64,000 nt of DNA, from assembly GCA_002245135.1 (NCBI GenBank), contig NGBS01000588.1, positions 186,001-250,000 on the forward strand. Direction: 5' to 3'. The notes below the pieces were generated by a model that was not told where the DNA came from, did no database searches, and worked only from the letters and a program-made list of their open reading frames with translations. Source of the stretch: Proteromonas lacertae (Eukaryota > Sar > Bigyra > Opalinata > Proteromonadidae). This document shows, one piece after another, positions 1-64,000 of the stretch. Made by a program: the position numbers and the translations under genes. Each line of letters opens with the position of its first letter. The first letter of the stretch is position 1.

Positions 1-1992
1 AAGATGTATGAAACATTGATTCACTACGTTCTAAACCTTTCTTTTGACTAACATGAATAATACCTATTTGTCTTTTTAAATTAGGCTTTTCATTAATTAA
101 ATTTATAAATTTATCTGAAGGTAATAGTAATAAACTCACTTTATCTTTAGCAATATAACTACAAATACAATCTCCATGATTCTCTATAATAGAAGTTCCA
201 CCAAAGTAATCACCTTGTGAGAGTGTTTCATATACTTCTTTCTCAAACACTTTACCAGTCCAATCTGATTGACTTCTACTACGTGTTGGTACACATTGTT
301 CAGCAAAACCTTCACTATATAATCTCTGTCTTTTACGAAGAGTTGAACCAGGTGATAATGCTGATGATTTTGATCCTTTTTTACCTGCTGTACTGTTGGT
401 GTGAGTGATAGTTTTACTGTTGTTTTGACTATCTTTATTATTATTATCATTATTATTATTATTATTGTCGATATTTCTTGGCTTTTTAGTAGGTGTAAAG
501 TCTGGAGATAAACATTCATCATTATCATCGTTATTATTATTGTTTTCTAAATCACATCCTGCTAATGGATCATCACAGTTACAATTACCATTATTATTCT
601 CATCGTTGTTGTTAGTGTCTAAGACATTGGTGTTATCAACAATAATTGCTTCTGATGAAGCGAGTTTTAGTAATCTATATCGGTAATTATCATAGTCTTT
701 TTGCTTGAACTGTTTGACTACTTCACCACTGAGTATTATGTTGAAATGAGTCATTTTCATATCTTTCATATATATATACTCTCCAGCATTATAATTCTTT
801 CTTTCCATTAGTTTGTATAATTCATCCCTCTCTTGCTGCGATAAATATGAAAAGATGGGGATTTCTTTCAAGACTATCGTTCCATAACTTTCAATTGATC
901 TATTCAATAGAGGTTCGATTGGACCTAATAAATGTATAAAGGATTCTCTCTCTAAAGCTATCAACGTCACTTGACCTTGAGCAATAACATCAGCGGCTCG
1001 AGGTTCGTTTGTTAAAAGTGCTCTTTCCCCAAAATGAGCACCGACACCCAAAATTTTAAATTCTTTTTTATCTGTAACTACGGCTTGACCAACACCAGTA
1101 ATTGATATATCAATTCTTACACTACCTTTTTCTATAACATAAAAGTATGAATGATCATCGACATTATCACCTCTCTTAATTATTGATCTCATCATTCTCA
1201 AAATACAATTGCACACAGGCTTCAGCTAATCTAGCAATTTCTGTAGATGTTAAAGGTGAAAATAACGACAAATCCTTTAAGAACTTTGTTCTTTCTTTCA
1301 ATTTATTTTTCTCATACAACTCCAAGGTTCTACGGAATGTAGTTCTGTCTATTGAATAAATTATACCATCAGTTTCTGCTTTAACAGTATACATTCTAGG
1401 TGTATCGTATAAAAAGATTTCACCGAAGGAGTGGCCAGGCCCTAGCTTAGCCCTAACTGATCTGGACGGAGTTATACTGGAAGTCATGATAAATGAGCCT
1501 TCAATTATAGAATAGAACTTTCTACCTGCTTTACCTTGTTCTGAACAGATTGCTCCATTTGGGACGTTTATTTTAACCATAGCATCAACTACACGAGCTA
1601 TTTGTATGTCATCCATATTGTTGAAGATTGGATGACCTGTCATTGAAGCTCGAATTAGTTTAATCTCTTGTGGTGTCTTTTGAATAACACTATACTCTCC
1701 ACCTTCTGTAGATGTGTTTGCTCCATCAATTATACCATTCTATTAATAATTAATTTACTGTATAATATACTTGTCTCTCTCTTGGTGGTATAAGATGTTT
1801 ATCTTTCTGTTTTGCGTATAATACTTCTGACACTCGGTTTGGGGCAGCACCTTCACCGACGTTTATTACTTCTTCGTTGTCATTTCCTCCATGAAGCACA
1901 TCAGCCTTCACTAAAAGATTCTTCGGTTCGACAACATTAGTTGAAGGCTCAACGCCTATCTTATTATCTGGAGAGGAAGTACAACTACCCAT
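1..1992 (-). CDS. Multi-CNB cyclic-nucleotide-binding protein, PKG-like N-terminal part (partial)
   Basis: The gene starts at 1992 and its 3' end runs off the left edge. The N-terminus MGSCTSS fits an N-myristoylation signal with an adjacent cysteine that could be palmitoylated, so membrane anchoring is plausible. A 31-nt intron lies at 1740-1770. The first CNB domain contains FGEIFLYDTPRMYTV, with the phosphate-binding Glu and Arg in place. A second CNB has FGERALLTNEPRAADV. A third is split by a long Asn/Asp/Ser-rich insertion (about 230-690) before it resumes with GDYFGGTSIIENHGD. Tandem CNB domains of this kind are typical of protist cGMP-dependent kinases, but no kinase domain is inside the window, so PKG is an inference. 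Near 1175-1190 the frame breaks: deleting one A would restore the usual E-I-I-I-K-R-G-D link into CNB 2. Confidence 0.75.
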
Positions 1993-2369
1993 TCATAAAA
2001 TATTATAAAAAATATAAAAACGAAAAAGCTTGGTTGAAAGAAGAGGTTTGAAAAAAAAGATTTCGTTAGTCTTGGACATTTGATTTGGATATTCAAATTC
2101 TGTGAATAAAAATGCGTATAATTTTATGTAACTGATCAAGCCATAAAGTTACGCTACACAATCTTATTTTTACATTCTTATTTTTTGGTAATATTTAGTT
2201 ATTATTCACTGCTAATATTTATTTTAGATTAGTATTTGTTTGTATATGGTCTTTTATTATTTTATTTCACCAATCAAACATGTTTGATTCTGATTAAAAA
2301 ACGGTTTTTTGTTTTTCAGATATCTTACTTTGTAGTTATTTATATATAATATAAACGAGATCAGTGAAT
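1993..2369. other. Intergenic region between divergent genes
   Basis: This 377-bp AT-rich spacer separates the minus-strand CNB protein from the plus-strand coiled-coil gene. It presumably holds both promoters. I see no recognisable RNA gene or conserved element in it. Confidence 0.5.
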
Positions 2370-2836
2370 ATGGAGACAAAAGTCAATAGTGATGGAACAA
2401 GAGAATATACCTTAAAAGCAAGATTACTTGCTTTAGAAGAAGCAACAAAATTACAACAATTAAAAATAGATCATTTGAAAGAATATATTACAGTTTTGGA
2501 AAATAAAGATGTATAATAGTCAAATTTATTGAATATTTAGAAAGCTCATCAAGAAGAGGCTGAAGAGACATTCCAAAAAATGCATGATAAGATGAGTGAT
2601 GATGTATAGCAATTGTAATTCTAATATTATTATTAGACTGCTAAATATTGTGAAAGTTGTGGACCACAGTTTGATCAACAGCAAAAAGTGTATGAACAGT
2701 TATATGCAGATGTATTAATTTAAAATTAGTTATGTAATATGAATAGATATGGGAACAGAATAAATTAATCGCTGAATTACAGAAGAAGAATGCTGAGTTA
2801 GAAGAAACTATTGCTCAATATGAATCTCAAATATAA
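2370..2836 (+). CDS. Small coiled-coil protein, four exons
   Basis: Four short exons are joined by three introns of 30-35 nt, each starting GTAT or GTATA and ending TAG. The first intron is 2511-2540. The spliced product is about 122 residues, starts METKVNSDGTREY and ends IAQYESQI. It is almost wholly helical and charged, with heptad-like leucines, and has one Cys pair in KYCESCGPQ. Each exon is too short to stand out as an open frame, yet the reading frame is continuous across all three splices, which strongly supports the gene. I do not recognise the family; a cytoskeletal or flagellar accessory role is possible but not shown. Confidence 0.7.
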
Positions 2837-2976
2837 TTCAAACAAATATATATATTTATTAATAGTTTTTTTTTAATAATAATATTCTCAATTATTCATA
2901 AACTATATTAATTGATTCGTGACTCTTCAATAATACTTCAATATCATCAAAACAATCTATATAAATAATAAAATAA

Positions 2977-5900
2977 CTAAATATTCATACTTTTACAGTG
3001 TAATACAACTAAATTAACCATATCATTCATATATTCACTTACTTTTTCTACATCATCTTTGTTAATATGAATTTCATCGATTCCTAATATTTCAATATTG
3101 TTTACAGCTAATAATGATTCAAACAATTGAACTACACATTTTGAAGTTATATCTTTATTACCTGAAATTGACAAATTTGATAAATCATTCAGAGATTCGA
3201 TCGATTCTATTGTATCGATAATTAACTTGTCTGTGAGTTTATTATTGGATAAATCTATTTCTTCTATATGACTCGATTCTAAGTTTTTAATTAAAGATAT
3301 TGCATATTCATCTGTTAATTCACAATCACTGACTTTGATGATTTTCAATTGAGTTATATTGGAAATAAGTTCAAAAATATCAATATCTTTCACATATTTT
3401 AATGGATTTACTATTTTAACAAAATAAAAATAATAATAGATTTATATATACAACAAAGATTAATAGATTGCATTGAATCAATACCGGAAATGCTAATAAT
3501 AAGTTCATAAACATCAGAAGAAGTTAAATTCATTTCAGCTAAACTCAATGTTTCTAATTCTTTTAAATTTGACAGATTCTCAATGAATTGCTTTTTATCT
3601 TTTAGATCTATTGTATTTCCTGATAATTCTAATTGTTTTAAATGAGTCAAAACAGTAAACATGGAATTTGTGATTATTTCACTACTTTCAGTTGATAAAC
3701 CACAATCTATAATAAAAAAATAATTAAAAAAAATTCATATATATATACATGAAAGATCTAATAGTTCAAGTGATTTTAAATGTAATAATGAACTTAAGAA
3801 TGTAGAACCCCATTCATCTTTTAATAAATTTCCACCAATTGAAAAATTCATTAAATCTAAACATCTCAATATTCTATTGGAGAATGTAGCTATTCCATTT
3901 TCAGTTATTTGATTATCTAAAGAAATAATAAATAGCTTTATAATATACTATGCAAATAAAGTGATGTTAAATTTGATGAAAGTGTAACATTACAGCAGAA
4001 ACTATCATTAATTTGATTATTTGATAAATTTAAAAATGTCAAATTTGGTAGATTTGAGATATATTTTGCTATTAAGTTGGATTTGGATGTTCCAAATTGG
4101 TTATTACTAAAATCAACATATTCAAAACAATAAGTTCTATTGAATATCGAAGAAATTGATTTCAGACTCTGATCATTCAACTCATTTCCACTTAAATCTA
4201 AATAATTCAAATATGACAAATCACAAATGCTATTTTTAATCTGAGATAATCCTTTCTCAGTGATATTATTACTTTGTAAACATAATTTTGTTAAGAATTT
4301 CGATTTAGACATAACTTCTGATATACTACTCATTCCTTTATCACCTATCTCATTATCTTCAACATACAATTCACTTAAATCTGATGAAATCATGTCAATA
4401 AGATAAGATATTCCACTTGCACTACAACCAACATCTATAAATAATATATTGATATTTCTAAATACTGTTAATATAAAGTGTTTTTAAATAATACCAACAT
4501 CTCAAACATAATGATAAGCTTTGTACGCCTTTATCACCTATATCATTTCCACCAATTCCAAATATTTGAATATTTTCCAAGTGTTGAAGACTTGTTATGT
4601 CATTCTTTATATCTGAATCTAATTTGTTATTATTGAATATTAACTCTCTCAGTGATTTGATATTTGTTATTGAAGTGACAATGTTGTGGAAATCTGAATT
4701 AGTTAAGTTATTATCTATTCATTATATTCATAAAAAATAACAAATACTTTCTAAATGTAATACTTGAAGTGATGGTAATGAATTGAATATAGTATTCCAT
4801 TCATTATCTTGAGAAATTCCAAGTAAATTATCTAATTTTATATAAATGAAAATATATAATTATTACTATACTATTAACATATAATGATTGTAATGATGTG
4901 AGAATCATATCAGATGAAAATAAATTGCTTAAAGTAGTAATCATATTACTATGAAAATCTAATGTTTTCAAGTTATCTAAATCAACTAAAACTGAGTTAA
5001 AATCATCAAAATATTCATCAGAGAAGTTATTATCAGATATATTAATATATTCCATCTTCTTCCACTGAGGTAAATAATTACAAAATAATTGAATAAAATC
5101 ATCTCCTAATTCATTATTACTAAAATCAAAATATTTGATATTTTCAGAATATGTTAAACTGTTGAATAAATCATCCATACAATCATTGTTTAAATGACAA
5201 TCTAATAAACAAAATAAATAATAATAATAATGATATATTTATACTTGATAATGATATATTTGTCAATGTGCTTAACCTTGATAATGATTGAGATAAGGTT
5301 GTCATTGAAGAAACACAATTAATATCTATTTTGAAATAATAATAATTATTAATATATATACCATTAAAATACAATTGTTCTAAACAAATCAATGAAGGAA
5401 ACATCTCAAATATATCATCACATTCAATACCAAATCGATTATTTGATAAATCCAACATCTGCATTGTATTGTTACTCCATATATATTGAGATAATGCTGG
5501 AATAATTGCATCATTACAACCACAATGTTTTAATGATAAAATATTCAGTTTCAATGGTAAATTGGATATTAAATTAGTCAGTAAATCAGTATGCGTGAAC
5601 TTATTATCTGATAAATATAAACTTTCTAATTGTTGAAGATCTTTAATTCTTTGTGTTATTAATGGTAAGGATTTATCAGTTATATCGATTTCTTCTAATC
5701 TTAAAACTCTTAGTACTGGACAATGCAATAAGAAATCAATTAATTGAGTGATTAAATTGTCACTTATTTTATTGCCAGACAATGATAATGCAATTATATT
5801 CCATTCTTCTATGATTGAGGAGAATATTGTTTTTAACGTTTCAATATTGAAATGATTATCTATTCATTATAATAAATAACAACAAAAAATAAAATAATAC

Positions 5901-6066
5901 AGCTCAGATCTAGTCTTTTCAATCCAGTTATATACAAATTCAATATCTCTTCGGATGTATAAGTAACACTGAAAAAATTGTGAGTTAAAATCAACTGTTG
6001 AAGTTTCACACAACTCTTTAAGTTGGATAATAACGTTCTAAAACCTGATGGAGATATGGAAGTATC

Positions 6067-6106
<40 letters not shown>

Positions 6107-7193
6107 TACATGTGAATGATATTATTGATATTGGTATATTTTTAAACTGTTCGCATAATAATACCAAATTATCATTATTAATAACAATATGATCTATATA
6201 AATTTCACTAATATAATTAAAATGACTAAATTCTTTACAAAAACTATTCATATCTAGTGAAGATATTAACATATCTCTAAAATCGATTTTATTCTGTTTA
6301 TTTGGTGGTTTATTGTATAAATATCTATTCATACAAGTATCATTAGGTGGACTATCTAATATATCGATTATTTCTTTGATGGTTATTCTTTGATTTGGCT
6401 GATAACATAAACAACTCCAAAATATCTTCTTCCAATATCCAGGAATGTTATTAGGTAAATCTGGAACAAATCTCCCTTCTATGAAGTCTTGCAATTGAGT
6501 AATATTTTCAAATAAATGATGTTCACGGAATAAGTAGTAGATTATACAACCAAATGACCAAATATCGGAAGATGGCGTTGGTTCTGTTTCTGTTTTGGAT
6601 AATACAAGCTCTGGAGCTTGATAACCTGTGAAGTACTTTGGTGGGTAAATATAACGAGTAAATCCAAAGTTTGCTAAAACAGGCGAATTAGATTCTGATA
6701 ATAGAATATGTGATGGATCTAATGCAGAATATACCAATGAATGAGTGTGTAAAGCATCTAATCCAGAAGCTATTTTCATAGCAAAGTCATTTTTATTCTA
6801 ATTGCATAATATTGAATAAAATACTGTTGTAGACAAATAGTTGTAATGCTCAAGATCACCATTACTTAAATATGGGCAGATAAGAAGCAAATGTTCAGAT
6901 GACTCATCATAAATTCTTAACTCTTTGATTGAGATTAATGCAGGATCTGAAATATTTTTCAAAGTTTCAATCTACAGCAATTAATTTGGATTATATACAG
7001 CTTTTAGGATTAGATCACAGTAAGCTCTTGGTAAGCATTTCGATACATACGTGATAGGATCATCAGAATATTTACATAAATGTAAATCGCCTAAATATCC
7101 TTTACAAAGAGTTGATTGAAATTCTAATGATGCCATCCGATCAGATCTTGCTTGTTTTTTTATTTTCTTCAATTTTTCTTCACACAAACACAT
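2977..7193 (-). CDS. Pseudokinase-LRR protein
   Basis: One long multi-exon gene, with its first in-frame ATG at 7193 and another Met at 7136. Introns at 6972-6998 and 6798-6824 are 27 nt each. The N-terminal third is a protein-kinase fold with GYQAPELVL and DIWSFGCIIYYLF. The catalytic loop reads VYSALDPSHILL, so the HRD Asp, the catalytic-loop Lys and the Asn are all replaced, and DFG is NFG. It should therefore be catalytically dead. After an ATA-rich intron (6066-6109) come many leucine-rich repeats with the N-x-(I/L/F) pattern (for example LYLSDNKF, LDLSNNRFG, LYVEDNEIGDKG), spread over short exons down to the stop at 2977. It probably acts as a scaffold or sensor through the LRR surface. 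A similar architecture is at 40905-44268. Exact exon edges inside the LRR array were not all checked. Confidence 0.75.
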
Positions 7194-7253
7194 TATCAAC
7201 AAAATAAAATAAAAATCTTTAAAAGAACGAATATAACAACATTATTATTATTA

Positions 7254-8218
7254 TTAATTACAACAAGCCATACAATTCACTCTATATCCTTCAATTATTT
7301 GATTGGTCAGCACATGCTGAATACTCTTCTCTTCAATATACCAAAGTGTAATATAACCACTAGAAGTTACACTAATCAAAATATCACCAAGTATTGACAT
7401 ATCTTTAATTCTTCCATTAATAGACTGATCTTGTGGTGATATATCCTCACCATCCATTGTAAAGCATCGTATTCTACCATCTTCACATCCACATACCATA
7501 TATTTATTATTATAAAACAAAATCTTATTAACTCTACAAGGCATATCAAATTTCAATTTTAAATTACCTGTGTTCACTTCATATATTTCTATTTTATGAT
7601 AATACACTAATAAATAATATTCACCACTTGGATCGAAGAGAATTGAAGTGGCAATATCTTTGAGTTTATTTTTATATAATTGTGTATTATTTGTTAGATT
7701 ATATAAGTAATAATGATTGTGTTCTGTTAGTACAAATAATAATTTACCTGAGGGATGGATACTAAGTGATAATATTCCATCTGCTATGTCATTTAAGGCA
7801 TCTTTACATTCCCATTTATTACAATCCCAGATTAATACCTTCTTATCTTCAGAACCAGAATATAATTTGTTTCCATTCTCATAGAATAAGAGTGAAGATA
7901 TTGCTCCTGTATGTTTCACTAAACTACCAAATTCACTTTCTTTTTCAAGATTAAACAATCTATCATGGATACTTTAATGAAAATATACCTTAATGACTCA
8001 TCAGAACCACCTGTAACAAGAAATGTTGAATCTTTTGAAGTAGCAATGCATGCAGTTCGAATACTTCCAATATGAATATCTGACATATATCTATTACATA
8101 AAAATCAATCAATATACTTTACAACAAACTTAAATGGTTCAGATTGTTGTTCTTCTTCTGGTTCAGTTACATTCCAACCATAAAGTCTTCCTTCATATCT
8201 ATGAAATGATAAATTCAT
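7254..8218 (-). CDS. WD40 protein, PAK1IP1/MAK11-like ribosome assembly factor
   Basis: Three exons: the start at 8218 gives MNLSFHRYEGRLYGWNV, followed by introns of about 27 and 29 nt that keep the frame. WD-type repeats are clear, including VKHTGAISSLLFY, LYSGSEDKKVLIWD and CNKWECKDAL, then LSIHPSGKLLFVL and FDPSGEYYLLVYYHKIEIY. The order and wording follow the PAK1IP1/MAK11 family, which in animals and yeast promotes 60S ribosomal subunit assembly in the nucleolus. At about 300 residues it is close to family length. It lies 60 bp upstream of the pseudokinase-LRR gene on the same strand, with no evident functional link. MPP10, another nucleolar factor, lies elsewhere in the window. Confidence 0.8.
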
Positions 8219-8406
8219 CAACACGTTCCCAAAAAGATTCGCATTTCTCAAAAATAATATTGATCCGAAAACCAAAAATTATCAAACCGAATGAAATGAA
8301 ACGAGTATATTTCTAAAATATGTTTGGATTGTATGAATAAACAACTTAAATATCATAATAAATATGTTATTTAACAAAAGATGCTTTTAATAAATAAAAT
8401 TTTAAA

Positions 8407-9788
8407 TTATTCTAATGAATACTTGACAATATCAATTGAATTGTCTTTGTTATACAAACATACAAATGGATACAATGTTCCAGTCACATTTTTAAACAAT
8501 AATAATTCATATCCATCTTCATACTGAATCCAAACAGTATGTTCCTCCATATCGAATATTATCTCATACTTCCCACCATTCTCCAACTTCCTCGAAGGAT
8601 AATTCACTTTTACACCCAAACCACCACCTAAAACAGATCCACTCACATTCATAGTTAAACTCAATGAAGATTTCTCATCTTTCAATTTATTACTTGGATC
8701 TTCATAGTGATTATTAGTAGTTGCTCCAATAACAAAGATACTGCCATGAATTTGAAATTGATAGCGATAAACACCACAAATCATAGTAATATTCATATAA
8801 CAATGAGGATAACCACCTCCATGTTTAGATTTAGTTATTGATCTACCTTTGTTACATATCAACATAAAATCATGTTTATATTCTTCAATAAAATAACAAT
8901 CACCTTCATTCAATGATGGTGCTGGAGGTATTGCCATTGATAAGTGTTCTACAATTTTTATATCTTTTATTTCCTTTATTACTTCATCTATTGTTAATCT
9001 CATTCTTTCATCTAATAATAACATCTTCTCCAAAATTGGAGTGATTTTATAAGCTAATGGAACAGTTAATGTTGTATAACTGCATTTTAATATATGTTTA
9101 ATTAATTTATGTAATGTTGGTCCTTCAAATGGTGGTTTTCCACAAAATAAATAATACATTAATACTCCCAAACTCCAAATATCTCCAGATTTATTCAACT
9201 GTTTATTCTCTAACACTTCGGGTGGGTAATATGATATATTATTGTAATTAATTGGTAATGTATAGTTTGATCCTTCGTATAATAAATACATCCCAATATC
9301 TGATAATAAATATCTCCCATCTTCTGTTATTAGAATATTGGATGTCTTAATTGCTCCAGTTATGATGTTCTTCTTGTGTGCTATTTGAATTATTGTTGCT
9401 ATTTGGAAGATTAATTTGAAACGACCTGCATCTTTGAATGACTCGTTAGGATCTATGGCGGATAAGGATGATTTGTATTCTTTTGTTACTATGATTATAT
9501 AATTGTCTATCTTCTTTAATTTTAGATATGGAACAATTGCATCAACTTGTAGATTATTAACTCTTTGAATTGTGTTGAAAAAGGAATTTGTGTTTATATG
9601 TGAGAATCCACTACACACAACAGCTTTTAGTCTTAGTACCTTTGGTGTCATTTTGTATAACAATCTGCAACAATGAACTGACGGTTGAGAAGGTAGATCA
9701 TCTGAAATCTGAAAGATATAAATGTATATTATACTTCATAGTCATCACCCAAATAATTATGTGCCAAAGTTGATGCTTTTACACCCAT
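8407..9788 (-). CDS. Pseudokinase-SPRY protein
   Basis: Two exons joined across a 26-nt intron (9709-9734). The start at 9788 gives MGVKASTLAHNYLGDDYE, a possible myristoylation signal. The kinase-like domain has YPPEVLENKQL, DIWSLGVLMYYLF and a catalytic loop IITGAIKTSNILI. The HRD Asp is Ala, although Lys and Asn remain, and DFG is DIG. The phosphoacceptor base is thus missing. The C-terminal third is a SPRY/B30.2-like domain with GRSITKSKHGGGYPHCYMN and YEIIFDMEEHTVWIQYEDG. That tail resembles the SPRY ends of the BTB-like genes at 16086, 19236 and 27895. A binding or adaptor role is inferred. Confidence 0.75.
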
Positions 9789-10456
9789 ACTTCTATTCTT
9801 TTAAAAGATTTCAAACGATTGGTGTTTCAAAATTTTCACTTTAAAAATCCCTAATAATACACAATTCTTTAAAAACAAAGCCTATAACATTATTTTCAGA
9901 GTTATTCACATTAAAATCTTCCATTCAAGCAATCTTCTTGTTCATTCAGTAAGATCTACTTAGATTAATTCTACATCTCTTCTCTATCTTCTCTTTACCA
10001 TCTCATCATTACACCATATGCATTACTTTTGCATTCAAACATCTAAAATATAATAAAATGCTGTTATAAAAGTGATTATATAAAAATAATAGATTATAAT
10101 AGAGATCAGTTCATGTCAATGTCCACATGCTTGAATTTTTTCATCGGACAGGGATAACAAACCATCATTTCAACAAATAAACAATATCATAATCACAAAA
10201 TGATAGTTATAACAAAACAGAAGTTATATTTGACTTATATATACCTTTACACATCACAATAACAATAAAAAATTGACTCTATATCATTGCATGATGAAAT
10301 AAATCAAAAAATGAGAAATGATATTTCATCCAGCTTTTTCTTCTATACTAAAATTCCTATTTAAATATTCTTTTCAAATTCAATTTAATTATGTTTTTAA
10401 ATCATCATAAAAACATTAAAATAATTATAATATCATTAACAAAATATATTAAATTA
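9789..10456. other. Intergenic region without a visible gene
   Basis: These 668 bp are AT-rich, with many in-frame stops on both strands. I see no exon chain, RNA gene or repeat. It holds the promoter of the pseudokinase-SPRY gene and the 3' flank of the transporter gene. Confidence 0.5.
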
Positions 10457-11740
10457 TTAAAGAATTGCTTTAGGAACTCTGTGATAAACGTAATTATATT
10501 CATTATTAAACTCAGCTACACTAGGACTTCTAAATAAATTATAAGCAATAGTGAATAAATAAATAGAAAAATATTGAAAATATAATAAATACTTATATAT
10601 ATATATATTTTTACTCTGAAAGAATCTGATTCTGTTTCTCTATTTTATTCGTTTCATAAATATAAATAGCTAATCCAAATAGTACAATAAACGAACACAA
10701 CTCCTTCATAGTTGTAATACATTGATATGAATCAGTTCTATATTAATACAAATAAATAAATAATCATATACTTGCAAAATAGAATTGAACTTGTAACAAA
10801 TACTAAAATTGCTCTTAATCCATTCATTGTTGCTGTAGTAACACTTCCAACTTGTCCTAAACTCATGTAATACGATAAGCCATGAACAGTTTGATTGAAA
10901 ACAGCAAATATATAAAACAATATTATTGCCTATTATTTAATATATTATATCTTAATACAGTATATGTTCCATTTGCTAATCTCACATTTCTCACTATTAA
11001 TTCATCATAATTAGGTACAACATAAACCATCATATACAATACATGGAAACTTACACAATATTGACCAGTTTTATAACAAATATCTTGAGGATTAACTGTT
11101 TCAATTGTTTGAATATATTCACCTAAGACATACACTAATGCATAAGTAATTGCTCCCATTAAACAGAAGAATATTCCAACAAAATAATTTCCACCGTTTA
11201 AATTGGATTGTACACTTGTTAAACCTAATCCTGCAGTTACTGTAATAATGCCAACCCACTGTTTAAAACTCAATTTTTTCCCCATAAATAATCTTGATTC
11301 TAATGCAGTCCAGATTGGTACAGATGAATAGATGATTTGGAATAATCCACTACCCACTTTCGATATACCGATTATACAAAATGTATTGGCAGTAAAGTCA
11401 ATAATTGCATTTAATATAATACAACCATGAACTGAGGAAAGTAAATTCCATTTTAAGTCTTTCCATCGGTACCTGTCTTTGATTGGAAGATTTTCGATAA
11501 GATTCGAAGAGGAGAAATTCATAAATTTCTTTGGTACACAATTAACAAAAAGATAACCGTAATATATAACAGCTGGAACAATTAAACTTCGTTGATCTAT
11601 ATGACATATTAAAAAGACGCAAGAATACCAGTTAAACCCTCATTACACAAATATTGGTTTAAAATTGTTGACAATGTTCCAGTGATTAAATAAAATGCCA
11701 AAATTGATACTGTTCTTATTAATTCTTGTGAAAATTTCAT
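10457..11740 (-). CDS. Drug/metabolite-transporter (EamA/SLC35-like) membrane protein
   Basis: The spliced gene runs from MKFSQELIRTVSILAFYL (start 11740) to HRVPKAIL (stop at 10457). Introns of about 30-45 nt plus one of about 85 nt near 10530-10610 keep the frame. The product is about 375 residues with roughly ten hydrophobic segments. It carries DMT hallmarks: a helix-loop IYSSVPIWTALESRLFMGK followed by LSFKQWVGIITVTAGLGL, and a second-half copy FYIFAVFNQTVHGLSYYMSL. DMT proteins move nucleotide-sugars, metabolites or drugs across the ER, Golgi or plasma membrane. The substrate cannot be told from sequence. The last exon supplies a short hydrophilic tail. Confidence 0.75.
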
Positions 11741-11861
11741 ATTCTCATCAAAAAATTGAAAATTTAATATGAAAATGAAGAAAACGACTATATTTTTTGG
11801 TAAATATCAAACCCTTCAAAAAATGCATATAATAACAATCAGATACAATTAATTTCTATAT

Positions 11862-12698
11862 TTACTTTTTATTCTTAGGGTCATTGAATGGATACCCATG
11901 TGGAAAACCTTGATTTCCCATTTGCTGTGGATGTTGAGGATTGGGTTGTTGTTGCTGTTGTTGCTGTTGTCCATTCATTTGTTGCATTGCGGCAAAATTC
12001 TGAGCAAGAAGTGGATTTGCGGTTAATTCTATACATAATAAAAAATAATAATCAGATAAATATACGTGAATATATAGCTTGAATATTTGGCATACTGTTT
12101 TGAATACCTGGTAAATTCATAGCATTCAATCCTTGTAAGGACATATTACCCATACCAGGTATATTTCCCATATTCAAAGCTTGAAGGTTTTGCAAACCTT
12201 GTAAATTTTGTAAATTCAACCCTTGATTCATTCCTTGAAATTGCTGCTGTAATTGTTGAGGTTGACCCATATTTTGCATCATTGACATTGGGTTAGGAGT
12301 CATACCTTGGTGAGTCAACTCTCCTCTCATCATATTTATTAGATTTTGATTGGTCAATGCAGCTATAGCTGGATTCATCAACAAACTCTGTTGGAATTGC
12401 AATCCCATTAATGGGTTATATCCTCCATTATTAGCAGCAGCAGCACTCAATTGCTGTAATTGGAATTGATTCAAATTCTGTAAATTCATTGGGTTCATAT
12501 TTCCATTAACACCACTCATTATTGGTGGAGGTTGTTGAGCTTGTTGTTGTTGTTGCTGTTGAGCTTGTTGTTGAGCTTGTTGAGCTTGTTGAGCTTGTTG
12601 AGCTGCTATTGCAGCTGCAGCTGCTGCTTGTTGAGATTGTAATTGTTGTTGTAACTGTTGTGCTTGTAATTGTTGTACCTGTTGACTATTAGCATTAG

Positions 12699-12761
<63 letters not shown>

Positions 12762-15150
12762 GACTTGGTTGAGGGATATGTTGTTGATTTGTCATTTTAT
12801 TCACTGAACCAATAGTCAAATTTGCACTTGTAATAGGACTTCCTTTAGGAGCTGGTGTACTTAAATGTGTTGGTTTTGGTTGAGTATTTCCTATTATATT
12901 GGAAGATATTGGTGTGGAAGTTGGAACTGGTATAGATGGTGGTGTTACTGGTACAGCTGATCCTGATGTTGATGTAATTGGTTGCTGAGGTTGTTGTTGT
13001 TGTTGCACTTGTCCATCACCTGGTTGATTAGTATTATTCTCTTGAGAATCTAAGTGCTTCTTTATTCCTCTAGCTAAAGCAACATGAGTTGAACATCTTC
13101 CTTTCAAACCTTGAGCTCTATTGAAGAGAATCACTGGATCTTTTATTTCATCTTTACCTGGTGATTGTTGTTGTTGTTGTTGATTGTTAAACGGATTAAT
13201 ACCTGATTTAGTAGGTGTAATTTTAGTTAATGATTTTGGCATAGAGTTTCTATTCATATTATTATTATTATTATTTTGATTATTAATCATATTACCATAC
13301 ATTGATTGTAATGGAGTTGCATTACTTCCATTTGGAGCAGTTGCATTGGGAGGAGCTGTTCCATTGATCATATTGAAGGGTGACATCATATTGTTGTTTA
13401 ATAATCCTTGATTCATTTGCATTAATGGTAATGCATTTACTGCAGGATTAACAGCTGGATTCATATTATTCTCTGTCTTTATCTTCTTATTGGCTGTAGC
13501 TGTTGCATTTTGTAGATTCATATTCTGTAATAATGATTGTACGTTTTGGTTATTTGGTTTAGGTAATATATTCTGATTGCCATTGTTCATTTGATAAGAT
13601 GATTGTTCAGCAATATTGGATAATGCATGTAATACATCAGTTGGATCATTGGCTTTACGTTTCTGTTGTTGTTGTGATTGAATATCATTATTTGTACTAC
13701 TGGATAATCCTAATAACATTGATACACCATCGTCAGTTGTAACTGTATTATTACTATTGTTCATAGGTTGTTGTTGTTGTTGTTGTTGTAATGGTAGTTG
13801 GTTTGTTGATGGAGTAGTAGCAGGAGTTGTTGTTGTTGTTGTTGTTGTTGTTGTTACCTCTGCTGCTGTTGCTATAACTGGAGTTGATGTAGTAGTATTA
13901 TCTGATTCAGTTTTTACTACTGTTTCAGATGATTCTACTTCTGTTGGTTGTGAATCTGATGTTGTAATTGTATTATTTGATGTTTCTTTAGTTGCTTCTT
14001 CTTTCACAGTAATATTATTATTATTATTTGTAGATTTCTTCTTTCTCTTAGAATTCTCTTCATCATCTTCTGTTTCTTCTTCCTCTCCTTCTTCTTCTTC
14101 ACTTCCTCCATCTTCTTCCTCTTCTTCTCCTTCATTCTCTTCATCATCTTCTTCTCCCATTAATAATTTTTGTATTTCATCTGGTAAAAAGTGTAGGATC
14201 GATTTATTATTATTTTCATAAACTGAGTATAATAAATCTAATATTGTAAAACCCCAATTACCTGTAGAATCTATCAAATAATCATCATTAGGCTCGTTGA
14301 AAGGCTCGATTCTTACATGATTCTCTTTTCTCAAATAGGCATTAGTATCAAACATGGTTAAGTTTGTACTTACTATTTTTCCTAGTAATATACCAATAAA
14401 TTGAGTTAATTCTACTTTTTCTAACTTTAGATATAATTCTTTTAAAGTACAGTCGTCACTTAAAAGTAACGCTGAAAATCTTAACCAAAATATAGCTATG
14501 TTTTGATGTAATACAGAATTTTTACTATTTAAATAAATAAGTGGTTTGTATATATACTTTTTGATAAATGAATTTAATGTTGTTTCAAAAAACTTTAGTA
14601 GCACTTTATCTGATAACTGATCGAAATAATCCTTCTCAAACTTCGATAGGAACTGATCTAATACGTATAAAAATTTAATTAAAAATATTTGAGTAAAATT
14701 AAGGTTGATAATCTATTTATTATATTCTGTAAAAAGGATATTGGCTTAATTTCATCTAATGCGCATATTTTCTTAAGCAGAGTATTATAGATTTCTTTTA
14801 TTTTCTCCAAATTATCTAAAAATGGTGCTACAAGTTCTCTATAGCAAAATAAGTGGGGTAAAAATATACACTCTATGGTGATAAAATGAATGAATTATAA
14901 GGGCCAAGAAGTCTACTATTTGCTCGATATTTGATGAACTAAATGCCATAATAAATAATTCTATACTTTGAATTTAATTCATTAGATACAGTTTCAAGTA
15001 TTGGAATTTCTTCAGAATTATCATTTTCCTTCATAACAACTATAAACAGATTACCCTCTTCATAAATATTATACTGATTTTACTGCTATTGCATGATACC
15101 TTCTCCCAGAAATTTGCTGTATTTTGTTGTATAGATATTAAACTATCCAT
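11862..15150 (-). CDS. Large Gln/Asn-rich protein with helical N-terminal domain
   Basis: The start at 15150 gives MDSLISIQQNTANFWEK. Short introns lead into a helical domain (HLFCYRELVAPFLDNLEK, then FWLRFSALLLSDDCTLKE). The bulk is one long exon (14604-12052) with a Glu-rich acidic block, then Thr, Asn and Gln runs including about 21 consecutive Gln near 12700-12761, and many Met-Asn-Leu-Gln segments. A 36-nt intron leads to the last exon, ending FNDPKNKK at 11862. Such composition is common in transcription co-regulators, but I do not recognise the folded domain. Two frame breaks are apparent: one extra base near 14870-14877 and one missing base near 14690-14700. Without them the N-terminal 200 residues read continuously. 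Confidence 0.55.
12699..12762 (-). repeat. CAA/CAG-type polyglutamine tract
   Basis: About 21 consecutive glutamine codons, read on the minus strand as CAA repeats, lie inside the Gln-rich gene. Shorter Gln runs flank it. Such tracts are prone to length change. Confidence 0.85.
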
Positions 15151-16085
15151 CTATAACAATATAAGACAAATTGAAAAAAATAAAATCATTAATAAGTGTT
15201 TATAAATAAAAAAGTGAAGGAAAAAATAGATATTGGTATATAAAATCCACATACTCGATTTTGAATAAAGAAAGAAGTAACAGAATTGAAATGATGCAAA
15301 TTCTTTAATTGGATGATCTAACTTCAAAAATTAAGTCCCAGTGGCAATTGAGACTGATTATTTGAATCACAGGTCAAACATTCACTCAAACTTTTGATTT
15401 TATTGGTGCTTTTTACTATTCTGGCCAATCACATTCTTACATCTTTTCAATTAATGTCTCAATATAATTACTTTTGTTACTTTTGCTTATGAATTGTCTT
15501 TTGGTATATTGATTTTGAGTATAGAAACATCCATAATAAGATGCTGGTAGGAATTCACCCATAAAATGTTTTACTTTTTTTAGATTTATTTACTTAAGCA
15601 CAGTAATTTTTGTTGCTTATTATCTGCAAAAATTTATAACATGCAATTCAACACTGTCAGATTTTTCTCAACATATAAGAGTAAGAATTGCTATAATGTA
15701 CTCATATACTTATATTTATATATACTTCAAATATTCTTCAGCTATATACTAAGAATTAATAAGTATAATACTCACTTCACTCTTTTCTTTACTATTTATT
15801 ACAGTTAAACATAAATATAAATCAAATATATTCACATCATAAAAATTATAATTAACACATCAATAGAAGGTAGTATAGTTGTGAAATCTCTTATTTTAAC
15901 AAAGTAAACACATTTCATTATATATTTCACATTTTGCAATTTTATAGAGCATAATGAAGGAATTTATATACCAATATAATCTGTAATATAGGTAGTTTAG
16001 ATGTTTTCATCTTTTTAATTTTTGGGTTATTCAAAATTTTGATAAAAATCAGATTTCGTTATTTTTGTTTTATATTTACATAAAG
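15151..16085. other. Long intergenic region without a visible gene
   Basis: These 935 bp lie between two divergent genes. They are very AT-rich and stop-dense on both strands. I found no exon chain, tRNA-like structure or repeat longer than short A/T tracts. Promoters of both neighbours must lie here. Confidence 0.5.
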
Positions 16086-18210
16086 ATGATAATAAAAGTA
16101 AATAAAAACATAAGAGAAGAGGGGTATATTTTATATTTATTTTTATGATAGATTATGTCGAAAATTGGTAGAAAGTGGTTTTGGTGATATAGAAGTGAAG
16201 ATTGGAAATAATCGAATAATGTCAATCAAGTCAATTTTAGTGAATGGAAATGAAACAGTAAAGAAACTGTTGTTAGATCGGTGAGTTTGTAGGAGTTTTA
16301 GAGTTATATGAAGAAATCGAAGAAATTGGCTATTATGAGATGGAGAAATACTACAGTGGTGGTGAACTGATAATCTGTAAAGAGAGTGTATGTGAAGTGT
16401 TGATGTTTTGTTTATGTTATTGTGAAAAAGAGATAATAAATGATTGTTATGAATTTATGAAGAATAATATAGATGATGAAGTATTAATGAAATTAATTCA
16501 TATCTGTAATGTATTTGGTGGATGTTTGAGAGAGATAGAAGACTTGAAGAATATGGAAATAGAAAAGCGAGGATATAAATATTTATATAAGAATGAATAT
16601 TTGTTGAGATTAGAAATGAATAATTTGATAGAGATATTAAATATGAAAGATGTGATAATAGTGAATGAGTTATGGTTATTAAATCGGTTATTGGAATGGT
16701 ATAAATTCCAAAAGAATAAGTATGACAATAAAGAGATAGAAGATGATTTTAAACAATTGATAGAAGAAGATATCGATGGTGAAAAAATAAAAGAGAATGA
16801 GATAGAAAAAGAGAATAAAGAAATGTTGAAAGAAATGAAAATAAAATTAAAGAAAAATGAATGTAAAAATCACATAGAAATATATTTAATAAAAGATGAT
16901 CGAATTCAAAATGTAATAATCAACAATTACAATGAAGATAATAAAGAAGAAGACTTTAATGAAGAAGAAAGAGGAATATTGGATAAAATGAAAGAAAAAG
17001 AATTGAATGATGAAATAATGATTATATTAGAAATGAATAATATAAAAATGATGGAAATATTATTGATGATAATGAAATATAAAAATATGAAAATGGAAAG
17101 TATAAATAGTAAAAATATATTTAAATAGAATATATCTCAAATATCGAAAAGAGAACTATGTTTGATAGATTATGTATGGAATATAAAGAGAATAAAAGAA
17201 ATCGAACAATGAAGTGTTTATGTTTGTTTGTTGATGATATAAAGAATATTTCAATAATAGAAGAAGTATGTGGAAAAGATATTCTTTTTAGAATATTGAA
17301 TGAAGATAATTATCTAAATTCCAAATATAAAGATATGTTAATTGAATATATAAAAGAGAATAAATTGAGTTTCGAAGAAGAAGAAGAAATGATAAAAATA
17401 ATGAAAGATAAAGAATTATTGAAAGAATTAAAAACAAAAGAAATCACATCATTTTCATATCCTCAATCAGAATATTCAATTGAATTAGATGAAGAAATGT
17501 CAATAATTCCTTTATTTGATGGAAATCGATGTGAATTTTCAATCAATCCTTCCTTACCTGATGGAATAATGATAGAAAAAGAAAATGGAATAATTCATGG
17601 AAAAACTGCTAAAAAAATCGAAAAGAGAGAATATGAAATAAGTTGTAAGAATATTCTAAGTGAAAATACATTCAAAATATCATTAGAATTTATTGATGTG
17701 AAATTCACAGAATTAAACAAAAGTGATGGAATATCAATATCAAATAATGGAAAAACAATTACAAATACAGATGAATGTTGGAATCATTGTTATTTAAATT
17801 TGAAAATGGAAAATGGAATTTATCATATCAAATATAAATATCATCAAAATGGAAGTTATTATGATGGAATGATGTTAGGATTATCAACTAATAATACATA
17901 TTCTGGAGATGGTATTCATAAACAATCAACAGCATGTAATTATTGGGCATCTTCAGGTAAAAGTAGAGATATTACAAGATATTGTAATATTGGAAGAGTT
18001 GTTAATTCAAATCCAAATATCAACAATCATGGAGATGGTTCAATTTATGAAGTGATTGTTGATATGAATAAAAGAGAATTTTGGATAAGTCATAATAATT
18101 CATCTCCTGTTTTACTTGTTAAAGATTTACCTTCTCCATTATATTCATATGCTGAATTATACATTTTAGAAGCTTCAATAGAACTATTATCAATTTCTTT
18201 TCAAGATTAA
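16086..18210 (+). CDS. BTB-like/Ig-like/SPRY family protein, frame-broken (possible pseudogene)
   Basis: Exon 1 (16086-16123) joins exon 2 across a 28-nt intron (16124-16151), giving GLCRKLVESGFGDIEVKIG, a degenerate BTB/POZ start. A Lys/Glu/Asn-rich helical middle follows, then a putative-Ig-like segment (CEFSINPSLPDGIMIEKENG) and a C-terminal SPRY domain (NGKTITNTDECWNHCYLN, NNHGDGSIYEVIVDMNKREF). The frame is broken twice relative to the intact paralogue at 19236: one extra base at 16280-16281 just before a TGA, and one missing base in the A-run near 17125 just before a TAG. Introns of 19-20 nt could also bridge both points in frame. The family probably binds proteins through BTB and SPRY; the partner is unknown. 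Confidence 0.6.
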
Positions 18211-18315
18211 CTATAATTATTTTTTTTATTTGTATTGAATAAATAATAAAAACAGTAATAACAATAAATTTAGAAACGAATATAATTATTAATTTAAAAG
18301 AGAAATTTAACTTGT

Positions 18316-18922
18316 CTAATTATATTTCTTTTTCAATTCATTAATCAACTTTTCATTTAATTTGTATTCACACTCTGAACCAACTGGACAGATTTTCGAT
18401 AAAGCTTCATCAAGACTGTTATTCTTCGTATGAACTGTAAAGTATCTGTTCTTTATTGTTTGATAGATCTATTGAAAAAATTATATGAATTAATAAATAA
18501 ATACAACTTCCAATATTATAAATATAACTAAAAACAATACACCTCTAAGCAGATCAAACTTCCAATCATCTATTTGTTATACATTCCCTAAAAATTATAC
18601 AAACTGGCTTGTTTTCAACTGTTTCCTTGTTTAGATCATCTTCTTCATAATTGCTTATTCCAAATCCTTCAGTTATATCTTCATCATTTTCTTCTCCTTT
18701 ACGATTTCTTAATTCATTTGTCTCTTCTTTGTCTTCATCTAAAAAATCACCTAAATGCGATAATATTATTTCTCTGTGAACTTCATTTTCTATTCCCATC
18801 AACAGAAGAGTATCTTTTGTTAAACATTTGACCATTGGATCACTCACGGAAAATTTTTGGAATAATTTGTAATAGTCTTCCATTCCTAATTTTTCTAACC
18901 ATTTTTTAATTACCAAACTCAT
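18316..18922 (-). CDS. SAM-domain protein
   Basis: The start at 18922 gives MSLVIKKWLEKLGMEDYYK, the first helix of a sterile-alpha-motif domain, continuing with FQKFSVSDPMVKCLTKD, LLLMGIENEVHREIILSHL. An acidic linker follows. A last exon, reached by an intron of roughly 75-80 nt, encodes IYQTIKNRYFTVHTKNN and ends LINELKKKYN at 18316. One base appears missing near 18568-18575, where the frame must change to join ECITN to MIGSLICLE. SAM domains mediate protein-protein or RNA contacts; the partner is not evident. Confidence 0.6.
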
Positions 18923-19235
18923 TCAAAACAGCAAAAATAGAAAAATTGAATGTTTGAGGCTTGAATAATATTTTTTTATCGTTTTTCTCGCTAAAGCAAA
19001 TTTCTATATAGTTAATATTATTATAACTATGAAAATGTTATATTATACAGAAATCACCAAAAATATATATCTTTATCATAACAGAGTTGTTACAATTTAG
19101 AATATTATTGTAATATCTTATATACTTAAGTTAAATTCTTTATATTATAAAATTACAACTACAGAACAAGAAAATTAGAAATGAAATTTGTGACATTGAC
19201 ATCGTCAATTGAAGGTCATAAATTCAATCTCAAAA
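18923..19235. other. Intergenic region with the start of the duplicated block
   Basis: This 313-bp spacer between divergent genes is AT-rich. Its last 67 bp (from 19169) are identical, or nearly so, to 27828-27894, so the duplication reaches into the promoter side of the BTB-like gene. Confidence 0.6.
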
Positions 19236-21671
19236 ATGAAAGTATTTGATTGTAATATCAGTGAATACGGGTATAATTTGTATTGAATGTAATGAAATTA
19301 GACTTGGCAGATTATATGCCCGAAATGGTTTAAGTGATTTAAGAGTTTTAGTTGGAAATGAAGAGATAATGAGTTCAAAGGCTATTTTTATGATGAGCAA
19401 CCCGAAATTGAAAGAACTGATTGAAAGAAGTGAAAATGGTAATAGTTTAAAGTTGTGTGAAGAGTGTAAGAAAGAATCATTTTTTGAGTTAGAAAAGTAT
19501 TGCAGTGGTGGGTGTATGAATATAGAAATGAATAATGTATGTGAAATATTAAGTATGTGTATTTGCTATGAAGAATATAAAATAATTGAATATTGTTTGA
19601 GATTTATAAAAAGTCATTCAAATGAAGATATAATAAATAAATTAATGAAGATATATAATCGATATTTGAATATTAGTGAAGAAATAACAAATGAGATGAG
19701 AATAATAAGTAGTGATTATATAAAGAAAAATGGATACAAACTATTGAAAGAAGAATATTTGAATGAAATGGAAATGAAAGATTTAAAAATGATATTGAAA
19801 GATATAAAATATATAAAGAATGATGAGAATAGTTTATTGAAAATGTTGTATAAGAAATATGAAAAAGAAATGAATGTGAAAAATATGAGAAATGATGAAA
19901 GAAAAGAAATAGATAATGAATATATTGATTTAATATGTAAGTCAATCAATTTTGAAAATATAGAAATGAGATTATTAGAATATAAAGAAAAAGAATTTGT
20001 GAATAATAAAGTGAATTTATCAAGATGGTATTATGTAAATAAAGAAAAAGAATATAATAATCACATATGCATTAATTTAGAAAGAATAAAAGAAAAAGAA
20101 ATAGAAGAAATAATAATGAAATATTATATAGAAGAAGAAAGAATATTAATCGAAGAAAGTGATATAGAAATATTGAATAAGAATAAGAATAAGATAAAAG
20201 AAATAATCCAAATATTAATGACTGAAGAAGATATAAAAATGAAAGAGATTGGAATGATGATAATAATTGATGATGAAAAGATGAATAATAATGTGAATGA
20301 TATAATGAATAAAGATGAAGAATGCAATATAATAATGTTATTATTAAATGAATATAAAAATAATGAAAATGAAAGAATATATAAATGTTTTAGTTTATTT
20401 GTGAATGATGAAGACATTTTAAATACTCTGAAATATTTATGTGGAATAGAGATATTATTTCATATATTGAATTATAGTTGTTATTTATCAAATGAATCAA
20501 AAGAATTAATAATGACTTTTATAAAAGATGAAAGATTATTAGAAAGTGATTATGAAAGCATGAGAGATATAATAAAAGATAAAGAAATTTTATCAGAATT
20601 TATAACTGAAATCTCTTATTTCTATTATCCATCTTCAAAAGTGAAATTATGTGGTTGTTTTTCAATCAAACCAAATCATGATGGATTAAAATGTAAATTT
20701 TCAATCAAACCTGAATTACCAAAAGAAATAACTTTGAATGAAGAAACAGGTGAAATTATTGGTAAAATGGATAAAGAAATGGATGATATAGAATATACAA
20801 TAAAATGTGAAAATATTCTTAATAAAATGGAAAATAAACTTTCATTTATTTATGAAGAAGTTGTATTTTCAGAAGAATATAAGAATGAGAATGTTTCAAT
20901 TAGTAATAATGGAAAGACAATAACAAATAATTCTGATAAACCATTTTTATATCATTGTTTCATAAATCTGAAAATGGAAAATGGAGTTTATCATATCAAA
21001 TATAAATTTCATCAAAATGGAAATAAATATGATCATATGATGTTAGGTTTATTTACTAATAATGCATATTCTGGATATAATATTTATGATGAATCAACAA
21101 CATGTAATTATTATGCATATAAAGGTAAAAGTCAAGATATTACTGATTATTGTAATATTGGAAGAGTTGTTAATAAAAATCCAAATTTCAATAATCATGG
21201 AGATGGTTCAATTTATGAAGTGATTGTTGATATGAATAAAAGAGAATTTTGGATAAGTCATAATAATTCATCTCCTGTTTTACTTGTTGATGATTTACCT
21301 TCTCCATTATATCCATTATGTAAACCAACTCCATATGGTTGTTCAATAGAATTATTATCTGTTTCTCATTTTGAATAATTATTGATACAATTATAACCTA
21401 TAAATTCATTATTAATCTTGATTATTTCTTTTATCTACTTATTCAACTACACAATTATATTTATATTATAAAAGTATTAAATATTGAATATTGATGGTTT
21501 ATAAAAAATATGAGTGTTGTTATCGAAATATATGTAGTTGTGAAAATGAGTTTGACATAATATATAGAATACTTTAATCTTTTACTAGTGTTATATTGTT
21601 AAAACTTCATTTTATGTCATTCTCTCAATCTTCTTTTCTAAATTCGTTATTAACATAGATTGCATTTACTT
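19169..21671 (+). repeat. Segmental duplication, copy A (intact gene)
   Basis: About 2.5 kb is repeated in direct orientation at 27828-30332, offset by 8,659 bp at the left end. Similarity covers 67 bp upstream, the whole coding region and about 290 bp downstream, then stops abruptly. Differences seen by eye are scattered single bases plus the rearrangements described for copy B. Confidence 0.9.
19236..21378 (+). CDS. BTB-like/Ig-like/SPRY family protein (intact copy)
   Basis: Exon 1 is only 35 nt (19236-19270, MKVFDCNISEY plus two bases). A 31-nt intron (19271-19301) precedes the long second exon. The join gives GLGRLYARNGLSDLRVLVGN, which matches the first exon join of the paralogue at 16086. 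The BTB-like core continues through EEIMSSKAIFMMSNPKLKEL. A long Lys/Glu/Ile/Asn-rich helical region follows, then a putative-Ig-like segment (FSIKPELPKEITLNEETGE) and a SPRY-like domain (NGKTITNNSDKPFLYHCF, GDGSIYEVIVDMNKREFW). The product is about 703 residues. BTB-BACK proteins often serve as cullin-3 adaptors and SPRY as the substrate reader; that is a family-based guess, and BTB assignment here is weak. Confidence 0.7.
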
Positions 21672-22036
21672 ATTAATAAGCTATTATAAAATGCTGATTA
21701 TATATGATTCATATATTCTTCATCTTAATCATTAATTTCTAAACCACTAACTTTTCATTTTATAGTTATTTTTATATTATTTTATATCCCCCCCCCCCCT
21801 CTTATTGTGAGTAACTATATTTTGATATTGAAATATAATTTCATACATTACAAATGTATGTAATTATGTAAATAATCTATTTCAATTTTAAAGTGTAACA
21901 ATATATGCCATTAGTAACATTTAAGAGCATAATACATAATGTAAACTCTTTATAGCAGAAATACAGAGATTTTAAAAATGTGGGGAAAGTTTCGGTAATT
22001 CTGCCGTTTTTTATTTCTTTTTAATTTTTTAATAGT
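21379..22036. other. Intergenic region with duplication tail and poly-C tract
   Basis: The first 293 bp are shared with 30045-30332 as the 3' part of the duplication. The rest is unique and AT-rich and includes a run of 12 C at 21788-21799. No gene is visible. Confidence 0.6.
21788..21799. repeat. Poly-C tract (12 C)
   Basis: An uninterrupted run of twelve cytosines sits in an intergenic region that is otherwise mostly A and T. I see no comparable G or C homopolymer elsewhere in the window. Confidence 0.9.
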
Positions 22037-25000
22037 ATGTCGGATGTGAGTGTTGAAACAAAACAAGAATCTGAAGAAAATGCACCTAAAGCAGATATAA
22101 AGGAAGATGAAAATAAAGAAAAGTCAGCTCAAGAATCAAAATTTAAGCCAGGCGATCCTCAATGGAGTAATGATATAAATAATGAATTCACACAAGTTAA
22201 TCATCAATTTGAAAGAGTTCTTGATGAATTGAAGGACAATGGCGTTTTAGATGATTACCGTCATGAATATGAAAAATTGCACCAAGCTCTTGTAATATCC
22301 CATCAAAGTGAAACTCGTTTAATAAATAAAACAAAAATATTTTTATCAGAAATTAATCTAAACCAAGAAAATATTCAAAGAACGAAGAACGAGGAATTGA
22401 GTATGGCAAGTAGAAGAAAGGACCTAGAAGAAGAAATATCCGAAATTTATGGTAATGTCAAAAAATTCAAAGAAGCTGAAGCAAAGAAGAAAGCTGATAT
22501 TGCAGCAATAGAAGCATCAGTAGAAGAATTACGATTCCAAATATCTGCAGGATCAGGTTGGACACCAGAGCAAGAACACGAAATGAATCAATTAAAAGAT
22601 GAAAAAGATACAGTAAGTCAAAGAGTAGAAAGTACAGAAGGAGTTTATAAGAATTTAACATTAACTTGTAGCGATATGATGAACCAAATAACCATAATGT
22701 TAAAAGAAAATAATGATTTAGAAAGCCTAATTGATTTAACAAAAATGGAAATAGAGAAATATCAAAAGGATTGTAACTTGGAGATAAAAAGAAGAAAAGA
22801 TTATGATAATGAATTAAAAGATATGAGAAATAAAATTGAAAACCAACAATGTGTATTAAGAGAAAAAGAAGTGGCGTTTGAAAATGGTGGAAATGAAATA
22901 AAAGAATTACAACGAATGATAGAAGATCAAGAAAATGAAACACAAAAATTATCATCCAGAAATGACAGTTATTTTATGAGATATAAAGATATTACTAAAA
23001 ATGTATATATATTATATTAATTATATAATAGTTTGATGATATTGTAAAAGAGAATGAACTGTTAGCATCTCAGAATAAAAGAAGAGAACAAGATAATAGT
23101 AATTATGAATTAGATATAAAAGCACAAAGAAAGGAATTAAGAAGAATGAAAAAATTAAAAGAACAAACACAAAAGAGAAAAGAACAAGCAATAGATGATA
23201 AAGTATATATAATAATTAATAATTATTTATTTAAATAGAATCGTTATCAAGCTCAATGGGATCAAATGGAACATGAAAGAGATGCAACACTCGAGATTGC
23301 TGATACAGTAAAGAAGGAGTATGATACTGTACAAAGGAAATTAGATGATGCATGTAGAGAAAGAGAAATATTGAAGAAATCAATTGGTAAATTAACAGAT
23401 ACAAGTAAAGGAACAAGTGACTTGATTATATTATTACAAAGTATATGTTATTATTATTATTATTTTATAGCAACAAAGAAGAATTTAGAGAATGAGATTA
23501 GTGTATATGTACAAATGGCTGAGAAATATCACGAAAGGATTCAACAGTTAGAAAGAGAAAGAGATCGATATGAAGAAGACTGTAAATCGGCTAATGAAAG
23601 GTTTTATAAGATATTAGAACAAGTGAAAATCGAAGATTTGCAAATAGCTCAATTACAGAAGAAGATAATAGAAGGTGAAACAAAATTGAAGCAACAGCAG
23701 AATCTATATGAAACAGTGAGAGCTGATAGAAATTTATATAGTAAAAACCTATTGGAAGCTCATGAAAAGATCATTGAAATGAAGAAGAAATTCAAATTAT
23801 TAAATCAACAGATTGAAGGTTTAAAAGATGAAATTACACGTAAAGATCATGACTTAGTTAAAGAACACTTTGACCATCATAAAGTAGAGAAAGAAAAAGA
23901 TGTTTTATCTAATGAATTGACGAAATTAAAGAAGCAAATAGAAAGTTCTGATTTGATTATTAATAACCAATCAGAAGAAACAAATAAATTACAAGCAATT
24001 ATTGCAGAAGCTGAAGCTGAACAACACAGGCAACAAAAAGTATATTATTTATTTTATTATTATTATTATTACATATAGGAATATACAGCTGTAGTAAATG
24101 AAAGAGATGTGTTAGGAAGTCAATTAATTCAAAGAAACAATGAATTAGTCGCATTATATGAAAAGATCAGAATACAAAAGAGTTCACTTCAGAAAGGAGA
24201 ACATTTATTCAGTAATATAATGAAACAGATTAGAGATTTAAAGAACGTAATTCAAGAGAAACACAGATTATTATTAATCGAAAAAGCAAAGATTCACGAT
24301 ATTGATGATTTAAGAAGAACAAAGATAGGTTTAGAAGGAGCATTAATTGAAGAAAAACGTAAAGTGTCTGCATTAACAATAGAAATTGAAAGACCATTGA
24401 ATGTTCATAGATGGAGACACTTGGAGAATAGTGATCCAGAAGCTTATAAAGTAATAACAAAGATTCAGAGATTGCAGAAAGAATTAATAGAAATATCAGG
24501 ACAAGTATCACAGACTGAATTAATGATTCAACAAAAAGAGAAATTGTATTTTATATATTATATATTTTTTGTTTATTATATTATTAAATAGATATGTTGA
24601 ATTAAAGAATATATTAGCAAGACAACCTGGTCCAGAAGTACTTGAACAAATTGAAGTGTATAAAGTGAATTTGAAAGAGAAAAAACATCAAAAGAAAGCA
24701 ATGGAAGCTGAATTACAATTATATCAAAGACAAGTTAGAGAATATAAATATGAAATTGACAGAATTGATGATAGAATGAAAGAATTGAATGTTGAATATT
24801 TCCAAAAAATGGCAAAACAGAGAAATCAGAATCAAAACCAATCATCAATGTCTCCTAATAGTAACTATAATACAACAGGAACAATGAGTAATTATGAAGA
24901 AGAAGAAGAAGAAGGAGAAGGAGGTAATAATAATAGAAATATAGATGATGATGATTATGATGATGAATATGAAGGAGGAAATAATAATAATGGTGAAGGA

Positions 25001-25352
25001 GAAGATGAAGAAAGCTATGAAAGACCAGAAACTAATAGTCCTTCTACTGAACAACAACAACAACAACAACAACAGGTTGAACAAGAAGAACAATCCACAG
25101 CAAGAACAACAAGAGCAAAAAGAAGAAGAAAAGAATGAAGAAAAACCACCTGAGTCAGAGGAGAATAATGTAATAGAAATACCTTCACAAACACAAACTC
25201 TTGAAGAAACTGAAGCTGCTGATGAACAACAACAACAAAGACCTGATGAAACAGTGTTAATGGATTTACCTCAGACAGATGAACAAGAAAATCAGAATGA
25301 GACTTTGCAAGAAACACAGCCAAATACAGAATTAGAAGAACAGAAAGAATAA
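22037..25352 (+). CDS. CFAP58: Cilia- and flagella-associated protein 58
   Basis: Six exons are joined by five short introns (23003-23031, 23203-23238, 23441-23470, 24040-24078, 24546-24591). The coiled-coil protein carries family signatures throughout: ETKLKQQQNLYETVRADRN followed by LYSKNLLEAHEKI, LGSQLIQRNNELVALYEKI, LNVHRWRHLENSDPEAYK and LKNILARQPGPEVLEQ. CFAP58 is an axonemal or periaxonemal coiled-coil protein needed for normal flagella. A Glu/Asp/Asn/Gln-rich tail follows the conserved part. One frame stops at 25138 (RAKRRRKE), while a +1 frame continues the acidic, Gln-rich tail to 25352. An extra base near 25090-25096 may explain this, or the shorter end may be real. Confidence 0.93.
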
Positions 25353-25527
25353 TTTTTTAATTTATTTTTTTAATGTTAATTTGTATAATCATTCTTGACA
25401 ATAAATAAAGGATGGTAGTGCGAGAAATAATTCACAATAATAAATAATTCATAAAAATATCTAAACAAATGTTCTTTTCTTAACAAAAAGAATGAATAAG
25501 AAGTTTTTTTCTTCAATTTAATCTTCT

Positions 25528-27708
25528 ATGGGATCAGTTCAATCATTTTCCACTCCAGCTGTTTATATTGTACCTAACAGTACTGACAATGATAAAGGCT
25601 ATGTATATATTCTATTAATACAGTAAAGGGACCAATTTATCGTCATCATGATTGCACAGATCATATAATACCAAACTATTGGGATAACTGCTTCACATTA
25701 TATGATTTAATAATGTATATAATATTTTTTAATGATCTAGGCATGGCGTTACAAAATTTCCCACAGAAAATTGTTTAGGGTATAGAAAACTATCAGAAAA
25801 TGTATTAGAGAAGAAATTTACATGGATAACGTATATATATTTCATTAATATCGAATAATTTATAGATATACTGAATTTGGTGAGTCAATCAAAGAAATGG
25901 GAAGTGGATTAAAATACTACAACCTAATACGTCCAATTCAATATGATGAACCTAAAAGATCAGATGGTAAAAACCTACATTGTATTGGAATCTACAGTAG
26001 AAATCGTTATGAGTGGTTGGTATCTCAATATGGTATTTATTATGACAATGGAACAGTCGTACCGTTATACGATACATTAGGTCGTGAATCAGTTTTGCAT
26101 ATTATCAAAGAAGTTGGTTTAAAGGTAATAATTTGTGGTATAACTGAGTGTAAAAAGTTAATTACTATATTAGAAGATTATGAAAACAAAATAAACGAAA
26201 ATGAGAAAATGATTGAAGAATTGATCTTATTGGATGAATATGATGAAGATATCCAATCAAAATGTTCAAAACTATCAATTAAACTATTACACTACAATGA
26301 CATCTTAAAAGAAGGAAAATCTCATTTAATTGAGCCAGAAAAGCCAAAAGCGGATGATATAGCTATGATAATGTATACATCAGGTTCAACAGGCTTACCA
26401 AAAGGCGTATTATTATCACATATGAATATAAGTAGTGTAAGTCAAAGTGCCTGTTGGCATCATAAGGAAGTAGTTGGAAATCCAAGTATTTATTATTTAT
26501 CATATTTACCATTACCACATGCTTTTGAACAATTCTTAATTGCATGTTTCCTAAGTGGTGGAAGCCATATTGGTTTCTACAGTGGCGATAAGAACTTAGT
26601 GATGGAAGATGTCAGTATTCTACATCCTACAATATTTGTGTCAGTTCCAAGGATATTCTGCAGAATGAAAGATACAATTGAAAAGATTATTAGAAAACAA
26701 GGGAAAATAGTGAATTGTATATTTGAGAATGGATTAAAAGTTAAAATGAATAGTTTAAAAGATGGTTATATAAAAAATAAACTCTATGATTCTATAATAT
26801 TTGATACAATAAAGAGGAAAATGGGATTTGATCGTATTAAGCTAATAATGAGTGGTAGTGCTCCATTAAGTAGTGATATAATTGAATTCTTAAGATGCGT
26901 ATTAAGTTGTCCTGTTTTTGAAGGTTATGGCATGACTGAAAGTAGTGGTGGTTTATGTGTAGCTCAACTAGAAGATTATAATACTCTAAACCACTGTGGA
27001 GGTCCAATTAAAGCAAGTGAAGTAAGATTAATGTCTATTAAAGATAAAGGGTATTTAATTAGTGATAGAATTCATGAATCTAATAACAACACTGTCAGAA
27101 TAGAATGTAATGGAAGAGGTGAAATATGTTTTCGTGGATATAATAGAAGTGTTGGTTATTTCCATAACAAGGAATTAACTTATGATACAATAGATGAAGA
27201 TGGATGGTTTCATACAGGTGATGTTGGTTTATGGGATAAAGAAGGAAAGTTACATATAATTGATAGAATTAAGAATATAATAAAGTTAAGTCAAGGTGAA
27301 TATATAGCTGTAGAAAAGTTAGAAAATATTTATCAGAATTGTAAATATGTAGATCAAATATTTGTGTATGGTGATAGTTTTAAGAATTCTATTGTTGCTG
27401 TTATTGTTCCTGATAGAAGTAGTTTAAAGAAATTGAGTGAAAAATTGAATTTAAATAATTGTACAATAGAAGAATTATGTGATAATAATCAGATAAAAGA
27501 AGAAATAATGAAAGAATTGTATGAAATATGGAAATTAAAGAAATTGAATGGAATTGAAAGGATAAGTGGTATTTTGTTAGAGAGTGAACCATTTACAGTT
27601 GAACAGAAATTCATGACTCCAACTATGAAATTACAACGAAATAATTTATATACTCATTATGAACCTAAAATTAGTCACTTATATAAGAGTCTTCCAAAAC
27701 GACAGTGA
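25528..27708 (+). CDS. Long-chain acyl-CoA synthetase
   Basis: The start at 25528 gives MGSVQSFSTPAVYIVPN. Three introns of about 25-36 nt lie before 25900, and joining them yields GYGPIYRHHDCTDH and FPTENCLGYRKLSE. The large last exon carries all AMP-forming motifs: MYTSGSTGLPKGVLLSH (AMP/ATP binding), GYGMTESSGG, and GWFHTGDVGLWDKEGKLHII followed by DRIKNIIKLSQGEYIAVEKL, which is the fatty-acyl-CoA-synthetase signature. The enzyme activates fatty acids with ATP and CoA for lipid synthesis or beta-oxidation. Length (about 690 residues) and motif order match the ACSL group. No frame break is seen. The Gly-2/Ser-6 start could allow myristoylation, which is speculative. Confidence 0.93.
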
Positions 27709-27827
27709 TAAATTTATATATTTTCTCTTATAATTATTATTAGTTTTGTTAAATGTGTATGTGTTTATTTTTTTAATTGAAAATTTCTGTAATATTGTAT
27801 TTTCTATTAGCTAACTGATATATGATG

Positions 27828-30332
27828 AGAAAATTAGAAATGAAATTTGTGACATTGACATCGTCAATTGAAGGTCATAAATTCAATCTCAAAAATGAAA
27901 GTATTTGATTGTAATATCAGTGAATACGGGTATAATTTGTATTGAATGTAATGAAATTAGACTTGGCAGATTATATGCCCGAAATGGTTTAAGTGATTTA
28001 AGAGTTTTAGTTGGAAATGAAGAGATAATGAGTTCAAAGGCTATTTTTATGATGAGCAACCCGAAATTGAAAGAACTGATTGAAAGAAGTGAAAATGGTA
28101 ATAGTTTAAAGTTGTGTGAAGAGTGTAAGAAAGAATCATTTTTTGAGTTAGAAAAGTATTACAGTGGTGGGTGTATGAATATAGAAATGAATAATGTATG
28201 TGAAATATTAAGTATGTGTATTTGCTATGAAGAATATAAAATAATTGAATATTGTTTGAGATTTATAAAAAGTCATTCAAATGAAGATATAATAAATAAA
28301 TTAATGAAGATATATAATCGATATTTGAATATTAGTGAAGAAATAACAAATGAGATGAGAATAATAAGTAGTGATTATATAAAGAAAAATGGATACAAAC
28401 TATTGAAAGAAGAATATTTGAATGAAATGGAAATGAAAGATTTAAAAATGATATTGAAAGATATAAAATATATAAAGAATGATGAGAATAGTTTATTGAA
28501 AATGTTGTATAAGAAATATGAAAAAGAAATGAATGTAAAAATATGAGAAATGATGAAAGAAAAGAAATAGATAATGAATATATTGATTTAATATGTAAGT
28601 CAATCAATTTTGAAAATATAGAAATGAGATTATTAGAATATAAAGAAAAAGAATTTGTGAATAATAAAGTGAATTTATCAAGATGGTATTATGTAAATAA
28701 AGAAAAAGAATATAATAATCACATATTCATAAATTTAGAAAGAATAAAAGAAAAAGAAATAGAAGAAATAATAATGAAATATTATATAGAAGAAGAAAGA
28801 ATATTAATCGAAGAAAGTGATATTGAAATATTGAAATATTGAATAAGAATAAGAATAAGATAAAAGAAATAATCCAAATATTAATGACTGAAGAAGATAT
28901 AAAAATGAAAGAGATTGGAATGATGATAATAATTGATGATGAAAAGATGAATAATAATGTGAATGATATAATGAATAAAGATGAAGAATGCAATATAATA
29001 ATGTTATTATTAAATGAACATAAAAATAATGAAAATGAAAGAATATATAAATGTTTTAGTTTATTTGTGAATGATGAAGACATTTTAAATACTCTGAAAT
29101 ATTTATGTGGAATAGAGATATTATTTCATATATTGAATTATAGTTGTTATTTATCAAATGAATCAAAAGAATTAATAATGACTTTTATAAAAGATGAAAG
29201 ATTATTAGAAAGTGATTATGAAAGCATGAGAGATATAATAAAAGATAAAGAAATTTTATCAGAATTTATAACTGAAATCTCTTATTTCTATTATCCATCT
29301 TCAAAAGTGAAATTATGTGGTTGTTTTTCAATCAAACCAAATCATGATGGATTAAAATGTAAATTTTCAATCAAACCTGAATTACCAAAAGAAATAACTT
29401 TGAATGAAGAAACAGGTGAAATTATTGGTAAAATGGATAAAGAAATGGATGATATAGAATATACAATAAAATGTGAAAATATTCTTAATAAAATGGAAAA
29501 TAAACTTTCATTTATTTATGAAGAAGTTGTATTTTCAGAAGAATATAAGAATGAGAATGTTTCAATTAGTAATAATGGAAAGACAATAACAAATAATTCT
29601 GATAAACCATTTTTATATCATTGTTTCATAAATCTGAAAATGGAAAATGGAGTTTATCACATCAAATATAAAATCATGAGAAATAAATCACCCATGATTC
29701 AATTAAACTATGTTGTATTCTACCAATAATATGTGGAGGTGGTTATAGTGATTATGAAAAATAATATATGTGGTTATAATGCATATAAAGGTAAAAGTCA
29801 AGATATTACGATATACTGTCATATTGGAAGAGTTGTTAATAAAAATCCAAATTTCAATAATCATCGAGATGGTTCAATTTATGAAGTGATAGTTGATATG
29901 AATAAAAGAGAATTTTGGATAAGTCATAATAATTCATCTCCTGTTTTACTTGTTGATGATTTACCTTCTCCATTATATCCATTATGTAAACCAACTCCAT
30001 ATGGTTGTTCAATAGAATTATTATCTGTTTCTCATTTTGAATAATTATTGATATAATTATCATCTATAAATTCATTATTAATCTTGATTATTTCTTTTAT
30101 CTACTTATTCAACTACACAATTATATTTATATTATAAAAGTATTAAATATTGAATATTGATGGTTTATAAAAAATATGAGTGTTGTTATCGAAATATATG
30201 TAGTTGTGAAGATGAGTTTGACATAATATATAGAATACTTTAATCTTTTACTAGTGTTATATTGTTAAAACTTCATTTTATGTCATTCTCTCATTCTTAT
30301 TTTCTAAATTCGTTATTAACATAGATTGCATT
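27828..30332 (+). repeat. Segmental duplication, copy B (broken gene)
   Basis: Direct repeat of 19169-21671. It begins within about 120 bp of the acyl-CoA synthetase stop. Most of it differs from copy A by only scattered bases, but it carries a 1-base deletion (about 28536), an 8-base tandem insertion near 28835, and a stretch near 29671-29790 where the sequence is replaced by unrelated or strongly diverged DNA. Confidence 0.9.
27895..30044 (+). pseudogene. Broken copy of the BTB-like/Ig-like/SPRY gene
   Basis: Same start, 35-nt first exon and 31-nt intron as the intact gene at 19236. The frame is lost after EKEMNV because one base is missing (about 28536). It is lost again where an 8-base unit is repeated (GATATTGAAATATTGAAATATTG region, 28820-28843). 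The SPRY domain is then interrupted at about 29671, where the expected HQNGNKYDHMMLG segment is replaced by about 110 bp carrying stops. After 29780 the similarity to copy A resumes to the same stop. Three independent lesions make this a pseudogene rather than a sequencing problem. Near-identity elsewhere implies the duplication is recent. Confidence 0.85.
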
Positions 30333-30749
30333 TACATAATAATAATCTATTATTATATTCACCTTTTATTAGTATTTACATATTAGAAAAAGCACAATAT
30401 GGAGTGATTAATAAAAAATGTTAATTATATAATTTAAATGTTATAAATACTATATCATATTAAAAAACACAAAACAAATAATTATATGTCACAAAACAGT
30501 CTAATGATTGGATATGTTTTGGATTTGATAAACAGAAATTGGTAGAAACTATTTCAAGCATTAAATGAATAGGAATTGAAATTATATTCATATTTTGACA
30601 ATTTATGTTTTCTGACGGTAATTGTTAGGTAAATTTGACTTGAATATTTTAAAAAAAGCTATTTCTCGTAAAAGAGATTCATTGATTTTTTTATAGTATA
30701 ATTTAGGATTACTGATTTATATATACCTTATTAGAACCAATAAAATCTA
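30333..30749. other. Intergenic region upstream of the kinesin gene
   Basis: These 417 bp past the duplication edge are AT-rich, with no visible gene. They should contain the kinesin promoter. Confidence 0.5.
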
Positions 30750-33700
30750 ATGGATAGAATAAATGTATAGTTGCTATTTTCATTTGTAGGTATTTTGTAG
30801 ATTTCGTCCATTAAACAGCAAAGAAAAACCGCCAATGTGTGTTACATTCCAGAATGAAGTATATTTCCTGTTTTATAGATTTAATTTAGAACACACTAAT
30901 AATGACTTGTCAAAAAACCCAGAAAGTAACAAAATTTGATTTTGATCATGTTTTCTCCAACCAAACTACTCAAGATGAAATGTATTAAAATAATAGTAGT
31001 TTATCAAACAATAGATTCAATATAATCGCTGAACCAATCTTAAGTGGAGCATTTGAAGGCTTTAACGGCACAATATTCGCATATGGTCAAACATCATCAG
31101 GTAAAACCTGGACAATGGAAGGTATACCCAAACCTTCTAACCAAAGAGGTATAATTCCACGTTCAATTGATTGGATCTTCGAAAAAATCGGTGCTTCCAA
31201 CGATCTAGAACAATATGATTTAAGAATATCTATGTTAGAAATATACAATGAAGAAGTAAGAGATTTGTTAATAGAAAAATCACAAAATTTGAACATCAGA
31301 GGTACTCCAGCAACAGGATTCTATGTAGCGAATCTAACTACAATCAGTGTGAACAGTCCTCAAGAAATGAAAGAATCTTTTAGTATAGGTACAAAGAATA
31401 GATCAACAGGTGCAACTAACATGAACGAACATTCATCCCGTTCTCACAGTGTATTTATAATAGAAATGAAAAGAAAATTAGCTGATGGTAAACAATTATC
31501 TTCAAAGGTATATTTAGTTGATTTAGCTGGTAGTGAAAATGCTGGTAGAACTGGTGCTGAAGGTGGAAGATTACAAGAAGGTGCAAATATTAACAAATCA
31601 TTATCAACATTAGGAAGTGTTATTAGATGTTTAACACAAGAAAAAGGTCAGTTACCTCCGTTTCGTGATTCTAAGTTGACTATGATATTACACAATGCAA
31701 TTGGTGGAAACAGTAAAACTGCATTAATCTTGAATTGTTCACCTGCTCAGATTAATATTGAAGATACATTATCTACACTTAGATTTGGACAGTTAGCTAA
31801 GAAAATTAAGAATAAGGTTACTGCTAATGTGGAAGCATCTTCATCAGAATTATTGAAACAATTGAACAGTGCATTAGCTCAAATACAATCATTGAAAGCA
31901 CAATTAGATGCTAAAGGAAAGATAGCAAAAGGAGGAAACATTGTATCAACTGATAATAATGAATATCAACAATTAGTTGCAGAAAAAGCTAATCTTTTAA
32001 CTGATGTCAATACACTGAAAGCTCAAGTAGATGAATTAACAATTAGTTTAAATGAAGAAAGAGAACAAGCAACAAAAAGAGAAGAGATTATGCATAATAA
32101 AGATAATATTATTGCAGATTTAAAGAAGGCAATAGCAGAGAAAGATGCAACTATAGCAACAATGAAACAGACTCATTCTATGGAGATTGAGAAGATGAAT
32201 GCAGATACATCAGCACAAATTGAATTATTAAATAAAACAAACAGTGAACAAATTCAAGCATTGCAGAAGGAGTTGGATGATTTGAAACAGAAATCTTTTA
32301 ATGATAATACTCAACATAATGAGCAGGTAATGAAGTATCAGAATCAAATACAAGAATTACAACAAAAGATTAGTAGTTTAGAACAAGAGAAGATATTTAT
32401 ACAAACTGATTTACAAGGTAAAATTATCAATATTCAAGGACAATTAGATGCTTCAGAATCATACAATAAACGATTGGAAGAAGTACAATCTAACTTGAGA
32501 TATCAAGTACAAGAATCAAAGACAACAATTGATTTGTTAAATAGGAAATTAGACTCAATGAATGATTTGAAAGCAATGTTATTGAATCAAGTAACTGGTC
32601 CAAGAGTTGCTGGTGCTACAGGTAGTGGTGCTGCTGATCAAAGTCAAATGACACCAGCAATAAGAGCAGCAATGGAAGAAACAATGAAGAAGAATATGGA
32701 TGAAATGACAAAGAAATTATATGATCAACACATGGCTGAGATAAACTCATTAAAAGAACAAATACAAAAGATCAATGAAGAGAAACAATATATTCAAACT
32801 GATTTAAGCTGGACAATTGACTAATGTACAAAACCAATTGAAAGCTTCTCAAGATTATGTTAGAAAGTTGAATGATATGCAGAATGAGATATTATCAAGA
32901 GAAAAAGACTATCAAAATACAATTCATATGTTGAATAATAAGTTATTGGCAATGACTGATATTGAAGCTGTTATTACAAGCCAAGCTGCCAATCCTGAAC
33001 ATAATACATTTGATAAGAAACTTCCAGAAAATGCGAATGTAATTATTGAAGATATAGTATTGAAGAATATAGATCCAATTACCAAGCAAAGGCTTGATAC
33101 TCAGAAGCAAGAAATCATCCAATTGAAAGATGATTTAGAGAAATTAACCAATAGTAATATGGAAAAGATATCAGATTTGAATGGTCAAGTTCAATCATTA
33201 CAAAGCCAATTAACAGTATCTCAAGATTATGTGAATAAACTAACAACATCACAAAATGAATTAAACCAACATATACAAGAATATCAAAGAGAAATTTCAG
33301 AATTAAAAGGAAAATTAGAAACAATGAAACAAGTTGAAAGTATTATAAAGAATCAAGCAGCTGATGGTAGTGTTAGTGCAGGTGGTGGTGTTGGTGTATC
33401 TTCAGCAGTCCAAGAGTTAATGGAAGAAGCAATAAAGAAGAATATGGATGAAATTAGTGCTAAACGAAGTGAGGAACAATTACAAGAAATAAACAATTTG
33501 AATTCAAAGTTAAGTAACTTGGAGCAAGAGAATCAATCATTAAGAGTGAATTTAGAATCGAAGATACAAAACTTAAATAACCAATTAGAAGAGAGACAAG
33601 AAAGATTAAAGGATATGACGAATAAACAAAGTGAATTGAATAATAAGATAAAAGAATATGAAGATACAATACAACAATTAAATACAAAATTAGAAGGAAT

Positions 33701-34666
33701 GAACCAATTAGATGCTTTAATTCATAATAATAATGATAATGGTAATAGTAATACTAATGATAGTAGCAATAACACTGTCAATATTCAAAATCCAATTATT
33801 CAAAGATTAATCAACGAAACAGTAAACAAGAATATGGATGAATTAACCACTAAAAAGATTAAAGATTTGGAGTTAGAGATTAATGAATTAAAAGAAAATA
33901 ATAATCGTTTAGAACAAGATAAACAGTATATTCAAACTGATATGCAAGGACAATTATCAAACTTACAGGGACAATTGAATGCAGCACAAGATTATAATAA
34001 GAAAATTACTGTATAAACAATTATTATTATATTATATATTATATTATTATTATTATAGGAAATGAATACTAAACAAGCCGAACATGCTAAAGAACTTCAA
34101 GCCACCATTCAAATGTTAAATGAAAAGTTATCCAATATGAATGAATTAGAATCCATTATTAAACAATCAAATCTTACCTCCTCCTTCTTCAACAATCAGT
34201 GGTAGTAATGATATTAGTAATAAACCACCAGTTAGAGATAGAAGAAACAGTGCATTAGAAGATTCAGAGACAATGAAACGATTAGATGATACTTACAAGA
34301 GATTGAATGAAGAACAAGATAAGAACATGAGATTAGAACATGAGAAACAACAGATTGAGAATAAATTAGCCTCAACTCAGAAGAATCTATTGGCTGTAGG
34401 TGAGATGTATAATACTGTAGTCTCTCAACATGCTGTTGAATATAATAAATTTGTATATTTCATATATATATTTATGTTATAGAAAGAAGAATTAATAGCA
34501 TTCTACAAGAAACAAAATGAACAAATCACTGAATCGAATAAACAATTAATTGAAGAAAGAAATGAATGTGCAAAGAAGAATACTGAATATACAAATGTTA
34601 TAAGTACATTACAGACAAGAATAGATAGCATGACCAAACAATTAGCAACCATAGGAAGTGAAAATA

Positions 34667-34707
<41 letters not shown>

Positions 34708-36328
34708 ATGAAATAGATCAATTAAAGAGTCAATTACAACAAGTACAAACTCAAGTTCAAACTACAAGAGCTAGTGATGAATATAGAACAAAAATGAATA
34801 GAAATGTGATAAGACCAAATCGGACCAACTACTTCTACAACATCCAATTTAATATCACATATTAAAGAGACTGTTGCATTTACATTAAAACATAAAACTG
34901 CTGTTCCACAAGTAAGTAGGTCAGAGTATATTTTATTTATTTATTTTTATATTATAGAAGTGAATTTGTTGAGAATCTAGGTGTTGCTGCAAAGGATATT
35001 TATGATTTGATTGACTTTGTTAACAAATCAAATGAATCAATCAGACAACATATAGAGAATAATATGAATATTGTTACATTGACAGAGAATTTGGGAATAA
35101 GAAATAATGAATTAGAGGAAATATTAAGAAAAATGAATGAAGCAATGAATATTAGTGTTCAATGCGTATATATATATATATAATATTGTTATTATTATGT
35201 TTTATACAGGCAAATCAATGTAATCCAATAATCTCAAGTTTAGCAAATAAAGCTCGTTGTTATGAACAATTGATTGAATTAGGAAAGCAATATTTGAAAC
35301 AGGAAGCTGAATTCAATCACTACAGTCAAAAACTGTCAGAATTAAAGTCAAAGAGTAGTGATCAAAACAAGTTATATAATGTATGTATATTAAATATTAT
35401 TATTGTTTAGAATCAAAATAAATACACAATAGCAAAAGAACAATTTGATAGAATCAGAGTAAGATATGATGATTGGAAAGCATATCATATTCATGCAACA
35501 AGAACAATATTTTTAAATGAATGTTATGATTTATTAGAGAAACAATTGGTATTTGTACAACAGTATTGTGAAATATTGAGAAGTATTAGTAAACCAGCAA
35601 ATATTACATCATTTGAAGATTATATTGTTCCAGTTCCATCTGATAATTATCAAGCAACAGGATATTATCAACAACAACCACCTAATTTTGGATCAACATG
35701 TATATAATATAATATTATATTATAATATTACTATATTATAGTACAAGGAGTTCCACTACCACCATCACTTCAACAACAGCAACAAATTCAGAGTAGAACA
35801 ATGAGATCTGGAACTCCAACTAGACCACCACCACCACCACCCCAACAACAGAAACCAAATGCAGCAACAATGAGATCAGTTACACCTACAAGAACTCCAC
35901 CACCTCCACCACCAATGAGGACTTTAAGACCAACTTCAATGACAATGACTACACCAATTCCACCTCCACCACAATTTATTAATCAACAGAGAACAATGGC
36001 TCCTCCACCACCTCCACCATTGAATAGAACATTACAACCTCAAGCACAACAACAACAGCAACAGATGTATCAGACACAACCACCACAAGTGCAACAACAA
36101 CAAGCTCAACAACCACAAATGTATCAAACTCAACAACCTCAACAACAATCTCAAGGTTTATACACTGTTGTTGCTAACTTTGCATATCAAGGACAACAGA
36201 AATCAGATTTATCATTTAATAAAGGTGATAGAATTGTGATATTTAAGGAAGTCTCCAGTGAATGGTTGTATGGAGGATTAAACGGAAAAGTTGGTATATT
36301 CCCAGCAAATTTTGTGCAAAGAATATAA
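30750..36328 (+). CDS. Kinesin-1-like motor fused to coiled-coil repeats, BAR-like region and SH3
   Basis: The start at 30750 (MDRIN) joins VFCRFRPLNSKEKPP across a 25-nt intron. The motor has the P-loop FAYGQTSSGKTWTMEG, SSRSHSVFI, VDLAGSENAGRTG and NINKSLSTLGSVIRCL, all typical of conventional kinesin. A long coiled coil with five tandem repeats follows (about 32385-34360). Exons from about 34850 to 35640 then encode a helical region resembling a BAR domain: SLANKARCYEQLIELGKQYL, EAEFNHYSQKLSELK, AKEQFDRIRVRYDDWKAYH. A Pro/Gln-rich linker and an SH3 domain end the protein (LYTVVANFAYQGQQKSDLSF; SEWLYGGLNGKVGIFPANFV). No intergenic gap separates motor from SH3. Three extra bases (32806-32807, 34173-34175, 34821-34823) break the frame. 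The likely role is microtubule transport coupled to curved membranes. Confidence 0.8.
32385..34360 (+). repeat. Five tandem coiled-coil repeats of about 120-130 residues in the kinesin stalk
   Basis: Units start near 32385, 32780, 33140, 33515 and 33910. Each opens with a block like YIQTDxxGQLxNxQxQLxAxQDY, continues with a heptad stretch ending LNxKLxxMxxLxxxIxNQ, and most contain a spacer and the KNMDEx motif. Copies are clearly divergent, so the array is old at protein level. Confidence 0.8.
34667..34704 (+). repeat. (AT)n tract inside a kinesin intron
   Basis: An alternating AT tract of about 36 bp directly follows a GT donor within the coiled-coil part of the kinesin gene and lies fully inside the intron. 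Confidence 0.85.
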
Positions 36329-36660
36329 CTACTATACTTATATTGAGAATTTCATATAGTTTTACATCTCTATGTATGTTAAAATACAAAATAACACAAT
36401 TCATCTTAAATTACTTTCATATTTTCAAAAAATGATATAATGACAATTTTCATCAAAAATATAAGAGAATTTCTTAATAAATAAAGAAAATGTCGATTAT
36501 CTAGGATTAAAAATAGCAATAAAATCAAATTCATAATAAGTTAATTCCAATCCCTTAAATCATTAATAACACTGTTATAAGAATCTATTTCCATCACATA
36601 ACAAGAGAAAAAGAAAAACGATTTTTATCAAGCTTTTGATTTGATAGTTTTGTTTTTGAA
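36329..36660. other. Intergenic region
   Basis: This 332-bp spacer between two plus-strand genes is AT-rich, with no visible gene or element. Confidence 0.5.
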
Positions 36661-38526
36661 ATGAATGAAGAGCATCCTGTGGATTCTGATGCTAATTTAT
36701 CTATGCCTAGATACGAAGAAGTAAGGGAACAGATATTGAATCACTCATATCATGATTTACAACAATCTGATTTATCTGCTGAATTAGGTGTTGAGGTATT
36801 TGATTGATATTTCTATTCTGTTAGATACATGATGAAAACACATATCATATACAAGAGGATGGTATATCTAACGAGATTGATACTTTTATAAAGCACTTGG
36901 TATTACTGAATTTCAATCATGATAAAATATTGGATGCAATATCATGTTTTGAGGAATTTAGAGAAAATCCTCCTCTAGACAATTTATTCTTTCTACACAT
37001 TTTCCTCTTCAAATTATCAACATTACAACAACAAAATCAAGATTTTGATACTCCATTAGATAAAAATATATACACACCAATTAATTTATTACCAGATACA
37101 CAGTTTCCTTGGCCAATCTCTGAAATGGCACAATTTGAGTTTAATAATAGTGATCATTTAATTACATTGGATAGAGTAATCGTAATAATTGGTCTTCCCA
37201 AAACAAATGATGTGAAATTACTGCAAGTTGCTCATGAATTGTTATATGCATTTCTCTTTACTGAATTAGCATATGTACTATCTGTTAATATTCCATGTAA
37301 AGAAGATGGAGTATCAACAGGATGTGCATTTATAGAGTTTGGCTCTTTTTTAGAAATTTCTATAATTTGTAAGGCGATTGAAGGATTTAAGTTTGGTGAT
37401 GGTGTTTTACATTGTCGACCATTTAGTGATTTGAGTAGTGGATCAGATTTGATGAATGAAGACGAATTAATTCGATTGAGAAGAGAAAGTATAGGAGAAG
37501 AGGAAGGAGAAGAAATTGATTTGGATTTATCTGATAATAATAATTTACTAAATACGCATATATCTCCATCTCCAATAAATACACCAAATACAGATATTCT
37601 AATACAGCAAATAGGTGTATTACCTGATATAAATAATAATAATATTAATACATCATCTATAACATCATCAATGGTAGATGCAATGGTTAATCCACCTCCA
37701 CCCAGTTCAAATGGTGAAAATGATGGTAATACTTCAAATACTTCTGTTACATTAGAAAGTCTAACAAATGAAGTTCAGAAATTACAAATAATGAATCAAT
37801 CAATATCTATCAAGCTTGATACAATCACTAATAGATATTCAGAGTTAGAAAATAACAATAGAATAATCTGTCAAAGAAATAAGCATTTGACTGATAAAAA
37901 TCAAACATTAATCGAATCTATTGACCATCTAAAACATACACTAAGGTTAATAACAGCTTCAAGAGATCAAATGTCAAGTAGATATGGTGAGTTAAGCAGA
38001 GATTTAGATAGTGCAAGATCTGCTCTATTGAGAAGTAGTAGACTGGTGGATAGTAAAGAGAATGAATTATTGAACTTGAAAGCAACAAATGAGAAATTAA
38101 GGGAAGAAATTGCCGATTTGACTAGACCAAATAGGAATAGAGAGTATATTTTATTATTTCTACTTGTATATATTTATATATTGTTTTAGACTTGAAGAAA
38201 GTGTAGAAACAATGAGAAAATTGACATTAGACAATTTAAAGGTAATGAGTGTAAAAGATTTGTCTAGTTTTAGTGATGTGTTAGAAGAATTCGTATTGAA
38301 TCTGAGAAAAGCAAAGGATTTCGCTGTTGAAAGAGAAAAGTCAGAAACTCAGTCTAAATTGGATGAAATTGTATGTGTTATTTGCCAGAAGAATAATAAA
38401 AATGTTTTATTACTTCCATGTAAGCATTTTTGCATTTGTGAAGAATGTTCTAATAATGAAGAGTTTAATAATAAATGTCCTATATGTAGAAGTCCAATAA
38501 TTGATAAAATGATAATTTATTCATAA
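36661..38526 (+). CDS. RRM-like, coiled-coil and C3HC4 RING protein
   Basis: Starts at 36661 (MNEEHPVDSDANLSMPRYEE). Introns are 36796-36824 (29 nt) and 38144-38189 (46 nt). Around residues 130-230 lies an RRM-like fold (RVIVIIGLPKTNDVKLLQVA ... GCAFIEFGSFLEISIICKA). An acidic/Asn/Pro-rich linker and a coiled coil follow (about residues 310-440). The C-terminus is a RING finger, CVICQKNNKNVLLLPCKHFC then CNKCPICRSPI-like spacing, most similar in style to the C-terminal RINGs of MGRN1/BIRC-type E3s. An RNA-binding E3 ubiquitin ligase is inferred. No frame break is seen. Confidence 0.75.
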
Positions 38527-38624
38527 AATATTTAATTATTTTAGTTTTTTCATTTTGTTCCAATTAATTAATGAAATTATACTCGTTTTTATTCGTTTTT
38601 ATATTTTTAAATTCAAAAATTAAA

Positions 38625-40848
38625 ATGTCTAGAGGAACAAAAGATGTTATAGATTTAGTAAATGAAACTAGAAATGCTATACAGACACGTTTACCAGGAG
38701 AAATGGGTATTTTTAGAGATTATTTTTGGTATAGACTCTTCTTTAATGGAAAATTTACAAAAATTGAAAGAATTGAGTAATGCTGATCAGGAAATAATAG
38801 ATAATTTAAAAGTATTCTACATTAGTATTAATAATCTGTTAGAAAAAAGTTAAAGACAATTTAGGACAAATAGATAAACTCAAGAAAGATATACAAACAC
38901 TAATTGGAGAAAAAGCAACTATTCAAAAACAATATGATGCAATTACAGGTATATCTTGTTATTTATAAGCATATATAATAGCCCAGCATGCAGCAGAAAG
39001 GAAGAAATATGATGTACTAAAAGAATCATATATAAAATTAAAGCAAGATAAGGAACAACTCGATTTATTACACAGACAAAATTCTGAGACTTTAAATGAA
39101 AAAATAAAAAATGTAACAAAATTAAGTCGTGAAAATGAAGAATTACGAATTGAATTAGATGGAATAAGAAAAGAAGTAGATGTAGTAAACCACAAACTTG
39201 ATACAAAAGATAAAGGCTGGGAAGCAAAAGTGCATGCATTAGAATATCAATTAACACAGTCCAAGCAAATGGATGAAAAGCTTCGAACTAAAATTAAAGG
39301 ATTAGAAGGGCAGATACAAGTATATATGGATAATGAGAAAGATGCGAATAATAGAATAAATGATTTAGAAAAGAGATTGGATAATACAACCAATAATTTA
39401 ACAAATATTAGTGAAGATTTTGAAAGACTTAAGAAAGCTAGAGATTCATTAGAAGTATATATAAAAATTATTGTTATATATATATATAGAAAGAATGTAA
39501 TCAATATAAATCAAAGAGTAAAGATTTAGATACAAAACTAAAAGCAAAAATTGTATATATATTTATTTATTATTAATAATTGTTATTTAGGAAGCTTTTA
39601 ATTTACTACAGAAGCAATATGATGAATTAGATTCAACATACAATAATGAAAATGTATTATATATTAATATTAGTATTATAATATTTATTTAGATGCTGTA
39701 TGAATCTCAACAAAAGAGACTTGAAAAATTAGAAGATGATTATAATTCATTACAAGAAATCTTAAATCGTCAACAACAATCAAACATGAAATTAAAAGAT
39801 CAAACATCAGAGTTTGACAGAATGAAAACTGAATTACAAAGTCAATCAAAACAATTGAAAGATCTTTCCAATTCATATGATCATAAATCAAAAGAGTTAG
39901 CAACGTTAATGACTTCTTACACTGAATTACAGTCGAGATATAAAGAATTAGAAGGAGTGAAAAATGATTCTAAAGATAAGTTAAATGAATTACAAGAAAC
40001 GATAAATAAACTTGAAAATGAGAATAGAAGTTTGAAAGAATCAAGCAGTAGAAATGAAAGTAGTAATCAGAAAATTGATGATTTGTATAAAGAAATTGAT
40101 TCTTTGAAAGCTATTAATAGTCAATATTCAGTATATATATGTTATTTATTCATTTGTTTTATTAGAATCAAATTAATACATTGAATCAGATGAAAGATAA
40201 TTTAACTTCAGAGAATGAGAGAATGAAAGTATAATTTATTGTATATAATAATATATAGAAAAGTCAAAATGAATTTGAAGATATTTTAAATCAAGTTAAA
40301 GCTGAAAGAGATGTATAGTTATTATTATTATTATTATTATTTATATAAATATAGTCATATAACACTGAAAGATTAAGATGGCAACATGAGAATGAAGTTA
40401 TACTAACAAAATACTCAGAATTAGAAAAAAACTCAAAACAAAATGAAATCGATTATAAAGAGCTGCAACAATCTAAAGAAGAGAAAGTAGAAATGCAAAA
40501 TAAGTGTATAGAATTAGAGGAGAGAGAAAAAGCATTGAAAAAAGGAATTGCTAATGTATTTATTATGATTTTAATTATCTTTAGATTAAATATATGCAAG
40601 AATCCTTAGAAACTGATCTAACATGTTTACATTGTATGCAAATATTTGAAGATCCGATTTCTCTGATTCCTTGTGGTCATTGTTATTGTCAGAAATGTAG
40701 TGATGGATATATGAAAGAATGTAGTGAATGTCATAAAAAACCAGAAGAAGGAGGTGAAGGAAAGACTTTCTTAAAAGCTACTACGTTAAAGACATTAACA
40801 GGCAAAATATCATTTTTGAAACAAGCATTAGCTAGTTTATCAAATTAA
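38625..40848 (+). CDS. Coiled-coil RING-finger protein
   Basis: The start at 38625 gives MSRGTKDVIDLVNETRN. At least eight short exons are separated by GTAT...TAG introns of about 28-45 nt. Nearly the whole length (about 600 residues) is coiled coil. The C-terminus is a RING-type zinc finger: LTCLHCMQIFEDPISLIPCG then HCYCQKCSDGYMKECSECH. The layout recalls Bre1-like or tripartite-type E3 ligases, but the Lys/Glu/Ser coiled coil alone does not fix the family. One extra A appears in the A-run at 38843-38848; removing it restores LLEKVKDNLGQIDKLKKDI. Confidence 0.7.
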
Positions 40849-40904
40849 AATAATTTTATGATTTATACATTTTTTTAAAAACAACACATTTTATTAATGA
40901 AATT

Positions 40905-43900
40905 TTATTCGATGTTAAAGAATTCTTTTGATAATTCTTCCTTTTCTTCTTCTGAAATACCTGTCAATTTTATTACTCCAATTGGTATGAAAGTTTCTAA
41001 AAATGATTTTATTTTCATTCTTTCAATGCTTTGATTAATTGTTATTGCTAATTCATATAATTGTTTTAACATCTCTCTGTTTTGTAACATAATTTTTAAC
41101 TCATCTTGATCTAATTCATTTCCTGATATATCTAGATTGTGAATAAGATCATAATTCTTTAATCTTTCTATTAACATTTTTAATCCTTTTTTAGTCATTC
41201 CAATATCTATTGATGCTATAAACAAAAATAAATACTTGAAAGATTTAGAGATATTAGAGTATTTCTCTCATCTTTTTCTACAAATATATCTAAATTTCTG
41301 CTTATTGTCTCAATTCCATCATCTCCAATTGGATTACTATGAATTGATATATATTGTGAATATCTTGGCAAATGATCAGTCAATTCTTTTAACCCTTTTG
41401 AAGTAATTTTATTATCGCACAAATCAAGTCTCCAATAATGAATCTGTTTAATCTTTAAAATGTGAGAATCATTAATATTCACATCTATTTCATTATACAT
41501 GAATAATAATTTATACTTGATAAATCATATTCTTCTCTATAATCTTTTCTATTCTTTTTAATACAATAATTCAAATAATATTCCAATTCTTCATTTGTCC
41601 ATAAAAAACATTTCATTTCTGTAAATGGATATTCTTCTTTTTCTATTGATTTTGAACATATTGTCTTTAATCCATTCATTCTGATGTTATTTCCTTTTAG
41701 ATTTATTCTATCATATTCTCTAATTGAATCTAATGCATTTGTTAATAATATTACACTTTCATCATCTATTGAAATATCACTTAAATCTATTTCAGAAACT
41801 TCATTAACTAACATATATAAATAATGCATCAATAATCTAAATCCAGAATTACCAATTGGATTATCTAATAACATATTAATTCATTATAGCCATACTATGA
41901 ATACTTATTCTCCACATATGATTACTTTGTTTTACATAATTCATCAAATATTCTATTCCTTCTGAATCAATATGATTATCATTTATAAAAAGAAAAAAAA
42001 CTTCTTCATATCCACATATATCATAGTAGTTATAATTAATGTTATTCAGATTATCAACAATATATTTCAGTCCTTCAGAAGATAATCCCATTTCTATTAA
42101 CAATTAAAAGATAATTACAATACCAGAGCAATTAATACTATTACAATCTTGAATTAAATGCAAATAAGAAGATAATATTTGCATTCCCTCATCTCCTATT
42201 TCATTTCCATTTAAATGGAGTTGTCTTAAATATCGAAAAGAATATGCTTTGTTAATTAACATTTTAATACTTTTGAATGTTAGTTTGTTATCTAAATAAT
42301 ACAAAAACATCATATTATACATCTCAAATCTAACTTGCTAACTACTCTCAATTCATTTGATCTTAATGATATGAATGATTTGAAAATATTATCATCAATA
42401 TTCAAGTTACTAAGATCAGCTCCATAACCATAATAAGCATCACAATAACAATCATATTCTAAAACATATTTATATATTATGTAATGAATAAACCTTGGAA
42501 TTTCCTTATCAATTAAATATCTTTTATTCACATTAAAACATAAGCTAGAAAATTTTGACAATAATATCTTTATTCTATTTGTATGTATTCTTTTGTTGTA
42601 TTTTATATTTATTCTCTTAAGATAAGGATATTTGCATAATTTTTCTGATAATAATACCATTGACTGATCATTGAGATTCATTCCTTCAAGATTCATTTCA
42701 TTATCTTTGTTGATTAATAAGTGTAAGTATGGAAGTAATAATTTGAAGCCTTTTGGACCAATAGGATTATCTATTTCAAAATAGATTAATAACAGAATAT
42801 ATACATTCAAGATTTACATATTTCAATTTCATGAAAGCAATTGATTTGATGAAACATTCAACGAAATCAGAAGTAAAATTACAGTATGATAAATCTAATA
42901 ATTGTAGATTTGATAATTGAGAAAAGCATCTTCCAAATAATGATTGACATTGAATTGGAATTCTTTCATTATCTAAATAGATATAAAAATTATCATAATA
43001 CCAAATTTGAGATTAGATGGACTGATTAACTTCAATATTCTGAACAAATAATTTGTTCCTTCTTCACATGAACAAAAACAATATGAGAAAATTTTGATTA
43101 TTCTCATGTCAAAAAAAATATTAAATATCATTTCATCTAAACAACATTCTCTTCCTTCTTTACATTGGTGATGAATTTGAAATTTCAATCTATCTTTTAT
43201 TACATGATCATAACAATCTTTTTTGTACAATTTCATCATCAATAGTATTGACAGTAGTCTCTCATTTGGTTTATTATTATAAGATTCTATCAATGAATCT
43301 CGAATTTCAATCCATTTTTTATTTTCAACATAATATTTTGATGGATATATTATTGGAAATTTAACAATTGTATTATCATTATTTAATAATATTTCTTTTC
43401 TTTCTTTACATATTATTAAACTATCTTCATCATCTCTCAACATTTCACTCATTTTTGTCATTTCTTTTTTCAACTCTTTTAAACTCAATCTATTTTCATT
43501 TCTCACTTTCAACATTCTTTCTATCATCTCTTTCATTTCATCATCACATTTTACATTAAAACTGTATTTACATTTCAGAATATTCTCTTTTGTTTCACTC
43601 ATATCATCATCTTCATTGAATGGCAATTTCTTTAAAATCATTTCATATAAAATGCAACCAATTGACCAAACCACACTTTTCTCATTACATTTTAAGCCAA
43701 TCAACTCTTCTGGGCTTTTGAAACAAACATCATATACTCTCATTTCTTCATTTTTTCTTAATATATTCAAAAATAAATCACACATTTTTATGTTATTAGC
43801 ATCTTCATATATTATATTACTACTCTTTAAATTACTTAATACTATACCATATTTACTTAATATCATCAACGTCTCACATAATGAATAGATTATATGGCAG

Positions 43901-44268
43901 ATATCACTTCTTGACAGCGATTTATAAAGAATTATACCTTCTATATCAACATCATAGTATTCTCGTGATATTATAATATGTTCACTGTCATTATTCATTT
44001 GGTGCATTATAAAAGGATAAATCGAGGTTGAACAGCAAACTGATTGAAATGAGATAGTCTCATGTAAATATAATACATCTGTGTCTTTTATTCCAGAAAT
44101 ATTTAGGATTTTCACAACTTTTACATCGTTTTGCTTTTGTATTACCAGATCTACTTCATTACTACTTTTTTCAACTCTTCCTTTTATCTATACGAATAAA
44201 AAAATATCAAATACTTGTGCTTCAGTTGGTAATATGGAAGGCATAGCATCATCTAGCAAAGTTCTCAT
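40905..44268 (-). CDS. Second pseudokinase-LRR protein
   Basis: Starts at 44268 (MRTLLDDAMPSILPTEAQ), followed by a 27-nt intron. The kinase-like domain retains a candidate ATP-site Lys (DVKVVKIL) and CFKSPEELIGLKC with SVVWSIGCILYEMILKKLPF. The catalytic loop is IVLSNLKSSNII, so the HRD Asp is Asn, while the loop Lys and Asn persist; DFG is DLF. From about 42970 to 40905 it turns into leucine-rich repeats on short exons (LHLNGNEIGDEGMQILSSYL, LDLCDNKITSKGLKELTDHL). It shares its plan with the gene at 2977-7193. Some LRR exon joins were not checked in detail. Confidence 0.72.
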
Positions 44269-44346
44269 TTCAAATATATAGTCGTTTCGTTTATGTAATT
44301 TTTTATGTAAATTCTTTTTACATAAACTTACAAGACCCCCCAAAAA

Positions 44347-44895
44347 TCATTCAATAATAACAATAAAAATGGTATAAAGATGAATAATCACATGATTTAA
44401 AGCTGATTTCGTAAATTTGAGCATAATTCTTCTAAAGCTTCTATTAACAACAATAAATAATGAAAATATAATACTTCCAGATGATAACACCTTAATACCT
44501 CTTTTAGCTGATTCATTTATATCCAATTTATTCATTTTTCCACTACTAACACAATTCATACAACTACAACCTTCTATTCCACATCCTTGACTATACTGTT
44601 GAATTAATAATTTCAACATTTTCTTTGCATTACTTAATGAAGGTAAATTTGTTGTTGTTGTTGCTGCTGCTGCAGTGGGAACTGGTGGAGGAATAAATGG
44701 AGTAGTGGTAGCGGTTGATGGTTTTTGAGTTTGTATTTGTGGCTGTTTCCCTAACTCACCTCTTTGTAATTTCCATTCTACTGATCCAGTTGATCTTCCT
44801 TTTTCCTCTAACTCTTTCAACTCACGATTATTACCATTTAAATATGGTAATATCGATTTTTCATGTTTATATATATCATATACATGACTTAATTC

Positions 44896-44931
<36 letters not shown>

Positions 44932-45347
44932 TTCCTTTAGGATATGCTTGTAATAAACATTTTATATTATAACAATTAACAAGACTTTCAACTATCTTTT
45001 CATCATTAATTATTCTTCTTCTTCTCTCATTTACTTCATCTAAATGAACACTGTATCTACAAATAACATCAACTACATTATAAGGATTAAATGCAACAAT
45101 GTAATTCAATTTTTTACCCCATCCATTTTCATACATCAATGGACAATCAAATGCATTTTCACAAGAATCACAGTGATACCACAAATGATTCTTAAATGAA
45201 TATATTTCACTCCAAACATGATCAGTCCAATCCATTACGTATCGATAATATAAACCAACAGATCGACATATTAAACAAAATGCATTAGCAAATTCACCAC
45301 ATCTACCTTTTCTAGTCTATATAAGCAAAATTAATAATAATAATAAA

Positions 45348-45378
<31 letters not shown>

Positions 45379-46460
45379 CTTCCATCAATTTAGCTGGATG
45401 ATTGTAACGAACAAACCTAGTTTGTCTATGACATGTATTACATTCACTAAATAATAATAATAATAATATATTTCTATACTATAATTCCACTCTTCCACCC
45501 ATCCATCTCATATCTTCTGCTGTTGGTTGAGCACTTCCTATCCCATGGGTTGCATTCTTACAATAATCGCATTTTGGTTCATTTACCCATTCGAAGAATT
45601 CATTTTTAAACCAATTTAATAATACGATTGTTATTGCTTCATCAAATCCTATGTTCTTATCACTTCTTAATTTTTCATAAGTTAATTTGTATATTTTATC
45701 AAGTGGAATATTCTTTAATGCTGCTTCTTGATTACTATTTCATAATAAATATATAAATATAATACTTTTCAAATTCATATAATTGAACTGTTGATATACA
45801 CGATTTTATTCTTTGTTCAAACTCTTTTACTGTTGGTATTTCATAAGTAATGGAATTATTATTTCGATTTATATTTTCTAGAGTTTCATTACTCTTTAAT
45901 TCGACATAATTCTTTGCTTCATTTAACAATTCTGGAGATAATTTTATTGAATTTATTTCATTGTGGTATTTACAATCATCTCCACATTCGCATTCATGTT
46001 TTTCAGAGGATTTTCTTAAGTCAAATTCACAATTCTTTTTGTCATTACATACACTATGACAACATTCACATACATTTTTATTTGAACCATTTACGTTGTA
46101 TATATTCTATCAATAAAAATATTATATATATATACTTGAACTATTTCACCTGGAATGTAAGCTTTAGTACAAATATCACCAATATGTGGTACTTTTACAG
46201 TTATATCAAGTTTTTCTTTTTCTATATAACTAATTAATTGAGTCAGTATATAAATATTGCATCCATGTAGTAGTTTACTAACATCTTCACTATTTTTTAT
46301 AAACAAACCATTATTCCTTACTAATACCTATTTTCATGAAATATAATTTATCCTTGATTCATACTTGATGAGTTGGATGTATTTCAAATAGAGAATAAAT
46401 CAACAATTGAAAATCTTCGAAACTAATCATTTCATCAACTTCAATCCTTTCACTATACAT
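44347..46460 (-). CDS. Peptide:N-glycanase with Cys-rich insert and C-terminal AZUL-like zinc finger
   Basis: The start at 46460 gives MYSERIEVDEMISFEDFQ and an N-terminal possibly ubiquitin-like region. A Cys-rich segment follows (VCECCHSVCNDKKNCEF, HECECGDDCKYH). The transglutaminase-like core is unmistakable: ECNTCHRQTRFVRYNHPAKL, TRKGRCGEFANAFCLICRS, VMDWTDHVWSEIYSF, WYHCDSCENAFDCPLMYENG, and WGKKLNYIVAFNPYNVVDV. The Cys-His-Asp triad is present (Cys in RCGE, His in TDHVW, Asp 17 residues after that His). The enzyme removes N-glycans from misfolded proteins during ERAD. Downstream, KMLKLLIQQYSQGCGIEGCS then CMNCVSSGKMNKLDINESAK resembles the AZUL zinc finger of UBE3A. The last residues are hydrophobic. 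An (AT)n intron lies at 44897-44930. Confidence 0.85.
44897..44930 (-). repeat. (AT)n tract inside a PNGase intron
   Basis: Alternating AT of about 34 bp lies between the exon ending LLQAYPK and the downstream exon. A similar tract lies in another intron of the same gene (45352-45378). Confidence 0.8.
45352..45378 (-). repeat. (AT)n tract inside a second PNGase intron
   Basis: Alternating AT of about 27 bp lies just upstream of the TRKGRCGE exon and within the intron, next to its donor. Confidence 0.8.
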
Positions 46461-46624
46461 CACATAATTATATTATCATACTGTCTCTCTCGAAAATATA
46501 CGTTTATTTCTTTCATTTTTTCAAATTTATTAAAATATTAAAACGACTATTTTTTTTAGTAAATAACGAATATATTTTAAAAGTCAAATAACTCTGAATA
46601 GACTGCTTACTTGTTGAAATAACT

Positions 46625-47740
46625 ATGCAAATTAGCTGTTCAGATAGTTTTCTGACTGGAAATACTAATTATTTCAGACAAGAACACTCCATGTATTTTA
46701 TTGTCAATCTATTTTCTATAGAAACTTATCAGAAGATGAAGTATAATATGAATTTATAGTGATATACATTTAGATTGAATTAGTTCCAAACAGTTCTTCA
46801 GAAACAAAGATTGGAATCAAGCCAAAGACTCAAAAAATACATCCTTTTAATTTTAGTAAAAACATATTAAGTCCCAACAAGCATATTACTTCAATACCCA
46901 AACATATAAATAAACCAGTCATTACTCCACTTGTTCATTCTCCAATACGAGAACAATCACCTTCACGTAGATCTCACCTTCTAACTCCTCTTACTACATC
47001 ATTACATAGTTTAAAAAAGAATATAGAAACTGATGTTAGTGTAAAAATCCCTCCCCGATTTCCACCAGGAGCAGCTCCACTGAATGCTTGTATAAAATTA
47101 CAACCTGTAAATAAACAACTAGTATCTGAAGTTTCAATATTATCTAAACAAAGTATAATTATATATATTATAATCAAACATAGCTTCAACATTATATATA
47201 TACTGGATTGATAATAGTTTTGAACCAATACCTTACACAACTGATGAATATGTAGGTAAACCTCCTTCTTCTCTATTAAATACATTATATAATTTAGTAA
47301 TAAGAAGATGGGGTTTACCTTGTGATCCAATACGAGGTCATATGTCTCAATGGCATTTTGATGGAAGTTCACCTTATTTACCTTATAATGGAGTGAAGTG
47401 TATATTGAGTCCAGGAGATTTAGGTGAATTGTTGGTAATGCATAGACATTTCAATGTGAAAACTGATTTGAAAGTTCATATGACTCCTTCTCATTTAGAT
47501 ATGATGATTGATAGACAAGTACAACAATTACAACAGCAGCAACAGCAACAACAGAATAATGATAAAGTTTTATCTCCTAGTAGAAGAAAAACTATTCTTA
47601 GTGTTTCTACTAGTAATACTGGAAGGAAACAAGATGATATGTGCTTCTCTCCAATAAGAAGTCGTTCAAATCAGTATCATATGATACAACAAACTGTATT
47701 TAATGATCAAGTAGAGTTGTTAGATCCTGATGATCTGTAA
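46625..47740 (+). CDS. Unrecognised protein with Pro/Ser-rich linker and conserved-looking C-terminal block
   Basis: The start at 46625 gives MQISCSDSFLTGNTNYFRQ. Introns of about 27, 32 and 31 nt lead to a continuous frame. A Ser/Pro/Lys-rich linker contains PLVHSPIREQSPSRRS, a plausible phosphorylation region. The C-terminal block has aromatic, compact-looking sequence: LYIYWIDNSFEPIPYTTDEY, RRWGLPCDPIRGHMSQWHFD, GVKCILSPGDLGELLVMHRH. A Gln run and another Ser/Arg-rich tail end the protein at 47740. I do not recognise the family. About 310 residues. Confidence 0.6.
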
Positions 47741-48001
47741 AGTAATAATAATTATGTAATTTTTAACTAATTGAATTTGTTTGTCTAATTGAGGATTACG
47801 AAAAAATAAACGTGTAAATTATGTTATTAATTATTAATAAGATTATTTTGCATAATAGACTCATCAAATTCTTTCATTATTCTCTTAAATACCGTTTCAA
47901 GTACTTTTGCAAAATAGATTTAAAAATTCATTTAAATTTTATATCTTCTTTACACTTCGATCTGTTGCATTAAAACTGCATTTTTATCAAAAGTTATCCA
48001 A

Positions 48002-48597
48002 ATGACAGAATATATAACACAAATTGAAATATTAAAAGACGAATCGACGGTTAAAGAATCAATTCCTAACTGTTGTTGTTTAGAAAATTCAGAAGAAGTT
48101 TTGCCAAATATTGGATATAACAAATCTTTCGTGGATGTGTCGCCAGACCTTTTGTCACCTATTTCAATAATCAACAGCCAAACTACAGAAATAGAAAAAG
48201 CCATTTTAGTAGAAAAGATGAATAAAACGCTTCTAAAATATAGAGAACAACACATTAACCCAGCTTCAAAAGATTTTGAAAAACATCTTAATAAAAAGAT
48301 GATGATAAAATATGAATATGAAAGTAAACGCGAAATGAAGTATGCAATTTATCCAGAGCCAAAAGATGTCAGTATATTCATCCATAAATATATTATTTTT
48401 AGATGGATCATCAATGTGATAGAGAAATAAGAAAAGAATATCAATCATTTATACCAGTAAGATCAGTAGATTGTGATAGCATTGAAGTCCAGTTTCATTT
48501 ACTTGAAGAATTTAAAGATCTAGGAGCATGGCCAGGAACTCACTCAAGAATAGCAGAAACAGGTTATATAAGTAATTTAAAAAAGATGAAAGAATAA
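48002..48597 (+). CDS. Small unrecognised protein
   Basis: Two exons. The first (from 48002) ends MKYAIYPEPKD, and an intron of about 37 nt starting GTCAGT joins MDHQCDREIRKEYQSFIPV. The product is about 185 residues, ending YISNLKKMKE. It is charged, with several Cys in PNCCCLENSE, and has no signal peptide or membrane segment. GAWPGTHSRIAETGYISNL near the C-terminus looks structured. No family recognised. Confidence 0.55.
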
Positions 48598-48784
48598 TAA
48601 GAATAAAGTTGTATTAGTTAATAACACAGTCAAATTCTTTATTTAATTACAATTATATTGCACAATTTATGCATTTTGTATTACCTTTATATCATTTTTA
48701 AATTAAGTATTCTTTTTTTACTTTTTTATTCAATTTGTCTTATTGGGATAATATATAACAAGAAAAAATAATAGAAAAAACAAT

Positions 48785-49044
48785 CTAATCATTTAATTCA
48801 TTCTCAATAAACTCATCTAAATTACCATCATCATCATCATCACCACTACTTGCATCTTTCAATAATTCATCTAACTCATCATCATCTACATCATCATCAT
48901 CTTCTTCTTCCTCCTCTTGTACAACTGGTTTTATATCTTCTTCATTATTCTGTTGTTGTTCTACTGGTGGTTCTATAACATCTGAATTGAGTTGTAATGT
49001 TTCTGTTGTTTTGATTGTTGCTGTACTTAGTGTAGGACTCTATA

Positions 49045-49081
<37 letters not shown>

Positions 49082-49864
49082 TAATCACTGAAGGAGTTAC
49101 AGTTTGCTGTGTTTGTTGTAAATTTACTTGAGGTAAATGATTTTGATTTTGTTGAGCATTCACTTGAGGTGAAATTGGAATAACATTCTGTTGTTGTTGT
49201 TGTTGTTGTTGTATTGGTTGAGTATTATTATTGGTAGCTGCTGTTAAATTGTCTGAATTTAATCCTTTATTTGATTGGTTATATAACATTTGAGCTTTTT
49301 CCATACAACTAGCTACTATTATATCAACACGATAGAAATAATTTCTCCAAAAGTCATTTTCATTCATATCAGTTCTTCTTATCATCTTTAATGATCTATC
49401 TCTCAATCTAGTATCTTCTTCGCATAATCTAAAAGCTAATTGTGATCTTTTTAAAAGATCAAAATCTGTATATACACCATCTGGTGGTGGGACACGAAAT
49501 ATTTTTTCATCTTCTGATAGTTTAAATACTTCTTGCTTACACTCATCTTGTAAATCACCTATATTTGGTTGTTCCCATGGTAATACTGTCTCATAATCAA
49601 CAGTATTGGCTAGCATAAAATATAATAAATATACCAGCTTCAAATTTATCTCTTTCAACAGTAAATTGGTTGGACATATCTTGAGTTACATCTTTTAAAT
49701 CCTATACAATTAATAATTTAATGATACTTTAGCAACTGTTTCAACAACTTGCTTTGACTTTTCAGCAACAGCATTTATGAAACCTATATGTATTTTAAAT
49801 ATTCTATCATACTTCCAATACTAAACCATGATGACTGACCACTTTGTTGTTGCTGGCTAGACAT
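48785..49864 (-). CDS. BSD-domain protein
   Basis: The start at 49864 gives MSSQQQQSGQSSWFSIG; three introns of about 25-30 nt follow. The BSD domain lies at about residues 70-170: LPWEQPNIGDLQDECKQEVF, LSEDEKIFRVPPPDG, and NDFWRNYFYRVDIIVASC. The F-W pair plus the FWRNYFYRV motif are diagnostic. N-terminal amphipathic helices (FINAVAEKSKQVVETVAKDL) match BSDC1/synapse-associated-protein-1-type proteins. The C-terminus is Gln-rich, then strongly acidic, ending FIENELND at 48785. An (AAT)n intron lies at about 49041-49079. Cellular role in this group is poorly defined. Confidence 0.8.
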
Positions 49865-50128
49865 AGGAAACTGAATAGAAAAAGACTAAAATTTTCAAGC
49901 TTTTTTATTTCCCACAAGCCTGAAACTCCTATATATTTATTAATTGAATAACTTCATTAATAAATAAAATTATGAATTAAAATTGGAAAGATTGAATCTT
50001 TATGTTTTTATCTATACATTGATTGTGTGATCTTATCTGTATTTTTTTCTTTAAATTTGTCAAGCTTTTTCATTTTCATTTTCATTTTGATTTTTTTAAA
50101 ATTCTACTTCATGAATGGAGAATAGATT

Positions 50129-50621
50129 ATGGAAAACTATGTTATTGAAAAAGAAATTGGTACAGGTGGATTTGGAGAAGTATATAAAGGTAGAATTAAA
50201 AAGAATGAAGAAGAAGTAGCAATAAAACTCATTCCAGTTAGTTTTTCAAAAGAAAAATCAATCAATACAGCTCTTCAAGAAGTACATATCAATTATATAT
50301 ATTTTCAAGGTAAATATTCTAAAAAGTTTCAATTGTGAATATATAGTAACATTTTACGATGTTTTTTGTTCTACATATAACAGCATAAATTCAATAATGC
50401 TGGTAATGTCATTCTATAGCAAAGGTGATTTAAACAATTTCATCAGAAACATACGAAGCTTAGGTTCAGAGGTAGAAGAATTTGTATATAAACTTACTAA
50501 TAATGATAAGAATAATAAAATTGAATTACCATACAGAGAAAAAGTAGTAATTGATATTTGTACATTTCTAGTTGTATTATGCTTTATTTCAATAATAGTT
50601 TCTATTTTTTTAGCTATTTAA
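50129..50621 (+). CDS. Kinase N-lobe fragment with hydrophobic tail
   Basis: Starts at 50129 with a normal glycine-rich loop (IEKEIGTGGFGEVYKGRIKK), the ATP-site Lys (EEVAIKLIPV) and a helix C (LQEVNILKSFNCEYIVTFYD) after a 28-nt intron (about 50282-50309). The hinge is present (IMLVMSFYSKGDLNNFIRNI). The sequence then runs into a hydrophobic stretch, DICTFLVVLCFISIIVSIFL, and stops at 50621. The whole C-lobe, including HRD, DFG and APE, is absent, and I find no continuation before the next gene at 50754. It is either a truncated kinase relic or a short membrane-attached N-lobe protein. Confidence 0.65.
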
Positions 50622-50753
50622 TAATTATTTATTTTTGTATACATTTGTTAAGATAGTTTGTTTATGTGTAAATTTTGTAATTTGTGACTGTAAAATGAAT
50701 GAAAAACATACCAAAAAAACACCCTATTTTGTTTTTCTGGTTTTTACATTAGC

Positions 50754-53112
50754 ATGTCATATAATATATTTGCTCAGACAGTAGGCATTGATTTGAGTAA
50801 TGCAAATGATGTACAGTTCTGTAGACTATTTTGTCAAGCTAATAACAATGATTTAGGACAGTATGTTAATTAGTATTATATTGGTAGAGCAGTACAGGCA
50901 TATGAAGAAGGAGGCTATAGTTCAAACGAAAAAAGATATAATTATCTTCACCCAACAAGTTCAAAGAATTTAGAGGAAGAAGAAGAGGAAGAAGATGATT
51001 ATTTGAATATGAGTATAATTCAGATGATGAGGAAGGGGAAATAGTCAATGAAACTATGAAAGTTTCAACAAACTCCACAAATTCTGAGAATAAACATTCA
51101 ATATTCGAGTCATATCCTTCTACACTTTCGGAAGTGATAGAAAGAGATATTGAAATTGTTAATGCATCAGTCAGAGGTGTAAGTTCATCATTTAAGGCCT
51201 TTGGTAATGTTTTATACTTATGTATGGTAATAGAGCCATCTAGGCTGTATGACAATAAAATAGAAGCATTTTGGAATGATATTGATTTTAGCAGACATTT
51301 AGCATTTATCATCACATTCACATACAAAGTGAACTTAAAAACTACGCAATCAGTCAGTGAATTAAATGAACCAAAATCAGTAAATTGCATGGGATTTCAA
51401 ACAACAGACACAGCAGATGTAATAATAGAGAATTATGTAGTTGATATTAATCATTATCATGGTTTAGGTGGAGTTTATCCAATATCAAATTCACTTCAAA
51501 TATTATTAAGTAGTGATCCAGTAATCCATAAGAATATAGATTCTGAAACGAATACTTTTTTAAATCAATATTATCCACCAAAATCAAATAGTTATGCAAA
51601 TGTGTTAGATATATGTAGAACTTTAAATGATTTTATTTTACCATTATTATTAGCAAATAATAGAGAAATTAATTCGAAATCAAGTTTACAAGATGCAATA
51701 GATTACTATTTATTAGGTGAAAATAAAAATAATAAATACAGTAATAGCAAATTTGGTGGTATATTAAATATTGTGATTATTTATTTTTTTATTTTTTTAA
51801 AATAGATTGTTCAATTGCTAGGTTAGTAAATCTACATCCAAATATTCCATATTCTATTATTGTGGATGCATTAATACAGAATAATTATGATTATCATCTT
51901 GCTGATTCAAGATTAACCTCATTAGACTGTGTTGAATGTTCAAAAGAATATAATAGACTGAATGAAATAATATTAGTTAAAGAAACGAGATATTATTGTA
52001 TTATACCTATCATAGAATATATTGTAAAAGGATTGAATCATAGATGCATGTATTGCTGTATAGAATATACATATTATTTATTTATTTATTTTATTACAAT
52101 AGTTGTTAATTTATGTAAAACTGTTGAATTTTATACACCCTGTGATAGTGATTTGTGTCAAAGTAATTACGCTGAATTACAAGGTTTTGGCTTAGAAGAT
52201 GCTGTTCTATTACATAGTTATACATTAGAATTATTAATTACATATTATATAGCAGCAGCCAGTGATACAGGTAGAGGATTCTTAAATGCACCAACTGTAT
52301 CAAAACCAAAAGCATTAACACAAGAAGAAATGTTAGAATATATGAAAGAAGGAAATAATAAAAAAGTGAATAAGTTATTTGAGAGTGTTATACCTGATGA
52401 TTTAATATCTAATGCAGAAGAACAGTCCAAAGCAGTAAATGATAAAATGAGTAAAGTTATACAGAATATACCGTCTGTTAGTGTAATGATAGAACAAGCC
52501 AAAATTCATAATTTACATAAATTTTTATTAGATAAGGATGAATTATTATATAAATTATTAGTATGGATATTTTATAATAATGAGAATAAGATAGTTCATA
52601 TCCCAAATACACTCATAAAAAATGGCAATACTGTTCAACATATATTTTACATAAAAAGAGGAACTGCAAAATCAGATGAAAGATATAAATCGCTTATAAA
52701 TGATAAGAAGAAAGAGTTTCAATATTACGTACATGGTTCTCCTTATGGTTGTTGGCATTCTATATTGAAACAAGGGATAAGAAATATGAGTCATACAAAG
52801 TATATGACATGTGGTGCTGCTTATGGAAATGGTGTTTATTTAGCTGGTACACTAGCTACTAGTTTAGGTTATGCAAGACAACCATTTGAAGTTACGTGGC
52901 CTAATAGAATTGGTTGCTCATTAACGTGTTTATCTGTTGTGGAAAGTACAAAAGTCAATGGAAGTGGTGATATATATGTTCAACCAGATGAAAAAGTAAT
53001 TTTTCCTAGATTATTGTTGATTTGGAATGGTCCTACATCAAATCGCATTAATTTGAAAGATATTCCTGGTGACTTAGATGAGTTGATTAAAAGTATAGAT
53101 ATTTTTCAATGA
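50754..53112 (+). CDS. PARP6/8-like mono-ADP-ribosyltransferase
   Basis: The start at 50754 gives MSYNIFAQTVGIDLSNAND. A short intron (about 27 nt) precedes an acidic block. The central part is RWD/UBC-like (GFQTTDTADVIIENYVV, HPNIPYSIIVDALI). The C-terminal catalytic domain has YYVHGSPYGCWHSILKQGI, MTCGAAYGNGVYLAGTLA and DEKVIFPRLLLIW, matching the divergent PARP6/PARP8/UBE2Q-like class. Those enzymes add single ADP-ribose units. One base is missing in the T-run at 51002-51004 (DDYFEYEYNS when restored). The segment YTYYLFIYFITIVV at about 52060-52105 is a 45-nt in-frame intron, not a membrane helix. Confidence 0.8.
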
Positions 53113-53198
53113 ATTATATTTTTATGATTTTTATACGTTTTGTTTAAAATCTAATAACAATCATAAATAAACACAAAAAATCATAAATATTGCTTTAT

Positions 53199-53690
53199 TT
53201 AATCTTCCTCACATGGTATTCCTGTATTAGCTTCTAAAAATCCATACACTTCATCATAAGTTATAGCTAATTCATATCTATATTCCTCCTCATTTTTACA
53301 ATGCGGATAAAACATTATATAAGGTTCTCTAAAGAACGGCAACTTTTTAATATAATCTTTTGCATCTGGATCTTGCGAGTTTAAAACAGCAATAAGCACA
53401 TCTGGTTTGTCAAATTTTAAGGATAAATCATGCCATATCTTTTGAAATCTAGTACACTCTGGGTTAGCGTTAGAACATATTCCATAAATAATATCAAACT
53501 TGTGAGTATTCACAACTTTCTTTAAATATTCTGGATTTAAGTACAACACTTTATCTTTTTGATACTTTTCATCGTTCTTTGTTCTATTTTCCATCTGTGA
53601 CATTTGTGTAGCTTCTCTTAGCGCCTCAACATTAATTTGTTGTTCACAAGACACTACAACGACTAACAGAAGTAAAATTAAGAATTTCAT
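53199..53690 (-). CDS. Secretory thioredoxin-fold protein
   Basis: The Met at 53690 begins a clear signal peptide, MKFLILLLLVVVVSCEQQ. An in-frame Met at 53741 would bury it, so 53690 is preferred. The mature part (about 145 residues) has a thioredoxin-like pattern, VLYLNPEYLKKVV then FDIIYGICSNANPECTRFQK and KIWHDLSLKFDKPDVLIAVL, followed by LPFFREPYIMFYP, the cis-Pro-like strand. The two cysteines of ICSNANPEC are six residues apart instead of CxxC, so oxidoreductase activity is doubtful. An OST3/TUSC3-like or PDI-like chaperone role in the ER is possible. Confidence 0.65.
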   Translation of the reverse strand: MKFLILLLLVVVVSCEQQINVEALREATQMSQMENRTKNDEKYQKDKVLYLNPEYLKKVVNTHKFDIIYGICSNANPECTRFQKIWHDLSLKFDKPDVLIAVLNSQDPDAKDYIKKLPFFREPYIMFYPHCKNEEEYRYELAITYDEVYGFLEANTGIPCEED

Positions 53691-53736
53691 CTCAAACTTA
53701 GAATCAAGCCATTTCGCTTTATTTTTAAAATTCAAT

Positions 53737-54253
53737 GCCATCTAAGCAAGCTGTGTTGTATTAATACCATTTATTATACTATAGATTATATTTCAATCCA
53801 ACTCTATACCGTTATTTTCACATATTCGTGTCTTTTATTGCATTAGTTGCATTTCTTACTCTTACAGCAATTCACTTTATATATCCTCACGTAAGTTTCT
53901 ACCATGTTATTTTGGAAGTATGTAGTAATGTTTATTTGTATAGCATATTAAAAAAGATCAACTACAGCTTTCTCTATTTGTTTTATCAGCATTTCATATT
54001 ACCTTATCAATTTTATTTGTATTTCACCGCATATCTGAATGGAAAGGTTGGTGTCAATTCTATACTACTCTGATTTATTATGTATTAGTAATGAAATTTG
54101 TATTACCTATTATTTTTGAAGGTATAAAAGATTTATTGTTTTATTTATAAAATAGAATATGTTGTTTTACCAGGAATTCAACAACCAGATATATTATCTT
54201 ATGATTTATTCAACTTGGCTTATTGGATATTTTATTTAAGCTTGTTATATTAA
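53737..54253 (+). CDS. Small four-helix membrane protein
   Basis: Four short exons (introns 26-33 nt) join into about 140 residues: MPSKQAVLLYFNPTLYRY, FVSFIALVAFLTLTAIHFI, LQLSLFVLSAFHITLSILFV, WCQFYTTLIYYVLVMKFVLP and LFNLAYWIFYLSLLY. Three or four hydrophobic helices alternate with short basic loops. The frame is continuous only if the first intron starts inside the codon after AVL. The start is 46 bp from the oppositely oriented thioredoxin-fold gene, so they share a very short promoter. No family recognised. Confidence 0.6.
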
Positions 54254-54350
54254 AATGTATATTTAAAGATTATTGTGTTTTTGTTTGATAATAAACCATC
54301 ATTACTTTTTTGTTTTTGTAACAGAAAAACGAATATATTTTTAGAATAAA

Positions 54351-55322
54351 ATGGACGAACATTTTGCTTCTGTGTTAAGAGAATTCCCTCCTGTTGATTT
54401 ATACTTTTTGTATGGATCAGGTATATTTCACCAAGAAGGTTATACAGAGAAAGACATGAAAAGTGCAATGGTTGATATAATATTTGCTGTGAATGATCCA
54501 ATGAAATGGCATGAAGAAAATATTGATTTAAATCCAGAGCATTATTCGTTTTGCAAAATATTACCAAAACGTTTATTCAATTCTTTACAAAGTGCAGGAG
54601 GTGGAGTTTTTTTCAATACATTGGTGAAGCTACACAATGGAATGACAGTTAAATATGGCATTATTAGCAACAAAGATCTGATCAATGATCTAGAATTCTG
54701 GACAACTTTCTATCTAAGTGGCCGATTGCAAAAGCCAGTGAAAATAATGAAATGTAACCCAATATTCAAATCACCTTTAAGAAATAACCTAAAAATGGCA
54801 ACTAATGCTTCATTACTCTTACTTCCTGAAAAAACAAATCTTGATAACTTGTTATTAGTATATATTATTATGATTCTATATGTGTTTAAATAGACAATCA
54901 GTGGTTTATCCTATGCAGGAGATGTAAGAATGGGAATAGCAGAAAATCCAAATAAAGTGAAGAATATAGTCAAAGGTAATTATGATAGATTTAAACAGTT
55001 ATATGAGCCAATATTAATGAAAATACCTGAAATACAGTATAATAGTACCACTAACGAGATAATAAGAGATACTACATGGTCAGCTACTAAGAATTTGATA
55101 AAACCATTACCATTAGATATTACTGAAAAAATCTATTTGAGTGATATTAAGAAAGAAACAATTGAGCAAGCTGTAATACAGAAATCAATTAGAACGAAGC
55201 TGATGCATCATGTTAGATACTACAGTGCTTGTCAATCTACCAAAGGATTTATTACAAATGGATTCTCAAAGTCTTCTATCTATCTCAGTCGTAAAATTAT
55301 GAAATTTTTAAGTCGTAAATAA
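54351..55322 (+). CDS. TAM41: TAM41-like phosphatidate cytidylyltransferase
   Basis: Two exons with one intron of about 36 nt (about 54858-54893). The nucleotidyltransferase start is VDLYFLYGSGIFHQEGY, followed by MVDIIFAVNDPMKWHEENI, a signature of the TAM41/MMP37 family, then GGGVFFNTLV, VKYGIISNKDLINDLEFWTT, FYLSGRLQKPVKI and ISGLSYAGDVRMGIAENPNK. TAM41 makes CDP-diacylglycerol on the inner mitochondrial membrane for cardiolipin synthesis. The length (about 310 residues) fits. Its presence implies a mitochondrion-type organelle with cardiolipin or phosphatidylglycerol synthesis. No frame break is seen. Confidence 0.92.
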
Positions 55323-55362
55323 TCTTAGTCAATGATAAGTCGAATAAATTCGATGATTTGAT

Positions 55363-55548
55363 TTACTTTCTTGTTTTTTTGTGTTTAAAACCATAACTAC
55401 GATAATAAATGTGTATAGAGAATAAGAATAATGGTGATTCAACAACCATAATTTTTCCGCACATCACTTTTTCAAAAAACCTGCTTTGCTTTTCACCTTC
55501 GCTAGTATATTCACTGCTAGATGTATTCTTCATTATAGCTGTATTCAT
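55363..55548 (-). CDS. Short open frame, uncertain gene
   Basis: A 61-residue frame starts 12 bp from the oppositely oriented gene at 55560 and ends in a Lys/Arg-rich tail (GFKHKKTRK). It contains one hydrophobic stretch (VVESPLFLFSIHIYY). It fills the only gap between two genes and uses better codons than surrounding noncoding DNA, but there is no homology evidence. It may be a small membrane protein or chance. Confidence 0.3.
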   Translation of the reverse strand: MNTAIMKNTSSSEYTSEGEKQSRFFEKVMCGKIMVVESPLFLFSIHIYYRSYGFKHKKTRK

Positions 55549-55559
55549 TGCATAGAATT

Positions 55560-56024
55560 ATGAGTAAAACAAACAATAGAACAAACCACAATCTAAAAGA
55601 CGAAAGAGATTTACTTCAGACCGCATATATAAGTACGTAGTAACTTGATTAAGTGATAGGATACGTTGATGAAATTAATTCACTTCATCCAACTGAGTTT
55701 CTCGAAGTACAAAGAGATATTGAAACCATTTTGGTATATAACCTGCTATTATATTTCATAGAAAAATACAGCTCAATCTATAGTTGACACAAACAATGAC
55801 ATCAAGTCAAAAGCCATAATGTTTGAAAATCAAGTAGAAAAAATGATCCAAAAGACCTTGTAAATATTTCACAGCTATATACTCTCTAGAAAAAGCAAAA
55901 CTACAATGAACGAAAGTACATCTGCATTTAAAGAGGGTATTTCTGTATTATATAACATCCTATAGACATCAGACAACAACAAAAGCTTATCGATGACTTT
56001 AATAGAACATTTGAGAAATTATAA
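55560..56024 (+). CDS. Small coiled-coil protein, five short exons
   Basis: Starts at 55560 (MSKTNNRTNHNLKDERDLLQ). Four introns of about 23-30 nt preserve the frame through YVDEINSLHPTEFLEVQRDI, NTAQSIVDTNNDIKSKAIMF and DIRQQQKLIDDFNRTFEKL. The product is about 120 residues and helical, similar in size and character to BLOC/BORC- or SNARE-associated subunits, but I cannot assign it. All exons are short, so the gene is visible only by chaining splice sites. Confidence 0.6.
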
Positions 56025-56200
56025 TACCATTATACTGTCAACTTCTTCAATAAAACAAAATCATTTCTTTAGACCATATTATAAACTTATAATTTGTTTT
56101 TATCTATATGTTTTTATTTAATTTAGAGTAATATTTCATAATATAAGGATTTATAAATTACAAAAATCAATTACAAAAATAATAGTCGTTTTATCCAAAA

Positions 56201-58175
56201 ATGTCATTCCCTTTATCATCGATTCAAAGCTTTTTAGAGAAATATGTAAATAACCCAGAAGTATATTTATGAAATGCTTATACATAGGAAGTGTTACAAA
56301 ATTCAAAAGACAATTCATCAGAATTGAAAGGAATACTAAAGACAGTTTTTGATTATGGTATTTATATGTGTATAATAAAATAGCAAAACAATTTGATGAA
56401 ACAGAGATGAGTGGTCTAAGTGAATTACTTACACAAGATATGGATTTAGAACAAATTTGGGAACAAATTCGATTGGAAGTATTTATAATTTTGTTATTAA
56501 ATTCGTATATAGAATATTCCATTGAAAAAATGGTTAAATAAAGAATATATAGAAATATCATCAAATCCAATATTATTTTTAGAAGAAACAGATGAAAATA
56601 ATAATAAGAATGATGAAAATACAGACAATGAAGAAGAAAATGAAGAAGAAAATATGGAAGAAGAAAATGACAAAAATGAAGAGGAGAATGTGAATGAATA
56701 TGTTGATGAGGAAGAAGGCGATGGCGAAGATGATGAAAAATATGAAGAAATAAACGATATAACCAATATACACAAAGATAGTAATGAAGAAGATGATGAA
56801 TTTGAAGATCTGTATAATAATATATAAATATTGTTCTATTGTTTATAATATTAATAGTGAAAAAGATGAAGAAGGATACAAAGTAAAAAGTAACAAATTC
56901 TTTAATGAAGATGATTTAGAAAGATTTGAAGAATTGGATGAAAAATTATTTGGAGATTTAGAAGATGATGAAGATAATAATAATAATAATGACCAAGAAG
57001 AAGATAATGAAGAAGAAGAAGAAGGTGATGATGATAATGATAGTGATGCTTATTTAGATGTAACAAAGAATTATGAAGATCCAAAAAGTAAATCAAAATT
57101 TGATGAGTATATATATACATAATTATAATATTATATCATTAGTTATAAATATGAAGATTTCTTCGAACCACCAGATGATGAAAAAGAGAAAGATACTGAA
57201 GAAATAGAAGGAGATATATTAAATTCAAATTTCCAAATAAAGCAAAGCAAATTATTAAATAAAATAATAGAATTAGAAGCTGAAGCAATTGATGATAAAC
57301 CATGGATGTTAAAAGGTGAAATTACAGCCAAATCTCGACCAGAGAACAGTACTTTAGAAGCAGATATTGATTATGATAGACAAGTACCAGTAGCACCATT
57401 ATTAACAGCAGAAAGCAACCAAAGTTTAGAAGAAATTATAAAAAAAAGAATCATAGAAGAATCATGGGATGATGTGATAAGAATGAAAATAGAAGAAAAA
57501 CCTGAAAAAGAATTAGTTGAATTAAGTCAAGAGAAATCTAAAGAAGGCTTAGGTGATATATATGAAAAAGAATATATGGAACAAACTGGTAAATGGGATC
57601 CTGATGAAGAAACAAAGAAAGCTGAAGCTGAAGCAGATCAAATATTTAGAAAAATATGTTATTATTTAGATGCATTATCTAATTTTCATTATACACCAAA
57701 ACCTGTAATAAATGAATTAGAGATTAAAGTAAACGCTCCTGCGTTGAAGATGGAAGAAAGTATTCCCTTATCATACTCAATGGCCAATCAAAAAGCTCCA
57801 GAAGAAATAATGTCAAAACAGAAGGATGAATTGAAGGATATAAAGGAAATGACAAGTGATGAGAAGCAGAAGAAAAGACAATTGAAGAAAACAATGAAGA
57901 GAAAGGTAAAGAAAGAAAAGGATGCTATTAATAAGATAGTTGAAAGATTAAATCCTGGATTAGGCAATAAGTATTCTAAAGAAAAAATAAAGGATGCATT
58001 ATTACAAAGAAATGTGAAAGAAGGTAAAGTAACTGGTAATGTATCGAAGACTTCAAGTGCATTATTTAATCAGCTACAGGATGAATTGGATAAGCAAGTT
58101 GCAAGTTTCAAAGGAACAGATGAACCACCTAAGAAGAAAAGAAAGAGCAATAAAGTTGCTCAATATAAATTATAA
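56201..58175 (+). CDS. MPP10: U3 snoRNP protein MPP10
   Basis: The start at 56201 gives MSFPLSSIQSFLEKYVNN. Introns of about 25-35 nt join LEQIWEQIRLE to NIPLKKWLNKEY, the MPP10 N-terminal motif. Long Asp/Glu/Asn-rich blocks follow, then the conserved GEITAKSRPENSTLEADIDY segment, ALKMEESIPLSYSMANQKAP, and a basic C-terminus (KKRQLKKTMKRKVKKEKDAI). MPP10 is a core subunit of the small-subunit processome that helps cleave pre-rRNA around the 18S. The acid-then-basic layout is as in yeast and animals. Confidence 0.9.
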
Positions 58176-58336
58176 AATATAATAGTTGTTTCGTTGTTTT
58201 TCCTATATATATTTTTAAGTATTATGATTTGTTCTGATGTATGGGAAGTTAATTGTCTGATAATATATAGAAATACTTTAGAAAATTGATAATAAAAATT
58301 CAAACCTTCAAGCCAAAATCGTTTTATTTTGATAAA

Positions 58337-59750
58337 ATGGAAGAAAAAAATGAACAGGGAATATATTTGACAGAAGTAGAAGTACCACAACAGTATAAAT
58401 ATTATTGTTTTTATACAATTAGAGTAAAACTGAAGAAACCTGAAACACCTCCATCCATTAAAATACAAGAGGAAGAAGTTACATATGATGAAAAAGGACC
58501 AATTGTATATTTAATGTGATATTCCATATTTTTAGAATATGCCTGAAAGAGTTGACTTTAATGCCTTAATGGACCATGTTACAACAAATGTAAATATGCC
58601 AATAAGAAGACAAGATCATCTGTATCAATATAAAGCAGTTTGTACATCAAACATCTCTGAAGCAATAGTAAAAGATGCTTTTTGGCTTGTTCTATCTAAA
58701 TGTTTTATAAAAGAACGAAATTTTGAAGTTGAAACTAAACTATACTCACGACTATCAGAAAATTACACAAAACTATTTGAAGAAACAGATTCAGATTTAA
58801 AAGATTTAGTGTTTTTGAGATATGCAGATATGTTAGCACAAGCCGTATATTTTGGAATGTATACAGCCTATCCAAACAGTAGATGTGAACTCTCTCAAGA
58901 TTTCCGACATAAAATTATGGATATCACAAGTTACTGGATCACAGGATTACAATGTCCATTGTACGATGATCACCACTGGAAAATGGTTCCTTCTATGATA
59001 ACAAAAAAAGAAAGAGGAAAAATAGAAAAACAAAATTTAACCAAAAAATTTAATCTTCCTTTAAACACAAAATCATTAGAGGATCAATTGAATAAGAAAT
59101 TAGATAATATTGACAAAATGATGAAAAGTCAATTACTAAATGGAAATAATAATAATAATAATAATAATAATATGGATGATGGAATAATTCAATCTTCTAG
59201 AAATATAAATCCTTCAAGCCCAATAGCAAACTCCTCTACAAATGCAGCAGCTACAGCAGCAGCAGGTGCTAAATTTATGAAAGAAGTAGCTGAATATGGT
59301 AAAGTGAGATCATTTTATGTTGGTAAATGTAAACCTGCTACTAGAGGTTATATCGCTTTAAGTCATGGAGAATTAATAGATAAACATTTACAGAAATATG
59401 GAGAAAGAGTATTATCTACCCAACATGCATTTCCTATAAAAATTACAGAATTTCCTCGAAGAGAAGATGATGAATTGATTGGTGAGAAAGCAGATACAAT
59501 CGATGAAGAGAATCATGTTCAAACATACCAAGATGTTGTTTATAAAACAAAACATGTGAGAAGAGAGATATATAAGGAGTATGAAAAGAAAAAGAAACAG
59601 ACTAATCGAGAAGTTAGGTTAATTGAAGATAAACATAAACGAGAAATTGAGAATATAAAGAGTGAAGCAAAGAAAGTGAAAGATTTACATGAATTTTCGA
59701 ACTATTTAGTAAGTCAGTGGAGTTTGAAGAGTATGAAAAATAATCAATAG
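58337..59750 (+). CDS. FAM227-like protein
   Basis: The first exon starts at 58337 (MEEKNEQGIYLTEVEVPQQ). An intron of about 31 nt near 58506-58536 joins NMPERVDFNALMDHVTTNVN. The FWWh-type motif region is DAFWLVLSKCFIKERNFEVE, followed by LRYADMLAQAVYFGMYTAYP and IMDITSYWITGLQCPLYDDH, typical of FAM227A/B relatives, which in animals are testis/cilium-associated. A coiled coil (REIYKEYEKKKKQTNREVR) ends it. An Asn run lies at about 59146-59172. It fits with CFAP58 as part of a flagellar gene set. Confidence 0.75.
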
Positions 59751-59854
59751 TTGAATAATATAAATGTAATATCTATAATTTATTTATTTCTATGAAATGT
59801 TGAATGTATAAAAAGAAAAAGAAAAGAATATAAATAATTAAGAAGGATAATATT

Positions 59855-60649
59855 CTAAATAATTTCATTAACAATATTATTACTTGAATATTTCCTACAT
59901 CCTGGACCTCCTCTATTGAAAAAATTCTTTACATTTCTTTTAATACCATAATCGAATGGATTATGGTATTTTCCATTTCTGTCATAAAAATGTGGATATT
60001 TTCTATAATTAATAAATTCATTTGTTGTTATATTTGATATGACATTTCCTGTATGACTAACTAACATTAAAACTATTAATTAAGAAAAAATAAAAACGAA
60101 TATATAATTTGGAAAATAAAAAGATATAACTTCCAGTAAATAATGTATATAAAGCACATACCATTATCATACCACTTGCACATCTTATACTTTTCATCAC
60201 TTGTTCTGCTTTTCTCTGTGGAGATATTTCTAAATATATTCTCATGAAAAACAACACATCCAATACTACAAAAGTGTAAAACATGAAGAAGACGAATAAA
60301 TAGAATTCTTTATAATTATTCTCTCCAATACAATTCATCATCCACCCGCAATGATGATCAAATTTACTTACACATTTATTACATAACTATATATACAATT
60401 AATAAATAATAACAATAAATAAAATGAAATATACTGAACAGTGTTTGGATCTGATTGGTTTTTCTATTCTACAAGTAACACAATATCTTTTATTATCAAT
60501 ACTTTCATCATTGACTATTTGATTTAGATATACTTCAATATAATTTGTTCTTATATTATTCCATGAACTATTATCAGTTGTTATTCTTTTAATATTATCG
60601 ACCAAAAAACCAGGATTTCTAAGATGACATTTAAACCAATTGAAAAACT

Positions 60650-60685
<36 letters not shown>

Positions 60686-61692
60686 CATAAATAACAAAAG
60701 GTTAAAAAGCAATTCTAAGTACCAATATGAATATAATTGCCTGTGTATATAAATCAAATACATTGAATAACAGAATATTACACTAACGATCAATATAGTA
60801 GCTATCATATAATTCATTTTATCTAACTCTGAAGGCTTAAAACATTTCTTAAATAATAAATATATATTTGATTTTGCTGCTTCTAATATAATAATATCAC
60901 ACTGAGTATCTGAATTTACTTCAGCATTGGGTAAAACATATGAATAAGGAGTTTCATTCTTAATATTCTTTGAATGGATTTGATCTTTTGCTCCAAAATC
61001 TAATAATAGCTTTACTACACCATAAAGGCCTTTTAAAGCAGCATAATGTAAAGGATAATTCTTTTCATTATCCAAAATATCGACTGATGCATTCTCTAAC
61101 AGTAAATATTCAACAGTATCACAGTGGTTGAAGTAAACAGCCCAATGTAATGCAGTTTTTCTATCATAGTCTTGGATATTTATATCTACACCAAGTGTTA
61201 ATAAGTAGTTTATTACTAATATATGATCATTTTGTGCAGCTAAGTGTAAACATGATATTCCATGATCATTTACTGAAGATGGATTTAATCCTAATCCGAC
61301 TAACATTTTTGCACCTTCTAAATTACCTCCCCATGCACACCAGTGAATAATGAGTTAATAGAAACGTAATATTTGCAATTATATAAAACAAAAGATATAT
61401 GAAGTGCATTTTCTCCATTATTATTGGTTATATGTATGTTGCCATTATGCTCTATGAAATATCTTAAAATGTTATTTCTTTTAAGATATGAAGCTAATTT
61501 ATAAATAAATATTATATAATACCCCACATTAGCAATGAATTACCATTGTTATCCACTGTGTTACTATTAATAAAACCGGTATTCAATAGATCTTTAAGCT
61601 AATAAATGTACTATATTTGACAATACAATATCTATTTTATCATTCATAATTGCTTCGTAAGATTGAAGCAATATACTTTTTGATCCTTCCAT
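59855..61692 (-). CDS. Ankyrin-repeat DHHC palmitoyltransferase (HIP14-like)
   Basis: The start at 61692 gives [20 protein letters not shown]. Ankyrin repeats follow ([60 protein letters not shown]). Next come transmembrane segments and the cysteine-rich domain: [20 protein letters not shown] then [20 protein letters not shown]. The active-site Cys of DHHC is intact. More membrane helices and a short tail end it at 59855. Such enzymes S-palmitoylate proteins in the Golgi/endomembranes and use ankyrin repeats for substrate choice. One base seems missing near 61345-61362 between the second and third repeats. An (AT)n intron lies at 60654-60681. Confidence 0.87.
60654..60681 (-). repeat. (AT)n tract inside a palmitoyltransferase intron
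   Basis: Alternating AT of about 28 bp lies between the transmembrane exon and the exon before the DHHC domain. Confidence 0.8.
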
Positions 61693-61781
61693 TCTTTATA
61701 AATTTAAAAGTCAGAATATATCCGTTTCAGATTTATTTCATTTCATTTTATTTGATCATAGAAATAGTTAATTGATTTATA

Positions 61782-64000
61782 ATGTTAATAAAATACAAAA
61801 ATATGAGCATATATGCATTATTGTTATTCCTATTGTTCATATCAAACACTGTATCATTGATTTTCGTTATTATTTCTAATTTATAGCAAGCTGATAATTC
61901 TGCCTTAACGAATAAAATGTTACAGATTGTTAACTCAAATACAAAAAGCATTAATGCAAAAATGAACGAATGTTACGATGATTTGATTGAAGTGATCAAT
62001 AATTCTACAGTTAAATCGTATGATATGTGATTATGTTTTAATAGGAAGAGACCAGCACATTTTCTTGACATTACCAAAGAAATCAGAATTTTATCCTTTT
62101 ATTACTTTAACTTTAGCAAATACATACCCAAAATTACAAAGGCATATATGCAGAAATACCCAATATTGCATTATATTTCACCAAATATATCGTCAGTTCA
62201 ATATAAAGATGATTTAGTTAAGATAGGGATGATTTTACCAAACTCAACTTATTCAACAGTAATAGCAGTATATAAATAGTATTATTATAAATATAGTATT
62301 CATTATTGAACTTTCCTCTTGCATTCTTACCATATTATTTTACTCTTCCAGAATATCATTTACCTTTTAATCATACAAAGTATAATACTATATATTGATT
62401 TATGCTTTTCATAGTGTAATTGAATTATCAAATAAGTTTTACAGAAATAGAAGAATAATAGAAGAATCAGAAATGGATATATTGATATATGTTGATCTTT
62501 ATGTTTCAATACAAACTTATTTACTATCATATTCAAGACTTGCATCAATACAAATGTTATTTTACACTCCTTATCCTCCACTTACAGAAACTATAGATTA
62601 TTATGTTATTAATGATAATTTGATGATGTTTGAGAATAATGAAAATAATGATTATCCTCGTTATAACGAACAAACATTACTACTTGGAGGATTAGGTTAT
62701 TATTATGCCCAAGTTAATTTATCAAATGAAAATTGCATGAATTTGGAGAGAAGTGAATATGGTATTGATGAAGATATCATAATGTATTCAACACATCTTT
62801 ACTGTCATGTTGATAATACAAAGTTTATAGAAATTGTATATAAGATATTACCTTCAGTTCCAAATGCTGCTATTACATTTTTCATTATGTATATATATCT
62901 ATATCTATATATATATATATATGAAATAGAGATGAATTTGGTTGTTTTGATCTGTTAGTTGATAGAGTCAAAGAGGTGTTATACGACATACAGAATAATG
63001 TGTATTTCGTTTTACATAATTACAATTGTTCTGATATTTATTCTTTTCCTGATATTTATTTAATTCCATTTCCTTATATTGATTTTAATGCTTTAATATC
63101 TCAAATTGATGCTGGAGTATATACTTATTATTATTAAAAATATTAAATATATAGAAACCTTTCGTTGCTCTTACTTATAACAATACATATTCTGGAAAAT
63201 TAGGTCAACTATTTTCTCATTTTTTAGTACAACATAATATGTATGATATATTACTCTATAGTTATTGTTTATATAGAATTGGTCGTACTATTGAAAAATA
63301 TATTAATATTGCTATAAATTTAGGATTGTCCAGATATTTACGTTTAGAAGTAGGAAAAGGTATTTATCGTAAAAGAAATTTACCTTTAGAAAGAATAGAA
63401 GTAGTCAATGATATGATTACTTTTTTCTTATATATATCAAATATATATATAGAAATGCCTGACAATATTGCAGTATTTGAGTTTAGATATTCAAGAGATG
63501 ATGTTGATAAGAGTGTATATGGAGAAATTATAAATGAAGCTTTTGTGAATATACGGTTTCTTCCATCAAGACCTCTATTGAATTATATACTTGCTCAGTA
63601 TTATTGTAGTTCTGATTTAATTTCTGGTATTTTTCTCTTTATAATATATATTTATAGATTGTCTGATTCATTCATTTTTGATGATGCATTATGATAGATC
63701 AATGTATTTTTTGATGAACACTGTTGCTATTTATTTAATGTATGAAGGAGATTATTTAGTATATTCTTATTGAATTTTGTATATATTAGTCTGCTATTGA
63801 TTATTTACAATACAGTTACAACAGATGTAGTGATTTACATGAAAAGAAGTTGATGTTGGATAATATTCTCTATTCAATAATCAATCAGTATGATACTGAA
63901 ACAGCATATAGAATGGCACTTACTTATTCTGCCGTTCCACTCATTTCTCAACTTCATCAAGAAGTTGTTTTTTGTTTATCTCAGATTGAATATAAACAAT
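61782..64000 (+). CDS. Secretory protein with possible GT41-like region (partial)
   Basis: Starts at 61782, or at the in-frame Met 61803, which opens a signal peptide (MSIYALLLFLLFISNTQA). About nine exons with introns of 26-55 nt run off the right edge. The middle part resembles the donor-binding end of OGT/SPINDLY-type (GT41) glycosyltransferases: KFIEIVYKILPSVPNAAITF, DIYLIPFPYIDFNALISQID, AGKPFVALTYNNTYSGKLGQ. In GT41 enzymes the last motif contacts UDP-sugar. A signal peptide would place this one in the secretory pathway, unlike cytosolic OGT. The later exons are helical, perhaps TPR-like. Overall similarity is weak, so this is a lead and not an assignment. Confidence 0.5.

Follow-up and report, generated by a model that had tools for sequence, protein, structure and literature searches.

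A candidate gene joining a kinesin-1-type motor to a BAR-like tail and an SH3 domain in Proteromonas lacertae

Conventional kinesin contacts its cargo via adaptors, and its C-terminal kinesin-1 tail is marked by the autoinhibitory IAK motif or by the binding of light chains. Direct membrane binding is found in KIF16B-type kinesin-3 motors, which use a PX domain and have no SH3, and in long-tailed myosin I, whose TH1 region binds membrane and is unrelated to BAR. The domain order of long-tailed myosin I is head-TH1-SH3 (PMC3942036). The drawing and cutting of membrane tubes has been shown in vitro with kinesin mixed with endophilin, where endophilin-coated tubes pulled by kinesin are severed (PMC5576516).

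The candidate gene described here occupies positions 30750-36328 of the window (the whole stretch of 64,000 nucleotides that was analysed, taken from a 50-Mb assembly). It encodes, 5' to 3' on the + strand to which all coordinates below refer, a kinesin-1-type motor and a stalk of six repeats, followed by a helical stretch, a linker rich in Pro and Gln and, at the C-terminus, an SH3 domain. It is closest in its motor to the kinesin-1 heavy chain (the conventional kinesin of fungi and animals), with which it shares a long stalk after the motor, but it has a BAR-like and SH3 tail and a stalk built of repeats, and no IAK-type motif was seen by eye near the C-terminus of the translation. Its plan of motor, putative membrane-binding tail and C-terminal SH3 is that of long-tailed myosin I, although the latter is an actin motor with TH1 whereas the candidate is a kinesin with a BAR-like tail. 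KIF16B-type motors are likewise kinesins bearing a direct membrane-binding domain, but they belong to another kinesin class, use another lipid-binding fold and lack the SH3. Finally, two BAR-SH3 proteins encoded on contig C80 of the same genome, which we name amphiphysin/Rvs167-type, share the BAR-like region, the Pro-rich linker, the C-terminal SH3 and an intron site; they start with their own methionine, whereas the N-terminus of the candidate runs on into kinesin. On balance, and with some reserve, we favour the reading that the locus is one gene, in which the usual tail of a kinesin-1-type motor has been swapped for a BAR-Pro/Gln-SH3 unit derived from a protein of amphiphysin/Rvs167 type.

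Once three short introns (30765-30789, 30859-30889 and 30982-31014) are spliced, the motor domain (30750-31807, from the start codon at 30750 to an end set by hand) is complete, matching the Pfam Kinesin profile over positions 1-327 of 327 with an E value of 2.9e-105. Its translation contains GQTSSGKT, NEHSSRSH and DLAGSE, which we take to be the nucleotide-binding motifs of the kinesin superfamily. Among the best 60 of 139 distinct solved sequences, those ranked 1-15 were all named kinesin heavy chain or kinesin-1. These matches support assignment of the predicted motor to the kinesin superfamily, nearest to kinesin-1 heavy chains by match ranking, and bear out the intact kinesin-1-like motor that an earlier note on this DNA had described. 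The stalk that follows (31808-34812, by repeat alignment and exon model; introns 34011-34058, 34453-34482 and 34667-34716) comprises six similar repeats of about 100-125 residues, with limits drawn by eye on an alignment that carries no significance test, the sixth being the most divergent. The long stalk of the note is confirmed, its coiled-coil look coming from by-eye reading and weak Pfam matches below the cut-off. At the other end of the gene, the linker (35606-36169, with an intron at 35700-35741) is indeed Pro-rich, with 40 Pro and 42 Gln in 175 residues, and contains two [RK]xxPxxP motifs and one PxxPx[RK]. The C-terminal SH3 claimed in the note is likewise recovered by Pfam (SH3_1 1.5e-10, SH3_9 1.6e-10) at 36170-36319, with limits set by hand from the match, ahead of the TAA stop codon at 36326-36328. 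This placing of an SH3 at the C-terminus, behind a Pro-rich linker, is as in a BAR-SH3 protein of amphiphysin/Rvs167 type.

The BAR-like domain (34846-35605, limits set by hand) is spread over exons 34717-34925, 34958-35165, 35210-35380 and 35411-35699. The only other matches to the tail in the genome at E<=10 were the C80 pair (E 0.24 and 0.29, with 10 candidates scored), two tandem BAR-Pro-SH3 genes with the same domain order as the kinesin tail. In pairwise comparison with these, the SH3 aligned at 9e-11 and the helix-2 stretch at 5e-5, with order conserved. Intron 7 of the candidate (34926-34957) and intron 1 of C80 are both in phase 2 and interrupt a GAA codon, at sites which by eye fall within one residue of each other. 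That this genome has a pair of BAR-Pro-SH3 genes strengthens the BAR reading of the tail, which is thereby supported indirectly, and we read the tail as a probable captured BAR-SH3 unit of amphiphysin/Rvs167 type.

Stalk and BAR-like tail meet within a single bridging exon, exon 7 (34717-34925), which contains the last part of the former and the first part of the latter; its acceptor ends at 34716 and its donor is GTATAT at 34926. The exon and ORF map agrees with the earlier claim that no intergenic gap separates the kinesin and tail parts, and the splices preserve the frame, as had also been claimed, provided that the donor of intron 7 is this GTATAT and not GTAAGT at 34912. An unlikely alternative is that two genes abut here: a kinesin with coiled coil would stop near 34862, and BAR-SH3 would belong to a gene of its own which starts at ATG 34794 or in an undetected exon. 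One of the frame breaks discussed below, break 3, coincides with the boundary between stalk and tail, and starting at ATG 34794 with an intron at 34806-34869 would give a methionine and nine residues before KHKT, which by eye resembles the starts of the C80 genes. However, that intron would have to read GTGATA...GAG, whereas the introns deduced at the locus and in the C80 genes have a GTAT donor in 16 of 16 cases and acceptors that are TAG in 15 and CAG in one. Moreover, both ends would sit on one exon with no intergenic space, whereas some 330 and 700 bases separate the candidate gene from the nearest ORFs that flank it. Beyond the stop at 34810, the tail frame has its first Met within the BAR-like helices.

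All three frame breaks, placed by ORF limits, are in the assembly. Breaks 1 and 2 lie in the stalk, the former within 32808-32821 inside repeat 2 and the latter within 34150-34202 at the hinge joining repeats 5 and 6, while break 3, within 34813-34862, separates the stalk from the BAR-like tail inside exon 7. Where the earlier note spoke of three single-base breaks between motor and BAR, the three frame changes stand and may each be of a single base; the note was right that the fusion stands or falls with their being errors or bypassed. Introns were considered as their cause and rejected, as one of 15-119 nt with a GTAT donor repairs none of the three. In that size range break 1 offers no GT-AG intron whose removal would mend the frame, and at breaks 2 and 3 only non-GTAT introns would do so, unlike the 16 deduced. 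Breaks 1 and 2 do not end the protein, because the stalk repeats resume beyond both. Comparison of 10 contig pairs at 97.3-99.9% identity gave 14 frame-changing indels in 25,555 ORF bases (one per 1.8 kb), and consensus errors at the breaks are therefore plausible; about 1.4 breaks would be expected by a hand estimate from this rate, against the three found. We infer that the breaks reflect single-base errors in the consensus or indels between alleles; because of them, the join of motor and tail in one protein stays putative.

If the breaks were instead real mutations, the locus would be a decaying fusion or a kinesin pseudogene from which no full-length protein is made. We consider this improbable: besides the three breaks, it could draw on contig C719, where a partial and degraded copy of this kinesin lies next to a copy of the upstream gene, and on a broken near-copy of a gene directly upstream, but the motor motifs, deduced splice sites, SH3 and stalk repeats appear intact, and similar indels occur elsewhere between near-identical contigs.

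The identity of the helical tail bears on a further explanation, namely that it is more coiled coil joined to the linker and SH3, and not BAR. Pfam assigned no BAR domain to the tail at E<=10, and when the whole genome was searched with Pfam BAR at E<=1 it listed only contig C1171, by Pfam a PX-Vps5 gene, with this tail and the C80 genes absent. A BAR HMM built from eight outside BAR-SH3 proteins was negative, the tail ranking 7th of 575 scored. With a profile of the C80 BAR-SH3 genes the tail ranked 1st of 577 scored (612 submitted), at 17.6 bits against 9.9 for the best control, and 12 control stalk segments scored below it; this is not an independent test, because the pair was chosen for matching the tail. 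By hhalign, the tail and C80 aligned with a probability of 52%, compared with 4.8% for the highest-scoring of 132 controls. Sequence matches of the tail to solved structures were weak, one of 17 being 3caz, a 'BAR protein' (E 0.35). Structure prediction reached no further than the stretch of helices 2-3, where it gave a helical hairpin of low to moderate confidence that is non-diagnostic and so speaks neither for nor against the three-helix crescent dimer of the BAR superfamily. When the tail was aligned to BAR proteins with MAFFT, a gap of 15 residues, itself doubtful, appeared in helix 3, and one tail model was built on such an alignment, of three sequences. Neither model had a Foldseek match at E<=0.001; among the matches listed, 19 of 50 and 16 of 50 belonged by title to the BAR superfamily, none significant, and in the VIA-align list BAR chains stood level with unrelated hairpins. 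A candidate amphipathic helix preceding the BAR region, a feature of N-BAR proteins, has a moment matched by 26% of shuffles. The BAR-like region of the earlier note finds agreement in the C80 genes and none in Pfam BAR or the outside-only profile. The coiled-coil explanation, which has on its side these two negatives and the resemblance of the models to many unrelated hairpins, is nevertheless very improbable given the C80 similarity, the common intron site and the lower-scoring stalk controls. We give hardly any credence to a misjoin, in the assembly, that would have brought a BAR-SH3 gene up against a kinesin gene: the evidence comes from the assembly sequence, and no second copy of the locus crossing the join was found in the genome, but the join lies inside one exon, on a consistent strand, with plausible splice sites on both sides.

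If the kinesin and the BAR-SH3 unit are indeed one protein, the two-headed motor would dimerise via the repeat stalk, and the paired tails could assemble as a BAR dimer and attach directly to curved membrane. For the SH3 there would be two possible roles, recruiting Pro-rich partners or folding back onto its own linker to keep the motor off. As it walks, the motor would then pull along the microtubule a tubule coated with BAR, which coat friction may help to sever, so that microtubule motion could be coupled to membrane tubulation in a single protein. A bolder and rather unlikely reading would make such a molecule a self-contained puller and cutter of membrane: the tubule it draws would be coated by its own BAR tail, with pulling, coating and friction-driven scission in one polypeptide, and the SH3 would act as a switch together with its own poly-proline linker. 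If motor and tail are one chain, one molecule could both pull and bend membranes, a microtubule counterpart to long-tailed myosin I, and nature would have supplied the means to test whether motor and BAR coat, carried on a single chain, can draw and cut membrane tubes.

Protein searches with the tail (455-residue query, residues 1-265 scored; 1042 candidates) and with the read-through (1735 residues, region 1285-1520; 876 candidates) gave no candidate at E<=10 and did not find the kinesin-BAR-SH3 architecture in relatives. The exact phrases kinesin-BAR and kinesin-SH3 had no match in the literature, and a wider search revealed no such fusion by title or abstract start among the matches listed. 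'SH3' and 'BAR' do not occur as whole words in the main text of a survey of 1624 kinesins (PMC2867816), nor does 'kinesin' in the main text of a BAR review (PMC5487894). Within the genome, comparison by eye of 15 listed SH3 places with the listed kinesins shows this locus as the only one where an SH3 follows a kinesin downstream on its strand at a distance of no more than 10 kb. In its neighbourhood, a broken near-copy of a gene lies directly upstream, and the partial kinesin copy on C719, which adjoins a copy of the upstream gene, has matches ending at window position 34187, short of the tail.

The gene extends over window positions 30750-36328 of the forward strand and was modelled as 11 exons and 10 deduced introns of 25-50 nt, in a 50.2 Mb eukaryotic assembly (1181 contigs) where kinesin is matched 128 times when each exon counts separately, the window being positions 186001-250000 of contig C50. 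All ten introns follow the pattern GTAT...YAG when intron 7 starts at 34926; a GTAAGT at 34912 was set aside as its donor, as a start at 34926 leaves the reading frame intact and supplies the GTATAT that is usual here. Together with those deduced in two tandem genes on another contig (the C80 pair), the introns number 16, with GTAT donors in 16/16 and acceptors that are TAG in 15 and CAG in one. Exon 7 (34717-34925) encodes the end of the stalk as well as the start of the tail, the two being separated by a frame break (break 3, 34813-34862).

The spliced motor covers the entire Pfam Kinesin profile (2.9e-105). Among the sequences of solved structures (best 60 of 139 distinct, E<=1e-40), the top 15 are all named kinesin heavy chain or kinesin-1, the best match being 1goj (2.5e-85). 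The nearest intact paralogues by DNA, on contigs C1071 and C913 (~68% over 0.76 kb), are both absent from the 15 places listed for SH3 in the genome, and long low-complexity ORFs that look like coiled coil lie downstream of the C1071 motor.

A stalk of ~950 residues separates motor from tail and looks like a coiled coil, judging by eye and from weak Pfam matches below the cut-off. It contains, between 31808 and 34812, six similar segments of ~100-125 residues each, cut by eye and mutually alignable (the alignment carries no significance test), with Gly/Asn/Pro hinges. Break 1 (32808-32821) falls inside repeat 2, beyond which the repeat pattern picks up again, and break 2 (34150-34202) lies in the hinge joining repeats 5 and 6. 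Because the repeats continue past both, with repeat 6, the most divergent, running via two in-phase introns into exon 7, these two breaks probably do not mark a gene end.

No GTAT-donor intron of 15-119 nt restores the frame at any of the three breaks, and break 1 has no GT-AG candidate of that size. In 10 contig pairs of 97.3-99.9% identity we counted 14 frame-changing indels per 25,555 ORF bases (ORFs of at least 120 residues, either strand), some of them in low-complexity stretches; indels outnumber substitutions in some pairs, one of which has 6 gap openings and 2 mismatches. At this rate, halved per contig, 5.2 kb of coding sequence should hold ~1.4 frame-changing indels and three or more would occur with a chance of ~1 in 6 (both hand estimates), which makes sequencing error a plausible cause of the breaks.

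The tail consists of helices, a 175-residue linker (42 Gln, 40 Pro) with two [RK]xxPxxP motifs and one PxxPx[RK], and an SH3 domain (1.5e-10), and no Pfam BAR match was listed in it. When 191 tail residues were searched against the whole genome (10 candidates scored), the only places besides the tail itself at E<=10 were the C80 pair (0.24 and 0.29), tandem, nearly identical BAR-Pro-SH3 genes at about 76450-79010 of contig C80 which differ mainly at the N-terminus. It appears unlikely to us that a weak best match would prove by chance to have the identical three-part order. Pairwise BLAST of the tail against the pair gave 9e-11 for SH3 and 5e-5 for a helix-2 stretch; by eye, a KHKT motif is common to both, and 9 residues after it in the tail, or 10 in C80, a phase-2 intron interrupts a GAA codon.

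One C80 copy, read unspliced, matches Pfam BAR at 1.6e-5 and 25.1 bits, below the cut-off of 28.5, and SH3 at 7.5e-15; at the limits applied, neither the other copy nor the spliced form of one gene (C80b) matched Pfam BAR. Across the whole genome, Pfam BAR at E<=1 picked out C1171 alone, a PX-Vps5 gene by Pfam. A C80 query found 26 proteins, and an HMM built from eight of these, all outside BAR-SH3 proteins, matches the two spliced genes at 5.6e-14 and 8e-12 when they are the only sequences searched.

A profile built from the C80 pair was run on 612 sequences (the tail, 12 stalk segments, 99 other ORF segments and 500 shuffles), and ranks the tail first of the 577 scored, with 17.6 bits versus 9.9 for the best other; a mixed profile including the pair gave 13.7 versus 7.2 bits, and in hhalign either profile puts the tail at the top of 133. 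With the HMM of the eight outside proteins, the tail went undetected (7th of 575 at 5.4 bits; hhalign 5th of 133). Because this last profile misses the tail, its putative BAR identity rests on the link through the C80 pair, itself chosen for matching the tail.

Structure models covered the region of helices 2-3, including ten residues of retained intron, with a mean pLDDT of 55.6 from a single sequence and 71.3 from three sequences. Both are long helical hairpins, neither of which reached a Foldseek match at E<=0.001, and VIA-align placed BAR chains level with unrelated hairpins.

The motor, linker and SH3 domain are present in this order, with an exon bridging stalk and tail. The stretch from motor to SH3 would make one protein, whose tail may pair as a BAR dimer and bind membrane, and whose SH3 could recruit partners or self-inhibit via the linker. 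Given that tubes coated with endophilin and pulled by kinesin undergo scission in vitro, according to the cited portion of that study (PMC5576516), friction-driven cutting by a single chain is a testable idea. The nearest working analogue known to us is long-tailed myosin I, as described in the cited part of its source (PMC3942036). No kinesin-BAR or kinesin-SH3 fusion was found in the literature and protein searches made. A survey of 1624 kinesins gives, in the part cited, 105 architectures, most confined to one organism (PMC2867816); lineage-specific kinesin fusions are thus common, and a further one is a variant rather than a new kind.

Upstream, a large gene occurs twice in tandem, at window positions 19169-21687 and 27828-30353, the near-copies matching at 97.0% across 2538 columns; the intact copy has no Pfam match, and the second, with 12 indel groups, is broken into several frames immediately upstream of the kinesin. 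Contig C719 (8411-10521) carries a degraded partial copy of this upstream gene and of pieces of the kinesin, stopping short of the BAR-like tail; this copy is probably an old segmental duplication. Downstream, at 36825-38526, an ORF of coiled-coil look is followed by a RING finger ORF (zf-C3HC4_3, 1.7e-15), the two possibly forming a single gene. A protein kinase that also matches SPRY weakly, below the cut-off, lies at 8407-9735 (-), and elsewhere in the assembly contig C357 and others carry rDNA in tandem units of ~7.6-7.7 kb with eukaryotic SSU rRNA.
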